Positions 1-64,000 of a stretch of DNA of 64,000 nt are shown in pieces. Below the pieces are notes generated by a model. That model did no database searches and was not told where the DNA came from. It saw only the letters and a program-made list of their open reading frames with translations. This DNA comes from Prochlorococcus sp. AG-363-B04. GTDB taxonomy: Bacteria > Cyanobacteriota > Cyanobacteriia > PCC-6307 > Cyanobiaceae. The stretch is taken from positions 1-64,000 of the forward strand of contig QCFC01000010.1 in the NCBI GenBank assembly GCA_003278465.1, written 5' to 3'. Each line of letters begins with the position of its first letter. Position 1 is the first letter of the stretch. A program made the translations under genes and the position numbers.

Positions 1-1
1 T

Positions 2-2317
2 GAACAAGCAGTCAAAATCCAAGAATCACAAGAAGATGAATATATTGCAGTTGAGCATCTATTGCTTTCACTAGCAAAAGACAAACGTTGCGTTAAAGAT
101 ATACTCAACAAATCAGGCTTAGACGCAAAGACTTTAAGCAAAGAAATCGATTCTATACGTGGTAACCAAAAAGTGACTGATCAAAATCCCGAGTCAAAAT
201 ATGAATCCCTAGAAAAATACGGAAGAGATCTCACTAAATCCGCTCGAGAAGGCAAATTAGATCCTGTAATAGGTAGAGACGATGAGATTAGGAGAACAAT
301 TCAAATTCTTAGCCGAAGAACAAAAAATAATCCTGTATTAATAGGTGAACCAGGTGTAGGAAAAACTGCAATTGTGGAAGGACTTGCGCAAAGGATTGTC
401 AATGGTGACGTCCCATCAGCCTTAGAAAACCGTCAATTAATTGCATTAGATATGGGGGCATTAATTGCAGGTGCAAAATACCGAGGTGAATTCGAAGAGA
501 GGCTAAAAGCAGTCCTAAAAGAAGTTACGGGCTCTGACGGCCAAATCGTTCTTTTTATAGATGAAATTCATACTGTTGTTGGGGCTGGGGCTACAGGAGG
601 GGCTATGGATGCTAGTAACCTGCTTAAACCCATGCTTGCCAGAGGGGAGCTTCGATGCATTGGTGCAACAACTATCAACGAACATAAGCAACACATTGAA
701 AAAGATCCTGCACTAGAAAGAAGATTTCAGCAGGTATTAATAAATCAACCCACAGTTGAAGATACTATTTCAATTCTTAGAGGTCTTAAAGAGCGTTATG
801 AAGTCCATCATGGTGTGCGAATTGCAGACAGCGCACTTGTTGCTGCCGCTGTCCTCAGTAACCGCTACATCGCAGATCGGTTTCTTCCTGACAAAGCAAT
901 TGATCTTATTGACGAATCAGCAGCAAAATTAAAAATGGATATCACATCAAAACCTGAAGAAATAGATGAAGTCGATCGAAAAATTCTGCAAATTGAAATG
1001 GAGAAGCTTTCTCTACAACAAGAGTCAGATTCCGCAAGTAAAGAACGACTTAAGAAACTTCATCGTGAGTTAACTGAATTATCAGGAGTCCAAAGACTCC
1101 TAAAAGAGCAATGGCAACAAGAAAAGGATGCAATAAATCAGATCTCCTCATTTAAAGAGGAGATAGAACAAGTTCAATTACAAATAGAACAGTCAAAGCG
1201 GAATTATGATCTTAATAAAGCCGCCGAACTTGAATATGGTACTCTTTGCGATCTACAGAAAGAACTTGCCAATAGAGAGAACAATTTAGCTGAAGAGAAT
1301 AAAAACAAACAAAGATCAATTCTTAGAGAAGAAGTCATCGAAGAAGATATTGCAGAAGTTGTGGGTAAATGGACTGGCATCCCAGTTTCAAGATTAGTTC
1401 AATCAGAAATGGAGAAACTTCTTCAACTTCAATCGACACTTAATAAACGTGTTATTGGTCAAGAAAAAGCAGTTCAAGTTATAGCAGATGCAATTCAAAG
1501 ATCCAGAGCAGGTTTGAGCGACCCATGCAGACCTATAGCAAGCTTTCTTTTTCTTGGCCCCACTGGTGTAGGGAAGACAGAACTTTCAAAAGTACTTGCT
1601 TCAGAATTATTTGACAGCGAAAATTCTTTAATTCGAATTGACATGTCTGAATATATGGAAAAACACTCTGTAAGCCGCTTAATAGGAGCCCCACCTGGAT
1701 ATATTGGCTATGAAGCAGGAGGGCAATTAACGGAGTCAATAAGAAGACGTCCATACGCTGTAATTCTTTTTGACGAAATAGAAAAGGCTCACAAAGATGT
1801 CTTTAATATCATGCTTCAAATCCTTGATGATGGTAGAGTTACAGATGGGCAAGGTCGAACAATAAATTTTACAAACACAATAATCATAATTACTAGTAAT
1901 ATAGGTAGCGATTCAATTATTAATCTATCCCATGAAGATAATAATTACCAAAAGATAGAGGATACAGTAAACAAGGCTTTACAAGAAACCTTTAGACCAG
2001 AGTTCCTCAATCGCCTAGACGAGGTATCAATTTTTCATAGGTTAGGGATAAATGAATTAAAAAAAATTGTTAATCTGCAGGTGGTAAAGATTAGGGAAAG
2101 ACTTAACGAACTTAATTTAGATTTAGAAATCAGTAATTCAGCTACCGAGTGGCTTGCCAGAAAAGGATTTGATCCAATATATGGGGCCAGGCCTCTAAAA
2201 AGAGCGCTACAACGTGAACTGGAAACACCTATAGCAAAACTCATCCTAAGAAATCAATATTCAAATGGTCAGAATATAATAGTAAAGGAAAAAGACAACA
2301 GGCTTGAGTTTAATTAA
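2..2317 (+). CDS. clpB: ClpB-type AAA+ disaggregase (5' partial)
   Basis: Hexameric cytosolic chaperone that works with DnaK to pull apart aggregated proteins. The reading frame is open from base 2, so the start lies before the window; about 771 residues are visible of the usual 860 or so. Visible in order: end of the Clp N domain, first AAA module with Walker [10 protein letters not shown] (near base 343) and Walker B LFIDEIH (near 550), a charged coiled-coil M domain (about 960-1350) that separates ClpB from ClpA and ClpX, and second AAA module with Walker [10 protein letters not shown] (near 1557) and a typical ClpB C-terminus. An internal TTG at base 62 is not the start, because N-domain sequence continues in frame upstream of it. 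Cyanobacteria usually hold two clpB paralogues; I cannot say which this is. Confidence 0.96.
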
Positions 2318-2756
2318 AGTTTGACTAAGGATATTGACACTGTTAATAGGATACTCTCTCTATTAACTTCCGCTGAACGATCATCTCCGCTCAGAAGATT
2401 CACGAAAAAAGAAAAATCATGCAAATATCTATAGCTGAACAATCTATAAGAAAACCTATCAAAGGCAAGATTGTAGGTGTATTCAAATCCAAGAGATCAA
2501 CAAGCCAATTGAAGTTACAAATCCTTCCCAAGTAAATATTAACAAATAATCGGTAGAAAAGAAGCCAAGAAAATCATATGCAGATACTTAATCTCAGAAA
2601 ACTTAAAGAGACTAGCCTTCCTTTGTAAAATGAGATTTGGTTTAATTAATCCTCAACAATATTAGCCAGTAAATAATTACGATAAACTGCAAACTTTCAT
2701 GCCTTAAATAGTAGACATAAGATAAGGTTACTTCAATTTTCTTATACCTGGATTCA
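2318..2756. other. Non-coding stretch between clpB and the queD-like gene
   Basis: About 440 bases without a convincing gene. The only open frame with an ATG is a 38-codon one at 2419-2535 on the plus strand (MQISIAEQS...); it has no clear ribosome binding site and I do not recognise it. The base composition is AT-rich like other intergenic DNA here. No RNA gene was recognised. Confidence 0.5.
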
Positions 2757-2802
2757 CAAAAGCCCGTTAGAGATTAAGACTTTATACCTACTCTAAAGGG
2801 CT
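2757..2802 (-). terminator. Rho-independent terminator of the queD-like gene
   Basis: On the minus strand a 12-bp inverted repeat (2791-2802 with 2761-2772, one mismatch, 18-base loop) is followed by TTTT. The 5' arm overlaps the last codons and stop of the queD-like gene, so the hairpin sits exactly at its end. Confidence 0.6.
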
Positions 2803-3269
2803 CCCTTGAACCAATCAGGAAGGCACTCAAAACTAGCAGTATTTATCTCGTTTTCTCTAGCATCAACACGCCAACAACAAGATCTGCCACTATCTCTACT
2901 GTGCAAAAGGGAATTAGACCATTCCCATACAAGCTCTGCACTGGCTTCCATTCCGACATTTCTCATAATTCTCAAGTCCAACGCCCCGCGATCATGAAGA
3001 CTCTTCCATTCCATTAGAAGTGGATCGTCCTGATTAACCAAAAAAGTATGATCAAATTGCGCTCTAATCTTTTCTTCTAAGGGACTCAAGCTAGAGAAAT
3101 CAACCACAAACCCATAATCATCAAGTTCTTTCGCCACAAAAAAAACAATGAAGCTTCTACTGTAGCCATGTACAAATCGACAATGTCCAGAATGTTTCCA
3201 TTGCCTGTGAGAACAGGGATAATCTTTAAAATGCTTGCTACAGGTGTATTTAAAAAGATTCATGAGCAT
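2793..3269 (-). CDS. 6-pyruvoyl-tetrahydropterin synthase / QueD family protein
   Basis: 158 residues, T-fold pterin enzyme family. Family members convert dihydroneopterin triphosphate (the FolE product) to 6-carboxytetrahydropterin for queuosine or to 6-pyruvoyl-tetrahydropterin. Visible: an early His (CSHRQW), then GHCRFVHGYSRSF, which aligns with the family CxxxHGHxY zinc/catalytic block, and HDRGALD late in the protein. The second His of the usual HGH is Tyr here, so one of three expected zinc ligands appears lost; activity is uncertain. The start is ATG at 3269, with another ATG two codons in; neither has a clear ribosome binding site. Divergent from hisIE. The possible loss of folE in this genome bears on its substrate supply. 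Confidence 0.75.
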   Translation of the reverse strand: MLMNLFKYTCSKHFKDYPCSHRQWKHSGHCRFVHGYSRSFIVFFVAKELDDYGFVVDFSSLSPLEEKIRAQFDHTFLVNQDDPLLMEWKSLHDRGALDLRIMRNVGMEASAELVWEWSNSLLHSRDSGRSCCWRVDARENEINTASFECLPDWFKGAL

Positions 3270-3334
3270 TTAAATCATCGATAAAAAATCAAAGCAAAGG
3301 ATCAGCACCCAATTTTTAATTCTATTGAAGAAAA

Positions 3335-4003
3335 ATGCACCGCTTTAAAACTGATTTCATAGACCAACTTCGTTTCAATGAAAATGGCCTAATTCCTGCC
3401 ATTGCACAAGATTGGATCGATGGAACAGTACTCATGCTTGCCTGGATGAATCGATCTGCCATTGAACACACCATTAAAAGTGGAGAGGTTCACTATTGGA
3501 GTCGAACCCGACAGGAACTCTGGCATAAAGGATCAACAAGTGGTCACACCCAAACCCTCAAAGGCATTAGATACGATTGCGACTCTGATGTATTACTTAT
3601 AACAATTGAACAAACCGGTAATGTTGCTTGTCATACAGGTGAACGAAGTTGTTTTTTTAATCAAGCAGAAGATACTGAGCCGGACTCTGTCCTTTCAAAG
3701 GAACCACCCTCAAATATTTGCAGTGACCTCTTCGCCACAATCAAAAGCCGTCTTAACTCAGAGGTTGCTGGGAGCTATACCAAGCATTTATTCAACGAAG
3801 GAGACAATCTGATCTTAAAGAAAATTGGAGAAGAAAGTACTGAATTTGTTATGGCTTGCATGGAAAATAACTCGGAATCAATAGCTAATGAGGCTGCAGA
3901 TCTTATCTTTCATTTAGAAGTAGCCCTTGCAAACAAAAACGTTGATTTAAGACGTGTTTTAGAAATTTTAGCTAATAGGAGAGGAGGACCGAGGCGCTTC
4001 TAA
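3335..4003 (+). CDS. hisI: Bifunctional phosphoribosyl-AMP cyclohydrolase / phosphoribosyl-ATP pyrophosphatase
   Basis: Second and third steps of histidine synthesis in one 222-residue cytosolic protein (HisIE form). Residues 1-115 are the cyclohydrolase domain: HYWSRTRQELWHKGSTSGH carries the family W-x-KG-x-TSGH signature, and the YDCDSD and GNVACHTGERSCFF segments supply the zinc cysteines. Residues 125-222 are the pyrophosphatase domain with the acidic helix GEESTEFVMA and NEAADLIFH, ending in the usual basic RRGGPRRF tail. Length is normal for the fusion. It is not in a his operon; hisG lies separately at 21,367. Confidence 0.96.
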   Translation: MHRFKTDFIDQLRFNENGLIPAIAQDWIDGTVLMLAWMNRSAIEHTIKSGEVHYWSRTRQELWHKGSTSGHTQTLKGIRYDCDSDVLLITIEQTGNVACHTGERSCFFNQAEDTEPDSVLSKEPPSNICSDLFATIKSRLNSEVAGSYTKHLFNEGDNLILKKIGEESTEFVMACMENNSESIANEAADLIFHLEVALANKNVDLRRVLEILANRRGGPRRF

Positions 4004-4092
4004 GAAAAAGAATTAATCCAACTCCTACAGACTATTGAACATGATACATACAATCTAGCGTCACTCGGAAGAGATAGATATAGAGTATCAAG

Positions 4093-4599
4093 CTAAGAAT
4101 TCAAACCAATACCTCTAGACATAAAAGTCGCAAAAACAGGAATAAGAGCGAATCCAATAATCTCAATATTTATTATTATTCCTAGTCGAGAAGTCTTTTG
4201 AAGACTTAGCTTAGGCAATTCTCCTTTACTAAGGGGAAAAGCCCAAAATATATATGTAATGGTAGGGTAAAGAGACAATAATCCAACAAATATAAAAGTC
4301 CCAACTTTCCACCAAAATATAGGGTTCTGAGTGTAAAAATAACTGCCTTGGCCAAAATACAATACTCTTAAAATCCCTGTAATCAATAATGTCAAACCGG
4401 CAACACCATAAAACACATCAGTCACAAGCATTGAAATGGCTTCAAATCGGTTTGGATCAGCCTTCAACAATTTCCTCTCAAGAACCAAACTTGCAAAACA
4501 AATCATGAAGCTTAGATAATGCAAATAGGCAACCAAGGCATTTTGGGTGATTTCAGGCATTAGCAAATTCCCTAACAAGAAAGAAATAAATTCAATCAT
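4093..4599 (-). CDS. DUF2214 family membrane protein
   Basis: A small integral membrane protein of unknown function, conserved in cyanobacteria and proteobacteria. Four hydrophobic segments can be seen (near residues 14-32, 52-72, 88-108 and 125-150), with the family-like stretch ALVAYLHYLSFMICFASLVLERKLL early on. The frame can be extended upstream to a TTG at 4683, but the added 28 residues are polar and low-complexity; the ATG at 4599 gives a protein starting just before the first membrane segment, so I prefer it. Convergent with hisIE; the 5' side faces the sigma factor gene. Confidence 0.78.
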   Translation of the reverse strand: MIEFISFLLGNLLMPEITQNALVAYLHYLSFMICFASLVLERKLLKADPNRFEAISMLVTDVFYGVAGLTLLITGILRVLYFGQGSYFYTQNPIFWWKVGTFIFVGLLSLYPTITYIFWAFPLSKGELPKLSLQKTSRLGIIINIEIIGFALIPVFATFMSRGIGLNS

Positions 4600-4786
4600 T
4601 ATCTCATTAGGCTGATCTAGCTTGGAAAAAGAAAACTCAGTCTTAGTAGAGGACAAGGTGGGTGAAGAATCCTCAAATCTCAAATGAGATGTTCAATAAA
4701 GAATAAAAAATGAATTCCGAACTCTTTCTTACACAATAAAGATGCAAAGACTTTGCCTCTAGGTTCAAATAAGAACTAAGACTCTT

Positions 4787-5725
4787 ATGGTGAGTTCATT
4801 AAGTGCATTCCTCAGTGAAATTGGACGCCACCAACTTTTAACTCCCGAGGAAGAGCTGACGATGGGACGAAAAGTACAAGCAATGGTGGCAATAACTGAT
4901 CGCTGTCAAATGGCCGGAGGGAAAGGACCTAAATGTGAATACTCAGCGGAAGAACGCAAAACAATTCGTATAGGGGAAAAAGCTAAAAATCACATGATCA
5001 CATCAAACTTAAGATTGGTAGTCAATTTAGCTAAACGTTATCAAGGGAAAGGGCTTGAACTGCTTGACCTCATACAAGAAGGGACTTTAGGTCTGACAAG
5101 AGCAGTAGAAAAATATGACCCAACAAGAGGGCATCGGTTTTCTACATATGCTTATTGGTGGATCCGTCAAGGACTTAACAGAGCACTATCTACCCAAAGT
5201 AGAACCATCCGAATCCCAGTGAATGTGAATGAAAAGTTAACCAAACTAAGAGCTGCAAAATCAAAACTAATGCAAGCGAATGGAAACACGCCAACTGCAC
5301 GCCAAATTGCAAGCTTAATGAAAGTTCCTCTTCAAGAAGTCGAAGAGCTCATGGCCTGCGAATTAAGAAGTATCACCTTAAGTCTTCAAGGGGTTATCAG
5401 GTCAAAAGTAGACCCATCAGAGCTGGGAGATGTTTTACCTAGCGAACAAGTCGCGCCAATGGAACTAGCTGAATTGGCGGAGCGCAGCGAATCTGTTTGG
5501 ACCTTAATAAATTGTGCAAACCTAACTCCAAAAGAAAGGATGGTAATAACACTTAGATTTGGTTTGGATGGTTCGAATGAATGGCGAACCTTGGCAGAAG
5601 TAGCACGTCACATGAATTGTAGTAGAGAATACTGTAGACAAGTTGTTCACAGAGGTATTCGCAAACTTCGTAAAACTGGAATCCAAACTGGTCTATTAGA
5701 GAGCAATATAAATGATAATAATTAG
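4787..5725 (+). CDS. Group 2 (RpoD-like, non-primary) sigma-70 factor
   Basis: 312-residue RNA polymerase sigma subunit. Region 1.2 (residues 1-30, FLSEIGRHQLLTPEEE), a short charged insert with two Cys, region 2 with the core-binding and -10 recognition helices (LDLIQEGTLGLTRAVEKYD through FSTYAYWWIRQGL, about 90-135), region 3, and region 4 helix-turn-helix (LTPKERMVITLRFGL to EYCRQVVHRGIRKLR, about 245-300) are all present. It lacks the long acidic region 1.1 of the primary factor, so it is one of the several group 2 factors that picocyanobacteria use for stress, light or diel control. Which one cannot be told from this sequence alone. ATG start. Confidence 0.93.
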   Translation: MVSSLSAFLSEIGRHQLLTPEEELTMGRKVQAMVAITDRCQMAGGKGPKCEYSAEERKTIRIGEKAKNHMITSNLRLVVNLAKRYQGKGLELLDLIQEGTLGLTRAVEKYDPTRGHRFSTYAYWWIRQGLNRALSTQSRTIRIPVNVNEKLTKLRAAKSKLMQANGNTPTARQIASLMKVPLQEVEELMACELRSITLSLQGVIRSKVDPSELGDVLPSEQVAPMELAELAERSESVWTLINCANLTPKERMVITLRFGLDGSNEWRTLAEVARHMNCSREYCRQVVHRGIRKLRKTGIQTGLLESNINDNN

Positions 5726-5818
5726 TAATACCTCCTACTAAAACCACCCATCTCAAATACATACATGACATGATGAAATACAAATCTCCAATCATTTAAA
5801 TGCTTTCGACTTTTTCCC

Positions 5819-6190
5819 ATGAATCCTGAATCACAATCAGCCAACAAAACAGTTGATGCAACTGTTATTGATAGCTCCGTAATAGATGAGGAAGTATTTC
5901 TGAAGGTTATAAAAAGGGCTGGTCGAATCATCGCCAAGCCAGCATTTGAAGCCATGGAAATGCTTATCGATCCAACAACACCGGCTCAAGCTAGAGTCAC
6001 AATGATTGCAGCACTAACATATTTATTAGTCCCAATAGACCTAATGCCAGACTTCATTCCTGTGGCTGGTTTTAGTGATGATTTAGTTGCATTAACTGCT
6101 GCCCTAAGTGTTTGGAGCAATAACATGACTCCAGCAATAAGAAGAAGGGCAGAGCTAAAACTAGACAAATGGTTCCCTATCATTCGCTAA
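5819..6190 (+). CDS. DUF1232 / YkvA family small membrane protein
   Basis: 123 residues. The core of the family is clear: a hydrophobic hairpin with ALTYLLVPIDLMPDFIP followed by GFSDDLVAL (residues 64-91). Function in the family is unknown. The stop overlaps the ATG of the next gene by one base (TAATG), so the two are probably co-translated. Residues 1-45 are polar and not conserved in any family I recognise. Confidence 0.82.
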   Translation: MNPESQSANKTVDATVIDSSVIDEEVFLKVIKRAGRIIAKPAFEAMEMLIDPTTPAQARVTMIAALTYLLVPIDLMPDFIPVAGFSDDLVALTAALSVWSNNMTPAIRRRAELKLDKWFPIIR

Positions 6191-6540
6191 TGAAAACATG
6201 GTCCTCCCAAGAAGAAGAAGAGCTATCCAGTCTTATTAAGGATTGGCTTAAACAACAAAATCGTACTCAAGCAGACTTACGTCAGAGCCTTAATGCCCTT
6301 TCTTCACGAATGCCTGCCTTATTAGAAGTTATTGAAAAAGAATACCGGGCAGGAGGGATTATTAAAGTTGCTGCTCGGCTTTGCGCAATTGAAGCTGAAT
6401 GGTATGAAGAAGACGCAGGCAAGAAAATAGATAATGGTGATCAAAGTAAAGCTTCTATGGATTCTATGGGTTCTATGGATCCCTTTAATCAACTTGATTT
6501 CCTGCTGCAAACCATTAGAGATGATTGCAGTGAAGTTTAA
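6190..6540 (+). CDS. Conserved hypothetical protein, coupled to the YkvA-like gene
   Basis: 116 residues from the ATG at 6190 that overlaps the preceding stop by one base; translational coupling decides this start over an in-frame upstream TTG or GTG. Mostly helical and acidic, with no membrane segment. I recognise no domain. Near the C-terminus a nine-base unit is repeated three times (6453-6479), giving SMDSMGSMD. Probably a picocyanobacterial orphan family; function unknown. Confidence 0.65.
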   Translation: MKTWSSQEEEELSSLIKDWLKQQNRTQADLRQSLNALSSRMPALLEVIEKEYRAGGIIKVAARLCAIEAEWYEEDAGKKIDNGDQSKASMDSMGSMDPFNQLDFLLQTIRDDCSEV

Positions 6541-6603
6541 TTGATAATGCTTCATTAAATAGCAAGATGTATTATCTATATAAGAATTTAATATTAGAAG
6601 TCA

Positions 6604-7134
6604 TTAGAGTTGTTCGTCCCAAAATAAAGCCAGCCAAATTGTTCCACTTCCAGAATCAGTATGCTCTACACGATGAGAGCTATAAGGCAATAAATGCAAT
6701 TGATCACCGACATTTAGATCAACAATATGATTATCTTTTTTAAACCGCAACCTGGCGCTACCTCTAAGAATTAATATCCATTCATGCTCCTCTTGTTCAT
6801 ACCAAAAGTTTTCCTGGCTGCATGCAGCACAAGAAACAATCAACTCGAGCCGCCAACCTTTCCCAAAATGAAGGACGCGATTAGTTTCATGGCCAGTTGA
6901 TGGAACCGGCTCCCTTAGCAAATTTTCTACTCCTTGAAAATCAGATGCTGGTTCAAGTTCACCCCAGCGTCGACCAATTTCAAACCCCCATGATCTTGCT
7001 AGCTCCACAACCTCATTGTGATCTTTGCAAGAGGACAATTCATCCTTCCTTCCCTGAACATCCTCAAGAGAAGAAGCCATCTTTTGCAACTGATCAACCT
7101 TCAGGAGAAATCGTTGTAGGTCTACATCAGTCAT
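6604..7134 (-). CDS. Nif11-like domain fused to a cupin domain
   Basis: 176 residues. Residues 1-55 (start TDVDLQRFLLKVDQ, then AREL-like helix VVELARSWGFEIG) match the Nif11-like leader domain, a helical unit known from nitrogen-fixation loci and from the leaders of cyanobacterial lanthipeptide precursors. Residues 95-170 form a cupin barrel: EQEEHEWILILRGSARL, then VGDQLHLLPYSSHRVEHT, with His/Glu positions for a metal. No double-glycine cleavage site or Cys-rich core follows, so it is not a peptide precursor. ATG at 7134 is chosen because GAGAGG lies seven bases upstream; a frame extension to 7161 lacks one. The substrate is unknown. Confidence 0.8.
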   Translation of the reverse strand: MTDVDLQRFLLKVDQLQKMASSLEDVQGRKDELSSCKDHNEVVELARSWGFEIGRRWGELEPASDFQGVENLLREPVPSTGHETNRVLHFGKGWRLELIVSCAACSQENFWYEQEEHEWILILRGSARLRFKKDNHIVDLNVGDQLHLLPYSSHRVEHTDSGSGTIWLALFWDEQL

Positions 7135-7274
7135 AAAATTTTCCTCTCTATTTGGTGGCATATACTCATGAAACAGAACATATCCAATTCACAACCAATA
7201 CAACAAAAGCTTTACTAAGTTCAATAGAGGCTAGAAAGAAACTTGCAAGAAACAACATTAAACTGTTGTCCAGT

Positions 7275-7378
7275 CTATAAAAAAAGGCGTTTCAGATTAC
7301 GAAGACCTCCCTATACGGACACCATTATCTAGAAGATTCCAAACAATTTTGTCCATATATGGTGTTCTTATTTTTTTT
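7275..7378 (+). ncRNA. Possible small RNA or leader ending in a terminator-like hairpin
   Basis: A TATAAA box sits near 7275, and a hairpin at 7317-7325 / 7359-7367 (9 bp, one G-T pair, 33-base loop) is followed by a T-rich run (7368-7378). No coding gene precedes it on this strand, because the cupin gene upstream is on the other strand. It would fit a short independent transcript of about 90 bases, or an attenuated leader of the downstream cytochrome gene. No known RNA family was recognised. Confidence 0.25.
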
Positions 7379-7441
7379 AAAAAACCAAACCAGAGATATC
7401 ATCTTCCTTAATCGTGTTAGAAGGGAGAAGTAATTACTAGG

Positions 7442-7828
7442 ATGAAATTAATGAGGATTATGATCTTTGGGTACGGGAGGGTTCGCAAACTTATTTTAAA
7501 AGCGATAGGTGGATTTCTACTTTTTAGCTTACTGATATTGCTACCTGCTAGTGCTTTTGCAATAGACAACACTGTAGGAGAAGAACTTTTCATTAAACAC
7601 TGCTCTGGTTGTCATATAAACGGAGGAAATATCATTAGGAGAAGAAAAACCTTAAAACTAAAGGCCTTACAACGTGCCGGTCTAGATAACCCAGAATCAA
7701 TTGCCAGAGTAGCAAGGGAAGGCATAGGAAGTATGAATGGTTACGAAGAAGTTTTAGGCAAAGATGGTGATCAGCTTATAGCTAACTGGATATGGACCCA
7801 AGTTCAAAATGCTTGGACCCAAGGATAA
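7442..7828 (+). CDS. Cytochrome c6-like class I c-type cytochrome
   Basis: 128-residue precursor of a small soluble electron carrier of the thylakoid lumen or periplasm. A basic start and hydrophobic core (residues 17-36) ending ASAFA form a signal peptide. The mature part has the heme-attachment motif CSGCH (about residues 54-58), the c6-type GGNIIRRRKTL stretch and a likely axial Met in GIGSMNGY. The GGNII variant and the long middle resemble the c6B/c6C-like paralogues more than the main PetJ. A GGGAGAAG sequence precedes the ATG at good distance. Its 3' end overlaps the convergent YciI-like gene by 25 bases. Confidence 0.85.
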   Translation: MKLMRIMIFGYGRVRKLILKAIGGFLLFSLLILLPASAFAIDNTVGEELFIKHCSGCHINGGNIIRRRKTLKLKALQRAGLDNPESIARVAREGIGSMNGYEEVLGKDGDQLIANWIWTQVQNAWTQG

Positions 7829-8073
7829 ATCTTCAAGTTAGTCCAAATACCTTCTTTCCAATAAATGTCTTCTTCAAGAATCTCACGAAGTAAATCTAAA
7901 CTCTCGCATTCAAAAATACCAAACACATGACTACTATTTTTAGTTGGCCCTAAGGTAATCAAAATCCCTTTATCCTTAAGAAGTGAAAGCCTTCTTAGAT
8001 GCTCCTCTCGAAAAGGGGTTCGCTTTTGCAAAGCATTTTCGCAGTAAGTTCCCCAAAGAACAAAACTAGTCAT
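7804..8073 (-). CDS. YciI/YCII-domain protein
   Basis: 89 residues with a ferredoxin-like YCII fold. The N-terminal FVLWGTYCENALQKR and the central His in FREEHLRRL, followed by a repeat of the strand pattern (LITLGPTKNSSHVFGIFECES), match the family. Members are small dimeric proteins, some dehydrochlorinase-like; most have no known role. The coding end overlaps the convergent cytochrome gene. Confidence 0.8.
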   Translation of the reverse strand: MTSFVLWGTYCENALQKRTPFREEHLRRLSLLKDKGILITLGPTKNSSHVFGIFECESLDLLREILEEDIYWKEGIWTNLKIYPWVQAF

Positions 8074-8176
8074 AGTGTCAGGGTGTAATTAATTGTGAAA
8101 AATTAGCGTCTAAATAATGGCACAAAGTGCACATTAAACGCTATGTTGTTTAGGTAGATCTCTAATTTAACGAATC

Positions 8177-8548
8177 ATGCTAACTGGTAGCGACCTTCTA
8201 TCTAAGGTCAAAGAACTTGGTGATGTAAGCAAATCTGATCTAGTACGTGCTGCTGGATATGTTTCCACCAAAAAAGATGGAGGGGAGCGTCTAAACTTTA
8301 CTGCTTTCTATGAGGCTCTACTTGAAGCAAAAGGCATGAGTCTTGGAGCTACTGGTGTTACTGGTGTTGGTAAAGGTGGGCGTAAACTTAGCTATGTAGC
8401 AACAGTTCAAGGCAATGGTAATTTACTCATAGGTAAAGCTTATACAGCTCTCCTTGACTTAAAGCCAGGAGATGATTTTGAAATCAAACTAGGAAGAAAG
8501 CAAATAAGACTTATCCCCGCAGGTTCAAATGAAGATGACGAAGATTGA
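8177..8548 (+). CDS. cyAbrB-like transcriptional regulator
   Basis: 123 residues matching the cyanobacterial AbrB clade, in which a SpoVT/AbrB-like DNA-binding unit lies in the C-terminal half (KLSYVATVQGNGNLLIGKAYTALLDLKPGDDFEIKL, read as two pieces near 70-110), while the N-terminal half (GSDLLSKVKELGDVSKSDLVRAAGY) is family-specific. Family members in other cyanobacteria bind DNA broadly and tune carbon and nitrogen genes. An acidic tail (NEDDED) ends the protein. It is followed by a strong terminator. Confidence 0.9.
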   Translation: MLTGSDLLSKVKELGDVSKSDLVRAAGYVSTKKDGGERLNFTAFYEALLEAKGMSLGATGVTGVGKGGRKLSYVATVQGNGNLLIGKAYTALLDLKPGDDFEIKLGRKQIRLIPAGSNEDDED

Positions 8549-8602
8549 TTGATATAATTCATTATATCAATACATAAACATCAGGGATATATTCACGAAA
8601 AA

Positions 8603-8637
8603 GAAGGTTCTGAAAGCGTTCAGAACCTTCTTTTTTT
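8603..8637 (+). terminator. Strong rho-independent terminator after the cyAbrB gene
   Basis: A perfect 12-bp stem (8603-8614 with 8619-8630) with loop AGCG is followed by seven T. An A-run on the left side could make it work in the other direction too, which would serve the convergent trpA. Confidence 0.93.
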
Positions 8638-8678
8638 ATGAATAACCAACCTTCAGTTGTCATACTGGTATTACATAG

Positions 8679-9491
8679 TTATCCCGCTGCCTTCCTTAAA
8701 GCTTGACAAAATTCACCTACTTCATCAGCAACTCTTCCAGATGATGACTTTGCAATACGATTAACAAATGCACTCCCTACAATTGCCCCATCGGCTCCCC
8801 ATTGCCTAACCTTAATTACCTGCTCAGGGCCTGAAATACCAAATCCAACAGCAACTGGAATTGGACTTGATGACCTTAGTTTTTCAACCAAGGACTCTAC
8901 ATTTCCCTCTAACTCTTGGCGCTCCCCTGTAACACCAGTCACAGTTACTAAATAGGTAAAGCCTCTACTCTTTTGCGAGATTCTTTTCATCCTTTCTAGT
9001 GGAGTTGTAGGTGCTACTAACAAAACCAAATCAAGACCAAATTCTGCAGCTAAAGGTGAAAATTGATCAGCTTCTTCAAGCGGGAGATCAGGCACAACAA
9101 TTCCGGAAGCACCTGCCTTAGCTGCTTCAGCACAGAATCTATCCATTCCAATGTTAAGTAATGGATTGGTATAAGTAAATAAAATAATTGGAATAGATAA
9201 TCTACCCTTTAAAGAAGACAACATATCAAGAACCTTCTTAGGCGTTGTTCCCGCTTTTAAAGCACGAGATGCTGCTGCTTGTATTACAGGTCCATCTGCA
9301 AGAGGATCACTATAAGGAATTCCTAATTCAATAATGTCTGCACCAGAATCCTGAAGTCTTAGTAGTAATTCTGCAGTAGTTGCTAAATCTGGATCTCCTG
9401 CCATCAGAAAAGGCATTAAGGCAATACGGTTTTCATCCTTTGCCTGATTGAAACGATTAGAGATCAAGTGCTTGTTTTTGGTGGCATTCAC
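8679..9491 (-). CDS. trpA: Tryptophan synthase alpha subunit
   Basis: Splits indole-3-glycerol phosphate to indole and glyceraldehyde 3-phosphate, with the beta subunit encoded elsewhere. 270 residues, normal length. Seen: [12 protein letters not shown] with the following strand and helix, [14 protein letters not shown] carrying the catalytic Asp, GVTGERQ of loop 6, and the phosphate-binding GFGISGPEQ and GAIVGSA. The GTG at 9491 is chosen because GGGAGG lies seven bases upstream and it fits the family N-terminus; the frame runs on to 9536 without support. Last gene of ndhL-DUF3007-trpA, an order shared by many cyanobacteria. Confidence 0.96.
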
Positions 9492-9554
9492 CGAATAACC
9501 TCCCTTATCAATTATTAAACTTATAAGAACCCACAATACTCAAAGAACAATAAT

Positions 9555-9899
9555 TCAAGATAAATTAGTTTCATTAGGTTTAGTCTCGCTATCCAGCTCT
9601 GTTAAAAATCTATTCTGCTCTTCTTCAGACATGGATTCAAAGCGGGCCTGGAGTTCAGCATCACTAAGTTCTATAAAAGCTTTTAAGTAACGCTCACGTT
9701 GCTCATTGAAAGTCATTTTTCCTCTGACGACTCTCACCAGATAAGTTCCTATCCATATGACCACTAGTGCAACCAGAAGAGCTTCCGAAGCAATTCCTGA
9801 AGAAGCCCCATCTAAACCGATAAATCTGAAACCCTCATATACAATTGCGCCTAGTGCTAAAACTAGTAAGCCCAGCTGTATGACCTTTGCACGTGTCAA
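9555..9899 (-). CDS. DUF3007 family membrane protein
   Basis: 114 residues with two hydrophobic segments (about 7-24 and 38-58), then a charged helical tail (NEQRERYLKAFIELSDAELQARF). It fits the DUF3007 family of cyanobacteria and plastid-bearing plants, whose role is unproven. TTG start at 9899, four bases after the ndhL stop, with GAGG about nine bases upstream. The fixed place between ndhL and trpA suggests co-transcription with ndhL rather than a role in tryptophan synthesis. Confidence 0.82.
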   Translation of the reverse strand: MTRAKVIQLGLLVLALGAIVYEGFRFIGLDGASSGIASEALLVALVVIWIGTYLVRVVRGKMTFNEQRERYLKAFIELSDAELQARFESMSEEEQNRFLTELDSETKPNETNLS

Positions 9900-9903
9900 T
9901 TTT

Positions 9904-10128
9904 TCAAACCTCGCTCTGACCGTTTGAACGTAGATTTAACAGAGGTGAAAACACAATCAATCCAGGAAAGAACAAAAACACCAACCCATAAATCACCAGA
10001 CGTTCGACCTTACCCATTATCGTCCAACGAGTGTTCATCCAAAAATAAAGGAACAATGGAACCACAACCAGATAGGCGAGGCCCAAAAATGCATAAATGC
10101 CGAGCACCAACAATGAACTGTTATTCAT
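9904..10128 (-). CDS. ndhL: NAD(P)H-quinone oxidoreductase subunit L
   Basis: Small thylakoid membrane subunit of NDH-1, needed in cyanobacteria for respiration, cyclic electron flow and CO2 uptake (known as IctA when first described). 74 residues with two membrane helices: [20 protein letters not shown], then [17 protein letters not shown], separated by [13 protein letters not shown]. The ATG at 10128 is preferred because AGGAAG lies just upstream; earlier in-frame ATG (10149) and GTG (10155) lack this. Confidence 0.9.
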
Positions 10129-10215
10129 TTGGCTTCCTAAAGCCTGCATAAACACTTTTGAAAAATAGCTCTTAGAAATCTAAGATGTTATTTCGGGCTC
10201 TAGCCCATAAATGTT

Positions 10216-10301
10216 GGGGGCATGGCGGAATTGGTAGACGCAAGCGACTTAAAATCGCTTATCCTGAAAAGGATGTGGGGGTTCAAGTCCCCCTGCCCCC
10301 A
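10216..10301 (+). tRNA. trnL: tRNA-Leu (anticodon UAA), no intron
   Basis: Complete 86-base class II tRNA: 7-bp acceptor stem GGGGGCA/TGCCCCC with discriminator A, a D arm with GGTAG, anticodon stem AGCGA/TCGCT around loop CTTAAAA (anticodon TAA), a long variable arm, and T arm GGGGG-TTCAAGT-CCCCC. The 3' CCA is not encoded. Many cyanobacteria interrupt this gene in the anticodon loop with a group I intron; here the loop is continuous. Confidence 0.98.
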
Positions 10302-10389
10302 TTAGCAAAAGCTAAGAAATCCCACTGATTTTTTTACATTTCAAAGCTTTTAAAAAAATAAATTCCAACGACTTCTAAACCTTTTCTAA

Positions 10390-11475
10390 TCATTCCAACG
10401 CTTCCTTGAGTCCTAAAACGGACCAATTCAATGTCTCACCAGCATGAAAAGGCACTATTTTTTCCTTACTTCCTAAACCATTATTTACTTCGAAAAATTC
10501 TGGAATCACCTGCTCTCTTCGAACAAGGGTAACTGAACCAGTATTCAAAGGTAATCCATAGAAAGCAGGGCCAAATTCGCTAGCAAAGCCTTGAAGCTTG
10601 TGGAGCTTTCCTTCTTCCTCAAAAACCTGTGCATAACTTTCTAAAGCATTTGGAGCATTAAAAATACCTGCACAACCACAAGAACTCTCTTTGAAAGAAC
10701 GTAAATGAGGTGCAGAGTCAGTACCAAGAAAAAAACATGAATTTCCACTCGTTGCCGCCTTACGAAGAGCCCGACGATGATGTTCTCGCTTTACTACAGG
10801 CAAACAAAAATAATCACTCCGCAAGCCACCAGCAAACATTGCATTTCGATTTATATGTAAATGATGTGGGGTAATTGTTGCAGCCAATCTCGAAGAATTA
10901 GCTTCTACAAATTGAACGGCCTGCTCAGTTGTTATATGTTCCATCACTACTCGCAAGGCAGGATAACGCTCTAACAAATGAATTAAGTGTCGCTCAATAA
11001 AAACTGCTTCTCTATCAAAAATGTCAACTTCTTGATCAACCACTTCTCCATGAACAAGTAAAGGAAGTCCTATTTTTTGCATTGTCTCCAGAATAGAGTC
11101 TATTTCTTTAAGATCACTAACACCCTCTGAAGAATTGGTTGTTGAATTAGCTGGGTAAAGCTTTGCTGCTGTAAAGAGTCCAGCTTGAAATCCTCTCTCT
11201 ATTACATCTATAGGTAGATCATCAGTTAAATAAACTGTCATCAAAGGTGTAAAAATTACCCCATCTGGGATTGCCTCCATAATCCTTCTACGATATGAAA
11301 ATGCCGCCTCAACACTAGTAATTGGGGGCTGTAAATTTGGCATCACAATTGCACGATTAAAAATGCTCGCCGTATTCTTTACAACTGCTCTCAATACAGC
11401 TCCATCTCTAAAGTGCACATGCCAATCATCTGGCTGTCGTAAAATGATTTTATCTGCGTCACAGTTTTGATCCAT
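10390..11475 (-). CDS. pyrC: Dihydroorotase
   Basis: Third step of pyrimidine synthesis, cyclising carbamoyl aspartate to dihydroorotate; zinc amidohydrolase. 361 residues, matching the E. coli-type (class II) enzyme. Metal ligands visible: DDWHVHFRDG (first two His), the likely carboxylated Lys in TAAKLYPANSTTNS, LLVHGEV, VMEHITT and the late Asp in FFLGTDSAPH. The ATG at 11475 is preferred over an in-frame TTG at 11490 because AGGA lies nearby. Minus strand, divergent from the exchanger gene. Confidence 0.96.
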   Translation of the reverse strand: MDQNCDADKIILRQPDDWHVHFRDGAVLRAVVKNTASIFNRAIVMPNLQPPITSVEAAFSYRRRIMEAIPDGVIFTPLMTVYLTDDLPIDVIERGFQAGLFTAAKLYPANSTTNSSEGVSDLKEIDSILETMQKIGLPLLVHGEVVDQEVDIFDREAVFIERHLIHLLERYPALRVVMEHITTEQAVQFVEANSSRLAATITPHHLHINRNAMFAGGLRSDYFCLPVVKREHHRRALRKAATSGNSCFFLGTDSAPHLRSFKESSCGCAGIFNAPNALESYAQVFEEEGKLHKLQGFASEFGPAFYGLPLNTGSVTLVRREQVIPEFFEVNNGLGSKEKIVPFHAGETLNWSVLGLKEALE

Positions 11476-11787
11476 TAATCCTGAAATCAATAAGAACTTA
11501 TCAGTAGGAATAAGTCTCTACTCAATCTCTCAAATTTAGCATAGTATTGATTGTATTATTCATGAGGTAATATAGCATCATGTATAATACAATCATAATA
11601 TGTCTTAAAAATAAAAGAACATTCTTCTTTGACTAAGAGAATAGCAATGCAATACTCTATTATTGTGTTAAAAGTTCTTGAATTCCATAGCTCCATAAGA
11701 TTAGATAATTCTAAACAGCTTGATTAGCTTAATGCCTAAATAGCCAGGTATCTAGCACCATCAAAATCACTGAAATCCTTTGAATCC
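11476..11787. other. Divergent intergenic region pyrC / exchanger
   Basis: 312 bases of very AT-rich DNA with no credible gene. It must hold the promoters of both divergent genes, and it contains a large inverted repeat at 11548-11595 described separately. Confidence 0.6.
11548..11595. repeat. Inverted repeat with 18-base arms
   Basis: Arms 11548-11565 and 11578-11595 are complementary over 18 bases with one mismatch, around the 12-base spacer GGTAATATAGCA. There is no T-run after either arm, so it is not a standard terminator. It lies midway between the divergent pyrC and exchanger genes, so it could be a regulator-binding palindrome, a cruciform or a small structured RNA. Confidence 0.75.
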
Positions 11788-12909
11788 ATGTCTCCATTTA
11801 TTAACTCAGCTATAGAAGTAATGATAGGTATAGCACTTTTGTTTGGAGGTGGAGAACTCTTTGTCCAAGGGTCAGTTGCTCTTGCCTTAATCCTAGGGAT
11901 ACCACAACTTGTAATTGGCCTAACAATAGTTTCGCTAGGCACTAGCGCCCCGGAACTATTTGTTAGCGTAAGCTCAGTCATTCAAGGTTCTGATGCACTA
12001 GCTGTCAGCAATGTTGTAGGTAGTAATATATTTAATGTAATGGTTGTTCTTGGCAGTAGTGCGCTAATACTGCCATTAAAGGTAGAAAGTCGTCTAGTCA
12101 AAAGAGATGTACCTTTATTATTAGCAGTTTCATGTGCTGTCTGGGGGATGGCATCATCAGGCCGCGTGACCTGGCAATCAGGTTTAGCTCTATTAATTGC
12201 ACTATTAATTAATACCGTCTGGGAAATAAGAACTGCAAGAGAGGAGCCTGAAGCCTTAGAAGATGCAGAGCCTTCTATAAACAGTAATAATGCAACAGGA
12301 GGTTGGGTTAAATCAATTTCAAGTTTAATTATAGGTATTTTTCTACTAAGTTACGGGTCAAATATTTTAGTAAAGGGGGCAAGCGGAGCAGCAACACTTT
12401 TAGGAGTTAGTGAAGCCTTAATAGGTTTAACTATTGTTTCTGCAGGGACATCAATGCCTGAATTAATAACCTCAGTAGTAGCTGCACTGCGTGGCAAGAC
12501 TGACTTGGCAATAGGTAATGTAGTTGGAAGTAGTTTACTTAACCAATTGCTAGTTCTGGGCAGTGCCGCAATATTTGCAAGAAATGATGGTTTGCTCGTG
12601 GACAACTTACTTATCAACAGAGATTTCCCAATAATGATAATAACAACATTAGCCTGCATGCCAATATTCTGGACAAATGGTCGAATAAGTAGGCTCGAAG
12701 GAGGTATTCTATTAGGGCTATATATCTTCTACATTTTAGAACAAGTAATTCCAAGAACATTACCAGCGTGGCAAGATGAATTTAGAGTTCTAGTTTTATG
12801 CTTAATACTTCCATCTATAATGATCATAATCACTACTCAGACATTAATCTACTGGAGCCGACTAAGAAAAAATATCCCCAAAGGCGACAAATTAAAAGCG
12901 TATAAATAA
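11788..12909 (+). CDS. Calcium/sodium antiporter, CaCA family (YrbG-like)
   Basis: 373-residue cytoplasmic-membrane cation exchanger built of two inverted five-helix halves. The paired alpha repeats are clear: GTSAPELFVSVSS with NVVGSNIFNV in the first half (about 48-85), and GTSMPELITSVVAA with GNVVGSSLLNQ in the second (about 226-260). A polar loop of about 30 residues with acidic character joins the halves. Likely exports Ca2+ in exchange for Na+ or H+; the ion is inferred from family. ATG start. Confidence 0.92.
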   Translation: MSPFINSAIEVMIGIALLFGGGELFVQGSVALALILGIPQLVIGLTIVSLGTSAPELFVSVSSVIQGSDALAVSNVVGSNIFNVMVVLGSSALILPLKVESRLVKRDVPLLLAVSCAVWGMASSGRVTWQSGLALLIALLINTVWEIRTAREEPEALEDAEPSINSNNATGGWVKSISSLIIGIFLLSYGSNILVKGASGAATLLGVSEALIGLTIVSAGTSMPELITSVVAALRGKTDLAIGNVVGSSLLNQLLVLGSAAIFARNDGLLVDNLLINRDFPIMIITTLACMPIFWTNGRISRLEGGILLGLYIFYILEQVIPRTLPAWQDEFRVLVLCLILPSIMIIITTQTLIYWSRLRKNIPKGDKLKAYK

Positions 12910-12965
12910 TAAGATTCTTCTTCCCTCATTGATATTAGAAAAGAATACAAATCCCCTATAATCAT

Positions 12966-14333
12966 TCAGATCATTGTTACAAATTCCTCTGCAACAGTTG
13001 GATGTAAAGCCATAGTCTTATCAAAATCAAACTTTGTAGCACCCATTCCAACTGGGATTGCGGCCATCTGTATTATTTCTGCTGCATTCTCGCCTAACAT
13101 ATGACAGCCCAAAACTTTATTATTATTATTATTAATAATAAGCTTAAGTAAACACTTAGATCCACTCTTTGACAAAGCCTTGGACATTGGCCTAAAACGT
13201 GTTCGATATATTTTCAAATTCTTACTACCATATAATTCAATAGCCTGTTCTTCAGTCAAGCCAACAGATGCAAGCTCTGGATTGCTAAATACAGCACTAG
13301 CTATTAAATTGTAGTTAATCCTCCTATCAATTCCACCAAAAACTCTATCTGCAAAGACCCTACCTTCCTCTATAGCAACAGGTGTAAGGTTGACCCGGTT
13401 TGTAACATCACCAACTGCAAAAATATTAGAAGTTGCTGTTTCCTGAAAATTATTCACAGGTATTTTTTTGTTAGACAAATTAATACCAACTGTATCCAAA
13501 TTCAATCCACTAGTAAGTGGCAACCTTCCAGTAGCAAATAGTAAGCCACCACAGAAATACTTCTCTCCATTTTTTGTATTTATCTCTAAATCTCCTAAGC
13601 TACCTTGAATCGAAAGTAAATCTTGTTCAAAGTAAATCTTAATTCCTTTATTTTGCATTTCTTCCAATAAGGCTCCTGAAATTTCCCTATCAAATCCACG
13701 TAATAAATAAGTGCTTCTAACTAATTGAGTAACATTTACACCTAAACCATTTAGAATGCTTGAAAATTCACAAGCAATGTACCCTCCTCCAACAACAACA
13801 ATATGAGGTGGGAAATCTTTCTGAAGAAACATATCATCACTTACCCATCCCAATTCCGCACCTAAAATACTTGGTCGCTGTGGATTACCTCCTACTGCTA
13901 TTAATATTTTTGAAGCATAAAGATCTCTATATGTAGAATCAGGCTCTTCCTTGTATACACGAACACAATTAGAGTTAATAAAACGACCCCATCCTCTTAC
14001 CAGTTCAACATTAGCCTTTGATAACAAATCAATATGAACTAAATTAAGCCGATCTACTTCATCTCTAACATTTGACAATAAGACTGCAACATCCATTGAA
14101 GAGTTCCTTACATTTACTCCAAAATTTGTGGCAGTCTCCAATTGCTCTTTATAAAGCGAACCATAAACCAAAAGTTTCTTAGGCACACACCCACGAATTA
14201 CGCAAGTTCCCCCAACTCGATCTCCTTCGACAATCGCAACTCTTGCTCCATAACTAGCTGCCCTCTTAGCAGCAGCTAATCCCCCAGAGCCAGCCCCAAG
14301 AACTATCAAATCAAAAGTTGTTTTCACAGCCAA
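12966..14333 (-). CDS. gor: Glutathione reductase
   Basis: NADPH-dependent flavoenzyme keeping glutathione reduced. 455 residues. FAD site GAGSGGLAAAKRA (13-25), redox-active disulfide GTCVIRGCVPKK (about 43-54), second dinucleotide site VVGGGYIACEF (about 179-189) and the C-terminal interface HPTVAEEFV with catalytic His-Glu. Start is TTG at 14333 or GTG at 14327; neither has a strong ribosome binding site. A five-codon Asn run (NNNNN, encoded by a TTA/TTAT-type repeat near 13118-13140) sits in the C-terminal domain. The GST gene next door on the other strand uses its product. Confidence 0.93.
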   Translation of the reverse strand: MAVKTTFDLIVLGAGSGGLAAAKRAASYGARVAIVEGDRVGGTCVIRGCVPKKLLVYGSLYKEQLETATNFGVNVRNSSMDVAVLLSNVRDEVDRLNLVHIDLLSKANVELVRGWGRFINSNCVRVYKEEPDSTYRDLYASKILIAVGGNPQRPSILGAELGWVSDDMFLQKDFPPHIVVVGGGYIACEFSSILNGLGVNVTQLVRSTYLLRGFDREISGALLEEMQNKGIKIYFEQDLLSIQGSLGDLEINTKNGEKYFCGGLLFATGRLPLTSGLNLDTVGINLSNKKIPVNNFQETATSNIFAVGDVTNRVNLTPVAIEEGRVFADRVFGGIDRRINYNLIASAVFSNPELASVGLTEEQAIELYGSKNLKIYRTRFRPMSKALSKSGSKCLLKLIINNNNNKVLGCHMLGENAAEIIQMAAIPVGMGATKFDFDKTMALHPTVAEEFVTMI

Positions 14334-14549
14334 ATCAGAGCTATATCAATTCTCATCTTCTTTTAAGCATTAAATCAAGAACAATTGCTAAAAGTTTTTT
14401 TTCTGAAAAGAAGAAAAACTTCTCCAATCCAAACTAGCCAACACAAATAATCATAAATCTTATTAGAATCTTCACAAACTCATACTATTATCCTTCTAAT
14501 AAATGATAAATTATTACCTAAAAAGGCAAGCAAAACACTTGTTCTAATT

Positions 14550-15827
14550 ATGGTAGAGCAGACCTCATCAAAAGCCCTTAGCTGGGAAGAATTAACTTCC
14601 ATAAGCACTAAAGAAGAAGATAGATTTCAAGGCCCTACAAACCCCTATTCCACATTGCGTCTCTTTGGACAAGATCGAAAGGATATAAGAGTCATCCTAT
14701 ATAGAGACCATCATGCATGGTGTCCTTACTGTCAAAAGATCTGGTTATGGCTCGAATGGAAACGAATTCCTTACAAAGTAAAAAAAGTGACTATGCGTTG
14801 CTACGGAAGCAAAGAACCATGGTATCTAAAAAAAGTACCTTCTGGAATGCTTCCTGCATTAGAACTTGATGAGAAGCTTATTACTGAAAGTGATTCAATA
14901 TTAATTGCACTTGAAAATACTTTTGGATCATTAGGGAGTCCTTTAGAAGATTTAAATATAATGAAATTACGTAATCTCGAACGAAAATTATTTCAAGCGT
15001 GGTGCCTTTGGCTCTGTACTCCATTCTATTCTCAACGTCAAGAAGAGGCAAAGAAAAAATATTTTCAGGAAGTAGCAGAAGAAATGGAAAACAATTTGGT
15101 CTCAATTAAAGGATCTTGGCTAGATTCAAATTCCACTAATGAGCAAGGATTCCCCATACCTAGTAGTGCAGACGTAATCTTTATCCCATACATCGAAAGA
15201 ATGAATGCCTCACTCGCCTACTACAAAGGATTTAGTCTTCGACAAGAGCATCCAGCAATTAATGAATGGCTAATGGCACTTGAAAAAGATGAGATTTATA
15301 GAGGCACTCAAGGAGATTTTCATACACACGCCCATGATTTACCTCCTCAAATGGGAGGATGTTGGTCTTATCCAAATCCACAACAAAAACTTTTTTCACA
15401 TTCCATAGATATTGGGGAAGGCCTTGGCAAACAAGAAACCACTTGGGCCTACAAAGAGCATTCCACAAATGATATGCCTGAACAAATAGCGCTAACAAGG
15501 GTTCTAAAGCATCGGGACAAACTCTTGGCTCTTAATCCATTAGGAGCTAAGAATTTTGATCAACCATTAAGAGCCTCCTTAACACAATTAATAACAAATA
15601 AAACTTGCACCCCCGAGCCTGGCAGTGCTTTTGGTTTGCGATATCTAAGAGATAGGATTTCAGTTCCTAGAGACATGCCTCTTTTATCAGCTAGAAGGAT
15701 GAGGCAAGTACTAGAAGAGACAGCAAAAATTGACAGCATGAGAAGTGGTCCCCCTATACCAACAAAAAATCGACTTGATCAAAATCCCAGACCTTTCCTG
15801 GAATCTCAAATAAGGAACTCTAAATAG
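14550..15827 (+). CDS. Glutathione S-transferase family protein
   Basis: 425 residues, long for a GST. A thioredoxin-like domain is seen at about 50-125: YRDHHAWCPYCQKIWLWLEW carries a CPYC redox motif, followed by KVPSGMLPALELD and ITESDSI, the glutathione gamma-glutamyl contacts. A helical C-domain follows (about 135-250). The last 170 residues (from WSYPNPQQK on) are a cyanobacterial extension I cannot assign. The CPYC site suggests a glutaredoxin-like or dehydroascorbate-type member. Faces away from gor across a 216-base gap. Confidence 0.85.
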   Translation: MVEQTSSKALSWEELTSISTKEEDRFQGPTNPYSTLRLFGQDRKDIRVILYRDHHAWCPYCQKIWLWLEWKRIPYKVKKVTMRCYGSKEPWYLKKVPSGMLPALELDEKLITESDSILIALENTFGSLGSPLEDLNIMKLRNLERKLFQAWCLWLCTPFYSQRQEEAKKKYFQEVAEEMENNLVSIKGSWLDSNSTNEQGFPIPSSADVIFIPYIERMNASLAYYKGFSLRQEHPAINEWLMALEKDEIYRGTQGDFHTHAHDLPPQMGGCWSYPNPQQKLFSHSIDIGEGLGKQETTWAYKEHSTNDMPEQIALTRVLKHRDKLLALNPLGAKNFDQPLRASLTQLITNKTCTPEPGSAFGLRYLRDRISVPRDMPLLSARRMRQVLEETAKIDSMRSGPPIPTKNRLDQNPRPFLESQIRNSK

Positions 15828-15913
15828 GATTATTTTTGGCCAAAACTCTTTACTAAAATAACTTTTAACTTGCAAGCAAGAGAATAATTAATAACAAAAA
15901 TCAGCACAAAAAA

Positions 15914-17311
15914 CTAACGTCTTCTACGTGAGTCTATCTGTAGCAAATCCTTAACTTTTTGCACAAGGCTAGCCATCTGCGGATCACTAGACAACTTCTT
16001 TTCTACCTGCTCTATGGCATACATAACAGTTGTATGGTCCTTCCCTCCAAAGGCTTCTCCTATACGAGGCAAACTCAAATCAGTACCATGGCGCATTAAA
16101 AACATTCCAACTTGGCGGGCCTGACTAACTGCCCTTCGCCTACTACTGCTCCTCATTTCTTCAGAGGTAACCTGAAAGACTTCTGAAACCTTTTCAATTA
16201 CCTGTTGAGGGGTTACTTCTACTCCCTGCCCTGTTGGATCCAACATTGGGGCCACTGATTCGACTGTCATTGGAAGTCCAGTAATTGATGCAAAAGCAAC
16301 TGCTCTCGTTAATGCACCCTCTAATTCTCGGATATTAGAAGTGAAACGCCCTGCTATGAAATGAATCAAATCTCGCGGTAATCGCATCTTTTCTTGTTCT
16401 GCCTTTTTCTGAAGTATGGCCATTCGAGTTTCTAAATCTGGTGTCTGAATATCTGCAATCAGACCCATAGAGAATCTAGAAATCAAACGTTCCTGAAGTC
16501 TAGGAATTTGATTTGGTGGTCTATCACTAGCAAGAACAATCTGCCTACCTGCTTCATGCAAGGCGTTAAAAGTATGGAAAAACTCTTCTTGAGTATATTC
16601 TTTCCCTTCAATGAATTGAATATCATCTACAAGAATCAAATCAGCTGCTCTATATCTATCTCTAAATGCTTGCATGCCATCCTTACGAATGGCCACAATC
16701 AAATCATTAGTGAAAGTTTCTGTTGAGACATAAGCAACCTTTGCTTCAGGGTCGATCTCCAAGCGATAGTGACCTATAGCTTGCATTAAATGAGTCTTAC
16801 CTAACCCAACCCCTCCACAGATAAACAGTGGATTAAACTCTCTCCCAGGCGCTTCTGCTACAGCCAAGGCTGCAGCATGAGCCATTCGACTGTTTGGGCC
16901 AACAACAAAACGATTAAAGACATATCTCATATTCAAACCCGGCAGAATTCTCTTGGGCCCACTAATAGATGAACCAGAGAAACGATCCTTATCAGTACCT
17001 GATGGATAAGTGGGCGGATCTATGACAGGGATCGGCAGATCATTCGATAAGACCTGACCAACCTCATTTACTTCCACAATTACTTTGACTTCGTCTCCAT
17101 ATATTTCCGTCGCAACTGACTGAATTGTATTTACGTAATTCTTACGGAGCCAATCACTAGAAAAACTATTAGGTGCAACCAATTTCAACTGCCCATCCTT
17201 GAAGTCCCCACAACGAGCAGGACGTATCCATGTCTCAAATGTAGGCTTACTAAGATTTTGCTGAAGGGCTTGCTGCACCCCATCCCAGAGCTCTTTGCCC
17301 GTTAGCGCCAC
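15914..17311 (-). CDS. dnaA: Chromosomal replication initiator DnaA
   Basis: 465 residues. Domain I (1-85, [22 protein letters not shown]), a short variable domain II, AAA+ domain III with Walker [12 protein letters not shown] (about 166-176) and Walker [10 protein letters not shown], sensor regions, and domain IV DNA-binding helix-turn-helix with the signature [12 protein letters not shown] near the C-terminus. GTG start at 17311. No run of DnaA boxes was seen by eye in the flanks, in keeping with dnaA lying away from the origin in many cyanobacteria. Confidence 0.97.
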
Positions 17312-17643
17312 ATGACTTAGTTATTAGGCTCCGAATCTAGGCACAATTAGAAAACAAGATGGTCTTAATTGAGACAATCCACTCAAAGTGATTAAAGCCT
17401 CTCGTAAGCCATCTACCCTTGCCATCTCTCACTTTTTGAACAATCCTGTTCATCTAAATTGCAGCAAAATCAAGAATCCTCTCCTAAATAGATGCAACGA
17501 ACAGTTACTTAACCCAACCAATCGGAGGAAGAGTCTAGAAGAGAAGGTATGCCCATTTCAGACAAATTACAAGAGGGAACCCACTCCACCACCGTTCCGA
17601 GTGAAATTCAACGTATTAAACATTTAAGTCAGGACTGATATCA
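17312..17643. other. dnaA upstream region
   Basis: 332 bases between divergent dnaA and a glycosyltransferase gene. An 80-codon open frame at 17388-17627 lacks a ribosome binding site and a recognisable protein pattern, so I do not call it. The TTATCCACA-like boxes expected of an origin were not seen. Confidence 0.5.
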
Positions 17644-18291
17644 ATGCATTCAAGACCAATTCTTGTAGTAATGGCCCGATGGCCAGCCATTGGGAGGTGC
17701 AAAAGGAGACTGGCAGCAAGCATAGGCTCAGCAAAAGCCTCTTCCATTCAAAGAGAACTAATCAGACACACAATCACAGTGGCAAATGACCTTTCAAAAG
17801 AAGGTCATTTGGAAGTTCAACTGGCCGTTGATGGAATAGCTCATCAAGCAGCTAAGAGATGGGGCGCAAGGCAGGGTGCTGCTTTGACAGTACTTCAAGG
17901 GAAAGGGGACTTGGGCATTAGAATGAAGAAGCAAATTTTAAGGATTCAAAATCAACCTCATCCAAGGTCAGGATCAGAGCGCGAAACTATCCTGATTGGT
18001 TCTGACCTCCCTACTCTTTGCAAAAGAGATCTAATTGAAGCTATTGAAGGTTTAACACATAAAGACCTGGTTTTAGGGCCCTCTAATGATGGTGGTTACT
18101 GGCTAATAGGTCTCTCTCAGAAACTTGTTCTACCAATTTCATCATGGATTTTTTCTGGTATTCCATGGGGTACAAAACATGTTCTTCCTAAAACAATGCA
18201 ACAAGCAAGATTAAGGGGAATTCCTTTTAAATTACTAAACCATCAAAATGACCTAGATCTTCTTGAGGATCTTTCACCTTGGCAAGCATGA
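17644..18291 (+). CDS. TIGR04282 / DUF2064 family glycosyltransferase
   Basis: 215 residues of a nucleotide-sugar-transferase-like GT-A fold. VMARWPAIGRCKRRLAASIG is the family N-terminal motif (nucleotide loop), IGSDLPTL carries the metal-binding Asp, and LGPSNDGGYWLIGL is the diagnostic late motif. Such genes are often paired with TIGR04283 and annotated as arsenosugar biosynthesis enzymes; the actual substrate is not shown here. ATGA overlap with the next gene indicates a two-gene operon. Confidence 0.87.
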   Translation: MHSRPILVVMARWPAIGRCKRRLAASIGSAKASSIQRELIRHTITVANDLSKEGHLEVQLAVDGIAHQAAKRWGARQGAALTVLQGKGDLGIRMKKQILRIQNQPHPRSGSERETILIGSDLPTLCKRDLIEAIEGLTHKDLVLGPSNDGGYWLIGLSQKLVLPISSWIFSGIPWGTKHVLPKTMQQARLRGIPFKLLNHQNDLDLLEDLSPWQA

Positions 18292-18983
18292 GTAATCAAA
18301 GCTCTATTAGCATCATTGTGCCAAGCCTTAATGAAGCAAAAAATCTGCCGCTTCTTTTAGCTGATCTAAAACAATGGCCTTATGAAATAGATTTGCTGGT
18401 AATTGATAGTGGAAGTCATGACTGCACAACCAGAATTGCAAAACTATTTGGAGCCCGAGTTCTTAATTTCCCAGAACCCAATAGAGGAGGGCAACTGCAC
18501 CATGGTGCTAGCAAAGCAATAGGGGAATGGCTTTTATTTCTCCATGCTGATAGTCGTCTCCCAAAAGATTGGGAAAAAGTAGTGTTGAAAAAGATATTAG
18601 AAGAATCAAGCGAGCCATATTCTTATTTCTTCAACTTTCGAATATCTTTAAAAGGATTAAGCCTAAGATTACTAGAAATAGGAGTGGCAATTCGAAGTTC
18701 GATTTTTAATAGCCCATATGGAGATCAAGGTTTATTAATCAAAAAAAACATTTATCAAAAAGCTGGAGGTTATTTACCATTAAATTTAATGGAAGACATT
18801 GAATTTATTCAAAGACTATCAAACTTTTCTAAGATTAAAACTCTAGGAATACCACTCTATACAAATGGTAGGCGTTGGGAGAAATCAAATGTATTTATAC
18901 AATCATGGAAAAATGCTAATTTAAGAAGAAAATGGAAAAGGGGAGAGTCTTCCAAAATCCTAGCCCAAGAATATTATAAATAA
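18288..18983 (+). CDS. TIGR04283 family glycosyltransferase (GT2)
   Basis: 231 residues. GT2 features: IIVPSLNEAKNLP at the start, VIDSGSHDCT (nucleotide-binding Asp), GRGGQLHHGA-like segment, and FLHADSRLP with the DxD-type metal site. GDQGLLI and MEDIEF correspond to the acceptor/catalytic part. The ATG at 18288 overlaps the stop of the previous gene (ATGA), which decides the start. Likely acts with its partner on one glycan or arsenosugar-type product; inferred. Confidence 0.87.
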   Translation: MSNQSSISIIVPSLNEAKNLPLLLADLKQWPYEIDLLVIDSGSHDCTTRIAKLFGARVLNFPEPNRGGQLHHGASKAIGEWLLFLHADSRLPKDWEKVVLKKILEESSEPYSYFFNFRISLKGLSLRLLEIGVAIRSSIFNSPYGDQGLLIKKNIYQKAGGYLPLNLMEDIEFIQRLSNFSKIKTLGIPLYTNGRRWEKSNVFIQSWKNANLRRKWKRGESSKILAQEYYK

Positions 18984-18999
18984 ATTATTTTTATCTGCC

Positions 19000-19515
19000 T
19001 CAAGTTGCATACCAAAAGGCACAACGATGGCCTTTTGGTTCCAATATCCAACCTTGTTTCTCATAGAATGAAACCACTCCAGGGTCGGCAAACAAAGTAA
19101 CTTTTTCTACGCCCATAATACGTAAAAGTTCAAGGGTATATGACATGAGCTGTTTCCCGAGTCCAGTGCCCTGATAGAGAGGATGAACTGCTAAGTCCCA
19201 AACAGTAGCATCTAAAATTCCATCTCCTGTACAGCGAACAAATCCAATCAGTCGAGGATATTTAGGGTCATGTCTCCATAAGCCAATCTTCAATAAACTA
19301 TTGTCCAATGCTCTGCGAACTCTTCTTATTGGTCGACGATTCCAACCTACAGACTCAAGCAACTGTTCAAGCTCTACCAAATCAAAAGGCCTTTCTTGAC
19401 TAAAGACAAGCTTTAACTGTTCATTAGGAGAAGGACACTCACGGGCACCCCTTCCGTAAATCTCCTCCAGGACCTCAGAGGGTATAGAAAAGGTACTGAT
19501 CACAATCTTGGGCAT
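19000..19515 (-). CDS. GNAT family N-acetyltransferase
   Basis: 171 residues. The acetyl-CoA site VHPLYQGTGLGKQLMSY (motif A, Q/RxxGxG/A) lies near 112-128, followed by the C-terminal FYEKQGW strand. The N-terminal 60 residues resemble the cyanobacterial/plastid GNAT branch related to plant NSI/SNAT proteins. The acetylated substrate is unknown. Confidence 0.85.
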   Translation of the reverse strand: MPKIVISTFSIPSEVLEEIYGRGARECPSPNEQLKLVFSQERPFDLVELEQLLESVGWNRRPIRRVRRALDNSLLKIGLWRHDPKYPRLIGFVRCTGDGILDATVWDLAVHPLYQGTGLGKQLMSYTLELLRIMGVEKVTLFADPGVVSFYEKQGWILEPKGHRCAFWYAT

Positions 19516-19562
19516 CCTCCATTAATACTGACGCACTAGAAAAGTAATCATCTTAGAAAGTG

Positions 19563-21362
19563 TCATAATTTTGCCAATCCCTGCTTCTGCAACTCTGCTA
19601 ATTGTGCATATAACCCCCCATATTCACAAAGCTCCTTATGAGTTCCCTCCTCTATTAACTCACCTCTCCGAAGAACCAAAATACGATCAGCCGCTTCTAC
19701 CGTGGCAAGCCTATGAGCAATAACCAAAGCAGTACGACAACTCAGCAAATTATCCAAGTCCCTCTGCAATGCAGCCTCTGTTGAAGGATCCATAAACGAA
19801 GTCGCTTCATCCATGATTAATACTTTAGGGTTACGAATAGCAACTCTTGCAACTGCTAACAACTGACGCTCTCCTGATGAGAGATTAGATCCACGTTCTC
19901 TCAACTCACTTACCAATCCATTAGGAAGTTTTTTCAGCAAAGATGTTAAGCCGATGTCCCTACAAATAACTTCTAATTCATCATTATTAACAACAGAATC
20001 CAATCTTAAATTATCAGCAACATTTCCACTAAAGATAAATGTATCTTGCAAGACAACACCTAGTTGTCTTCTCAAATCTTTTATAGGTATATCCTTAATA
20101 TTAATACCATCAAGATAAATATTCCCAGACTGTGGCTCATATAAACGACATAATAATCTAATTATAGTAGTCTTTCCAGAACCAGTTGGACCAACTAATG
20201 CAATATTCTCACCTGGCTGAATCCTAAAACTTAAGTTCTTTATAATTGGCTCATCTTTTCGATATGAAAAGCTTACATTCTCAAAATGTACTTCACCTAA
20301 ACATGGAGAAAAATCACTAGAAGCATTTAAATCATCAGAGTCTTGCGATTGACTCTTATCAACAATTTCCAAAGGTTCATCAAGTAATTCACCAATTCTT
20401 TCAACAGCAGTTAATCCTCCTTGAATCTGCGTAAATCTTTCAGCTAATTGACGTAATGGCTCAAACAATCTCTGCGAATACAAAATAAAAGTCGTCAGGG
20501 TTCCTAATCCCATTAAACCTTTACTTACCATTAACCCTCCTATTGCAAGCACTAGAGCTACTGCAGATAAAGATACCCATTCAATAAATGCAGAAATACT
20601 GCTATCAAAAAAAATAGTCCCATTTACTGCCTTTCTGTAAGCAGAGCCTGTCCGACTAAAAATACGACTATTAACATTTTCCCTCCTAAACATCTGAACA
20701 ACTTCTAACCCTTGAAGATTCTCTTGTAAATCAGCATTTAATTGGGAAAGTTCTTCTCGAACAAGATAATTAGATCTCCTATAACGTTTTTGCAACCAAA
20801 GAATAAAGTAAGTTACAGGTATTTGAGTAACCAACAGAAAAATTCCTAGTTGCCAATCAATAGCAACCATTGTAAAAGCAATTACTACTAAACTTACTAA
20901 GTCTGCAAGTACTCCAATCGCACCACTTCCAAAAACTTCTGAAAGAGCATCCACATCACTTGTGAGCCTTGTCAACATCTTCCCAACTGGCATTCTGTCA
21001 TGAAAGCGCAGCGACAAAGCCATGGAGTGAGAAAAAAGATCTTCTCTAATTCGAGCAGTAAGCCTCTGACCTACTGCTTGAATAGTGAAAGATTGGAATC
21101 CTTGAAGAGCAAGCCTAAGAAGAACTGATAAGAACAAAACAATTACTAAAAATCTTATTGCCATTTGTGTGGAAAGCTCCCTAAGAATTGGGATAACCGC
21201 CTCTCCACGTAAAACACTTATCGCTTGGCCTACTAAAAGTGGCTGAATAGCACTAGCTAATGAAACTGGAATTAAAATAATTAAGATTATAAATACACTT
21301 TTCCGATCTCTTTTCAAATAGCGGCCAAGACGCTTAACTCTTTGAAGATCTGAATATGGCAT
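19563..21362 (-). CDS. ABC exporter, fused permease and ATPase (MsbA-like)
   Basis: 599-residue half-transporter that should dimerise in the membrane. Six transmembrane helices in residues 1-320, then a nucleotide-binding domain: Walker A GPTGSGKTT (about 390), Q-loop VLQDTF, signature LSSGERQL (about 495), Walker B VLIMDEATS and H-loop AHRLAT. Matches the lipid/multidrug exporter class; the cargo is unknown. The ATG lies four bases after the hisG stop on the same strand, so the two are probably co-transcribed, although they have no evident functional link. Confidence 0.93.
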   Translation of the reverse strand: MPYSDLQRVKRLGRYLKRDRKSVFIILIILIPVSLASAIQPLLVGQAISVLRGEAVIPILRELSTQMAIRFLVIVLFLSVLLRLALQGFQSFTIQAVGQRLTARIREDLFSHSMALSLRFHDRMPVGKMLTRLTSDVDALSEVFGSGAIGVLADLVSLVVIAFTMVAIDWQLGIFLLVTQIPVTYFILWLQKRYRRSNYLVREELSQLNADLQENLQGLEVVQMFRRENVNSRIFSRTGSAYRKAVNGTIFFDSSISAFIEWVSLSAVALVLAIGGLMVSKGLMGLGTLTTFILYSQRLFEPLRQLAERFTQIQGGLTAVERIGELLDEPLEIVDKSQSQDSDDLNASSDFSPCLGEVHFENVSFSYRKDEPIIKNLSFRIQPGENIALVGPTGSGKTTIIRLLCRLYEPQSGNIYLDGINIKDIPIKDLRRQLGVVLQDTFIFSGNVADNLRLDSVVNNDELEVICRDIGLTSLLKKLPNGLVSELRERGSNLSSGERQLLAVARVAIRNPKVLIMDEATSFMDPSTEAALQRDLDNLLSCRTALVIAHRLATVEAADRILVLRRGELIEEGTHKELCEYGGLYAQLAELQKQGLAKL

Positions 21363-21366
21363 AAAA

Positions 21367-22014
21367 CTATTTATTTATTTGAATATCTAACGACCTAACA
21401 TTATCTACAATTTGTTGAAGGTCTCCACTATCCAATCGCAATGACAATGGATGACCAACCAATCGAGCCGTTGAATGAAAAAGGTCCTCTATAGACACCA
21501 AGCCATTATCTCTAAGAGTTCTGCCAGTTGCAACCAGATCTACGATTGCTTCAGCAATTCCAGTTAAAGGTCCAAGTTCTACTGATCCAGTGAGGTGAAC
21601 AAGTTCCACCGGAAGATCTAAAGCATCAAAGAACTCACGAGCACAATTAGTAAACTTACTTGCAACTCGACAATGTGGTGGCAAGTCAGACGCTCTTTTA
21701 TATCCGCTACTTTCCTTTACAGCCACTGCCATTCGACATCCCCCAAACTCTAAATCAGCCAAATGAGCGACAGGCATCTGATGCTCCTTTAACACGTCAT
21801 ACCCCACAATTCCCAACTGAGCCTGGCCATAAGCCACGTAAACAGGTACATCTCCATTTCTCACTAAAAGTGCTCTAGCCCGCCCACAACTGGAGAGGAC
21901 CATCAGCTGACGATTATCAGGGTCAAGAATAGAAGAAAAGTCAAGGCCAGCAATTGCAAACCTTGCCACAGAATCCTTCAATAAAGCTCCCTTAGCCAAT
22001 GCGACGGTGATCAT
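21367..22014 (-). CDS. hisG: ATP phosphoribosyltransferase, short form
   Basis: First committed step of histidine synthesis. 215 residues, the short HisG type that lacks the C-terminal regulatory domain and needs HisZ, expected elsewhere in the genome. Seen: [11 protein letters not shown] start, [14 protein letters not shown], the [12 protein letters not shown] strand, and the phosphate/PRPP loop [19 protein letters not shown] start. Confidence 0.95.
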
Positions 22015-22044
22015 GGGGTCATTCGTCGACTTTTTACTTTAAAA

Positions 22045-22830
22045 ATGATGCCATCAGCTCGAATATCCAATCCCAATGCTGAGGAGGTTTCCACAATCAA
22101 TGCAATACCTGTGCTTAATGACAACATCATATGGGTATGGTCCAAAGGAACCCAAGCAGTAGTTGTCGACCCTGCCGTTTCAGAGCCAGTAAAGAATTGG
22201 CTTGTCTCAAAGGATCTCACACTGATCGCTGTACTGCAAACACATCATCATGATGATCACATTGGAGGGACTAAAGAACTATTAAACTACTGGCCCAAAG
22301 CAGAAGTAATTGCATCTGGAGCAGATCGTGAAAGAATTCCTCTACAAACAATTTCCGTAAAAGATGGTGACCAAATCTGCTTACTAGGTACTAACCTATT
22401 AGTAATAGAGGTTCCTGGCCATACAAAGTTCCACATAGCTTATTACCTATCATTTAAGAATTCAAAGAATCAATCCCCTGCCCTTTTTTGTGGTGACACT
22501 TTATTTGCTGCAGGTTGTGGCCGTATATTTGAAGGTACCGCAGAGGAAATGTACCTTTCTTTAAATCGCCTTTCAAAGTTACCTGATGAGACAAGAATCT
22601 ACTGCGCTCATGAATATACAGAATCAAATCTCCGCTGGGCATCTTCAATTAAACCGGAAAATTTAGTCATACAAAAAAGGCTAAAAGATATAGTCGAACT
22701 CCGCAAGAAAGGTTCACTTAGCCTCCCATCAAAAATCGAAGAAGAAAAACTTACCAACCTGTTCTTGCTTGCAAAAAACTCTAGAGAATTCGGAGAGCTT
22801 CGCTTAAACAAAGATACCTGGAGTTCCTGA
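22045..22830 (+). CDS. gloB: Hydroxyacylglutathione hydrolase (glyoxalase II)
   Basis: Hydrolyses S-lactoylglutathione in methylglyoxal detoxification. 261 residues, metallo-beta-lactamase fold. The binuclear metal site [10 protein letters not shown] is at 66-75, with further ligands in VPGHTKFH and [17 protein letters not shown] and in YCAHEYT, and a short glutathione-binding C-domain. The start could be either of two adjacent ATG codons. Divergent from hisG with a 30-base gap. Confidence 0.94.
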
Positions 22831-22921
22831 CAGAGAAATACATGCAAGAAATTAATTCTAAAATCTTTCCTATAGAAGTTAACCTTAGAGAATTAAATTC
22901 CAGCAAACAGGAGATTCTCAG

Positions 22922-23329
22922 ATGAAAACAAATCAATCCCTTGCAATAAGTACAAAATCAGCCCCTTCTCCTGTCGGTCCTTATAACCAAGCAGTTGTCG
23001 CAGGCGAATGGGTCTATTGCTCTGGACAAATCGCTCTGGATCCGATCAACGGAGAAATGGTAGGCAATGGCAACATCGAGGCAGAAACAAGACAAGTTCT
23101 TAATAATTTAAATGCTGTTTTAGAAGCAGCAAACGCTAGGGCTGAGCAAGTCATTAAGACAACTATTTATCTTATTGACCTGAAGGATTTCTCTAAAGTT
23201 AACGCTATTTATGCAGAGATCTTCAAAAATGGAGTCAGCCCTGCAAGAGCATGTGTTGAGGTATCAGCACTCCCAAAAGGTGCCAAAGTCGAAATAGATT
23301 GCATTGCCTGGTTGGGGGGGAACCAATGA
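22922..23329 (+). CDS. RidA family enamine/imine deaminase
   Basis: 135-residue trimeric YjgF/YER057c/UK114 protein. SAPSPVGPYNQAV, VYCSGQIALDP, and the invariant Arg in SPARACVEVSALPKGA followed by EIDCIA are all seen, which mark the active RidA group that clears 2-aminoacrylate made by PLP enzymes. Plus strand, 91 bases after gloB. Confidence 0.95.
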   Translation: MKTNQSLAISTKSAPSPVGPYNQAVVAGEWVYCSGQIALDPINGEMVGNGNIEAETRQVLNNLNAVLEAANARAEQVIKTTIYLIDLKDFSKVNAIYAEIFKNGVSPARACVEVSALPKGAKVEIDCIAWLGGNQ

Positions 23330-23593
23330 AAAGAAATACCAATGCCAATTAAATTACCTATCTCCAAAATCATCGCCCCAAAAGCTCTTAATTCCATTTT
23401 CATGAATCTAATTTCTTAAAAGCAAGGCCTGGCTTTGGTTTCAAACAGCTAAAGAGGAAAAACAGTCAAGAACACAAGGGAAAGAGCAGCAAGAACTATT
23501 TTGACAATTGCACCAAAAAGTTAATCCCTATACACCTTTCTAGACAGAAGGGCAGGAGGGTTGTCTAAATTAAGACTTAAATTGCGACCAATT

Positions 23594-23824
23594 ATGGCCA
23601 CCGCCAAGCTGACTATTGGAGAGCTAGAGGCTGGCTATCCTCTTTATTGCAAGGCTCTAAGGCGACTCCTGCAGGAAGGTCGGACAACTCAGGAAATCGA
23701 AAGAACTGTCTGCTGGAGTCACCTTGAAACGCTTAACAGATGCCTACCAGGGCGTTATAAAGCGCCCTCCTATTTGCTTGTACTTATAAAACGTGATTTA
23801 GAGCAGCCTAAAGAAGACAATTAA
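23594..23824 (+). CDS. DUF3136 family protein
   Basis: 76 residues, start ATG at 23594 (MATAKLTIGELEAG), chosen over an in-frame TTG/ATG-like start 33 bases earlier since the extra residues look untranslated. The family is small, helical and found next to cbbX in marine picocyanobacteria; function unknown. Motifs YPLYCKALRRLLQEG and RTVCWSHLETLNRCLPGRY carry three Cys/His positions but no known metal site. Convergent with cbbX. Confidence 0.78.
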   Translation: MATAKLTIGELEAGYPLYCKALRRLLQEGRTTQEIERTVCWSHLETLNRCLPGRYKAPSYLLVLIKRDLEQPKEDN

Positions 23825-23888
23825 TCATCGCCCAAAAAAACAAAATTGTATTAATCAAATTCTTTAAATAAACCAGATAAAAAGTTTC

Positions 23889-24770
23889 TTAAACTTCCAC
23901 TTCCCCTTTGAAAACACTACTTCCAAGGATATCTGCAGCTTCTATAGTCATCAATTCTTGCCTTTCAAGCAATTGTCCCATACAAGAAAACAGTCTGCTC
24001 GCTTGGCGCATTCGAGCACGATCCAATGCGTTTCGAATAGAACGTGCATTAGCGAAACGAGGGAGCTTACGCCTAAGACTTATATAATCCTTAAAGGATA
24101 TCAATGCTTGATCACTAAACATATAGTCTTGCTGATTTAATAAGAGTTTAGCTATTTTCAGCAGTTCACTATTACTAAAATCAGGAAAATCAATATGATG
24201 GGCGATCCTAGAGGAAAGTCCTTGATTAGATCGATAAAAATTGTCCATAAGATCTTTATATCCAGCAAAAACTACAACAAAATTATTTCTTTGTCGTTCC
24301 ATCTCTTGAAGTAGGATCTCAATAGCTTCCGCACCATAATCTCTTTCATTACCCTCTTTATACAAATAGTAAGCCTCATCAATAAATAAAACACCTCCTT
24401 GAGCCCGCTTAATCATTTCTCGTGTTTTCGGAGCAGTATGCCCTACATATTGTCCTACCAAATCATCTCTAGTCGCAGTAACCAAATGCCCCTTTCTTAA
24501 ATATCCAAGTTTGTAAAGAATCTGCGCCAACCTACAAGCAACGGTAGTCTTCCCTGTTCCAGGCCTACCAGTAAATGACATATGAAGCCCCGGAAGCGAA
24601 CTAGACAATTCCAAACCTTGCCTTGCACGGTCAACCAAAAGAAGAGCCGCAATTTCCTTTATTCTGTTTTTTACAGGTCTAAGGCCAACAAGCTCACGGT
24701 CCAAAGTATCTAGGACTTCTTCTAATCCTGATTCTGAATAAACAGAAGAAAGATCAATCGAAGAGTCCAT
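23889..24770 (-). CDS. cbbX: CbbX-type AAA+ Rubisco activase-like protein
   Basis: 293 residues. In red-type systems CbbX remodels inhibited Rubisco by pulling the large-subunit tail. Walker [10 protein letters not shown] (near 68-76), the pore loop GQYVGHT (near 106-112), Walker [11 protein letters not shown] (near 127-136), and sensor/arginine-finger region [12 protein letters not shown] are intact. Start ATG 24770 is chosen over TTG 24785; it overlaps the acRAF end by 17 bases, so coupled translation is likely. Last gene of the cso locus. Its partner here is form IA Rubisco, not red-type, so its exact role is inferred. Confidence 0.9.
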
Positions 24771-25005
24771 CGATCTTATTTGCAAAATAGTAATCAGATT
24801 CTGTTAAATCCATAGCATCATCTTCACTCTCAGGTCGAATAGTGATGTTTACATATGTCCTACCAAAACTTATATCTGGAAATCTTTGTGATGACTCACT
24901 GTAATCACCTAATCGGTCCAAGAAATCTCGTGTTTCTTCATATGTTTTAAATTCGAACCTTTTTTCAAGGCATAAGGGACGTTTCTTTTGATGCCAATCT
25001 CCCAT
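24754..25005 (-). CDS. Alpha-carboxysome Rubisco assembly factor (PCD-like)
   Basis: 83 residues with the pterin-4a-carbinolamine dehydratase fold: [33 protein letters not shown] and the [14 protein letters not shown] end. The usual catalytic His cluster of true PCD enzymes is not present. Homologues in alpha-carboxysome loci (acRAF) help Rubisco large-subunit folding and assembly. It sits between csoS1E and cbbX and overlaps cbbX. Confidence 0.87.
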
Positions 25006-25098
25006 ATCAATTTAAAATCATAGAACCATAATCTAAACCTAAGCAGGCACCAAGAATAAATTACCTTATAAATTCAAAATTATAGATATCTAAGGAAG

Positions 25099-25671
25099 TC
25101 AATATCTACGAGAAGCTTCTGAAAACTTTAGGACAGGTTCAACCTCTACGTGAGGCCGAGCAATTATGTGGGCAGCCACAAGTCCATCACCAACACGTTC
25201 ACAAGCATCTGCGCCCGCACGGACAGATGCATTGACTGCTCCAGTTTCTCCTCTCACCATCACCGTGACATAACCACCACCAACATATTCCCTACAAACC
25301 AAAAACACATCAGCAGCCTTTGTCATTGCATCTGCAGCCTCTATTGCAGGAACCATTCCTCTAGTCTCAATCATTCCCAAAGCAATTCCCTTTCCACCAG
25401 GAGAGCCTGACAAAACCCGATTTTTAAGCAAAGAATCTCCTGAATTATCAGAATTAGAAAGTGTCTTAACTCCAGAAGAAGACTTAGAACTTTTTGTTCT
25501 TGAAGAACCACTTCTTCTAGTAGATGGTGAACCTTTAGAAGTTGACTGACTAGAAGATTCCACAACATCAACATCTACTACCTGTGCAGACTTCACAGAA
25601 ATATCCTTAGATAAACCAGTTGAATCAACTGTAGATTTTTTTGAACGAAGGTTAGGAGAAGAATCTGTCAT
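25099..25671 (-). CDS. csoS1E: CsoS1E, extended BMC-domain shell protein
   Basis: 190 residues. Residues 95-190 are a BMC domain closely like CsoS1 (GIALGMIETRGMVPAIEAAD, EYVGGGYVTV, GAVNASVRAGADACERVGD), which forms hexameric shell tiles. Residues 1-94 are a Ser/Thr/Lys/Arg-rich low-complexity extension absent from CsoS1. In the BMC part, RLIGREF of CsoS1 is replaced by FLVCREY. Such extended paralogues are known from marine Synechococcus and low-light Prochlorococcus; what the extension does is not known. Placed between csoS4B and acRAF. Confidence 0.88.
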   Translation of the reverse strand: MTDSSPNLRSKKSTVDSTGLSKDISVKSAQVVDVDVVESSSQSTSKGSPSTRRSGSSRTKSSKSSSGVKTLSNSDNSGDSLLKNRVLSGSPGGKGIALGMIETRGMVPAIEAADAMTKAADVFLVCREYVGGGYVTVMVRGETGAVNASVRAGADACERVGDGLVAAHIIARPHVEVEPVLKFSEASRRY

Positions 25672-25721
25672 GAAAAATTCAATTTAATTACTTTGGGCCT
25701 TGTAAAATTGAGTTGGAATGG

Positions 25722-25973
25722 TTATCCGTCTGGAGTCCAATAGTCAATAATTCCTCCAATAGTTAAATCAGTCTGAATTGAAGGGTCTGGACAAGCAAAG
25801 CGCGCAGCCGAGCCACTAGCTGTAAAAACCCAATTCCCTTCACGTGCTCCAACTGGATCAACGGCAACCAATTGTTTCCCCTTGTTATTCCGGAGAATCC
25901 GAAGATGCATATGACCTAGGCCAGCAACCCTCTGAGAACAAACAAGACGACCCATAACTTGCATGATCTCCAT
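25722..25973 (-). CDS. csoS4B: CsoS4B, pentameric carboxysome vertex protein
   Basis: 83 residues of the BMV/EutN-CcmL fold that caps the twelve vertices of the carboxysome. MGRLVCSQRVAGLGHMHLRIL and the GAREGNWVFTASGSAAR and TIGGIIDYW segments are characteristic. The ATG at 25973 overlaps the stop of csoS4A (TAATG). Needed in small amounts. Confidence 0.95.
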   Translation of the reverse strand: MEIMQVMGRLVCSQRVAGLGHMHLRILRNNKGKQLVAVDPVGAREGNWVFTASGSAARFACPDPSIQTDLTIGGIIDYWTPDG

Positions 25974-26248
25974 TAATTTGAGCTCACATTTACTGGCTTT
26001 GAATTATCAGGATCCCAATGATCAATAATTCCAACAATAGTGAGGTCACTTGGATAAGACTTGCTTCCCGCCGCCTCTCTAGCAGCAGAACTTCCAACAC
26101 AAATCACCCAATCATCTGGTTTACATCCAACAGCATCAACTGCGACTTTTTTTGAACTCCCATCTAAGACAACTTGAAGATGCTTATGTTCAAAGCCAGG
26201 AATCCTGTTGGTTGAAACGAGTGGCTTAACGACCTTACAAATCAGCAT
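25973..26248 (-). CDS. csoS4A: CsoS4A, pentameric carboxysome vertex protein
   Basis: 91 residues, paralogue of CsoS4B: CKVVKPLVSTNRIPGFEHKH, GCKPDDWVICVGSSAAREAAG, TIVGIIDHWDP. Start ATG at 26248 is one base from the csoSCA stop at 26250, and its stop overlaps the csoS4B start, so csoSCA-csoS4A-csoS4B are tightly coupled. Confidence 0.95.
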   Translation of the reverse strand: MLICKVVKPLVSTNRIPGFEHKHLQVVLDGSSKKVAVDAVGCKPDDWVICVGSSAAREAAGSKSYPSDLTIVGIIDHWDPDNSKPVNVSSN

Positions 26249-26249
26249 G

Positions 26250-27785
26250 TCAATGTTCCTCCTGAGCTACAGGATCTAAAGAAGACCCTACAACTTCTGT
26301 AGGGGTCTTTTGATCTCGATCTCGAATAGTAAGTAGAGTGTGAATCAAACCATCATCTACTAATTCTCGATAACGTGAGGTGATTGCACTATCAACGCGG
26401 AGGCAATCTGATTTAGCACGATCTCTTGCTCCAGGAACTCTTCCGGAATAATCAAATCGAATAACCACAGGAATGGGAAGTTCACGAGAGACATTTAAAC
26501 CCTTGAAAATCTTCACACCAACATCTAGATCTGGGGCACCTTGCTCAACAGTATCCAAATGAGAGAAATACGTGAGATTTCTTAAGTGAACTTCTTTGAA
26601 ACCAAGTCCAACACCAATAAAACGTTCAGCATGTCCAGCGTCAGGATATATCCCACCATGAAGTTCACGAACATAATCAATTTGAGAAATATTATTGGCA
26701 ATAATTCGAGTAATGAAAGCAACCATCCCTTGATCAGGTTGATCAGGAGCACTTTGTTCAACTAACTCAGTAATCCTTTTCATTGCATTTTCAACTGAAA
26801 GGGATTTTGTCTCTTTGTATACATCTCCGGCAGAGATCCACTTATTTAAATCCATTTTGCTTTCTGCAGAAGGAGTATGAATGCGTATCTGATCAGTATC
26901 TGTATCAAGACCAATCAAGAGCAAATCAACTGATGCACCACAACAGAAACTATTCTCGATTGCTTCACGAAAATCAAGTAGACGTTGAAGCCCAGATGCT
27001 GCAGCTACCTCATCATCACTACCATGAGCTGCACATCCTTGATGGAATGGGTCGACAGAACTAAAATGATAAGTTACAACTTTCAAATAACGAGTTGGTT
27101 GTTCCGGACCATTAGGTATACCTTCTCGATACCTTTTATGTTCTATTTTAATCCATCTATTAACTGTATTTTCTATATCAAAAAGTGCACCAGCATGAGA
27201 TCTACGACGAACAGAACTATATGGAATCCTTAATGCATAGGTTATTGAATGTGCTAAACGTCCATCAGCACAAGGAGTAATATCCAGAAGATGAAATCCA
27301 CAATCAGCAAGAAAAGAATCAAAATTTCTTGCTTCTAAGCTACCTTCTCCGCCATTAAGTGGATCTGAATTAAAAAATTCATTACTAAAAGCCTGATGCA
27401 CTTGAAATACACACCATGCATACAGAGCTCTCATGTCAAGAGGTCGTACCCACGCGTTTTTCAAAAGATGCTCAGGGAGCTCAAACCCAAACTCTGAAAT
27501 AGTTAATTGTTGTGCTTTAAGAACAAAATCTTGATCATGCTGCAGACTAGAAATTTTAATCAGAATAGGGACAATTTGATCAAATTTTCTTTTCACCTCA
27601 AGCTCATATTCTTTTAAGAAATTATTGGAAGTTACATCTGTAAGGGGATGTCTATTTGCATAAAACTTTCCTCGATTATACGAATCTGAATTATGTGGTT
27701 TAACTTGTGAGTCCATATAACTCTTTCTAGGAGCCGTAGGCCCCTGAAAGAGTGTCTTGTTTTTGGCCACAGAACGATAGGCCAT
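26250..27785 (-). CDS. csoSCA: Carboxysomal carbonic anhydrase CsoSCA
   Basis: 511 residues; converts bicarbonate to CO2 inside the carboxysome. An epsilon-like beta-carbonic anhydrase fold: Cys172-Asp174-Arg176 (CADGR), His240 and Cys251 match the zinc ligands and Asp/Arg dyad of the Halothiobacillus enzyme in identity and spacing. Residues 1-50 are a basic, disordered N-terminus that recruits the enzyme to Rubisco in other species. The C-terminal domain is the catalytically dead repeat typical of the family. Six bases separate its start from csoS2. Confidence 0.96.
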   Translation of the reverse strand: MAYRSVAKNKTLFQGPTAPRKSYMDSQVKPHNSDSYNRGKFYANRHPLTDVTSNNFLKEYELEVKRKFDQIVPILIKISSLQHDQDFVLKAQQLTISEFGFELPEHLLKNAWVRPLDMRALYAWCVFQVHQAFSNEFFNSDPLNGGEGSLEARNFDSFLADCGFHLLDITPCADGRLAHSITYALRIPYSSVRRRSHAGALFDIENTVNRWIKIEHKRYREGIPNGPEQPTRYLKVVTYHFSSVDPFHQGCAAHGSDDEVAAASGLQRLLDFREAIENSFCCGASVDLLLIGLDTDTDQIRIHTPSAESKMDLNKWISAGDVYKETKSLSVENAMKRITELVEQSAPDQPDQGMVAFITRIIANNISQIDYVRELHGGIYPDAGHAERFIGVGLGFKEVHLRNLTYFSHLDTVEQGAPDLDVGVKIFKGLNVSRELPIPVVIRFDYSGRVPGARDRAKSDCLRVDSAITSRYRELVDDGLIHTLLTIRDRDQKTPTEVVGSSLDPVAQEEH

Positions 27786-27791
27786 TTTTAT

Positions 27792-30158
27792 TTAACCTCT
27801 TGCCCCACCAGAGAAAGTCACCAACTGACCATCTCGTGTATTTCCACTAGACCCAGTTATAAGGAAATCAGGCTGAGCAAGTTCTTCATTTCTCTTTAAC
27901 TGAGAACCAGGCATTGCACTCATAGGACCTGGACGAGAAGGATTACGGCGACGAGCTGAAACTCCTTCAGTACCAGTAACCGTTTCACCACGAGCCCAAT
28001 CATCGCCAGTGATATTCAGACCTGCAGATTGACCTTCTCCTGTAATACGTGAAACAGGTCGAGAGGATTTTTCATTACTCTCAGCTTCATTAACTGGAAT
28101 CTGTTGAAACCTCTTAGGTTTTGAATCAAACCTAAACTGTTCAGTACCAGTGATTTTGTCTAAAGCCATATCAAATGGACCCGTAATTTTAGAGCCGCTT
28201 TCATAACTTGTTCCCGTAACACCAGATTGATTATCTCGTTCTAACTGTGCAGCCCTTGCGGGAGATTGAACACTGAATTTAGTTCCAATAGAAGTCACTA
28301 AATCCGTCTTTCCAAAAGGGGCCTTTGCTCCGCAAGCTTGTACAAGGTGATCACCTCCCACGTAAGGGGTACCAGTTAAAGGTTCGCATGCTCCTTTATC
28401 AGCTCCAGTCATAGCACCACCCAATCCTGGTTGTTGGCCAGTCATTTGAGGTCCTGGAGTACCAAGCTTGTTAGGGGTTCGCTGCTTAATTTCTTCAATG
28501 GTGCGACCATCACACCATTGACTAGCTTGTTCAACTCCGGCATAAGGAGTTCCTGTAATAGCCTTACATGTCCCTGGTTCATCACCCGTGACAAGTCCAG
28601 AACGACCTGTAAGTGTTCCACTTACAGACTGAGATTTATTGGTAAGGCTCAAACCAACTTTCTGAGCTTCTGGTGAAGGTTTACCTCCACAAAAAGTTTG
28701 ATATTGCTCTATGCCTACATATTCGTCTCCGGTGACATTCTTACAACTACCTGGCTCATTACCAGTAACAAATTCTGATCGTGCAACATTTGTACCTGTT
28801 ACGCCTGAACCACGCAGGGTATTAAAGGAACCTACCTTTTCAGCTTTCCTACCTTCAGGAAGTGGGTCGGTTCCAAGATATTGATCACCAGTAAGGTCTC
28901 TTTGAGCACCAGATTCATCACCTGTAACTTTTGAAGAACGACCAACAAGCGTTCCACTTACCTTCCTGCCATCCAAAGTAAGGCTGCTACCAACTTTGCG
29001 AGGAGAAGGAGCAAAACCGCCACAATATTCAGAAGACTGATTGGCAGATATATATTCAGTTCCTGTCAAAGTTTTACAAGTACCAGGCTCATCACCAGTA
29101 ACCTTTTCAGAACGCCCAACTTCATTTCCTGTCACCCTATTTCCATGAGTTGTATTTGTCACGGCAACCTTTAAAGGTTGTCCAGCTGAAGGCGAAGCCT
29201 GGCAAAAAGTCTCAAATACCTCTGAACCTAAATATTGAGTACCAGTAATCGAACGACAAGTACTAGCTTCATTCCCTGTGGTTTTAGATGATCTGTTTGC
29301 CTGTGTGCCAGTGACTATTTGACCAGAACTAGTCTCGCTAGAACCAACCTTCCAATGGGCATCTACTGCGGCATTTTTCTTGGATCCATTTTTATTTGGG
29401 CCACAAGGTCGGCAAACTGCGGCTCGCTTATTTCCAGTTGCTCCACTTTTGCTTCTAAGCTCTCGAACTCTTTGAGACAACTCTCTACTTGTTAGATCAG
29501 GATCACCCTGACGCGCAACTGATGCTGCTGAGGTTGGTTGATTCCCTGCTGTTTTGCCATGTTTAGATTGTGCTTCTCTCCGAGCCAATACAAGAGCTCT
29601 ACTTGTGTTCTGAATTGCACGACGTTTGGTCTTATTAGTTCTACGTCCACTGTCACTACTTCTAGAGCTCAGATTCAATGCTCTATCTGAGATTACAAAG
29701 TTGCTAACAGTATTAGAAGAATTTTTGTTCGTTTCTGTAGACTCTTTACTAAGAGAATTTGCAGTATTAGGTGTTGATGAAGCTAATTTCGTGGAATTCT
29801 TCGCAACATCTACCCTAGTTCTGTCTTTACTTGTATCTGCAGACTTGCCGCGCCTTGACAGTGCCTCACGTCTAGCAAGGACAAGATCCCTACCCGGTTG
29901 ATTTATCTTTTTAACCTGACGCCTAGAAGCAGAGGTAGACGAAGAAAAATCCGAATTTAAATCTGGAATTGAATTAACTCCCTGTGATCGAATTTTTTTA
30001 GGTAAAGAACCAGACGAATCTGTCCTAGTAGCACGAGCATCTGCAGCGGATCTAACTCTATTAGAAGTAGAGCTATTTGCTGGGACAGCTTTCTTTCCGC
30101 CCTGACTGAGAGCCTTTCGACGCTCAAGTACAAGTTCTCGACTGGATTGTTTTGCCAT
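27792..30158 (-). CDS. csoS2: CsoS2, carboxysome scaffold protein
   Basis: 788 residues, intrinsically disordered organiser linking Rubisco to the shell. N-region: four basic Rubisco-binding repeats of the SRELVLERRKALSQGGK type near 6-21, 89-104, 186-201 and 224-240, the last one weaker. Middle region (about 270-600): six repeats with VTGT, VTGDEPG and ITGT-YLG-type blocks, most ending in a Cys. C-region: more ITG triplets and the conserved end LITGSSG...QLVTFSGGARG that anchors to the shell. The ATG at 30158 fits the family start; an in-frame GTG lies two codons earlier. No sign of internal termination, so a single long form is expected. Confidence 0.95.
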   Translation of the reverse strand: MAKQSSRELVLERRKALSQGGKKAVPANSSTSNRVRSAADARATRTDSSGSLPKKIRSQGVNSIPDLNSDFSSSTSASRRQVKKINQPGRDLVLARREALSRRGKSADTSKDRTRVDVAKNSTKLASSTPNTANSLSKESTETNKNSSNTVSNFVISDRALNLSSRSSDSGRRTNKTKRRAIQNTSRALVLARREAQSKHGKTAGNQPTSAASVARQGDPDLTSRELSQRVRELRSKSGATGNKRAAVCRPCGPNKNGSKKNAAVDAHWKVGSSETSSGQIVTGTQANRSSKTTGNEASTCRSITGTQYLGSEVFETFCQASPSAGQPLKVAVTNTTHGNRVTGNEVGRSEKVTGDEPGTCKTLTGTEYISANQSSEYCGGFAPSPRKVGSSLTLDGRKVSGTLVGRSSKVTGDESGAQRDLTGDQYLGTDPLPEGRKAEKVGSFNTLRGSGVTGTNVARSEFVTGNEPGSCKNVTGDEYVGIEQYQTFCGGKPSPEAQKVGLSLTNKSQSVSGTLTGRSGLVTGDEPGTCKAITGTPYAGVEQASQWCDGRTIEEIKQRTPNKLGTPGPQMTGQQPGLGGAMTGADKGACEPLTGTPYVGGDHLVQACGAKAPFGKTDLVTSIGTKFSVQSPARAAQLERDNQSGVTGTSYESGSKITGPFDMALDKITGTEQFRFDSKPKRFQQIPVNEAESNEKSSRPVSRITGEGQSAGLNITGDDWARGETVTGTEGVSARRRNPSRPGPMSAMPGSQLKRNEELAQPDFLITGSSGNTRDGQLVTFSGGARG

Positions 30159-30214
30159 GTCCACCCAAAAAGAAACGTATTAAATAAAGAAGAAATAATT
30201 CCTCTCAGAAGAGA

Positions 30215-30252
30215 AGTTCATAGTCTCGAAATTGTCTTCGAGACTATGAACT
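30215..30252 (-). promoter_or_regulatory. Strong hairpin between cbbS and csoS2
   Basis: A perfect 16-bp stem (30215-30230 with 30237-30252) with a six-base loop starts ten bases after the cbbS stop. No T-run follows on the minus strand (CTCTTCTGAG), so it looks like an RNA processing or 3'-end protecting structure, or a partial terminator, rather than a full terminator. This would let cbbL-cbbS mRNA accumulate far above the shell genes. Confidence 0.8.
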
Positions 30253-30261
30253 AAAAGCTGG

Positions 30262-30603
30262 TCAGCGACCTTCAAAAACAACAAAGGCAGTCCCCTGACT
30301 TTGGGTATAAGCGTCGTAACCAACCATTCGAACATGATGATCTGGGTAAGCACGATGGCAAGCTTCGAGCTCACTAACAACCACATTCAGATCCTTCTCT
30401 CCAAAGAAGGGAAGCTTCCAGTAAGACCAATAGGTCTGCATAGAGCCACTTGGATGAACATGTTCAATGACAGGGCTCCAGCCCTGAGCAATGATGTAAG
30501 CAATTTGATCGTAAATTTCGTCCTGGGTCATCGGCGGTAAGAAGCCGAAGGTTTCCAGGGTGGCGACCGTTTGGTAGTCACCAACTGTGCTCTGGAAAGG
30601 CAT
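30262..30603 (-). CDS. cbbS: Rubisco small subunit, form IA
   Basis: 113 residues. TFGFLPPMTQDEIYDQI and the helix-strand core PVIEHVHPSGS, YWSYWKLPFFGEKDL, ELEACHRAYPDHHVRMVGYD are diagnostic. Forms L8S8 with CbbL. The 106-base gap from cbbL holds a 7-bp hairpin (30635-30641 / 30649-30655) and a GAGGAG/CTCCTC pair, which may affect cbbS translation. Confidence 0.97.
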   Translation of the reverse strand: MPFQSTVGDYQTVATLETFGFLPPMTQDEIYDQIAYIIAQGWSPVIEHVHPSGSMQTYWSYWKLPFFGEKDLNVVVSELEACHRAYPDHHVRMVGYDAYTQSQGTAFVVFEGR

Positions 30604-30709
30604 GGTGAACCTGAGATTGTGAAGGAATAGAGGCCAGTTGTTTTAACGACAACTGAAGTTAAGAAAGTAAAGAGAGGAGGAGAAAAGAAGAACCCTCCTC
30701 AGGTGTTTT

Positions 30710-32122
30710 TTACTGAACGTCGAGCTTATCGACTGTGTCGAACTCGAACTTGATCTCTTTCCAGGTCTCAAGTGCGATTGCGAGCTCAGGGCTATGCTTT
30801 GCAGCTTCCATTAATATGTCGCGACTTTCCTTTTCAATCTCACGACCTGCATTCCGTGCTTTGACGCATGCTTCAAGCGCTACGCGATTAGCAGCTGCTC
30901 CAGCAGCAGAACCCCATGGGTGCCCATGAGTACCACCCCCGAACTGTAGACAAGAGTCGTCACCAAAGATTGCAAGCAAAGCAGGCATATGCCATACGTG
31001 GATACCACCAGAGGCAACTGCAAATACACCAGGCATAGAGCCCCAATCTTGATCAAAGAAGTTGCCGCGAGTACGGTCTTCAGGAACGAAGGACTCACGA
31101 AGGTTGTCGATATAACCAAGAGTGGTCTGGCGATCACCTTCTAGCTTTCCAACAACGGTTCCCGTGTGTAATTGATCACCACCAGAAAGACGTAAACACT
31201 TAGCTAGTACACGGAAATGAATGCCATGCTTTGGATGGCGATCAATAACCGCATGCATTGCACGGTGAATGTGCAGAAGCATTCCGTTCTTTCGGCACCA
31301 GTTGGCTAAACCTGTATTAGCCGTAAACCCACCGGTGATGTAATCATGCATGATGATCGGCATGTCGAGTTCTTTGGCGAATTCGGCACGCTCATACATC
31401 TCTTCAGGAGTAGTAGCTGTGCAATTGAGGTAATGACCTTTTACCTCTCCAGTTTCCTGTTGCGCAAGCTTTACAGCTTCAGCAACAAATTCAAAGCGCT
31501 CACGCCAGCGCTGGAAAGGCTGAGAGTTGATATTCTCATCATCCTTTGTAAGGTCAAGTCCGCCACGAAGGCATTCATAAACTACACGTCCGTAGTTTTT
31601 ACCAGAAAGACCAAGCTTTGGCTTAATGGTGCAACCAAGCAAAGGACGTCCATATTTATTTAAACGATCCCGCTCAACGACAATTCCGTTAGGAGGTCCA
31701 CCACAGGTTTTAATAAACGCCATTGGGAAGCGAATATCTTCAAGGCGAAGATGACGCAATGCCTTGAAACCAAAAACGTTACCAACCAAGGAAGTCAGTA
31801 CGTTTGTAATAGAGCCTTCCTCAAAGAGATCGAGAGGATAAGCAATAAATGCATAAAAAGATTCTTTGTCACCAGGGACATCTTCTATGCGATAACAACG
31901 ACCTTTATAAAACTCAAGGTCGGTAAGTAACTCAGACCAAACTGTGGACCAAGTACCTGTAGAAGATTCAGCTGCTACAGCGGCTGCAACTTCTTCTTTT
32001 GGGACACCTTCTTGACCAGTGCATTTAAAGCAGGCCAATAGATCGGTATCTAGGGGGACGTAATCAGGAGTCCAGTAAGTGTCCCTGTACTCCTTTACCC
32101 CAGCGTCATACTTCTTGCTCAT
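30710..32122 (-). CDS. cbbL: Rubisco large subunit, form IA
   Basis: 470 residues. Carboxylates ribulose bisphosphate inside the carboxysome. The carbamylated Lys ([11 protein letters not shown]193), the KPKLGLS active-site segment, [13 protein letters not shown] loop 6 with its Lys, and [16 protein letters not shown]-terminal phosphate site are intact. N-terminus ([16 protein letters not shown]) and the alpha-carboxysome context show form IA, gained by alpha-cyanobacteria from proteobacteria. Follows csoS1 by 70 bases. Confidence 0.99.
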
Positions 32123-32192
32123 TAGATAGCTCCTTTAGGTCGTTATAGAAAGTTGATATTGCGGGAGCCCCTCAAGGACTCATCAGCAGATA

Positions 32193-32504
32193 TCAGTCCT
32201 TCTGACCAAGGAAGGCGCCATTGCCCAGAGCTGGCTCAACTTCGCGATGAGGACGAGCAATGATGTGAGCAGCAACAAGTCCGTCACCTACACGCTCACA
32301 TGCATCTGCACCAGCACGAACTGCTGCGTTAACTGCTCCGGTCTCGCCTCTAACAAGAACGGTTACATAACCTCCACCGACAAACTCACGACCAATGAGG
32401 CGCACTTCGGCAGCCTTGGTCATTGCATCAGCAGCTTCAATTGCGGGGACAAGTCCGCGTGTCTCGATCATGCCGAGAGCGATTCCCATTGTTTCGTTAG
32501 CCAT
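32193..32504 (-). CDS. csoS1: CsoS1 major carboxysome shell protein
   Basis: 103-residue BMC-domain hexamer that tiles the carboxysome facets. GIALGMIETRGLVPAIEAAD, EFVGGGYVTVLVRGETGAV (pore loop) and ACERVGDGLVAAHIIARPH are the family core. First gene of the csoS1-cbbL-cbbS run, so the main promoter should lie at 32505-32855. Only one stand-alone csoS1 copy is present in the window, with csoS1E as a diverged paralogue. Confidence 0.98.
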   Translation of the reverse strand: MANETMGIALGMIETRGLVPAIEAADAMTKAAEVRLIGREFVGGGYVTVLVRGETGAVNAAVRAGADACERVGDGLVAAHIIARPHREVEPALGNGAFLGQKD

Positions 32505-32855
32505 TGCCTACCTGAGTAAAGGGATGGAATGTTCGCAATGGACAATGCTCTGCAAACAATCCAATCGTCAAGCTTTTAAAGGGGGAATCTCTATAACAGT
32601 CCTTACTATCAATGATAAGGGAAACTTATCACCCTCTCTATGACTGATTTAAACAGCTATACCTCAAACAGTCAGCACCTCAAAATATTTCATTGAAATA
32701 AGCAATTGTAACTAGTACTTTTAACCAAGAGGCAGGTTCCCTTAGCAATTGCTTAAGGATGGAATGTTCAACCCGCTCCTGTCTCGAAAAATTAATTCTG
32801 AATTAAATATCTGATTCCGCAAGAATAGGGTTATACCAATTGGTTTGTTTTTACA
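32505..32855. promoter_or_regulatory. Divergent control region csoS1 / rdgB
   Basis: 351 bases without a gene. Two features stand out. A 13-base exact direct repeat GGATGGAATGTTC lies at 32522-32534 and 32757-32769. The element AGCAATTG occurs at 32701-32708 and, as the palindrome AGCAATTGCT, at 32744-32753; the pair forms 10-base inverted arms 32699-32708 / 32746-32755. These look like operator half sites for a regulator of the cso operon, possibly LysR-type; this is inference. Confidence 0.45.
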
Positions 32856-33437
32856 TTGACCTTGTCACTACTGACAATTGCTAGTGGAAACCTTAAAAAA
32901 GTTGCTGAAATAGAGGCAATGCTTGGACCTCTCCCAGTGGATGTCCAACGTCAACCGGAACATCTTTCAGTCGAAGAAACTGGCTCAACATATTTGGACA
33001 ATGCAGTCCTTAAAGCTCAGGCAGCTGCTGACCTAACAAAAACCTGGGCCATTGCTGATGATTCAGGACTAGAGGTAGACGCCCTTAATGGTGAGCCTGG
33101 TCTTTTCTCAGCACGTTTTGCAAAAACCAATGAAGAGAAAATTATGAAAATACTTACAGCGCTTCAAGGAGTTCCATATCGAAGTGCCCGTTTCCGCAGC
33201 GTCATGGTGCTATGCAACCCAGAAGGCAAACCAATTAAACATGCAGAAGGTATTTGCTGGGGAGAGATTCTAAAAGAACCTGCATATAAAGGCGGTGAAT
33301 TCGAATCCCTTTTTTGGGTGCGTGAAACCAAATGCAGTTATGGAGAAATGACCTATGAACAATTAGCAAAATTAGGCAGTAGAGGGAAAGCAGCTAGAAG
33401 TCTTTCTCCTTATCTTCGACAAGAATTAGGGATTTAA
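32856..33437 (+). CDS. rdgB: Non-canonical purine NTP pyrophosphatase (RdgB/HAM1)
   Basis: Removes ITP, dITP and XTP from the nucleotide pool. 193 residues. TIASGNLKKVAEIEAML (start motif), AIADDSGLEVDALNGEPG and SARF with the metal-binding acidic residues, and the ending ...EQLAKLGSRGKAARSL (here without the usual His in that block) are clear. No ATG or GTG exists between the upstream stop and the first motif, so TTG at 32856 is the start. It lies in opposite orientation between csoS1 and csoS1D, an arrangement common to marine picocyanobacteria. Confidence 0.93.
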   Translation: MTLSLLTIASGNLKKVAEIEAMLGPLPVDVQRQPEHLSVEETGSTYLDNAVLKAQAAADLTKTWAIADDSGLEVDALNGEPGLFSARFAKTNEEKIMKILTALQGVPYRSARFRSVMVLCNPEGKPIKHAEGICWGEILKEPAYKGGEFESLFWVRETKCSYGEMTYEQLAKLGSRGKAARSLSPYLRQELGI

Positions 33438-33447
33438 ATTTTCAAGA

Positions 33448-34218
33448 TTAGTTATTAATTTGATCAATAGCACGCATCGCCGCCGCAGCAGCCTCCTCAA
33501 CATCGCCTTCTTTACCTGCCAATGTTAATCTTCCAAAAGCACCTACTCCTTTGACATCTACGACAGTAATATTTGAAGCTTTCTCAGCCTCATTAGCAGC
33601 TATCAAGACATAACCTGCCGGTTCAGTTTCAAGAATAAACATACTCATCCCAGACTCAATCATCGACCCCCGGCGATTTTGGCGATTAATCAATACAGCA
33701 TGGTCTGGAGTAATTGCTCTAATAACTTCAGTCCAACTCACGTCACATTTTCTTCTAAGACTAACCTCACTCCCAATAGCATCTAAAACAACATCTCCAG
33801 AGTGCAATACCGTGCTTTGATCACGGTGATATAAAGCTAAAGATCCAAAAGCCCTTTCAACAACCATCTGTCCAAGACGGACATTACTTGCCTTAAGAGC
33901 TATATCCGTAACTCTATGAACCGCCATTCCTGGAGAAACTTCCATCCAAAGGCACGCATCACCTGGAATAGGAAGAAATCCCTGACTGACTGTCCCCATA
34001 TATGCAGCCAACTGGGGCTGCAATGAATCAAGAAATACATAAGTGCGCAGCTCAATTTGCTGCACATGACTACTCTGACGAGCAATCCTCGTCTTGTCTG
34101 AATCAGTAGTAATTACACAACTTGCACCAGAGGACTGAGGCTGTACCTCTGTCCCTGTAATGAGAGAGCTGCCACCATGCCGCCGCTCTCTAATTTCCAA
34201 GCTGGCGAATCTGGTCAT
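33448..34218 (-). CDS. csoS1D: CsoS1D, tandem-BMC gated shell protein
   Basis: 256 residues. Forms stacked pseudohexameric trimers with a large pore thought to open and close for metabolite passage. A 50-residue polar N-terminus is followed by two circularly permuted BMC domains (about 55-155 and 160-256). The gating Glu-Arg pair is E121-R122 ([11 protein letters not shown]), and the matching pore segment in the second domain is FGRLTLAG. On the same strand as the cso operon but separated from it by rdgB, so it has its own promoter upstream of 34,218. Convergent with rdgB, 10-base gap. Confidence 0.93.
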
Positions 34219-34317
34219 GGCGCGGATAATACCGGAGGGGCGGTCAATATTGCTAACTTTTCAACCTTGCATAGAAAATTTAAGCCGATACCGTCCAGGC
34301 CATATAGGTAATTTAAA

Positions 34318-34719
34318 ATGTCTACTCAGCACAACCAGACACCTCAATCCCCTGCTCTACCAAGCGAGCTCAAAGCTGAACAAGCCTTAGGCCTAATTGG
34401 AATGGGACTCATGCAAAAGATGATGAAAGAGGGAGCTCCTGATTGGGCTTGGTCTGAAGTAGAAGATGGGGGGAACGCTGATCTTCTTGCCCTTCGCCAA
34501 AGACTTGAGCTAACTGCTCTAGCAATTAATACAGGAGCACCTTTATCTACTGCTGAAGTATCTCAACTTCTTGGAGCCCGGCCTGGATCAGCTACAACAA
34601 TCAGAGGCGGTCTCAGTGCAAGAAGGCTAAGTAGAAATGTATGGAAGCTCAGTCGCTTAGATAATAGTGAAAATAAAAATACTAGTTTCAAGACAGATGG
34701 ATTCCGCCGGCGTCTCTAA
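34318..34719 (+). CDS. Conserved hypothetical protein next to csoS1D
   Basis: 133 residues, divergent from csoS1D with a 99-base gap. Acidic first half (EQALGLIGMGLMQKMMKEGAPDWAWSEVEDGG) and a basic second half; residues 76-112 (LSTAEVSQLLGARPGSATTIRGG-type) look like a winged-helix/HTH unit with a Arg-rich tail SARRLSRNVWKLSR. I do not recognise the family. The place next to csoS1D makes a link to carbon fixation possible but unproven. Confidence 0.7.
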   Translation: MSTQHNQTPQSPALPSELKAEQALGLIGMGLMQKMMKEGAPDWAWSEVEDGGNADLLALRQRLELTALAINTGAPLSTAEVSQLLGARPGSATTIRGGLSARRLSRNVWKLSRLDNSENKNTSFKTDGFRRRL

Positions 34720-36289
<1,570 letters not shown>

Positions 36290-36292
36290 AAA

Positions 36293-37885
36293 ATGGAATT
36301 GACACTTTGGACATACGAAGGTCCTCCTCATGTAGGCGCAATGCGAATTGCGTCTTCAATGGAAGATATTCATTATTTGCTTCATGCTCCTCAAGGTGAT
36401 ACCTATGCGGATCTCCTTTTCACAATGATTGAAAGGAGAGGGAAAAGGCCTCCAGTAACTTATACAACTTTTCAAGCAAGAGATTTAGGAGGAGACACCG
36501 CGGAACTTGTTAAAGGTCATATTCGTGAAGCTGTAGATCGCTTCAAACCTAAAGCTCTTTTAGTGGGGGAAAGTTGTACTGCTGAACTAATTCAAGACCA
36601 ACCTGGCTCCCTCGCAGCAGGAATGGGTCTAAATGTACCGGTGGTCAGCCTAGAACTACCTGCATATAGCAAAAAAGAAAACTGGGGGGCCTCAGAAACT
36701 TTTTACCAATTAGTCAGAGGTCTTCTTAAAAATAAGACCAAAGAAGAAATTCACATTTCAAGGGACTGGAAACAAGAGGATCGCAAACCAAAAGTAAATC
36801 TTTTAGGAGCATCATTGCTTGGTTTCCGTTGTCGTGATGATGTCCTTGAAATTAAAAAAATATTAACTGAATATGGAATTGAAATTAATGTTGTTGCGCC
36901 ACTAGGAGCCACAACAACTGATATAGAAATGCTACCTGAAGCTGATGCAAATATTTGCCTTTACCCAGAAATTGCTGAATCAACTTGCCTATGGCTAGAA
37001 AGAAACTTCAATATGCCTTTTACTCATACGGTACCGATTGGAATAAATGCAACAAATGATTTCCTAAATGAACTATTTGGGATATTGGGAATGCCTCCAA
37101 TAGACCCAAACAATGTTTATAACAAATCAAAGCTTCCTTGGTATTCAAAATCAGTTGATTCTAATTACTTAACAGGCAAACGTGTGTTTATTTTCGGAGA
37201 TGGTACACATGCAATGGCTGCCGCTAGAATTGCCAATGAAGAATTAGGATTCCAAGTTGTTGGGCTTGGAACCTATAGTCGAGAAATGGCGCGGCCTGTT
37301 CGACTGGCAGCTAAAGAGCTTGGGTTGGAAGCATTAATTACTAACAATTATCTGGAAGTTGAATCAGCTATTGAAGAAACCGCACCAGAGCTTGTCCTGG
37401 GCACGCAAATGGAAAGGCATAGCGCAAAACGTCTTGGCATTCCATGTGCAGTAATCAGTACCCCAATGCACGTACAGGATGTACCAGCTCGATACAGTCC
37501 TCAAATGGGATGGGAAGGTGCAAATGTGATCTTCGACTGCTGGGTCCATCCACTCATGATGGGACTAGAAGAACATTTAATTGGAATGTTCCGTCATGAC
37601 TTTGAATTCATCGATGGACATCAAAGTCATCTTGGCCACTTAGGAGGGAATGAAAAACAAACAAAATCTCTAAAACAAAATAATGATGATGAAGAAAACA
37701 ACCTTTCTTCTACAAATTTAAATTCCCCAATATGGACTTCAGATGGAGAAGCAGAATTAGCTAAGATTCCATTTTTTGTCCGTGGAAAAGTTAGAAGAAA
37801 TACAGAAAAATATGCTCGGCAAGCTGGATGCAGAAAAATTGATAGTGAAACAATTTATGACGCAAAAACGCATTTCCGAGCATAG
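36293..37885 (+). CDS. chlB: Light-independent protochlorophyllide reductase subunit B
   Basis: 530 residues. Partner of ChlN; supplies the substrate pocket. [20 protein letters not shown] start, [15 protein letters not shown], and the late region [20 protein letters not shown] and [15 protein letters not shown] are characteristic. A Gln/Asn/Asp-rich linker (about 445-480) precedes a conserved C-terminal domain ([23 protein letters not shown] in two blocks). Starts four bases after chlN, so coupled. Confidence 0.98.
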
Positions 37886-38026
37886 GTAGTCAAAAAAAAA
37901 TAAATAAGTATTTTGACCTATATCTCCTTGAAAACTACTAATTTCATTAGGTTATTCGGGAAGTCTAAATAAATTGCATGTTTCGAATTCCTAACCAGTC
38001 TTCAATAAAGCATATCTAGGCTTTAA

Positions 38027-38941
<915 letters not shown>

Positions 38942-38942
38942 T

Positions 38943-39971
38943 CTAATCTCTTGATCCTCTCTTAAGTCCTACTAATTCCATTGTCAGTTCCCATACAAGA
39001 CGGGCAGTTTTCGGATCTGTAGCTTTTTCAGAGAGTTCTTGAGAAAATTGTCTACTGTTTTTACTTTGTCGATTTCCCCAACTCCAATGAACTCCAGAAA
39101 TTGCAAATTCTGGATCTGCTACAACTTGGGCTACTCTTTTACCAGCTAAATTCTGACTAACAAATCCACCAGTAATAAGCTTCTGAAACCAAGGAAATAG
39201 CCATTGAAAAAGCTTTGGCGTGTTTCTAAAAAGCTTCGTATTTGCAACGCAACCTGGATACAAAGAACTAAATAATATTGGAGAATCTCTGTATCTTCTA
39301 TGGAGCTCCTGAGTGGTGATCATATTACATAACTTACTATCTTTATATGCTTTACCAGGTTTAAACCTCTTTCCACTAGCCATACTAATTGGCGAAAGAA
39401 ATCCACTTTTAAAACCTGAAAGATCACCAAGATCTGCAGGCGCAGGAATAGGGATTTTCCCCCCTAATTCCTTATAATTAGCAGTAACAGTGCCTAAAAT
39501 AACAACTCTTGGAGGTTCTAACCCCCATGAAACACCTGTCCAAACAGGTCGATGTGAGGTCCTTAAATTATCTAAAAGAAGTTGAATTAATAAAAAATGT
39601 CCAAAATGATTAGTCGCCATTGAAATTTCATAACCTTGTGCAGAACGTCTTGGACGACTCAATCGCGGCAAGTAAACAGCTGCATTACACACCAATGCAT
39701 CAAGAGGTTCATCTAAAGAATCCAAAAGCTCTCCAACTCCTGCTCGAATACTCTCAAGATCTCCAAGATCCATAAACATATGTCTAAGCTGCCTTGGCCT
39801 TCCTGAGGGAAGGCCAAGGTTGACTGCTGCATCTTCTGCACGAAGTGGATTGCGATTAGCAGTAATTACTCTCCATCCCCGTTCAACCAACGCCTTAGTG
39901 GCATACAAACCCACCCCTGAAGTGGTTCCAGTTATCAATACAGTGCCTGGTGCAGCCTGGAAGGAAGCCAT
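38943..39971 (-). CDS. por: Light-dependent protochlorophyllide oxidoreductase
   Basis: 342-residue short-chain dehydrogenase that reduces protochlorophyllide with NADPH in the light. [12 protein letters not shown] (about 14-25) binds [13 protein letters not shown] is the SDR NAG-type motif, and [10 protein letters not shown] gives the catalytic Tyr-x-x-x-Lys. No targeting extension. Together with chlNBL the cell has both routes to chlorophyllide. Confidence 0.98.
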
Positions 39972-40029
39972 CGGTAGAGAGATGATTCAAAAATCTATAA
40001 AAAATCCACAAAGTGTCTTTCAAGCAAAA

Positions 40030-40443
40030 TCAACGCCAAATAACCCTCATTCTGTTAGGTGCGATCCACTGATCCTGTTCATTCATTAAGCGTCTGCCAC
40101 CTCCAAGAGTAAAAAGGCTGTCAAAACGATTTCTTAATGTGGTTAATTTTGATGATTCCAAATCAAGAACAGCAGCCAATTCACCATGTCGGTCTAGTCG
40201 TTGTTCATAGGCAAAACACAACTTGAACAGGCTTACAACTCCTAAAGCAAGTAAACCAGTTTTCATAGTCAGACCTAAAACGCTACAAACAAACTCCCTT
40301 CGCTGCTCTTGAAGCTGAAGATTAGCTGCCAAAGTTGCAGCATCTAATCTTTTAGGAGCCAAAAAAGCAGAAGGACGCTTCTTATAGCGATTTTGCTGGT
40401 TACTTCGACGTGTAGGGCTGGGCTTAACCAGAGGGGAGGGCAA
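40030..40443 (-). CDS. Hypothetical single-pass membrane protein
   Basis: 137 residues: a basic, Pro/Ser/Arg-rich N-terminus (1-35), an amphipathic helix, one hydrophobic segment (about 54-74, LTMKTGLLALGVVSLFKLCF), then a helical stretch with coiled-coil character (YEQRLDRHGELAAVLDLESSKLTTLRNRF). This N-in bitopic layout resembles FtsL/DivIC-type division proteins, but I see no family match. The start is TTG at 40443; no better start exists. Lies between por and psaM on the same strand. Confidence 0.65.
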   Translation of the reverse strand: MPSPLVKPSPTRRSNQQNRYKKRPSAFLAPKRLDAATLAANLQLQEQRREFVCSVLGLTMKTGLLALGVVSLFKLCFAYEQRLDRHGELAAVLDLESSKLTTLRNRFDSLFTLGGGRRLMNEQDQWIAPNRMRVIWR

Positions 40444-40512
40444 GGCTAACTAACAGTTAACCGCTTTTATCGCAAGAAACTGAAACTGCCAAGTCCCTCC
40501 ATTAAGGGTCTA

Positions 40513-40611
40513 TCAAGCACGCTGAAGAGTTATGCCTAAGCGTAGAGCAAGAATTCCTGCATGGAATACAACTACTAGAAGAAGGCCAGCAAGGTCGATT
40601 GTTGGGTCCAT
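40513..40611 (-). CDS. psaM: Photosystem I reaction centre subunit XII
   Basis: 32 residues, too short for most gene finders. The reading frame from ATG 40611 gives one membrane helix (IDLAGLLLVVVFHAGILALRL) after a short acidic start and ends GITLQRA. The size, the single helix with an internal polar/His position and the ALRLG end fit PsaM, which lies at the photosystem I monomer interface. The place beside por is in line with other Prochlorococcus. No clear ribosome binding site. The assignment rests on pattern recognition, not on a search. Confidence 0.75.
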   Translation of the reverse strand: MDPTIDLAGLLLVVVFHAGILALRLGITLQRA

Positions 40612-40993
40612 TTAACGGAGAAACTGGTACAACACCATTCTCCTAGCAAAGTTGCTCACAAGCCCTATTTTGCAAAGCGCTGTCACACCTTTTCATTCAA
40701 CAGCCCCAGATCCACAAAATCCCCAGGCAGTCAATCCAGATATTGCGATTCTTCCGAATCAATAGATTTGGTCTTGCATCTACTTACATCTTTGCTAAGG
40801 GTCAAGTCCAAGCCAGTCACAAAAAAAGACTTAAAAAAAGCTTGGGGGACAGTTAAAATCAATAAAAATTTCTTAATAATAATCAATCAAAAAGATCTAG
40901 AAAGGATTCTCATTTATATGAGCCATCAACACTATATTTACAAAAAACAAATAGGCAGAAGCCTAGGCATACTTTTAATTCATCACAAACTCA
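40612..40993. other. Region between psaM and the lipoate-ligase-like gene
   Basis: 382 bases. It must hold the psaM promoter (minus) and that of the downstream plus-strand gene. A 37-codon plus-strand frame from TTG 40652 to TAG 40765 reads LTSPILQSAVTPFH..., Pro- and Asn-rich, and could be a small protein; a longer frame at 40768-41076 overlaps the next gene and looks random. Neither is called. Confidence 0.4.
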
Positions 40994-41812
40994 ATGGCAT
41001 CAACTTCAAGCTTCCAGTTCAACCGCCAAGGAAACAAAGGTCGTCTAATCCCTCATCTAAAACTTCCAGGATTTAAGCAAATGGCTATAGATATGATGCT
41101 ATTAGAAAACTCACTTAATCCAACAAACCTCCACCCAACTTTGCGTTTCTATTCATGGGAAGGCGCATGGCTATCAGTTGGAAAGAATCAAGGCGAATTA
41201 CCTAATAGATGGAAAAAACTCGCCAAACGTCACAAAATTCAAATAGTTAATCGTCCAAGTGGAGGTGGTGCAGTATTACATAGTGGTGGACTTACTTATG
41301 CATTAATCTGGCCCAAACCACCTATAAAACGTCATCAGTCTTACTACCAAGCCTGTAAATGGCTTGTACAGGGTTTCCAAGAACTTGGAATATCCTTAAG
41401 TTTTGGGAATCACAAGACTCAACATGGAGAAGAAAACTGCTTTTCCACTTCAACCCCAGCTGATCTAGTTGATATAAATAATCAAAAAATAATAGGAAGT
41501 TCTCAACTATGGAAACGTGGAAATCTTCTTCAGCATGGTGAAATCCTCTTAAACCCGCAGAAAGATCTTTGGGAAGAAGTATTTCAATGTAATCCTCCAA
41601 ACTCATTGCATAAGATAATAAAAACAGATGAGCTAGAAGACTTTTTAACAAAATCTTTTTGCAAAAACTGGTCAGAATTTACTTGGGAAACAATTCCACT
41701 AAGAACATCAGAATGGGCAGACGTATCTATCAAATTAAAAGACTATCAACTATCAGAAGAATCATTAGAGTATTTGACCAAACCTGATGCAACCATAGAC
41801 TCAACCACTTGA
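40994..41812 (+). CDS. Lipoate-protein ligase A family protein
   Basis: 272 residues with the biotin/lipoate ligase fold. LRFYSWEGAWLSVGKNQ, the diagnostic RPSGGGAVLHSGGLTYAL (about 97-114), and later KIIGSSQLWKRGNLLQHGEILL, where the Lys contacts lipoyl-AMP and the QHGEIL strand is shared by LplA and LipB-type octanoyltransferases. The acceptor would be the pyruvate dehydrogenase E2 or GcvH protein. Ligase versus octanoyltransferase use cannot be decided. Its end overlaps the convergent M50 protease gene by 67 bases. Confidence 0.85.
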   Translation: MASTSSFQFNRQGNKGRLIPHLKLPGFKQMAIDMMLLENSLNPTNLHPTLRFYSWEGAWLSVGKNQGELPNRWKKLAKRHKIQIVNRPSGGGAVLHSGGLTYALIWPKPPIKRHQSYYQACKWLVQGFQELGISLSFGNHKTQHGEENCFSTSTPADLVDINNQKIIGSSQLWKRGNLLQHGEILLNPQKDLWEEVFQCNPPNSLHKIIKTDELEDFLTKSFCKNWSEFTWETIPLRTSEWADVSIKLKDYQLSEESLEYLTKPDATIDSTT

Positions 41813-43005
41813 GGAAGGGCAATCCCCAATGGATATATATCCTGACTTCTGGCTGCCTCAAGAAGAGAAGATGGAAGTTTTAAACCAATACTCCTAAGGA
41901 CAGCTTCACCCAGTCGAATACGATCAATCGTTCCACAAGGCAATCCGGCTAAGTTATAAACCAATAACTTGCCAGCTTTAGATTCTTCAAGGGCAATTAC
42001 GGCCTCCCATAATGGTGATTTCTCACTAATAGAAGGAAGATCATCAAGAGGCTGAAGATGATCTGCTAATCGTTGCTGATCCCATTGTTGGACAGGCAAC
42101 TCTTTAAGAGGCTTATCCGTCACATAACCAACCCACCTACCTGAACTACATACAAGAACCCACTCAGACAGAAGAGAATTTTCACCTTCAACCATTCTTA
42201 GCTGACTAAGACGACGAAGTGTCTGATCATCTTCAAGTACTCGAAAACCTCTTCCAGTGGCTTTGCCCACATTTAAATCACACAATGCCTTCTGTAAGGT
42301 CAACATCTGAGCTTCCGATCTGGAAGCAGTCAAACCAAACCAACCAAGCATTACCAACCACAGGCCTCCGACACTGGGACCTTTCATAAAAAATAAAGAC
42401 CAAATACCCAAACCAATTGACAAGAACGAAAGGAAGCGACCAGATGTCAAGGCAACTTTCAAACCTTTGCGTTGACTACCTGTCCACTGCCAAACTAAAG
42501 CCTTAAGTATTAATCCTCCATCTAAAGGGAGCCCTGGCAATAAATTGAATAGCCCCAAAACCAGATTTAGAGAGCCAAGCTTACTTACTAATTGTGATAA
42601 CAATGGACTCATCTCAGAAGTCAATTGAACACTTCCAAGCAAAATTATTGCAAGAAAGAGACTTACCAGAGGGCCAGCAATAGCTACACGCAAAGCCGCC
42701 ATAGGGGTGGAGCATTCCCGCTCAACCTTTGCAACACCACCCATAAGGAACAAAGTAATACTCCTGACTTTGACTCCTTCATTTAAAGCAGCAAATGAAT
42801 GCCCAAGTTCATGCAAAAGAACAGAGAAAAATAAGAGCAAAGAGGTCAACAACCCAAGGAACCAACTCATCAAAAGAGAAGGAGGCTGAATAGAACTAGA
42901 GATCTGTCCCTGAGAAATCCATGTAAACAAAAGAAGAATTGCAAACCAACTTGGATGAACCCTTAAAGGGATCCCTCTTATTCTCATAAGCTCCCAACCG
43001 TCCAA
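41746..43005 (-). CDS. Site-2 protease-like M50 metalloprotease with CBS region
   Basis: 419-residue intramembrane zinc protease. HELGH (65-69) and NLLPGLPLDGG with Asp162 give the zinc site, set in four to six membrane helices (1-220). Residues 240-370 are a degenerate pair of CBS domains (TLRRLSQLRMVEGENS, GYVTDKPLKEL, SISEKSPLWEAV), which may sense an adenosyl ligand. Start TTG 43005 has AGGAG eight bases upstream; an ATG at 42987 lacks this. Members release membrane-bound regulators in bacteria; the substrate here is unknown. Confidence 0.9.
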   Translation of the reverse strand: MDGWELMRIRGIPLRVHPSWFAILLLFTWISQGQISSSIQPPSLLMSWFLGLLTSLLLFFSVLLHELGHSFAALNEGVKVRSITLFLMGGVAKVERECSTPMAALRVAIAGPLVSLFLAIILLGSVQLTSEMSPLLSQLVSKLGSLNLVLGLFNLLPGLPLDGGLILKALVWQWTGSQRKGLKVALTSGRFLSFLSIGLGIWSLFFMKGPSVGGLWLVMLGWFGLTASRSEAQMLTLQKALCDLNVGKATGRGFRVLEDDQTLRRLSQLRMVEGENSLLSEWVLVCSSGRWVGYVTDKPLKELPVQQWDQQRLADHLQPLDDLPSISEKSPLWEAVIALEESKAGKLLVYNLAGLPCGTIDRIRLGEAVLRSIGLKLPSSLLEAARSQDIYPLGIALPQVVESMVASGLVKYSNDSSDS

Positions 43006-43086
43006 AGTCCTTTCTCCTCAATCTGGCCTGAAATTGGCCATCATTAACTCAATCTTAGAAAGTTCCCCAAGCAAAGGCAAAAAAAA

Positions 43087-43752
43087 ATGGGATATAACTC
43101 ATCTCTCGCAGTAAAGATCTGCGGAATCACACAAATATCTCAAGCCAAAGCAATTGCCTCCTTAGGGGTAAATGCAATTGGAGTTATTGGAGTAAAAAGG
43201 TCTGCAAGGTTTATTCACGAAGAAAAGAGGAGAGAGATTTTTTCTTCTCTTAAAAAATCTCATCCCAAAATTCAACGAGTCTGGGTAATAGCAGATTTAG
43301 AGGAAACAGATATACAACGGGCTCTTCAAGGTGAAGGAACTCCATCAGTTATTCAACTTCACGGAGAAGAACCCAAGCTCCTTTGCAGGCAACTAAAAAT
43401 TAAATACCCCAAACATCAATGGTGGAAAGCTGTTCGACTTAAATCAGCAGAAGACTTACTTAAAGCGAATCAGTATTTAGGTTCTGTTGATGCTCTTCTT
43501 CTAGATGCTTGGTCCAGCAATCAACTAGGAGGAACTGGGAACAGGCTAGAACTTGAATGGTTTAAGAAATTTCCTCCTCAATTACCCTGGTGGCTTGCTG
43601 GCGGCATTTCACATGAATGGATCCCTGAAATATTTAAAAATGTCAATCCATTTGGTATTGATGCATCTAGCCGGCTTGAGAAAGAGCCTGGCATTAAGGA
43701 CTTAAATCTTGTTAAAAAGTTAATTGAAGCAATTGAAAACCAAACAAAATAA
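43087..43752 (+). CDS. trpF: Phosphoribosylanthranilate isomerase
   Basis: Third step of the tryptophan branch. 221-residue TIM barrel: VKICGITQISQAKAIASLGVNAIGVI at the start (read as two blocks, with catalytic Cys), VIQLHGEE, LLLDAWSSNQLGGTGNR with the catalytic Asp, LAGGISHEWIPE and GIDASSRLEKEPGIKD for phosphate. Length and motifs are normal. Convergent with folE. Confidence 0.95.
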   Translation: MGYNSSLAVKICGITQISQAKAIASLGVNAIGVIGVKRSARFIHEEKRREIFSSLKKSHPKIQRVWVIADLEETDIQRALQGEGTPSVIQLHGEEPKLLCRQLKIKYPKHQWWKAVRLKSAEDLLKANQYLGSVDALLLDAWSSNQLGGTGNRLELEWFKKFPPQLPWWLAGGISHEWIPEIFKNVNPFGIDASSRLEKEPGIKDLNLVKKLIEAIENQTK

Positions 43753-43858
43753 TACCTAATTTAGCAAATAAAAAGAGATCAAAATCATAAGGATTCAACC
43801 AAGGAACTCAATCTAATGGAAATATTTTTATGAGCTTAATTTTAGAACCATTATCTTG

Positions 43859-44602
43859 CTAAAGCAGTTTCTTGCTGTTTAACAAGCTAAAGAATTCTTG
43901 CTTAAGGCTAGAGTCATGCCTAAAATCTCCTCTAACTACTGAATTAACCATGCTGCAATGTTGTTCTTTAACTCCGCGCAATTTCATACAATAATGCTGT
44001 GCCTTTAAAATTATTCCAACTCCTTGAGGCTCACATAACCTCTCTATTTCGTCAGCCAAAATCATTACTGCCTCTTCTTGAATATGCGGCCTAGAGAAAA
44101 CCCAATCAGCCACCCTTGCAAACTTTGAAAGACCTATAACTCTGGAGCCTGGCTTAATACCAATCCAACAGCTTCCCATGATAGGCACAAAGTGATGAGA
44201 GCACGCTGATCTAACAGTAATAGGTCAAACTGTATAGATCTCATCTAGATTCTTTACGTTAGGGAAGCTGGTTACTTTTGGCTGTTGATGATATCTACCT
44301 TTAAAGACTTCATGTATATACATTCTGGCAACTCTCTGAGCTGTTTCTTCAGTATTATGATCATTATCTATATCTATTACCAGACTCTCCAGAAGATCTC
44401 TCATGCGTTGTTCCACTTCTAATTAAAGCTCGGCCAGTTCTCCTGGCTCTATGCAATTAGAAACATTATCATTAGCAAAGAAAGAAACCCCTTGGGCTTG
44501 CAATCGTAAGCGAATACGTTCAGAAACTTTTGCTACTTTATTGAGCGATTTATCATCTAGCATATTTTTTTGGTTTGAAAAAGAAGGAGAAGTCGATGTC
44601 AT
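43859..44602 (-). pseudogene. folE: GTP cyclohydrolase I interrupted by two in-frame stops
   Basis: A full 247-codon folE frame running from ATG 44602 to TAG 43859 with no insertion or deletion. Two nonsense codons break it: TAA at codon 60 (44423-44425), after GELAEL, and TGA at codon 126 (44225-44227), where the family has Gly in YTVGPITVRSACSHH (GGA to TGA is one base change). All else is conserved: SACSHHFVPI, the zinc Cys/His, GLSKFARVADWVFSRP, HYCMKLRGV. FolE makes dihydroneopterin triphosphate, first step of folate and pterins. Fragments from GTG 44416 and GTG 44188 could still be made but neither holds the whole zinc site. Recent pseudogene, sequence error, or readthrough. Confidence 0.9.
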
Positions 44603-44611
44603 AACAGCAAT

Positions 44612-45319
44612 TTAAAAAGCACCAGCAGATGGCATTAATGTCAAGTCTTCAATTACCTGATTAGGCGGTTGTTGTGACAGGTAATATAGAGCTTCGGCAA
44701 CCTGTTTTACAGGAAGCATTGCATCCCTATCAAAATCACTTTTCACGGTCTCAGACTCCCAAAGAGTACTGTTTACAGCACCTAAGGTGAGAGTACATGC
44801 ACGGATTCCATTTGTACGTTCCTCTTCAGCTAAGCACTTAGTAAATGTATCTAATGCAGCCTTTGAAGTGCAATATGCGCCCCACTGAGGAAAAACATTT
44901 CTAGATGCATGACTGCTGACATTAATAATCAATCCCCCTTTACCTCTCATAAGGGGTACAACTAAGGAACAAATCTGAAAAATACTGGTCAAGTTCATCT
45001 GAAAGAGCCACTGCCAACTATCAACTGGCATGGAAAGCAAGTCTCCAGTCCACGCCACGCCAGCATTATTAACCAATAGTGAAGGACGTTTCCCTTGTGC
45101 AAGAAGATTTTTCAAACCTGAAAGGACCAATTCCGGCTTGGAAAGATCAATACACTGATAATGAACAGTTCGACCAATTAGCGAGAGCTCCTGAGAAAGA
45201 GACTGAAGAGACTTTTCATTTCTAGCCACCAAGAGTAAATCCCAACCTTTTTCTGCAAATAGCTTTGCTGAAGCTCTCCCTATCCCTCTTGATGCGCCTG
45301 TAATTAGGGCCGTAGCCAA
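44612..45319 (-). CDS. Short-chain dehydrogenase/reductase
   Basis: 235 residues. Rossmann motif TGASRGIGRASA (7-18), NNAGVAW, catalytic Ser and YCTSKAALD (Tyr-x-x-x-Lys). The start is TTG at 45319, as no ATG is near the motif. Cyanobacterial homologues lie next to accA and folE; the substrate is unproven, and 3-ketoacyl or pterin-type reductases are both possible. Same strand as accA (24-base gap) and folE (9-base gap), suggesting an operon. Confidence 0.88.
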   Translation of the reverse strand: MATALITGASRGIGRASAKLFAEKGWDLLLVARNEKSLQSLSQELSLIGRTVHYQCIDLSKPELVLSGLKNLLAQGKRPSLLVNNAGVAWTGDLLSMPVDSWQWLFQMNLTSIFQICSLVVPLMRGKGGLIINVSSHASRNVFPQWGAYCTSKAALDTFTKCLAEEERTNGIRACTLTLGAVNSTLWESETVKSDFDRDAMLPVKQVAEALYYLSQQPPNQVIEDLTLMPSAGAF

Positions 45320-45343
45320 AGAAATTCCGCAACCAAGATGACT

Positions 45344-46333
45344 CTAGGCAGACTTTTCAGTTTCTGAGTCTCTTGATTCAATTACTCTTCCCATGGCTCT
45401 AAATTTTCTATATCGAGCTTCAAGTAAACGATCTGTAGAAAGCCTTGTAAGTTCATCAAGATGACGCTCTATCGCATCCCTAAGAACCTCACCAGCACTC
45501 AAAGGTGCCCAATTATTGCCACCAGCTGGTTCAGGCAAGACCTCATCAACCACACCAAGATTTAATAAATCTGATCCAGTGATTTTTAATGCAGCAGCAG
45601 CCTCAGGAGCCTTTGCTGCATCCCTCCATAAAATCGAAGCACAAGCTTCGGGGCTAGCAACTGTATAAACACTATGTTCAAACATAAGGAGTCGATCAGC
45701 AACTCCTATACCCAAAGCTCCTCCTGAACCTCCTTCCCCAATAACTGTTGCGATCACAGGAACTCTCAGCCTGAACATCTCACGAAGATTGACAGCAATT
45801 GCCTCCCCTTGCCCTTGTTCTTCAGCCAAAAGGCCTGCATAAGCTCCTGGAGTGTCTATAAAAGTCAATATTGGCAATTTGAATCTATCCGCATGCTCCA
45901 TTAGCCTCAACGCCTTTCTGTAACCCCCTGGAGTTGCCATCCCAAAATTTCTTGCGACATTTTCTTTGGTATCTCTTCCCTTCTGTTGTCCAATTAGCAT
46001 TACAGCTCTTTGACCAATTCGACCGATACCTCCGATCAAAGCTTTGTCATCGCTTCCACTTCTATCACCATGCAACTCAACCCAGTCTTCACAAAACATT
46101 TGGATAAAATCTAAAGTACTGGGTCTATGAGGATGGCGAGCAACTTGAATTTTCTGTGCAGGTGTTAAAGCCTGAAAAATTTCTTCCCTTCTTCTAGCTG
46201 CGAGAGTTTCAAGCTGTAATAACTGCTGACTAACATCAACTTCTGAATCTCGAGCAAGTTCACGAATCTGCTCAATCTGCTTTTCTAGCTCTACAAGAGG
46301 CTTTTCAAACTCCAATAAGTATCTGCGAGCCAT
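45344..46333 (-). CDS. accA: Acetyl-CoA carboxylase carboxyltransferase subunit alpha
   Basis: 329 residues. With AccD it moves the carboxyl group from carboxybiotin to acetyl-CoA for fatty acid synthesis. [27 protein letters not shown] (two blocks), [46 protein letters not shown] and [19 protein letters not shown] are the crotonase-fold core. Lies 24 bases after aar. Confidence 0.98.
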
Positions 46334-46357
46334 AAAAGAAGAATAAAAAAATAATAA

Positions 46358-47398
46358 TCAGGCCATTGCTGCCTGAATTTGATTTTTTAGATTAAGTGTC
46401 GAGAATCCATGTCTAACAGAAGCTTCGCCAATAAAATCCATCTTTTCAAGTGTGATGTTATTTCGCCCCCAACTGAAATTGGTATGACATTCCTCAAACT
46501 CAAGAATCATTGCTTCTGCAAAACAAGCAAACATCTGCCGATGAGGTCTTTCCATCTCAGCAAGCTGCATCATATTCCAACCAATATCCTTAAAGAATTC
46601 AACGATCCCTCCTTTTAAAATATGTATTCCATCTCCTGAGAACTTGGAATCCAAATTCTTCGGATAACCACCATCAATCATCAAACAAGGCCTTTGAAGG
46701 CAATTTGGGTCTATTTGCAGAGTCTTAGGCATACTTGCGACCCAAATAACTGCATCAGCCTGAGGCAATGCATCTTCTAGGCTCATAACTTGCCCTGATC
46801 CAAGCTGGTTCTGAAGTTCTAATAAGGGTTTTTGCTGCCTTGCGACTAATAAAAGCTCACCAACTTCTGTTCGATTATTCAGCCATCGACATATTGCACT
46901 ACCAATGTCACCAGTTGCTCCAATCACAGCCACTCGGGCTTTTTTTAAATCAATTCCAACCATTGGAGCATTAATTTCTAATTGACGGCATATAACCCAA
47001 GCAGTATGAGTATTGCCTGTAGTAAATCTTTCCCATTGAAGAGTGGTATTCCTCACGTGCTTGTGCTGGAGAAGATTGAAGTTCTCAAAAATAATCGAGG
47101 TAAAGCCTCCTAAAGCTGTTATGTTGATTCCCTTTTTCTGAGCCAACTCCATAGCATTGAGAACTTTACGCCTGGCAGTTTTAAATCTGCTGAGCATTTC
47201 AGGAACAAAACAAGAATCGATATAGGCACCTTCTATAGTTTTTCCAACAGCACTTGTAACGGTTACATGCTCAACAAGCTGAGGAGGTGCACTACACCAA
47301 ACATCTAGGTCACCATCAGCTATATGGTCATATCCAAGTTCAAGAGCCTTTCTCTTGGCGTCACCAAAATTAGTTGAGTGTCCTATAAGGCCAAACAT
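46358..47398 (-). CDS. aar: Long-chain acyl-[acyl carrier protein] reductase
   Basis: Reduces acyl-ACP to fatty aldehyde with NADPH, the first step of cyanobacterial alkane synthesis. 346 residues. NADPH site [16 protein letters not shown] (158-173), and Cys292 in FACFAEA is at the place of the acyl-thioester Cys294 of the Synechococcus enzyme. [18 protein letters not shown] start is typical. Paired with ado upstream. Confidence 0.97.
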
Positions 47399-47541
47399 TT
47401 AATGTCAATAATCATGTGGACTTAAGAGCTAAATCGTTAGCCGAAGTGTTGGAGGATAGTCCACGATGCCTCATTTTAATGTTCTGCAAAGGAACATGGT
47501 TTTTAAAAATCCACATTCCTTGAATCAAAACCTTAGATATT

Positions 47542-48273
47542 TCAACCTATCAAAGCTGATGCAGCCATACGAGCTATCTCCCTGGTATTAAAGCCAATAT
47601 CAGTTAAGGCCTCTTGATAGGCAATTAAAAAATCCTCAATAAGGTCCTCTTTCTCCATGTGGAGAACAGCTGCATCTTTTGAAACCTGCTCAAGCATCGA
47701 GCGAATCAACGGGAGGTTTACTTTGTTGGCTTCGATTAATTCATCTTTGCATGTCTCAAAATTGGCTTTCAACCATTCCTGCCCATAATTGAGATGTAAA
47801 TATTCATCTTGAACCACTCCTTCAGTAATTTTACGGGCAAACGGATCCGAAACAGGGATGTAAATGTGATAAGCCGAAATAGCAAAAGCCTCAATCAATA
47901 TTGCCTGGATTAGGAAACAGGTAGGGAGCTTATCTTTTGAAAAAGCTTCTTGAAAGTTGTTATGTAAGGGAGAAAAAAACTTCTTAGAAAAGTCCATATC
48001 TGCCTTAACACCAAGATTTCTCCCACAGGCAGTGAAACCTCGCATATGACTGAGCTCCATTCGAGCAAGTTTTTTAAGCTCTTCCTCCTGATCAGGTAAG
48101 AGCGAAGCAATTGCCATGTAATTGTCGTGAGCCTCTTGCTCACCCTCAATTACGATTGCATTAATCCTGCTATAAGCATCTTTATAGAGCTCGGTAGTGA
48201 AGTCAGGAAGTAGGGCTGTAGCTGAATCCTTTGCCTCAACCAGATCAACCGAAGACGATTCCAGAGTCTGCAT
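47542..48273 (-). CDS. ado: Aldehyde-deformylating oxygenase
   Basis: 243-residue di-iron protein turning fatty aldehyde into an n-alkane and formate. Iron ligands Glu45, Glu73 and His76 ([10 protein letters not shown]) and the second ExxH pair in [12 protein letters not shown] match the numbering of the characterised Prochlorococcus enzyme. Start ATG 48273. A 143-base gap to aar may hold an extra promoter. Confidence 0.97.
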
Positions 48274-48366
48274 GAACCTCTTTAACTAGTAGCTAATGTG
48301 GAGGACTTTAACCACTTATACGGAAAAAAGTCTTCAGAATGTCGTTACTTAGACAGTTCAAAATAT

Positions 48367-49179
48367 TTATTCGCCTTGTACAGGTGGCCAATTAGTCAAT
48401 AAAAGACTATTTAACATTTCAACCCAATGATCTACGAGCACCTTCTCGAGGTCCTTTCCTAAGGAGATATTGGCATCTCGACTGTCTCCAATTACACCAG
48501 TTTTACTAAGGTCTTGAGTAAGCCAAGCAAAAGGGGAATCTCCTTCAAGGCTCCAACCTTTTGGGGGCGTAGCTTTGCTCTTGGGAGAATGATGCTCACC
48601 ATCGCAAGGACGTTGATCTCCTACTAATTGAGGGGCAAGCGCAAGCATCAAGCTGGTTTCAGCAAGTCCAGCATGAAGTCCTCTCTCAATTTCACATGAT
48701 GAAATCAAATCTTTTAAAGATGCAACTCCACTCCAAAGGAAACAAGGCATCACAGCCATTCCAGGACATTCAGCTCGTAACTCTCTAGCGGCTGATTGCA
48801 ATAAACCTATTTGCCCTCCATGTGCATTAAAAAATAACAATCTGCGAACTCCTATTTCAGACAACTGATGACCAACTTCAAGAACAACCTTCAGAAAGAT
48901 CGATGCTGACAGAGAAATAGTGCCTGGGAACGAAGCATGCTCAGGGGAAAATCCGAAACTCTGCGAAGGCAACCGCCAAATAGGAAAAGAAGATGGCAAC
49001 TTAGCCAAGACAGCATCTAAAAGGCTCTCTGCAAAAAGATTATCTGTTGCAAGTGGTAGGTGTGGGCCATGCTGCTCACAAGCTCCAAAAGGCCAAACCA
49101 CCGTTGAACCTTCTCTGTTGGCAGCCTCTGCAGCTTCTAACCAACTGAGGTGATCGAAGCGCCTTGAATTGATAGACAT
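48367..49179 (-). CDS. Creatininase family amidohydrolase
   Basis: 270 residues. VVWPFGACEQHGPHLPLATD carries the metal-binding Glu/His/Asp of the family, with RLLFFNAHGGQIG and ERGLHAGLAETSLMLAL giving further ligands. True creatininase activity is unlikely in a picocyanobacterium; relatives act on formamidopyrimidine or mycofactocin-like substrates. ATG at 49179 is preferred to TTG 49185. Confidence 0.85.
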   Translation of the reverse strand: MSINSRRFDHLSWLEAAEAANREGSTVVWPFGACEQHGPHLPLATDNLFAESLLDAVLAKLPSSFPIWRLPSQSFGFSPEHASFPGTISLSASIFLKVVLEVGHQLSEIGVRRLLFFNAHGGQIGLLQSAARELRAECPGMAVMPCFLWSGVASLKDLISSCEIERGLHAGLAETSLMLALAPQLVGDQRPCDGEHHSPKSKATPPKGWSLEGDSPFAWLTQDLSKTGVIGDSRDANISLGKDLEKVLVDHWVEMLNSLLLTNWPPVQGE

Positions 49180-49244
49180 CTCCAAGATCTACAAAAAACT
49201 CTCCTCGCCTGTCACAATGGCCTATCGAAGAAAGAAAAGGCCCC

Positions 49245-50528
49245 ATGGCCGAAACAGGCAGTCAGCAGCCCAAAAAAGCAAAAGCGCCGAGGCCTCAAGC
49301 TGAAGCCCCTCGCAAACCCTTGCAGGTGCTTCATATCAGCCGTCGAGAAGAAAAAGAAAAGCTTGATGCAAGCGATTCAATTTCCACTTCTGACGATCTC
49401 AAGAAGGCCAAGCAAGGTCAATCCAATTTAAATCCAGGCATCAGTCAAGACAAGTCAATTAATGCTCCTGGTCCTCAGAATCCAATATTGGACAAAGGAT
49501 TCTTGAGCCGTGAAGGGTTGGAAGATCTTGAAGGCATATCAATGGCAGACCTTCTTGGGCCCAATAGCCTTAATCCAAGGAAGTCTAGAAATGAAATAAC
49601 TAAAGTAAATGTTTCAAGAACCGTTGATGATTTTGACTTCGACGAAGAAGCTTTTCTAGCTGCGCTAGACCAAAACGAACCAGTAGGAACCACTGGAGAA
49701 GTAATAAATGGAAAAGTTATTACAACAGAAAGTGATGGGGTTTACGTAGACATAGGAGGGAAAGCTCCTGGTTTTATGCCTAAAAACGAATGTGGGCTAG
49801 GAGTTATAACCAACCTCAAAGAAAGATTTCCAAAAGGATTAGGAGTACAAGTTCTCGTTACTAGAGAACAAAATGCTGACGGAATCGTAACTATCAGTTG
49901 CCGTGCATTAGCTCTCCGTAAAAGCTGGGAGAAAGTTAAAGACCTAGAAAAAGATGGAAAAGTTGTAAAGGTTCAAATCAATGGATTCAATCGTGGGGGA
50001 GTCACATGTGACCTGGAAGGCTTAAGAGGATTTATACCAAGATCTCAGCTTGAAGAAGGAAATGAACATGAAAAACTTGTAGGAAAAACTCTTGGAGTAG
50101 CTTTCCTGGAAGTAAATTCAGAAACTCGTAAATTAGTCCTTTCTGAAAAAAGAGCAAAAATTGCAACTCGTTTTTCTGAACTTGAAGTTGGACAATTAGT
50201 TGAAGGTAAAGTTGTAGCAATAAAACCTTATGGTTTCTTTGTTGATATTGGAGGAGTCAGTGGGCTCCTTCATCAATCAATGATCACTGGTGGGAGCTTA
50301 AGAAGCCTTAGAGAAGCTTTTGATCAAGGGGAAACCTTAAAAGCACTAATTACTGAATTAGACGCCAGAAGAGGACGCATAGGCTTAAATACTGCATTAT
50401 TAGAAAACCAGCCTGGAGAACTATTGATAGAAAAAAACAAAGTAATGACAGAAGCCATTGAAAGGGCTCAAAAAGCAAGGTCTCTCCTTCATAAAAACGA
50501 CACTCCTAACGACGATCCTTCAAACTAA
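49245..50528 (+). CDS. S1 RNA-binding domain protein (ribosomal protein S1 homologue)
   Basis: 427 residues. An N-terminal 120 residues of low-complexity, charged and Gln/Asn-rich sequence with two acidic blocks precede three S1 domains: GEVINGKVITTESDGVYVDIGG (two blocks, about 146-168), GKVVKVQINGFNRGGVTCDLEG (second), and GQLVEGKVVAIKPYGFFVDIGG (third, about 310-332). The short domain number and the extension distinguish it from the main RpsA; it fits the cyanobacterial Rps1b/Nbp1-like group that binds mRNA. Next to tab2, another RNA-binding translation factor. Confidence 0.87.
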   Translation: MAETGSQQPKKAKAPRPQAEAPRKPLQVLHISRREEKEKLDASDSISTSDDLKKAKQGQSNLNPGISQDKSINAPGPQNPILDKGFLSREGLEDLEGISMADLLGPNSLNPRKSRNEITKVNVSRTVDDFDFDEEAFLAALDQNEPVGTTGEVINGKVITTESDGVYVDIGGKAPGFMPKNECGLGVITNLKERFPKGLGVQVLVTREQNADGIVTISCRALALRKSWEKVKDLEKDGKVVKVQINGFNRGGVTCDLEGLRGFIPRSQLEEGNEHEKLVGKTLGVAFLEVNSETRKLVLSEKRAKIATRFSELEVGQLVEGKVVAIKPYGFFVDIGGVSGLLHQSMITGGSLRSLREAFDQGETLKALITELDARRGRIGLNTALLENQPGELLIEKNKVMTEAIERAQKARSLLHKNDTPNDDPSN

Positions 50529-50541
50529 TCAGAAGAAAAAT

Positions 50542-51411
50542 ATGTCTAAAAAAACAGCTGACTGGGAACTTGACTTCTATTCACGACCAATCCTTGAGCC
50601 TGATGGCAAAAAGCGATGGGAGTTACTTGTTAGCAGTTCTGAAGACCTTTCTGGAGAGCCTCCCTTTCGTTGGGAAAAAAGGTGCCCTTCAAATGAAGTC
50701 AATTCAATCTGGCTTACAAGTGCTCTACAAGAAGCACTTGTAAATGCGCAAAGCCAGGGCTGGGAATCACCTTTAAGGCTTCGTTGCTGGCGAACATCAA
50801 TGAAAACTATGGTCAAAAAAGCCGCTACAGCGCTTGGGATTGAAGTGATCGCTAGTAGACGGACCTATAGCCTTATGGAATGGCTAGAAGAACGTGAAAG
50901 AAATGTATACCCTCTTGAAGAAGGTTATATGGCTGGTCCCTTAGCGCCGCCTCCAGCTCCAATTCTCAATGAGCCAGTTCCTTTACCTGAGGCAGTAAGG
51001 GGTGACGCATGGACTCTGGCATCACTCCCTCTGGGATCGATTAGTGAGGCTAAGGATTGGCCGATTGAATTTAGCGGGCTTTTACCTATAGGTAACTCAT
51101 ACGACAAAGCGACTCCAGTACCTGGCCTAAGAATCTTTAGTAAGAGACGTGCTCTAGCTCTAGCTGCATGGTTAGGGGGTCTCGAGCCAGTCAGGCTGAC
51201 TATTGTTGACCAAAGACTCTTATTAGAAGCCGGACAAGATGATCGTTGGCTGGTCACTGATCTCGATCAGTCAAATTTACAGGCAGCCAAGCAAACTCTT
51301 GAGGATGCAAAAGAACAAGTTGGAGGGCTGCAATTTATTGCCGTTCAGGCAACCCCAGACGAACAACGATTTGCAGGCTTCTGGCTTATGAAAGATATGA
51401 GAGAAGCATGA
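50542..51411 (+). CDS. Tab2/Atab2 family RNA-binding protein
   Basis: 289 residues, DUF1092 family. In algae and plants Tab2/Atab2 binds psaB mRNA and supports photosystem I translation; a role in photosystem synthesis here is inferred. WELDFYSRPILEPDGKKRWELLV at the start (two blocks), SLMEWLEERE and the late FAGFWLMKDMR are typical. The ATG at 50542 fits the family; a frame extending back to 50458 overlaps the S1 gene and is not needed. The 13-base gap links it to the S1-domain gene. Confidence 0.93.
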   Translation: MSKKTADWELDFYSRPILEPDGKKRWELLVSSSEDLSGEPPFRWEKRCPSNEVNSIWLTSALQEALVNAQSQGWESPLRLRCWRTSMKTMVKKAATALGIEVIASRRTYSLMEWLEERERNVYPLEEGYMAGPLAPPPAPILNEPVPLPEAVRGDAWTLASLPLGSISEAKDWPIEFSGLLPIGNSYDKATPVPGLRIFSKRRALALAAWLGGLEPVRLTIVDQRLLLEAGQDDRWLVTDLDQSNLQAAKQTLEDAKEQVGGLQFIAVQATPDEQRFAGFWLMKDMREA

Positions 51412-51424
51412 GGAAGATTCCAGA

Positions 51425-52243
51425 GTGGAAAAGATTGCAACACAGAATCACATCTACAAAGAGATAAGTGGCTGGCAATGGGTAGAAAAAGACCTTGGTG
51501 GATTCCTTCAAGCAGAGTGCTTGCTAGATGCTTCTTTTCAACATGCATTTTTCACTAAAAAGTGGCATGGCAAAAAACCTAATGAACTATCTTCGACGCT
51601 AGATAATCAAGCAAGTATACATTATCTAGACCAGATTCATAGTTTGGAAATCATAGCCGCATCGAAAAGCAATACAGACCCAAAGCGCAAAGGAGATGGG
51701 CTCATCAGTGACAAAAAGAATCAGAGTTTATGGGTATATACAGCAGACTGTATGCCCGTATTTATAGCTGATCCGATTTCAGGTCATGTTGCAGCAATTC
51801 ATGCAGGATGGAAAGGATTAATAAATGGTATCTTAATTAAAGGATTAAAAAGATTTATAAAAAATGGATCTCGAAAAAATAACTTATTAATAGTTCTAGG
51901 TCCTTGCATAAGCAAAGAGAATTATTCGTTTGATAAAATTCATGCGGAGTCCCTGGCAACGAAACTTCACCCTAAAATATCCAATAAAAACAATCCGAAA
52001 TCAATTACAAAGTATGATCTCTATGACAGCAAAGTCTTTAGCAAAGATCAAGATAAAAGCAAAGTAAAACTTGACCTTCGTATGGCTGGTCAATATCAAT
52101 TAACCAGACTGGGTTTAGAAGAGTCTCAAATCACTATCTGTCCATTATGCACATTTAAGGAGAACGAGATTTTTCATTCTTGGCGTCGCGAACAAGTTAA
52201 ATCATCTCAATGGAATGTTATTTATACTCAATCTAAATATTAA
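51425..52243 (+). CDS. pgeF: Purine nucleoside phosphorylase/laccase family (PgeF, YfiH)
   Basis: 272 residues. LDQIHSLEII, TADCMPVFIADP, VAAIHAGWKGLINGIL and LGPCIS hold the His/Cys zinc ligands of the family once called multicopper oxidases and now seen as purine nucleoside enzymes or peptidoglycan editors. Which activity holds here is unclear. GTG start at 51425, just 13 bases after tab2. Confidence 0.85.
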   Translation: MEKIATQNHIYKEISGWQWVEKDLGGFLQAECLLDASFQHAFFTKKWHGKKPNELSSTLDNQASIHYLDQIHSLEIIAASKSNTDPKRKGDGLISDKKNQSLWVYTADCMPVFIADPISGHVAAIHAGWKGLINGILIKGLKRFIKNGSRKNNLLIVLGPCISKENYSFDKIHAESLATKLHPKISNKNNPKSITKYDLYDSKVFSKDQDKSKVKLDLRMAGQYQLTRLGLEESQITICPLCTFKENEIFHSWRREQVKSSQWNVIYTQSKY

Positions 52244-53904
52244 TCACACAAGGCCTGATTAATCAATGATTCGGCAACTCGAATCCCATCTATTGCCGCC
52301 GAAAGAATCCCACCTGCATAACCAGCCCCTTCTCCAGCAGGGAAGAGGCCTTTCACATTTAATGACTCAAGAGATGTATCTCTTGAGATCCGAACTGGTG
52401 AAGATGTTCGAGTCTCAATCCCAGTAATAATTGCATCTGGTTTGTTATAACCAGGGATACATGAATCAAAATAGAATAAAGATTCCTTAAGCGACTCAGC
52501 GATGTAATCAGGTAGCAATCTATTTAAATCGGTTAACTGAACACCAGGCAAATACGAAGGTTTTACATCTCCTAAAGCCTTTGAAGGTTTTCCTGCTAAA
52601 AAATCTTCCAGTCGTTGGACAGGAGCAAAATAATTACCACCGCCTAGATTGTATGCATTCTTCTCAAGCTTTCTCTGTAAAAAAATTCCAGCAAGAGGGT
52701 CTCCTTCCCACCTTCCATATTTACGCCAATCATCTGGCTTCAAATTCACTACTAAAGCAGTATTTGCGTTACGTTCATTTCGTGAGTGCTGGCTCATCCC
52801 ATTAGTTACCACACAATTTTTTTCAGAGGATGATCCAATAACTAAACCTCCAGGACACATACAAAAGCTATAAACAGTTCGACCATTATTTGCATGATAA
52901 ACAAGCTTATATTCAGCATGTCCAAGCCTTGGATGACCCACCATTTCCCCCCAACGAGCTTTATCGATTAAAGGTTGAGGGTGTTCAATTCGCAGACCAA
53001 CTGCAAAAGGTTTAGCCTCGAGATGTATACCAACATCCTGAAGCATTGTGAAAGTATCTCTAGCAGAGTGTCCTAGTGCTAAAACAATATTCTTCGTATG
53101 AATTATCTTTCCATTAGCTAGTTTTAGTCCGACTACTTCGAAGGGTTTAACTCCTTTCAAGCAGGAAGCATTACTTTCTAATATCAATTCATCCATGCGA
53201 GTTTGAAAATATATATCCCCTCCTAGCTCCTTAATTCTAGATCTCAGACCACGAACAACCGTTGCAAGTTTAAACGTACCTATATGAGGATGATGGTCTA
53301 TAAGAATATCAGGATTTGCTCCACTTAAAACAAGTTCTTCCAACACCTTACGTCCATAATGTTTAGGGTCAGAGATTTGACTATATAATTTACCGTCTGA
53401 AAAAGTTCCTGCACCGCCTTCACCAAACTGAACATTAGACTCTACATTTAAAGGACGATTTCCCTTCCAAAAAGAGAATGTCTCAACTGTTCTTTTCTTG
53501 ATCTCTAAACCACGCTCTATCAATAAAGGTCGACAACCCATTTGAGCCAAAAGCAAGGCTGCAAAATAACCACATGGACCAGCCCCAACAACAACAGGGC
53601 GTTCAACTTCTGAGCCAAAGAGGCCTTCTGGAACATTAATCTCATATCGATATTTTGTATCTGGCGTTTGTCTAATTTGCTTTCTTTTCCTATTCTTCTT
53701 AAGCAAATAATCCTCCCCTTTGACTTGTACATCAACGCTATAAACAAGGAAAATATTATCTTTCTTGCGTGCATCTACACTTCGCTTTACTATTTCAAAG
53801 CTTATTAAATCTTCGGGAATGATCCTCAAATAACTAATAATTTCCTTCTCAAGATCACCTGGCAAATGACTCAATGGAAGCTTTATCTCGGTTATTCGCA
53901 ACAC
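52240..53904 (-). CDS. FAD-dependent dehydrogenase (COG2509-like)
   Basis: 554 residues. An N-terminal ferredoxin-like domain (1-85), the FAD site VVVGAGPCGYFAALLLAQMG, and GLRIEHPQPLID, LPDYIAESL, and the end LFPAGEGAGYAGGILSAA typical of this uncharacterised flavoprotein family. GTG start. It overlaps the convergent pgeF stop by four bases. The substrate is unknown. Confidence 0.85.
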   Translation of the reverse strand: MLRITEIKLPLSHLPGDLEKEIISYLRIIPEDLISFEIVKRSVDARKKDNIFLVYSVDVQVKGEDYLLKKNRKRKQIRQTPDTKYRYEINVPEGLFGSEVERPVVVGAGPCGYFAALLLAQMGCRPLLIERGLEIKKRTVETFSFWKGNRPLNVESNVQFGEGGAGTFSDGKLYSQISDPKHYGRKVLEELVLSGANPDILIDHHPHIGTFKLATVVRGLRSRIKELGGDIYFQTRMDELILESNASCLKGVKPFEVVGLKLANGKIIHTKNIVLALGHSARDTFTMLQDVGIHLEAKPFAVGLRIEHPQPLIDKARWGEMVGHPRLGHAEYKLVYHANNGRTVYSFCMCPGGLVIGSSSEKNCVVTNGMSQHSRNERNANTALVVNLKPDDWRKYGRWEGDPLAGIFLQRKLEKNAYNLGGGNYFAPVQRLEDFLAGKPSKALGDVKPSYLPGVQLTDLNRLLPDYIAESLKESLFYFDSCIPGYNKPDAIITGIETRTSSPVRISRDTSLESLNVKGLFPAGEGAGYAGGILSAAIDGIRVAESLINQALCD

Positions 53905-54058
53905 TTTTAGACCTCAAAGAAAGCAGATGATCTTTTGAAATACATCTATTATGAAAGCTTAAATCTAATTCAAAGCAAGCTTTAGATATATTAATCCATA
54001 AGTATTCATCCCATAAGCCACATCAGAACAAAAGAAAATAATTAATTAAAGGAAATTT

Positions 54059-54439
54059 TTAATTATCATTACTAGCACAGTCAAAGTGACCTAACCCCCT
54101 AGAGATCAGCTCACTACTTAAATCCATATCCTTGCCTAATGGTGTTACTCTTGCTAACAAAACTCCTTCTTCAATTCCCACAGGACGGAAATTCACTTTT
54201 GTTCTTCTTGGCAATTTGTCTTTCAACCAACTCCTAGCCTCAAATTCATTCTCTGGATCAACTTCTATACAGAAAAGTTTTAAAGTATATGTACGATTCT
54301 GATCCCCAATCCTTAGCAACGTTGAACTACTTACTTGAAGAACTTCTGCGGCAAGTAAAAATCCAGGATAAAGAAAAAGAAATAAGATTAAAAAAACAAC
54401 TCCCCATTGCTTCTTAAATTTCTTAGAAAAATTCCGCAT
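54059..54439 (-). CDS. Membrane-anchored SNase-like protein, likely catalytically degenerate
   Basis: 126 residues. A basic start and hydrophobic segment (10-31) form a signal anchor or signal peptide. The rest (LLRIGDQNRTYTLKLFCIEVD, EARSWLKDKLP, LLARVTPLGKDMDLSSELISRGLGHFD in blocks) follows the OB-fold order of thermonuclease, but the RxxxxDxPE and Arg positions of the active site are not kept. Role unknown; may bind nucleic acid or protein outside the cytoplasm. Confidence 0.65.
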   Translation of the reverse strand: MRNFSKKFKKQWGVVFLILFLFLYPGFLLAAEVLQVSSSTLLRIGDQNRTYTLKLFCIEVDPENEFEARSWLKDKLPRRTKVNFRPVGIEEGVLLARVTPLGKDMDLSSELISRGLGHFDCASNDN

Positions 54440-54511
54440 TCAGAGTAATGCTAATAATATTCAAAGATTCTAAAACTATATAGACCATAAGGCCCGGAAT
54501 TGATTACGGTT

Positions 54512-56278
54512 TCAAACCTCAGGTTGTGATGGCAGCCCAACCATCTGTGCATTGCTTTTCCCTGGAGGGACCATTGGATAACAATTTTCTCCACGTCTGA
54601 CATGTACATCTATCAATGCTGGCTTAGGGGTGTCAAAAGCTTTCTTTAATTGAGACTTAAGATCCTCACGATTTCTAATCAAATATCCATCAACTCCAAA
54701 GGCTTTAGCGAGACCTATAAAATCAGGCATCCCAGGGCTCATATCAGAAGCAGAATATCTTTCCTCATAAAAACTCTCTTGCCACTGTCGCACCATTCCT
54801 TGCCATTGGTTATTAACTATGACGATTTTTGCTGGCAAATTGTACTGAGCCATAGTTCCCAACTCCTGAATATTCATAAGGATGCTTGCGTCTCCAGCTA
54901 TACAAATCACCTGCTCTTCTGGTAATGCAGCTTGAACGCCCAAAGCCGCTGGCATTCCATACCCCATTGTTCCTAATCCAGCACTACTAATCCATTGACG
55001 AGGACCATTACGCAGATATTGAGCAGCCCACATTTGATGCTGACCCACATCAGTCGTTATATATGCTCCTGGAGCTAGATCTCTAACGGCAATTAATACC
55101 TCCTGTGGATATATTTCACCCTCAGGAATTGGAATAATAAGTGGATAACGTTTTTTCCAGTCTCCAATTAATTCTAACCATTCTGAAGTATTTGGTTCCA
55201 CTTCCCTTTCATAGCTTAGCTCTAACATCTTCTTAAGACTCTCACCAACATCACCAATTATGGCAACATCTACATTCCTATTTTTGCAAACTTCAGCAGG
55301 ATCTATTTCAAAATGAATTACTTTTGCCCGAGGAGCAAAAGTATCTAATTTTCCAGTAACCCTATCATCAAAGCGAGCCCCAATTGCAATCAATAAGTCA
55401 CACTCAGTAACCGCAAAATTTGCATATGCAGTTCCATGCATTCCCAGCATTCCTACTGATAAATGGTGACGCTCATCAAACGCTCCCTTACCCATTAAAG
55501 TAGTTGTAACAGGTAACTTATGTCGAATTGCAAGCTTAGCCAAACTTTCATGAGCTCCTGCAGATATAACACCTCCACCTACATAAAGAAGGGGGCATTT
55601 AGCTTCCTCAATTAGATTAAAGGCATCATTAATAGATGAAAAATCTGGAGAAGAAGGCAATTGGAACCCATTAGGAACAATTGAGCCTGGCTTTACAGGT
55701 TCATAATCAAATATTTCCTGTCCAACATCCTTAGGAATATCTATCAAAACAGGGCCTGGTCGTCCTGACGCAGCAATCAAGAAAGCCTGAGCAACAACAG
55801 ATGAAATATCTGCTGGATCTCTAACGACCCAAGAATGCTTAACAATTGGCAGCGTAATTCCAAAAATATCAGTCTCTTGAAAAGCATCTGTGCCTATAGC
55901 CGAACGAGGCACTTGGCCAGTAACAACAACCATAGGTACAGAATCCATCTGTGCTGTTGCAATCCCAGTCACAAGATTTGTAGCCCCTGGTCCAGATGTA
56001 CCGAAACAGACACCAGTCCTGCCTGTGGATCTTGCGAAACCATCTGCAGCATGAGTCCCCCCCTGCTCATGCCTAACAAGAAAATGCTTCAGCCAGCCTT
56101 CTTGCTCCGCCTTATGAACCGCATCGTAAATCGGAAGAATTGCTCCACCGGGATAACCAAAGATCGTGTCAACTCCATGCTGACGAAGCGAATCCATTAA
56201 GGCTTCTGCGCCAGAAATTCTCCTAGTGCTCTTACGATCTGAATCACCTAAGACTTTTGGTGAAGAGATCAGAGTCAT
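54512..56278 (-). CDS. ilvB: Acetolactate synthase large (catalytic) subunit
   Basis: 588 residues. Thiamine diphosphate enzyme starting branched-chain amino acid synthesis. [19 protein letters not shown] with the catalytic Glu region, [13 protein letters not shown], the FAD-binding centre, and C-terminal [20 protein letters not shown] plus [13 protein letters not shown] for ThDP-Mg. The start ATG 56278 fits other cyanobacterial IlvB proteins; the frame runs to 56338 with an unlikely hydrophobic start. Confidence 0.96.
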
Positions 56279-56480
56279 GGCAAAGGCCAAGAATGTTCTA
56301 ATCATCAACACTAGAGGCCCAACCCTAATTATGACCAACGAGTTTTCATCATCAAAATCAGACCTTTATTAGAAAGGCTGTGAGAACTAGGTTTTTTAAA
56401 ATTTAAGCGTAGTAAAAATTAGAACAATTCATCATCTCCTTTGATTTAACAAAGAAACCAACAAAGGGAGTTCTGCCTAG

Positions 56481-57656
56481 TCACAACAGACCTAAAGAGT
56501 GGAGTGGCCCATGTCCACTTATAACCTCAAGAAGAAAGGCCAAGAATCCAATCATTGCTATACGGCCATTCCAAGCTTCTGAACTATTGTTCCAACCCCA
56601 TTGCCATTTCTCCTGAGGATAAAATTTCACTTTGGCTGGCAACTTAGCTGCTTCATCCAAATTAATCTCAGGTCCCTCAAGACTTAAGCTGACAAGATCT
56701 GCAAGTCCTTTAATAAACTCAGGATATAAGTCAAGGGCCCTGACTCGGCGAAAATTAACCACACCAGAAGCTAACGCAAGGTTTTTATAATCAATATCAA
56801 TTTCTCCTAATGTCTCAATATGTTCACTAACAAAACTAATTGGCACCACTACTAAATCATGGACCTTTTCATTACCAAGTCTTGTTAAGACTTCATCAGT
56901 ATATGGTTTTATCCACTCTTCTGGTCCAACTCTACTCTGATAAGCAAGCGTAAAAGAATTCCTATAACCAAGAAGGCTTTCCAATTCATTCATAATCAAA
57001 CCTGCCCCTCCCTCAATCTCCTTCTGATAAGGATCTCCAGCTTCTTCTATATAACTTCTAGGAACTCCATGGGCACTAAAGAAAACATAAGCATCTCTGG
57101 GCTTATCACATAAACAAACCTGCTCAGCAATTAACTTAGCCATTGAGCGTACATAACCTGATTGGTCATACCAACTCCTAATACAGCGAATTGAAACTTT
57201 TTGGAAATCAGGATCCGATTGACGTAATCGTTGTAACTCTCGAAAGCTTGACCCACTAGTACTTAAAGAGAAATGAGGATAAAGCGGCAGTACAACAACC
57301 TGATTAATGCCATCCGCCTTGAGATCAGAAACAGCAGATTCTGTAAACGGATGCCAATAACGCATCGCTACATAACTAGTGGCATCAATCCCACGTTGCC
57401 TAAGTTCACTTTGCAATTCTCTTGCCTGTTGTTCAGTAATGCGGCGAAGAGGAGATCCCCCACCAATAGCTCTATAGGCCTCCTGAGATTTACTTGTACG
57501 CAAAGTACTTATAAACCAAGCCATAGGCTTCTGAAGCGCAGGGATTGGCAACCGAATAATCTCTGGATCAGAAAAAAGGTTGTATAAAAAAGGACCTACA
57601 TCCTGAATCCGCTCAGGTCCTCCCAAATTCATTAAGAGGATCCCTACACGATTCAT
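56481..57656 (-). CDS. hemH: Ferrochelatase with C-terminal chlorophyll-binding helix
   Basis: 391 residues. Inserts Fe2+ into protoporphyrin [18 protein letters not shown], the metal-site [18 protein letters not shown] and [19 protein letters not shown] are diagnostic. After a linker, residues 352-391 hold a LHC-type helix with the chlorophyll-binding pattern [19 protein letters not shown] (E360, N363, R365). This CAB tail is known from cyanobacteria and plastids and places the enzyme at the thylakoid, near the chlorophyll branch. Confidence 0.96.
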
Positions 57657-57727
57657 TTCAGATGAAATCCCTTAGGACTTGAGCGTAACTCCAATAAACG
57701 TCATGGTAAGCATATCTGAAAATTATT

Positions 57728-58894
57728 ATGGACCTTATTCATGAGCTAAGAAAAACCAACCAAGGCTTAGCGGATCGAGGAATACGCTTAAGAATTGAGC
57801 AACGAGGCAGTCGACTCAATTTAAGAGGACCTTTACCTTGTAAATCTAAAGAGAGTTTAATTCGGACTCAAAGGTTAAATCTTGGCCTAACTGCAAATCA
57901 AGATGGTCTAGAAGAGGCTCAAAAAGTTCTTGAGCTTGTCCTCCTAGAGCTTCATCGCAAAAAGTTTGATTGGTCTAACTGGTCTAAAAAGACCTTACAA
58001 AACAGCCCAAAAAGAAATCTAACCTCTATAGAAGATCAAATAAAAAAATTTGAGATAGTTTTCTTTGATGATCCTTACCGTAGAAAATCCATACCAGGAT
58101 GCCTTTCTACCTGGAAATCTTCATATCTTCCATACTTAAGAAGACTTCTCAAGTTAGCGGGGAAAAGTCAAAGTCAAATAAATGTCAATCTTCTCACAAA
58201 AACCCTATTAAGTTATCAAGAACAAAGCCGCAGTCGCCTCCAATGTGCAACAAGCCTAGGAGCATTTGCACGTCACTTAAATCTTACACTTCCAGAAAAC
58301 TGGTATGCAGAGGCGGCTGGTTATGGAATGCATAAAGCTCGTTTTCGAAGACTGCCAAATGATGAACTAATAATCAAATCTTTCTATCAAATTCCAAATC
58401 CTAAATGGAGACTTGTATACGGTCTTATGGCTACGTATGGTTTACGCAATCACGAAGTTTTCTTTTGTGACCTTTCTACTCTTAATCATGGGTCTGACAA
58501 AGTATTAAGAGTCTTACCATTAACAAAAACTGGCGAGCACCAGACCTGGCCATTCCATCCCCTTTGGTTTCAAAAATTTCAATTAGAAGAACTTGGCAAG
58601 GGGTACAACGCTCTACCCAGAGTAAATATAGATCTGAAAACAACTACTCTGCAACAAGTAGGCAGAAGAGTAGCAGAACAATTCAAGAGATATAAACTCC
58701 CACTTACTCCTTACGACCTGCGCCATGCCTGGGCAATTAGGACAATTCACATTGGATTACCTGACACGGTTGCAGCAAGAATGATGGGACATTCAGTTAC
58801 TATACATACAAAAACCTATCACCACTGGATAACACGTAGGGACCAACAAAAGGCGGTAGATGATGCACTCGCAAGGCAATTTAATGAGTCTTGA
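57728..58894 (+). CDS. Tyrosine recombinase / integrase family protein
   Basis: 388 residues. C-terminal catalytic domain with R240 (TYGLRNHE), K267 (LTKTGE), R332 (PYDLRHAWAIR; Tyr329 in place of the first His), H355 (GHS) and nucleophile Y364 (KTYHHW). The N-terminal 120 residues are not a classical SAM-like arm domain I can name. There is no neighbouring phage gene, tRNA or att repeat, so it looks like a resident, core-genome recombinase of picocyanobacteria, not an active element. Target unknown. Confidence 0.83.
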   Translation: MDLIHELRKTNQGLADRGIRLRIEQRGSRLNLRGPLPCKSKESLIRTQRLNLGLTANQDGLEEAQKVLELVLLELHRKKFDWSNWSKKTLQNSPKRNLTSIEDQIKKFEIVFFDDPYRRKSIPGCLSTWKSSYLPYLRRLLKLAGKSQSQINVNLLTKTLLSYQEQSRSRLQCATSLGAFARHLNLTLPENWYAEAAGYGMHKARFRRLPNDELIIKSFYQIPNPKWRLVYGLMATYGLRNHEVFFCDLSTLNHGSDKVLRVLPLTKTGEHQTWPFHPLWFQKFQLEELGKGYNALPRVNIDLKTTTLQQVGRRVAEQFKRYKLPLTPYDLRHAWAIRTIHIGLPDTVAARMMGHSVTIHTKTYHHWITRRDQQKAVDDALARQFNES

Positions 58895-59063
58895 TAATAC
58901 GAGTTAAATTCAAATATATAGTGATCGAAAAAATCAACCATGATATTATCCTGTACATCTTAAACTAATAGAATAAGATTTTTTTACTAAGTAATTCCTT
59001 AAAAATTTCGAATCAATCACCTAGAAAACACTATAGATTCGTATTAATGGTCACTATCCTCTA

Positions 59064-59756
59064 ATGGGAATGTTCTCAAAGGAAGCGCCTTCTGAATCAA
59101 AAGATCTAGATCAACAAGCACAAGAGCTAGGGATAGGGGGTCATCTTGCTCCTGAATCTGATGAGTGGGGATACAAGAAAAGAATGCAAAGACGCCAAGA
59201 AATCCAAATAAAGCGAGTAAGTGAAAGGAACCGGGAGAAAGGTCTTGTAATTCTTTTCACCGGGCAAGGGAAAGGAAAAACTACCGCAGCACTAGGATTG
59301 GCCTTGCGCATGCTTGGGCATGGTGAAAAAGTTGCAATAGTGCAATTCATCAAAGGTGGATGGGAACCAGGTGAAGCAAAAGCACTAAAATCTTTTGGAG
59401 ACAAATTGCAATGGCATAGTCTCGGAGAAGGCTTCACATGGGAGACACAAAACAGACTTCGAGATAAGCAATTAGCCTCTAAAGCCTGGCAGAAAGCAAT
59501 GAAATACCTAGTAAATAAGGAGCAAAAACTAGTTATTCTTGATGAAGTGGTGATTGCTATAAAGCTTGGTTACCTTGATCTAGAAGAAGTTTTAATGGGA
59601 ATTTCAAAACGACCTCCACTCACTCATGTGGTCCTCACAGGCAGAGGCGCACCAGAAAAATTAATTAAATATTCTGATCTTGTCACTGAAATGACACTTG
59701 TTCACCACCCATTTAAAGAGCAAGGAGTCAGAGCACAAGCAGGTATTGAGTACTAA
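59064..59756 (+). CDS. cobO: Cob(I)yrinic acid a,c-diamide adenosyltransferase
   Basis: 230 residues. Adds the adenosyl group in pseudocobalamin synthesis. P-loop GQGKGKTT at 67-74, QFIKGGWEPGEAKAL, ILDEVVIAIKLGYL and VVLTGRGAPEKLI are the CobO/BtuR signatures. The start is ATG 59064, and a second ATG two codons on is possible. No cobalamin riboswitch was recognised upstream. Confidence 0.95.
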   Translation: MGMFSKEAPSESKDLDQQAQELGIGGHLAPESDEWGYKKRMQRRQEIQIKRVSERNREKGLVILFTGQGKGKTTAALGLALRMLGHGEKVAIVQFIKGGWEPGEAKALKSFGDKLQWHSLGEGFTWETQNRLRDKQLASKAWQKAMKYLVNKEQKLVILDEVVIAIKLGYLDLEEVLMGISKRPPLTHVVLTGRGAPEKLIKYSDLVTEMTLVHHPFKEQGVRAQAGIEY

Positions 59757-59875
59757 AAATAAATACCAAGCCAAGGGCTAACCCGAGAAAGCTGTCAAAA
59801 TATTTGCAGCCAAGAATTCAAGCTGAGTCGCCAATAGCGAAAAACTTGCTACTGTCAAAAAGATATGAACTTTGA

Positions 59876-60589
59876 ATGGCTTACGCGCGAGTACTTCTAA
59901 AACTTAGCGGTGAAGCCCTTATGGGTGAGCAGGCTTACGGCATTGATCCTTCTATTGTTCAGTCCATTTCTGAAGATGTCGCAAAAGTAGTGGCCAATGG
60001 CACTCAAGTAGCAATTGTTGTAGGTGGTGGAAACATCTTTCGTGGCCTAAAAGGTTCGGCAGCAGGTATGGATAGAGCTACTGCTGACTATGTAGGAATG
60101 CTAGCCACTGTTATGAATGCAATAACCCTTCAAGATGGCTTGGAACGAACAGGCGTCCCTACAAGAGTTCAAACCGCGATAGAAATGCAAGAAGTCGCTG
60201 AGCCATATATTCGACGTCGAGCAATTCGGCATTTAGAGAAAGGAAGAGTCGTCGTATTTGGCGGTGGTTGCGGCAATCCATTCTTCACAACTGATACAAC
60301 AGCAGCTCTTAGAGCTGCTGAAATTAATGCAAATGTTGTTTTCAAAGCAACAAAAGTCGATGGAGTGTATGACCAAGACCCCAAATGCTTTCCTAATGCA
60401 AAACGCTATCAAACCCTTACCTTTCAACAAGTCTTAAGTGGAGAACTTGCTGTAATGGACAGTACTGCTATTGCACTGTGCAAAGACAATAATATTCCAA
60501 TTATTGTCTTTGACCTTTTTGAACCTGGAAACATAAGCAAAGCCGTTGCTGGTGAACCAATAGGTTCAAGAATCAGCAATTCCCGCTGA
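59876..60589 (+). CDS. pyrH: UMP kinase
   Basis: 237 residues. Phosphorylates UMP to UDP; hexameric amino acid kinase fold. [61 protein letters not shown] and VDGVYDQDP are the family blocks. Followed closely by frr, the usual bacterial pairing. Confidence 0.98.
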
Positions 60590-60640
60590 TAATGCTAAGA
60601 ATTTAACTCTCTCTACAAGAACCCAAATCTAGTCACAAAA

Positions 60641-61189
60641 ATGTCAAGCCAAGATCTGGAATCAAGCATGAAAAAGTCCGTTGAGGCTGCTCAAAGGACT
60701 TTCAATACTATAAGAACTGGACGAGCTAATCCTTCACTTCTAGATCGACTAACTGTCGAGTATTACGGTGCAGATACTCCTCTAAAATCTCTTGCAACAA
60801 TATCTACCCCTGACTCTCAAACAATTGCTATTCAACCTTTTGATTTAACGTCATTAAGCCAAATAGAAAAAGCTATTTCAACAAGTGACCTTGGTTTCAC
60901 TCCCAACAATGACGGTAAAGTTATTAGAATTAATGTCCCCCCATTAACAGAAGAAAGGAGGAAAGAATTCTGTAAGCTAGCCTCCAAATATGCTGAAGAA
61001 GCAAAGGTTGCATTGAGAAATATTCGACGTGATGCAATTGAAAAGGTAAAAAAAATAGAAAAAGATGGGGAATTATCAGAAGACCAGAGTAGAGACGAAC
61101 AAAGCAAAATTCAGAAGCTTACAGATAAATTTATCGTTAAAATAGAAAAACACCTATCTGAGAAAGAAGAAGAGATTTTAAAAGTGTGA
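60641..61189 (+). CDS. frr: Ribosome recycling factor
   Basis: 182 residues. Splits the post-termination ribosome with [55 protein letters not shown] (two blocks) and the C-terminal helix are typical. ATG start; the stop overlaps the GTG start of the next gene (GTGTGA). Confidence 0.98.
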
Positions 61190-62325
61190 CCATTAGAGAT
61201 GTTCTAATAATCGGTGCTGGTGCCGCAGGTTCTACTGCAGCCTTTCATTTAGCCCAATCAAATTACAAAGTAACACTTCTCGAGAAAGAAGAACAAAACA
61301 AACTCAAACCATGTGGCGGTGGAATGGCCTCATCAGTTCAGCATTGGTTCCCATTTGATTTAAAACCAGTAGTAGAAGAGGTAATTGAACGAGTTGAATT
61401 CTCCTGGTACCTAGATGATCTGGTAATGGCTGAACTTCCAGGCAACTCTCCATTTTGGATTGTAAAAAGAGAGAAGCTTGATGAATATCTTGCAAATAAA
61501 GCAATTGATGCAGGAGCAGAACTAATTAAGCCCTTTGAAGTAAGTCAAGTAACTAAAACAGCAAAAGGCTGGATAATTACCGACAAAAATTATAAACAAT
61601 TGAAATCTCGAGCACTTATTTTGGCAAATGGTTCTAATTCTCTTTGGCCTGCAAACTTTGGCTTAGGACCAAAATCAAAGCATCTCGCAACAACAACCTC
61701 AATACGCTTGCAAGGTAGAGGTAATTTAACTAAAGGAAGTAGTCGGTTTGAATTTGGATTAGTCCACCATGGTTTTGCTTGGGCATTCCCATTAAATGAT
61801 TGCGTAAATGTTGGTGTGGGTACTTTTATCGGAAAAAGTTCATCAAATAACGATTATATATTAGAGAAACTTTTACCAAATCTCGGATTCGATCCCAAAT
61901 CTGGATCTCGCATCCATTCTTCTTTAAGTGTATGGAATGGCAATCACAAAATAAATGGAGAAGGAATTATCGCAATAGGAGATGCCGCCTCACTATGTGA
62001 TCCATTCCTAGCAGAAGGATTACGACCAGCATTAATGAGTGGTTGCGAAGCTGCTAAAGCCCTTAATGAATGGCTCAGTGGAAACACCAGCAATCTGGAT
62101 GGGTACTCCCAAGCAATGCAAAAGCGTTGGGGCAAATCAATGGCATGGGGCAAGAGAATTGCTCAAGTCTTCTATCGATTCCCAAAAGTTGGTTATCAGC
62201 TAGGAATCAAAAGGCCAACTGCTCCGCAAAGAATTGCTCAAATCCTTTCTGGAGAAATGGGATATGAAGACATTGCCAAAAGAGTTATCAAAAGATTAAT
62301 GCTACAAAGATTCCACAAAGAATGA
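61186..62325 (+). CDS. Geranylgeranyl-reductase family FAD oxidoreductase
   Basis: 379 residues. FAD site [18 protein letters not shown] (6-23), [11 protein letters not shown], and [22 protein letters not shown] with the second FAD motif GD. It is related to, but shorter and more divergent than, ChlP, so it may act on an isoprenoid or other lipid; the main ChlP should be elsewhere. GTG start 61186 overlaps the frr stop, a coupled arrangement seen in marine cyanobacteria. Confidence 0.85.
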
Positions 62326-62429
62326 ACTAGAACCCTAATAAGATAAAAACAGTTAGCACCTATAAAAAGTCAGATGAAGACTTTCTTTCACAATTAATCA
62401 TTCAAATTGTATTAATATTTTTTTGAACA

Positions 62430-62648
62430 ATGAAAAAAGAAAAAGTCTGGGTTTGGTTTAAAGGAGGACTAAATGGAGGAAGCTGGATAGATGGCTTCAT
62501 TGCAACCACATCTCCTGAGGGAGGAGTCCTAATTGAACGTCCAGACTTCGTTAGCTGCAAAGTTCCAGAATGGAGGATCAGACAATCTGAACCTAGAAAC
62601 AAAAAGAATGCTCCGGATATACCTGAAGGTGCTATTTGGAAACTATAA
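62430..62648 (+). CDS. Small conserved hypothetical protein
   Basis: 72 residues, ATG start. WVWFKGGLNGGSWIDGFIATTSPEGGVLIERPDF reads like a compact beta-rich protein (quoted in pieces: VWVWFKGGLNGGSW, GGVLIERPDFVSC). No family recognised. A picocyanobacterial orphan; real-gene call rests on the ATG, composition and lack of a competing gene. Confidence 0.6.
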   Translation: MKKEKVWVWFKGGLNGGSWIDGFIATTSPEGGVLIERPDFVSCKVPEWRIRQSEPRNKKNAPDIPEGAIWKL

Positions 62649-62779
62649 GCAAATAAAATTATCTTCTATGATGAGCGAAGCCTAGGCATAAACGGCACTA
62701 GAATTTAAAAGATCTTAGTTTGAGTTTTATGATCAATCTTTTTTTCATAGGAGAAAATATTAATTAATTAATTAATTCC

Positions 62780-63952
62780 CTATCTTGTGCTAAGAGCTAA
62801 TGCTGCACCGAGTCCTGAAAGAACATCTGCTTGTAATAATCGACCATCATGATCCTGATCCAATGCATCAAAAACTGCGTCACTTCCAAGCCATTCTTCA
62901 CGAGTGATACACCCATCACCATCAAGATCATTGAGCATAAAAATCTCCTGAACAACATGACCAAAAGCAGATCCGCCTTCTAAGACAGCAAGTCTATGAG
63001 CAAGTTGTGCTTCAAGTGTTTCAATTGCCTTACTAAACCCGAGTATCCCTTCCTCCAATTTCTCCTTTGCCATTAAATCTTTAGACATCATTTGATTAAA
63101 CACATCTTGATTAATAGGACTTGATGAGTCCTGACCCAAGAGTTCTCCAGGCTTTAATTTACGATTCAATACCCCTTCTGTAGAACGTAACTGATCAAGA
63201 AGTTTTGGTGAAATAGTTAGAAGATCGCAACCGGCTAATTCAATAATTTCATCTACATTGCGAAAACTCGCTCCCATAACTTCAGTTTTATATCCATGAG
63301 CTTTAAAGTAATTAAAAATCTTAGTTACTGAAATTACTCCAGGATCTTCGGAACCTGGATAAGAATCTCTTCCTGTAGAAGCCTTATACCAATCTAGAAT
63401 CCTGCCAACAAATGGAGAGATCAAAGTAATCCCAGATTCAGCACAGGCTACAGCCTGACAAAAGCTGAATAAGAGAGTTAAATTACAATGAATCCCCTCC
63501 TTCTCTAACTCTTCAGCAGCTTTAATTCCTTCCCATGTTGAAGCTATCTTTATCAAAACCCTACTCTTATCAATGCCAAAATCACTATAAAGATTGATTA
63601 TTTTTCTTGCCTTTGCAATTGTTGCCTCAGTGTCAAAGCTTAACCTCGCATCCACCTCTGTCGAAACACGACCAGGAATCAACTTCAGGATTTCAGTTCC
63701 AAAAATTACACATATTTCATCAAGTGCCTCATGCACGACTTCTTCTACAGGGGACCCAGTACCTATTACTTTTCTAGAAGATTTCAAGGCCTCATCTATC
63801 AACGTCTGATAGGCAGGAATTTGTGCGGCTGCCAAAATCAAAGAAGGATTAGTCGTAGCATCCCTAGGGGTAAACCTACGAATAGCTTCTAAGTCTCCTG
63901 TATCTGCAACAACAATAGTCATTGCAGAAAGCTGATCAAGAAGTGAAGGCAT
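62780..63952 (-). CDS. tal: Transaldolase with C-terminal EF-hand pair
   Basis: 390 residues. Pentose phosphate enzyme moving dihydroxyacetone units. TTNPSLIL near the N-terminus, [17 protein letters not shown] with the Schiff-base Lys, and [26 protein letters not shown] are family motifs (type B-like barrel). Residues 340-376 add two EF-hand loops: [12 protein letters not shown] (342-353) and [12 protein letters not shown] (365-376), so calcium binding is expected. The ATG at 63952 is close to the window end. The upstream part of the promoter is only partly seen. Confidence 0.95.
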
Positions 63953-64000
63953 TAAAAAGCATCTCTCATGAGCCGTAAGGTAGCTGCCTTTTTTTAGATG

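Follow-up and report, generated by a model that had tools for sequence, protein, structure and literature searches.

Two nonsense codons inactivate folE in a low-light Prochlorococcus-like genome, at an apparent site of recurrent folE loss

In cyanobacteria the gene order ado-aar-accA-SDR-folE has been described (PMC4094844), and Prochlorococcus is listed with FolE, FolB, FolP, FolK and FolC (PMC1971073). A further point of reference is the pseudogene left by xenologous displacement, in which the original locus decays and a divergent homologue resides elsewhere in the genome; when essential genes are displaced by divergent homologues in this way, the event is generally deduced from its end states. 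We analyse here a window of 64,000 nucleotides, positions 1-64000 of contig C10 (70.9 kb; 70,853 bases) in a 1.50 Mb genome assembly (G000; 41 contigs, 77.9% complete). The order and orientation of the described cluster are identical in the window, but its folE is broken here and has been deleted in several relatives. Named relatives sharing the extended order ado-aar-accA-SDR-folE-trpF belong to Prochlorococcus and Synechococcus. The relevant features of the window are:

2793..3269, minus strand: QueD/PTPS-like gene, putative consumer of the FolE product (PF01242, E 5.2e-22)
43087..43752, plus strand: trpF, convergent downstream neighbour of folE (PF00697)
43859..44602, minus strand: folE remnant (GTP cyclohydrolase I), the "type A" copy at the canonical locus, identified by translation, PF01227 (E 1.5e-44) and tree placement
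43862..44224, minus strand: longest leftover piece of folE, codons 127-247, keeping CSHH and HYCM, with the N-terminal half absent
44225..44227, minus strand: TGA at folE codon 126
44423..44425, minus strand: TAA at folE codon 60
44612..45319, minus strand: short-chain dehydrogenase (SDR), conserved upstream neighbour of folE (PF00106 and synteny)
45344..46333, minus strand: accA, within the ado-aar-accA-SDR-folE block (PF03255)
46358..47398, minus strand: acyl-ACP reductase (aar), assigned from its position beside the decarbonylase gene, dehydrogenase-type Pfam matches and the order in PMC4094844
47542..48273, minus strand: aldehyde decarbonylase, ado (PF11266)

The preliminary description of this DNA reported a full-length folE carrying two in-frame stops and no indel, and re-translation recovers the same TAA at codon 60 and TGA at codon 126 within a frame of 248 codons (247 residues) that ends in TAG. 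Homology is continuous on both sides of the nonsense codons. The frame aligns without a break to the FolE structures PDB 4du6 and 1fbx with the zinc and active-site motifs (CSHH, HYC) present, the CSHH and HYCM segments are unbroken as had been stated, and the Pfam GTP_cyclohydroI match runs across the TGA, the read-through frame scoring 151.3 bits against a cut-off of 27. The window gene therefore shares with FolE of type IA (PF01227, TIGR00063; PDB 1FBX, E. coli) its motifs, family and full-length frame, but differs in being interrupted by TAA and TGA, so that each uninterrupted piece spans at most about half of the domain. The longest piece reaches 106.6 bits, the TIGR00063 cut-off being 181.6. 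All three pieces and the read-through frame fall under the NCBIfam equivalog cut-offs, which cannot separate a broken from a working folE because intact FolE proteins of the second lineage discussed below fall short of them as well. Codon 126 is a glycine in 107 of 107 relatives, encoded by GGA in 51 of them, in agreement with the earlier reading of a GGA to TGA change at a family-conserved residue, and that change is a single step. Codon 60 is more variable (Glu in 79, Gln in 26 and Gly in 2 of the 107), and its TAA could have arisen from GAA or CAA; AG-409-M05, which has the nearest intact FolE, carries CAA. We conclude that the folE of the window is inactivated and that its stops are genuine in the assembly.

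Nonsynonymous differences amount to 0.146 between the window and G014 and likewise to 0.146 between G014 and G021, the broken folE thus not standing above its intact sister, and terminal branches on the tree are equal (0.32 for the broken gene and 0.33 for the intact sister). Because pS is 0.6-0.8, close to saturation at synonymous sites, a dN/dS test of relaxation has low power. The window folE has 13 states unseen in 107 relatives, both stops included, while two intact relatives have 10-11, and its C-terminus is altered (FSLLNSKKLL), which together hint at some drift. As amino-acid change is not in excess, any relaxation of selection on this gene would be recent or unproven. About 4.5% of one-step changes in the intact sister folE create a stop, so that a modest number of mutations free of selection could account for both nonsense changes.

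In phylogenetic analysis the window folE groups with those of deep low-light Prochlorococcus, and the same locus is damaged in other genomes of this kind. The canonical folE of Prochlorococcus AG-409-B05 (G021; contig L041) is interrupted by a single TGA within its N-terminal region, and that of G103 by a TAG and two frame breaks. A further 14 genomes, in which the SDR-trpF junction can be read, have no folE left at this site, SDR and trpF lying 2-278 bp apart, while in G026 the canonical folE is also gone and trpF does not adjoin SDR either. On a tree of accA, SDR and trpF proteins, whose deep parts are weakly supported, loci with intact, broken (three) and deleted folE are interspersed, which indicates that folE was lost several times. 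Judging from these sequences, the SDR-folE-trpF site is one of recurrent folE loss in low-light Prochlorococcus. No phage DNA match to the folE locus was found. The broken canonical folE of G103 lies at about 6531-7245 of L143 (G103:C13), and a second folE was not found in that 85%-complete genome. On L144 (G001:C17:9000-28000), from Prochlorococcus AG-363-A16, the folE-accA-ado block occurs twice in an inverted duplication that is probably an amplification chimera.

A second folE lineage, termed type B, forms a single clade among FolE proteins (100/100 in the first tree; 99/97 with viral sequences added). In many low-light genomes type B is sited apart from SDR and trpF, and among 22 type-B genomes compared no pair shares both immediate neighbours. 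In the group L067-L109 and in L072, L087 and L089 it occupies the canonical locus, where the close relative L106 has type A, a distribution which points to replacement in place. In sets of genomes whose accA is 87% identical in both cases, type-B pairs are 91% and type-A pairs 80% identical; this gap would fit a more recent spread of type B, or a stronger constraint on it. AG-409-B05 carries an intact type B, which lies beside rpsD, in addition to its stop-bearing type A. Because rpsD is single-copy in this genome, nothing obvious marks the type-B contig as that of a second cell.

Two candidate routes for type B were rejected. Viral FolE proteins form a clade of their own outside types A and B, which speaks against a virus as the source, and a tRNA-linked insertion does not hold as a general mechanism, tRNA-Thr adjoining type B in one group only. 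In annotated phages FolE identity is at most 54% among the matches listed. Nine IMG/VR contigs (L199-L206, L214) encode a FolE about 70% identical to the picocyanobacterial protein and make up one clade near A and B. Two Cyanobiaceae genomes (L002, G342:C80; L003, G119:C82) hold a FolE 34% identical to that of the window, probably through contamination or as a foreign gene.

A second intact folE, which the preliminary description had listed solely as an observation that would undo its reading, is present in relatives but was not found in the 78%-complete assembly of the window's genome, where the broken frame is the only folE found. On flanking proteins the window groups with G026 (support 0.915), which is 99% complete, has type B and lacks the canonical gene. 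The essential single-copy gene rpsD, found in 15 of 20 genomes searched, is missing from the window's assembly, which implies that the region bearing type B in AG-409-B05 is unsequenced in the window's genome. Two type-B contexts were present in sampled stretches of this genome, and folE was not found in either. Contig C19 was considered as a type-B site as it starts near a type-B-flanking gene, and was set aside because its first bases resemble another gene. A run of small genes like that beside type-B folE in relatives, without folE, lies on L270 (G000:C4:1-20000, 993-7217) and resembles a flexible island. Taken from sequence comparison, a second folE copy would be the likeliest explanation of the broken one, and we infer that the cell had type B in a region of its genome that the assembly does not cover.

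We thus posit, as the probable explanation, that the window holds an ancestral type-A folE recently inactivated in a low-light Prochlorococcus-like cell, one of several losses that followed displacement by type B. Type B, a separately evolved FolE lineage, would have been gained at varying chromosomal places, by relocation or transfer; this gain may have relaxed selection on type A; and the canonical gene would then have been inactivated by stops and frame breaks, or deleted, independently several times. Seen directly are the two stops, the independent lesions and clean deletions in relatives, the intact type B at scattered places, and a genome carrying the two types together. Against displacement stands the fact that a second folE is unseen in the assembled 78% of the window's genome, and that G103 likewise has no visible replacement. 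The pattern of a decaying old locus with a divergent homologue elsewhere, typical of xenologous displacement, is directly seen in AG-409-B05. It departs from the usual cases in two respects: a core housekeeping gene appears to have moved again and again, its neighbourhood differing among all 22 genomes, and for the window's own genome the replacement is deduced from relatives.

A bolder form of this proposal, to which we give somewhat less than even chances, is that type-B folE is nomadic, a core gene borne on mobile or flexible-island DNA which entered low-light Prochlorococcus lineages repeatedly and at different places and caused the independent losses of the ancestral folE. If so, the window and AG-409-B05 would be intermediates caught in mid-displacement. 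It is rather unlikely, though well worth weighing, that types A and B are instead an old paralogous pair of the Prochlorococcus ancestor that was differentially lost, type B having been scrambled by rearrangement rather than transferred. The monophyly and wide distribution of type B and the readiness with which flexible regions rearrange are in keeping with such a pair. The greater identity among type-B than among type-A pairs speaks against it, although this may owe something to stronger constraint on B, as does type B sitting at the canonical locus where L106 has type A. As a variant of displacement by type B, the paralogous pair would still make the window folE a dying copy.

That both stops are sequencing or amplification errors, and the cell's folE intact, is improbable. 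The window's genome, in its 41 contigs and 78% completeness, resembles single-cell assemblies among the relatives, and the remainder of the folE frame is without excess decay, both of which would suit an artefact. A check for damage drew on the proteins of three related contigs and of part of a fourth, and covered 60,266 of the 70,853 contig bases. Here folE alone had stops within a homologous match; other in-frame stops lay in upstream extensions, at terminal ends, or in a weak match to a paralogue beside a 92% match. The earlier statement that the other genes are undamaged, and the region not generally of low quality, accordingly holds for these testable bases. A random sequencing fault is unlikely since folE alone carries internal stops in the checkable ~60 kb. 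By a rough estimate (744 bases over 60 kb, squared), two random errors would both fall in this 744-base gene about once in 10,000 cases, and the same gene is independently broken or deleted in relatives. The fragmented draft genome leaves a small chance of an artefact.

Slightly less probable again is a true folate auxotrophy, in which FolE activity is gone and folate or pterins are taken up. The preliminary description had offered FolE2, folate uptake, readthrough or loss of the pathway as ways in which the cell might live with a broken folE. FolE2 (GCYH-IB, PF02649), the BT1 folate carrier and folK were all, like a second folE, not found in the 78%-complete assembly, which taken at face value would agree with auxotrophy; pathway loss remains unlikely and readthrough (below) unsupported. 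These absences fit the 22% of sequence that is missing. The folP and metH genes are intact in this genome, and the QueD-like protein noted at 2793 is indeed a member of the PTPS family. Of 40 relatives, 33 carry folK, among them all 11 at >=90% completeness; it is retained by those without canonical folE, several of its carriers having no folE that was found. Across 400 family members folE was found in 245 of the 251 with a completeness of 90% or more and in 107 of the 149 others; since these counts track listed completeness (compared by eye), its absence is about what incompleteness predicts. The presence of FolE in nearly all complete relatives, and the listing of the pathway proteins for Prochlorococcus cited above, also argue against auxotrophy.

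Readthrough or recoding that preserves a full-length FolE is highly implausible, even with a frame otherwise kept and amino-acid change not in excess, given that two different stop codons would need reading, that TAA and TGA end 32 of the 41 window genes checked (TAA 16, TGA 16, TAG 9), that no suppressor tRNA was seen in ~470 kb (the window contig and 400 kb of the same genome), and that in relatives this site bears deletions, frame breaks and a TAG instead of conserved stops.

Displacement by a divergent homologue is a kind of event already known; what is unusual here is that several of its stages are visible together for a core gene, and that the placement of the replacement varies. No description of folE displacement in Prochlorococcus was found in the open-access literature, which is weak evidence as subscription papers were mostly outside its scope. 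Intact, stop-bearing, frame-broken and deleted states of folE coexist at one locus in related marine cells, making the order of events (new gene gained, old gene decaying) testable for a housekeeping pathway in a highly abundant photosynthetic organism. Nor should auxotrophy be read from a core gene that is found broken in an incomplete genome. Elsewhere in the window, positions 25707-26248 hold a pair of small neighbouring paralogues, with about 43% and 93% identity to the same protein of a relative, which are carboxysome-vertex-like and appear ordinary.
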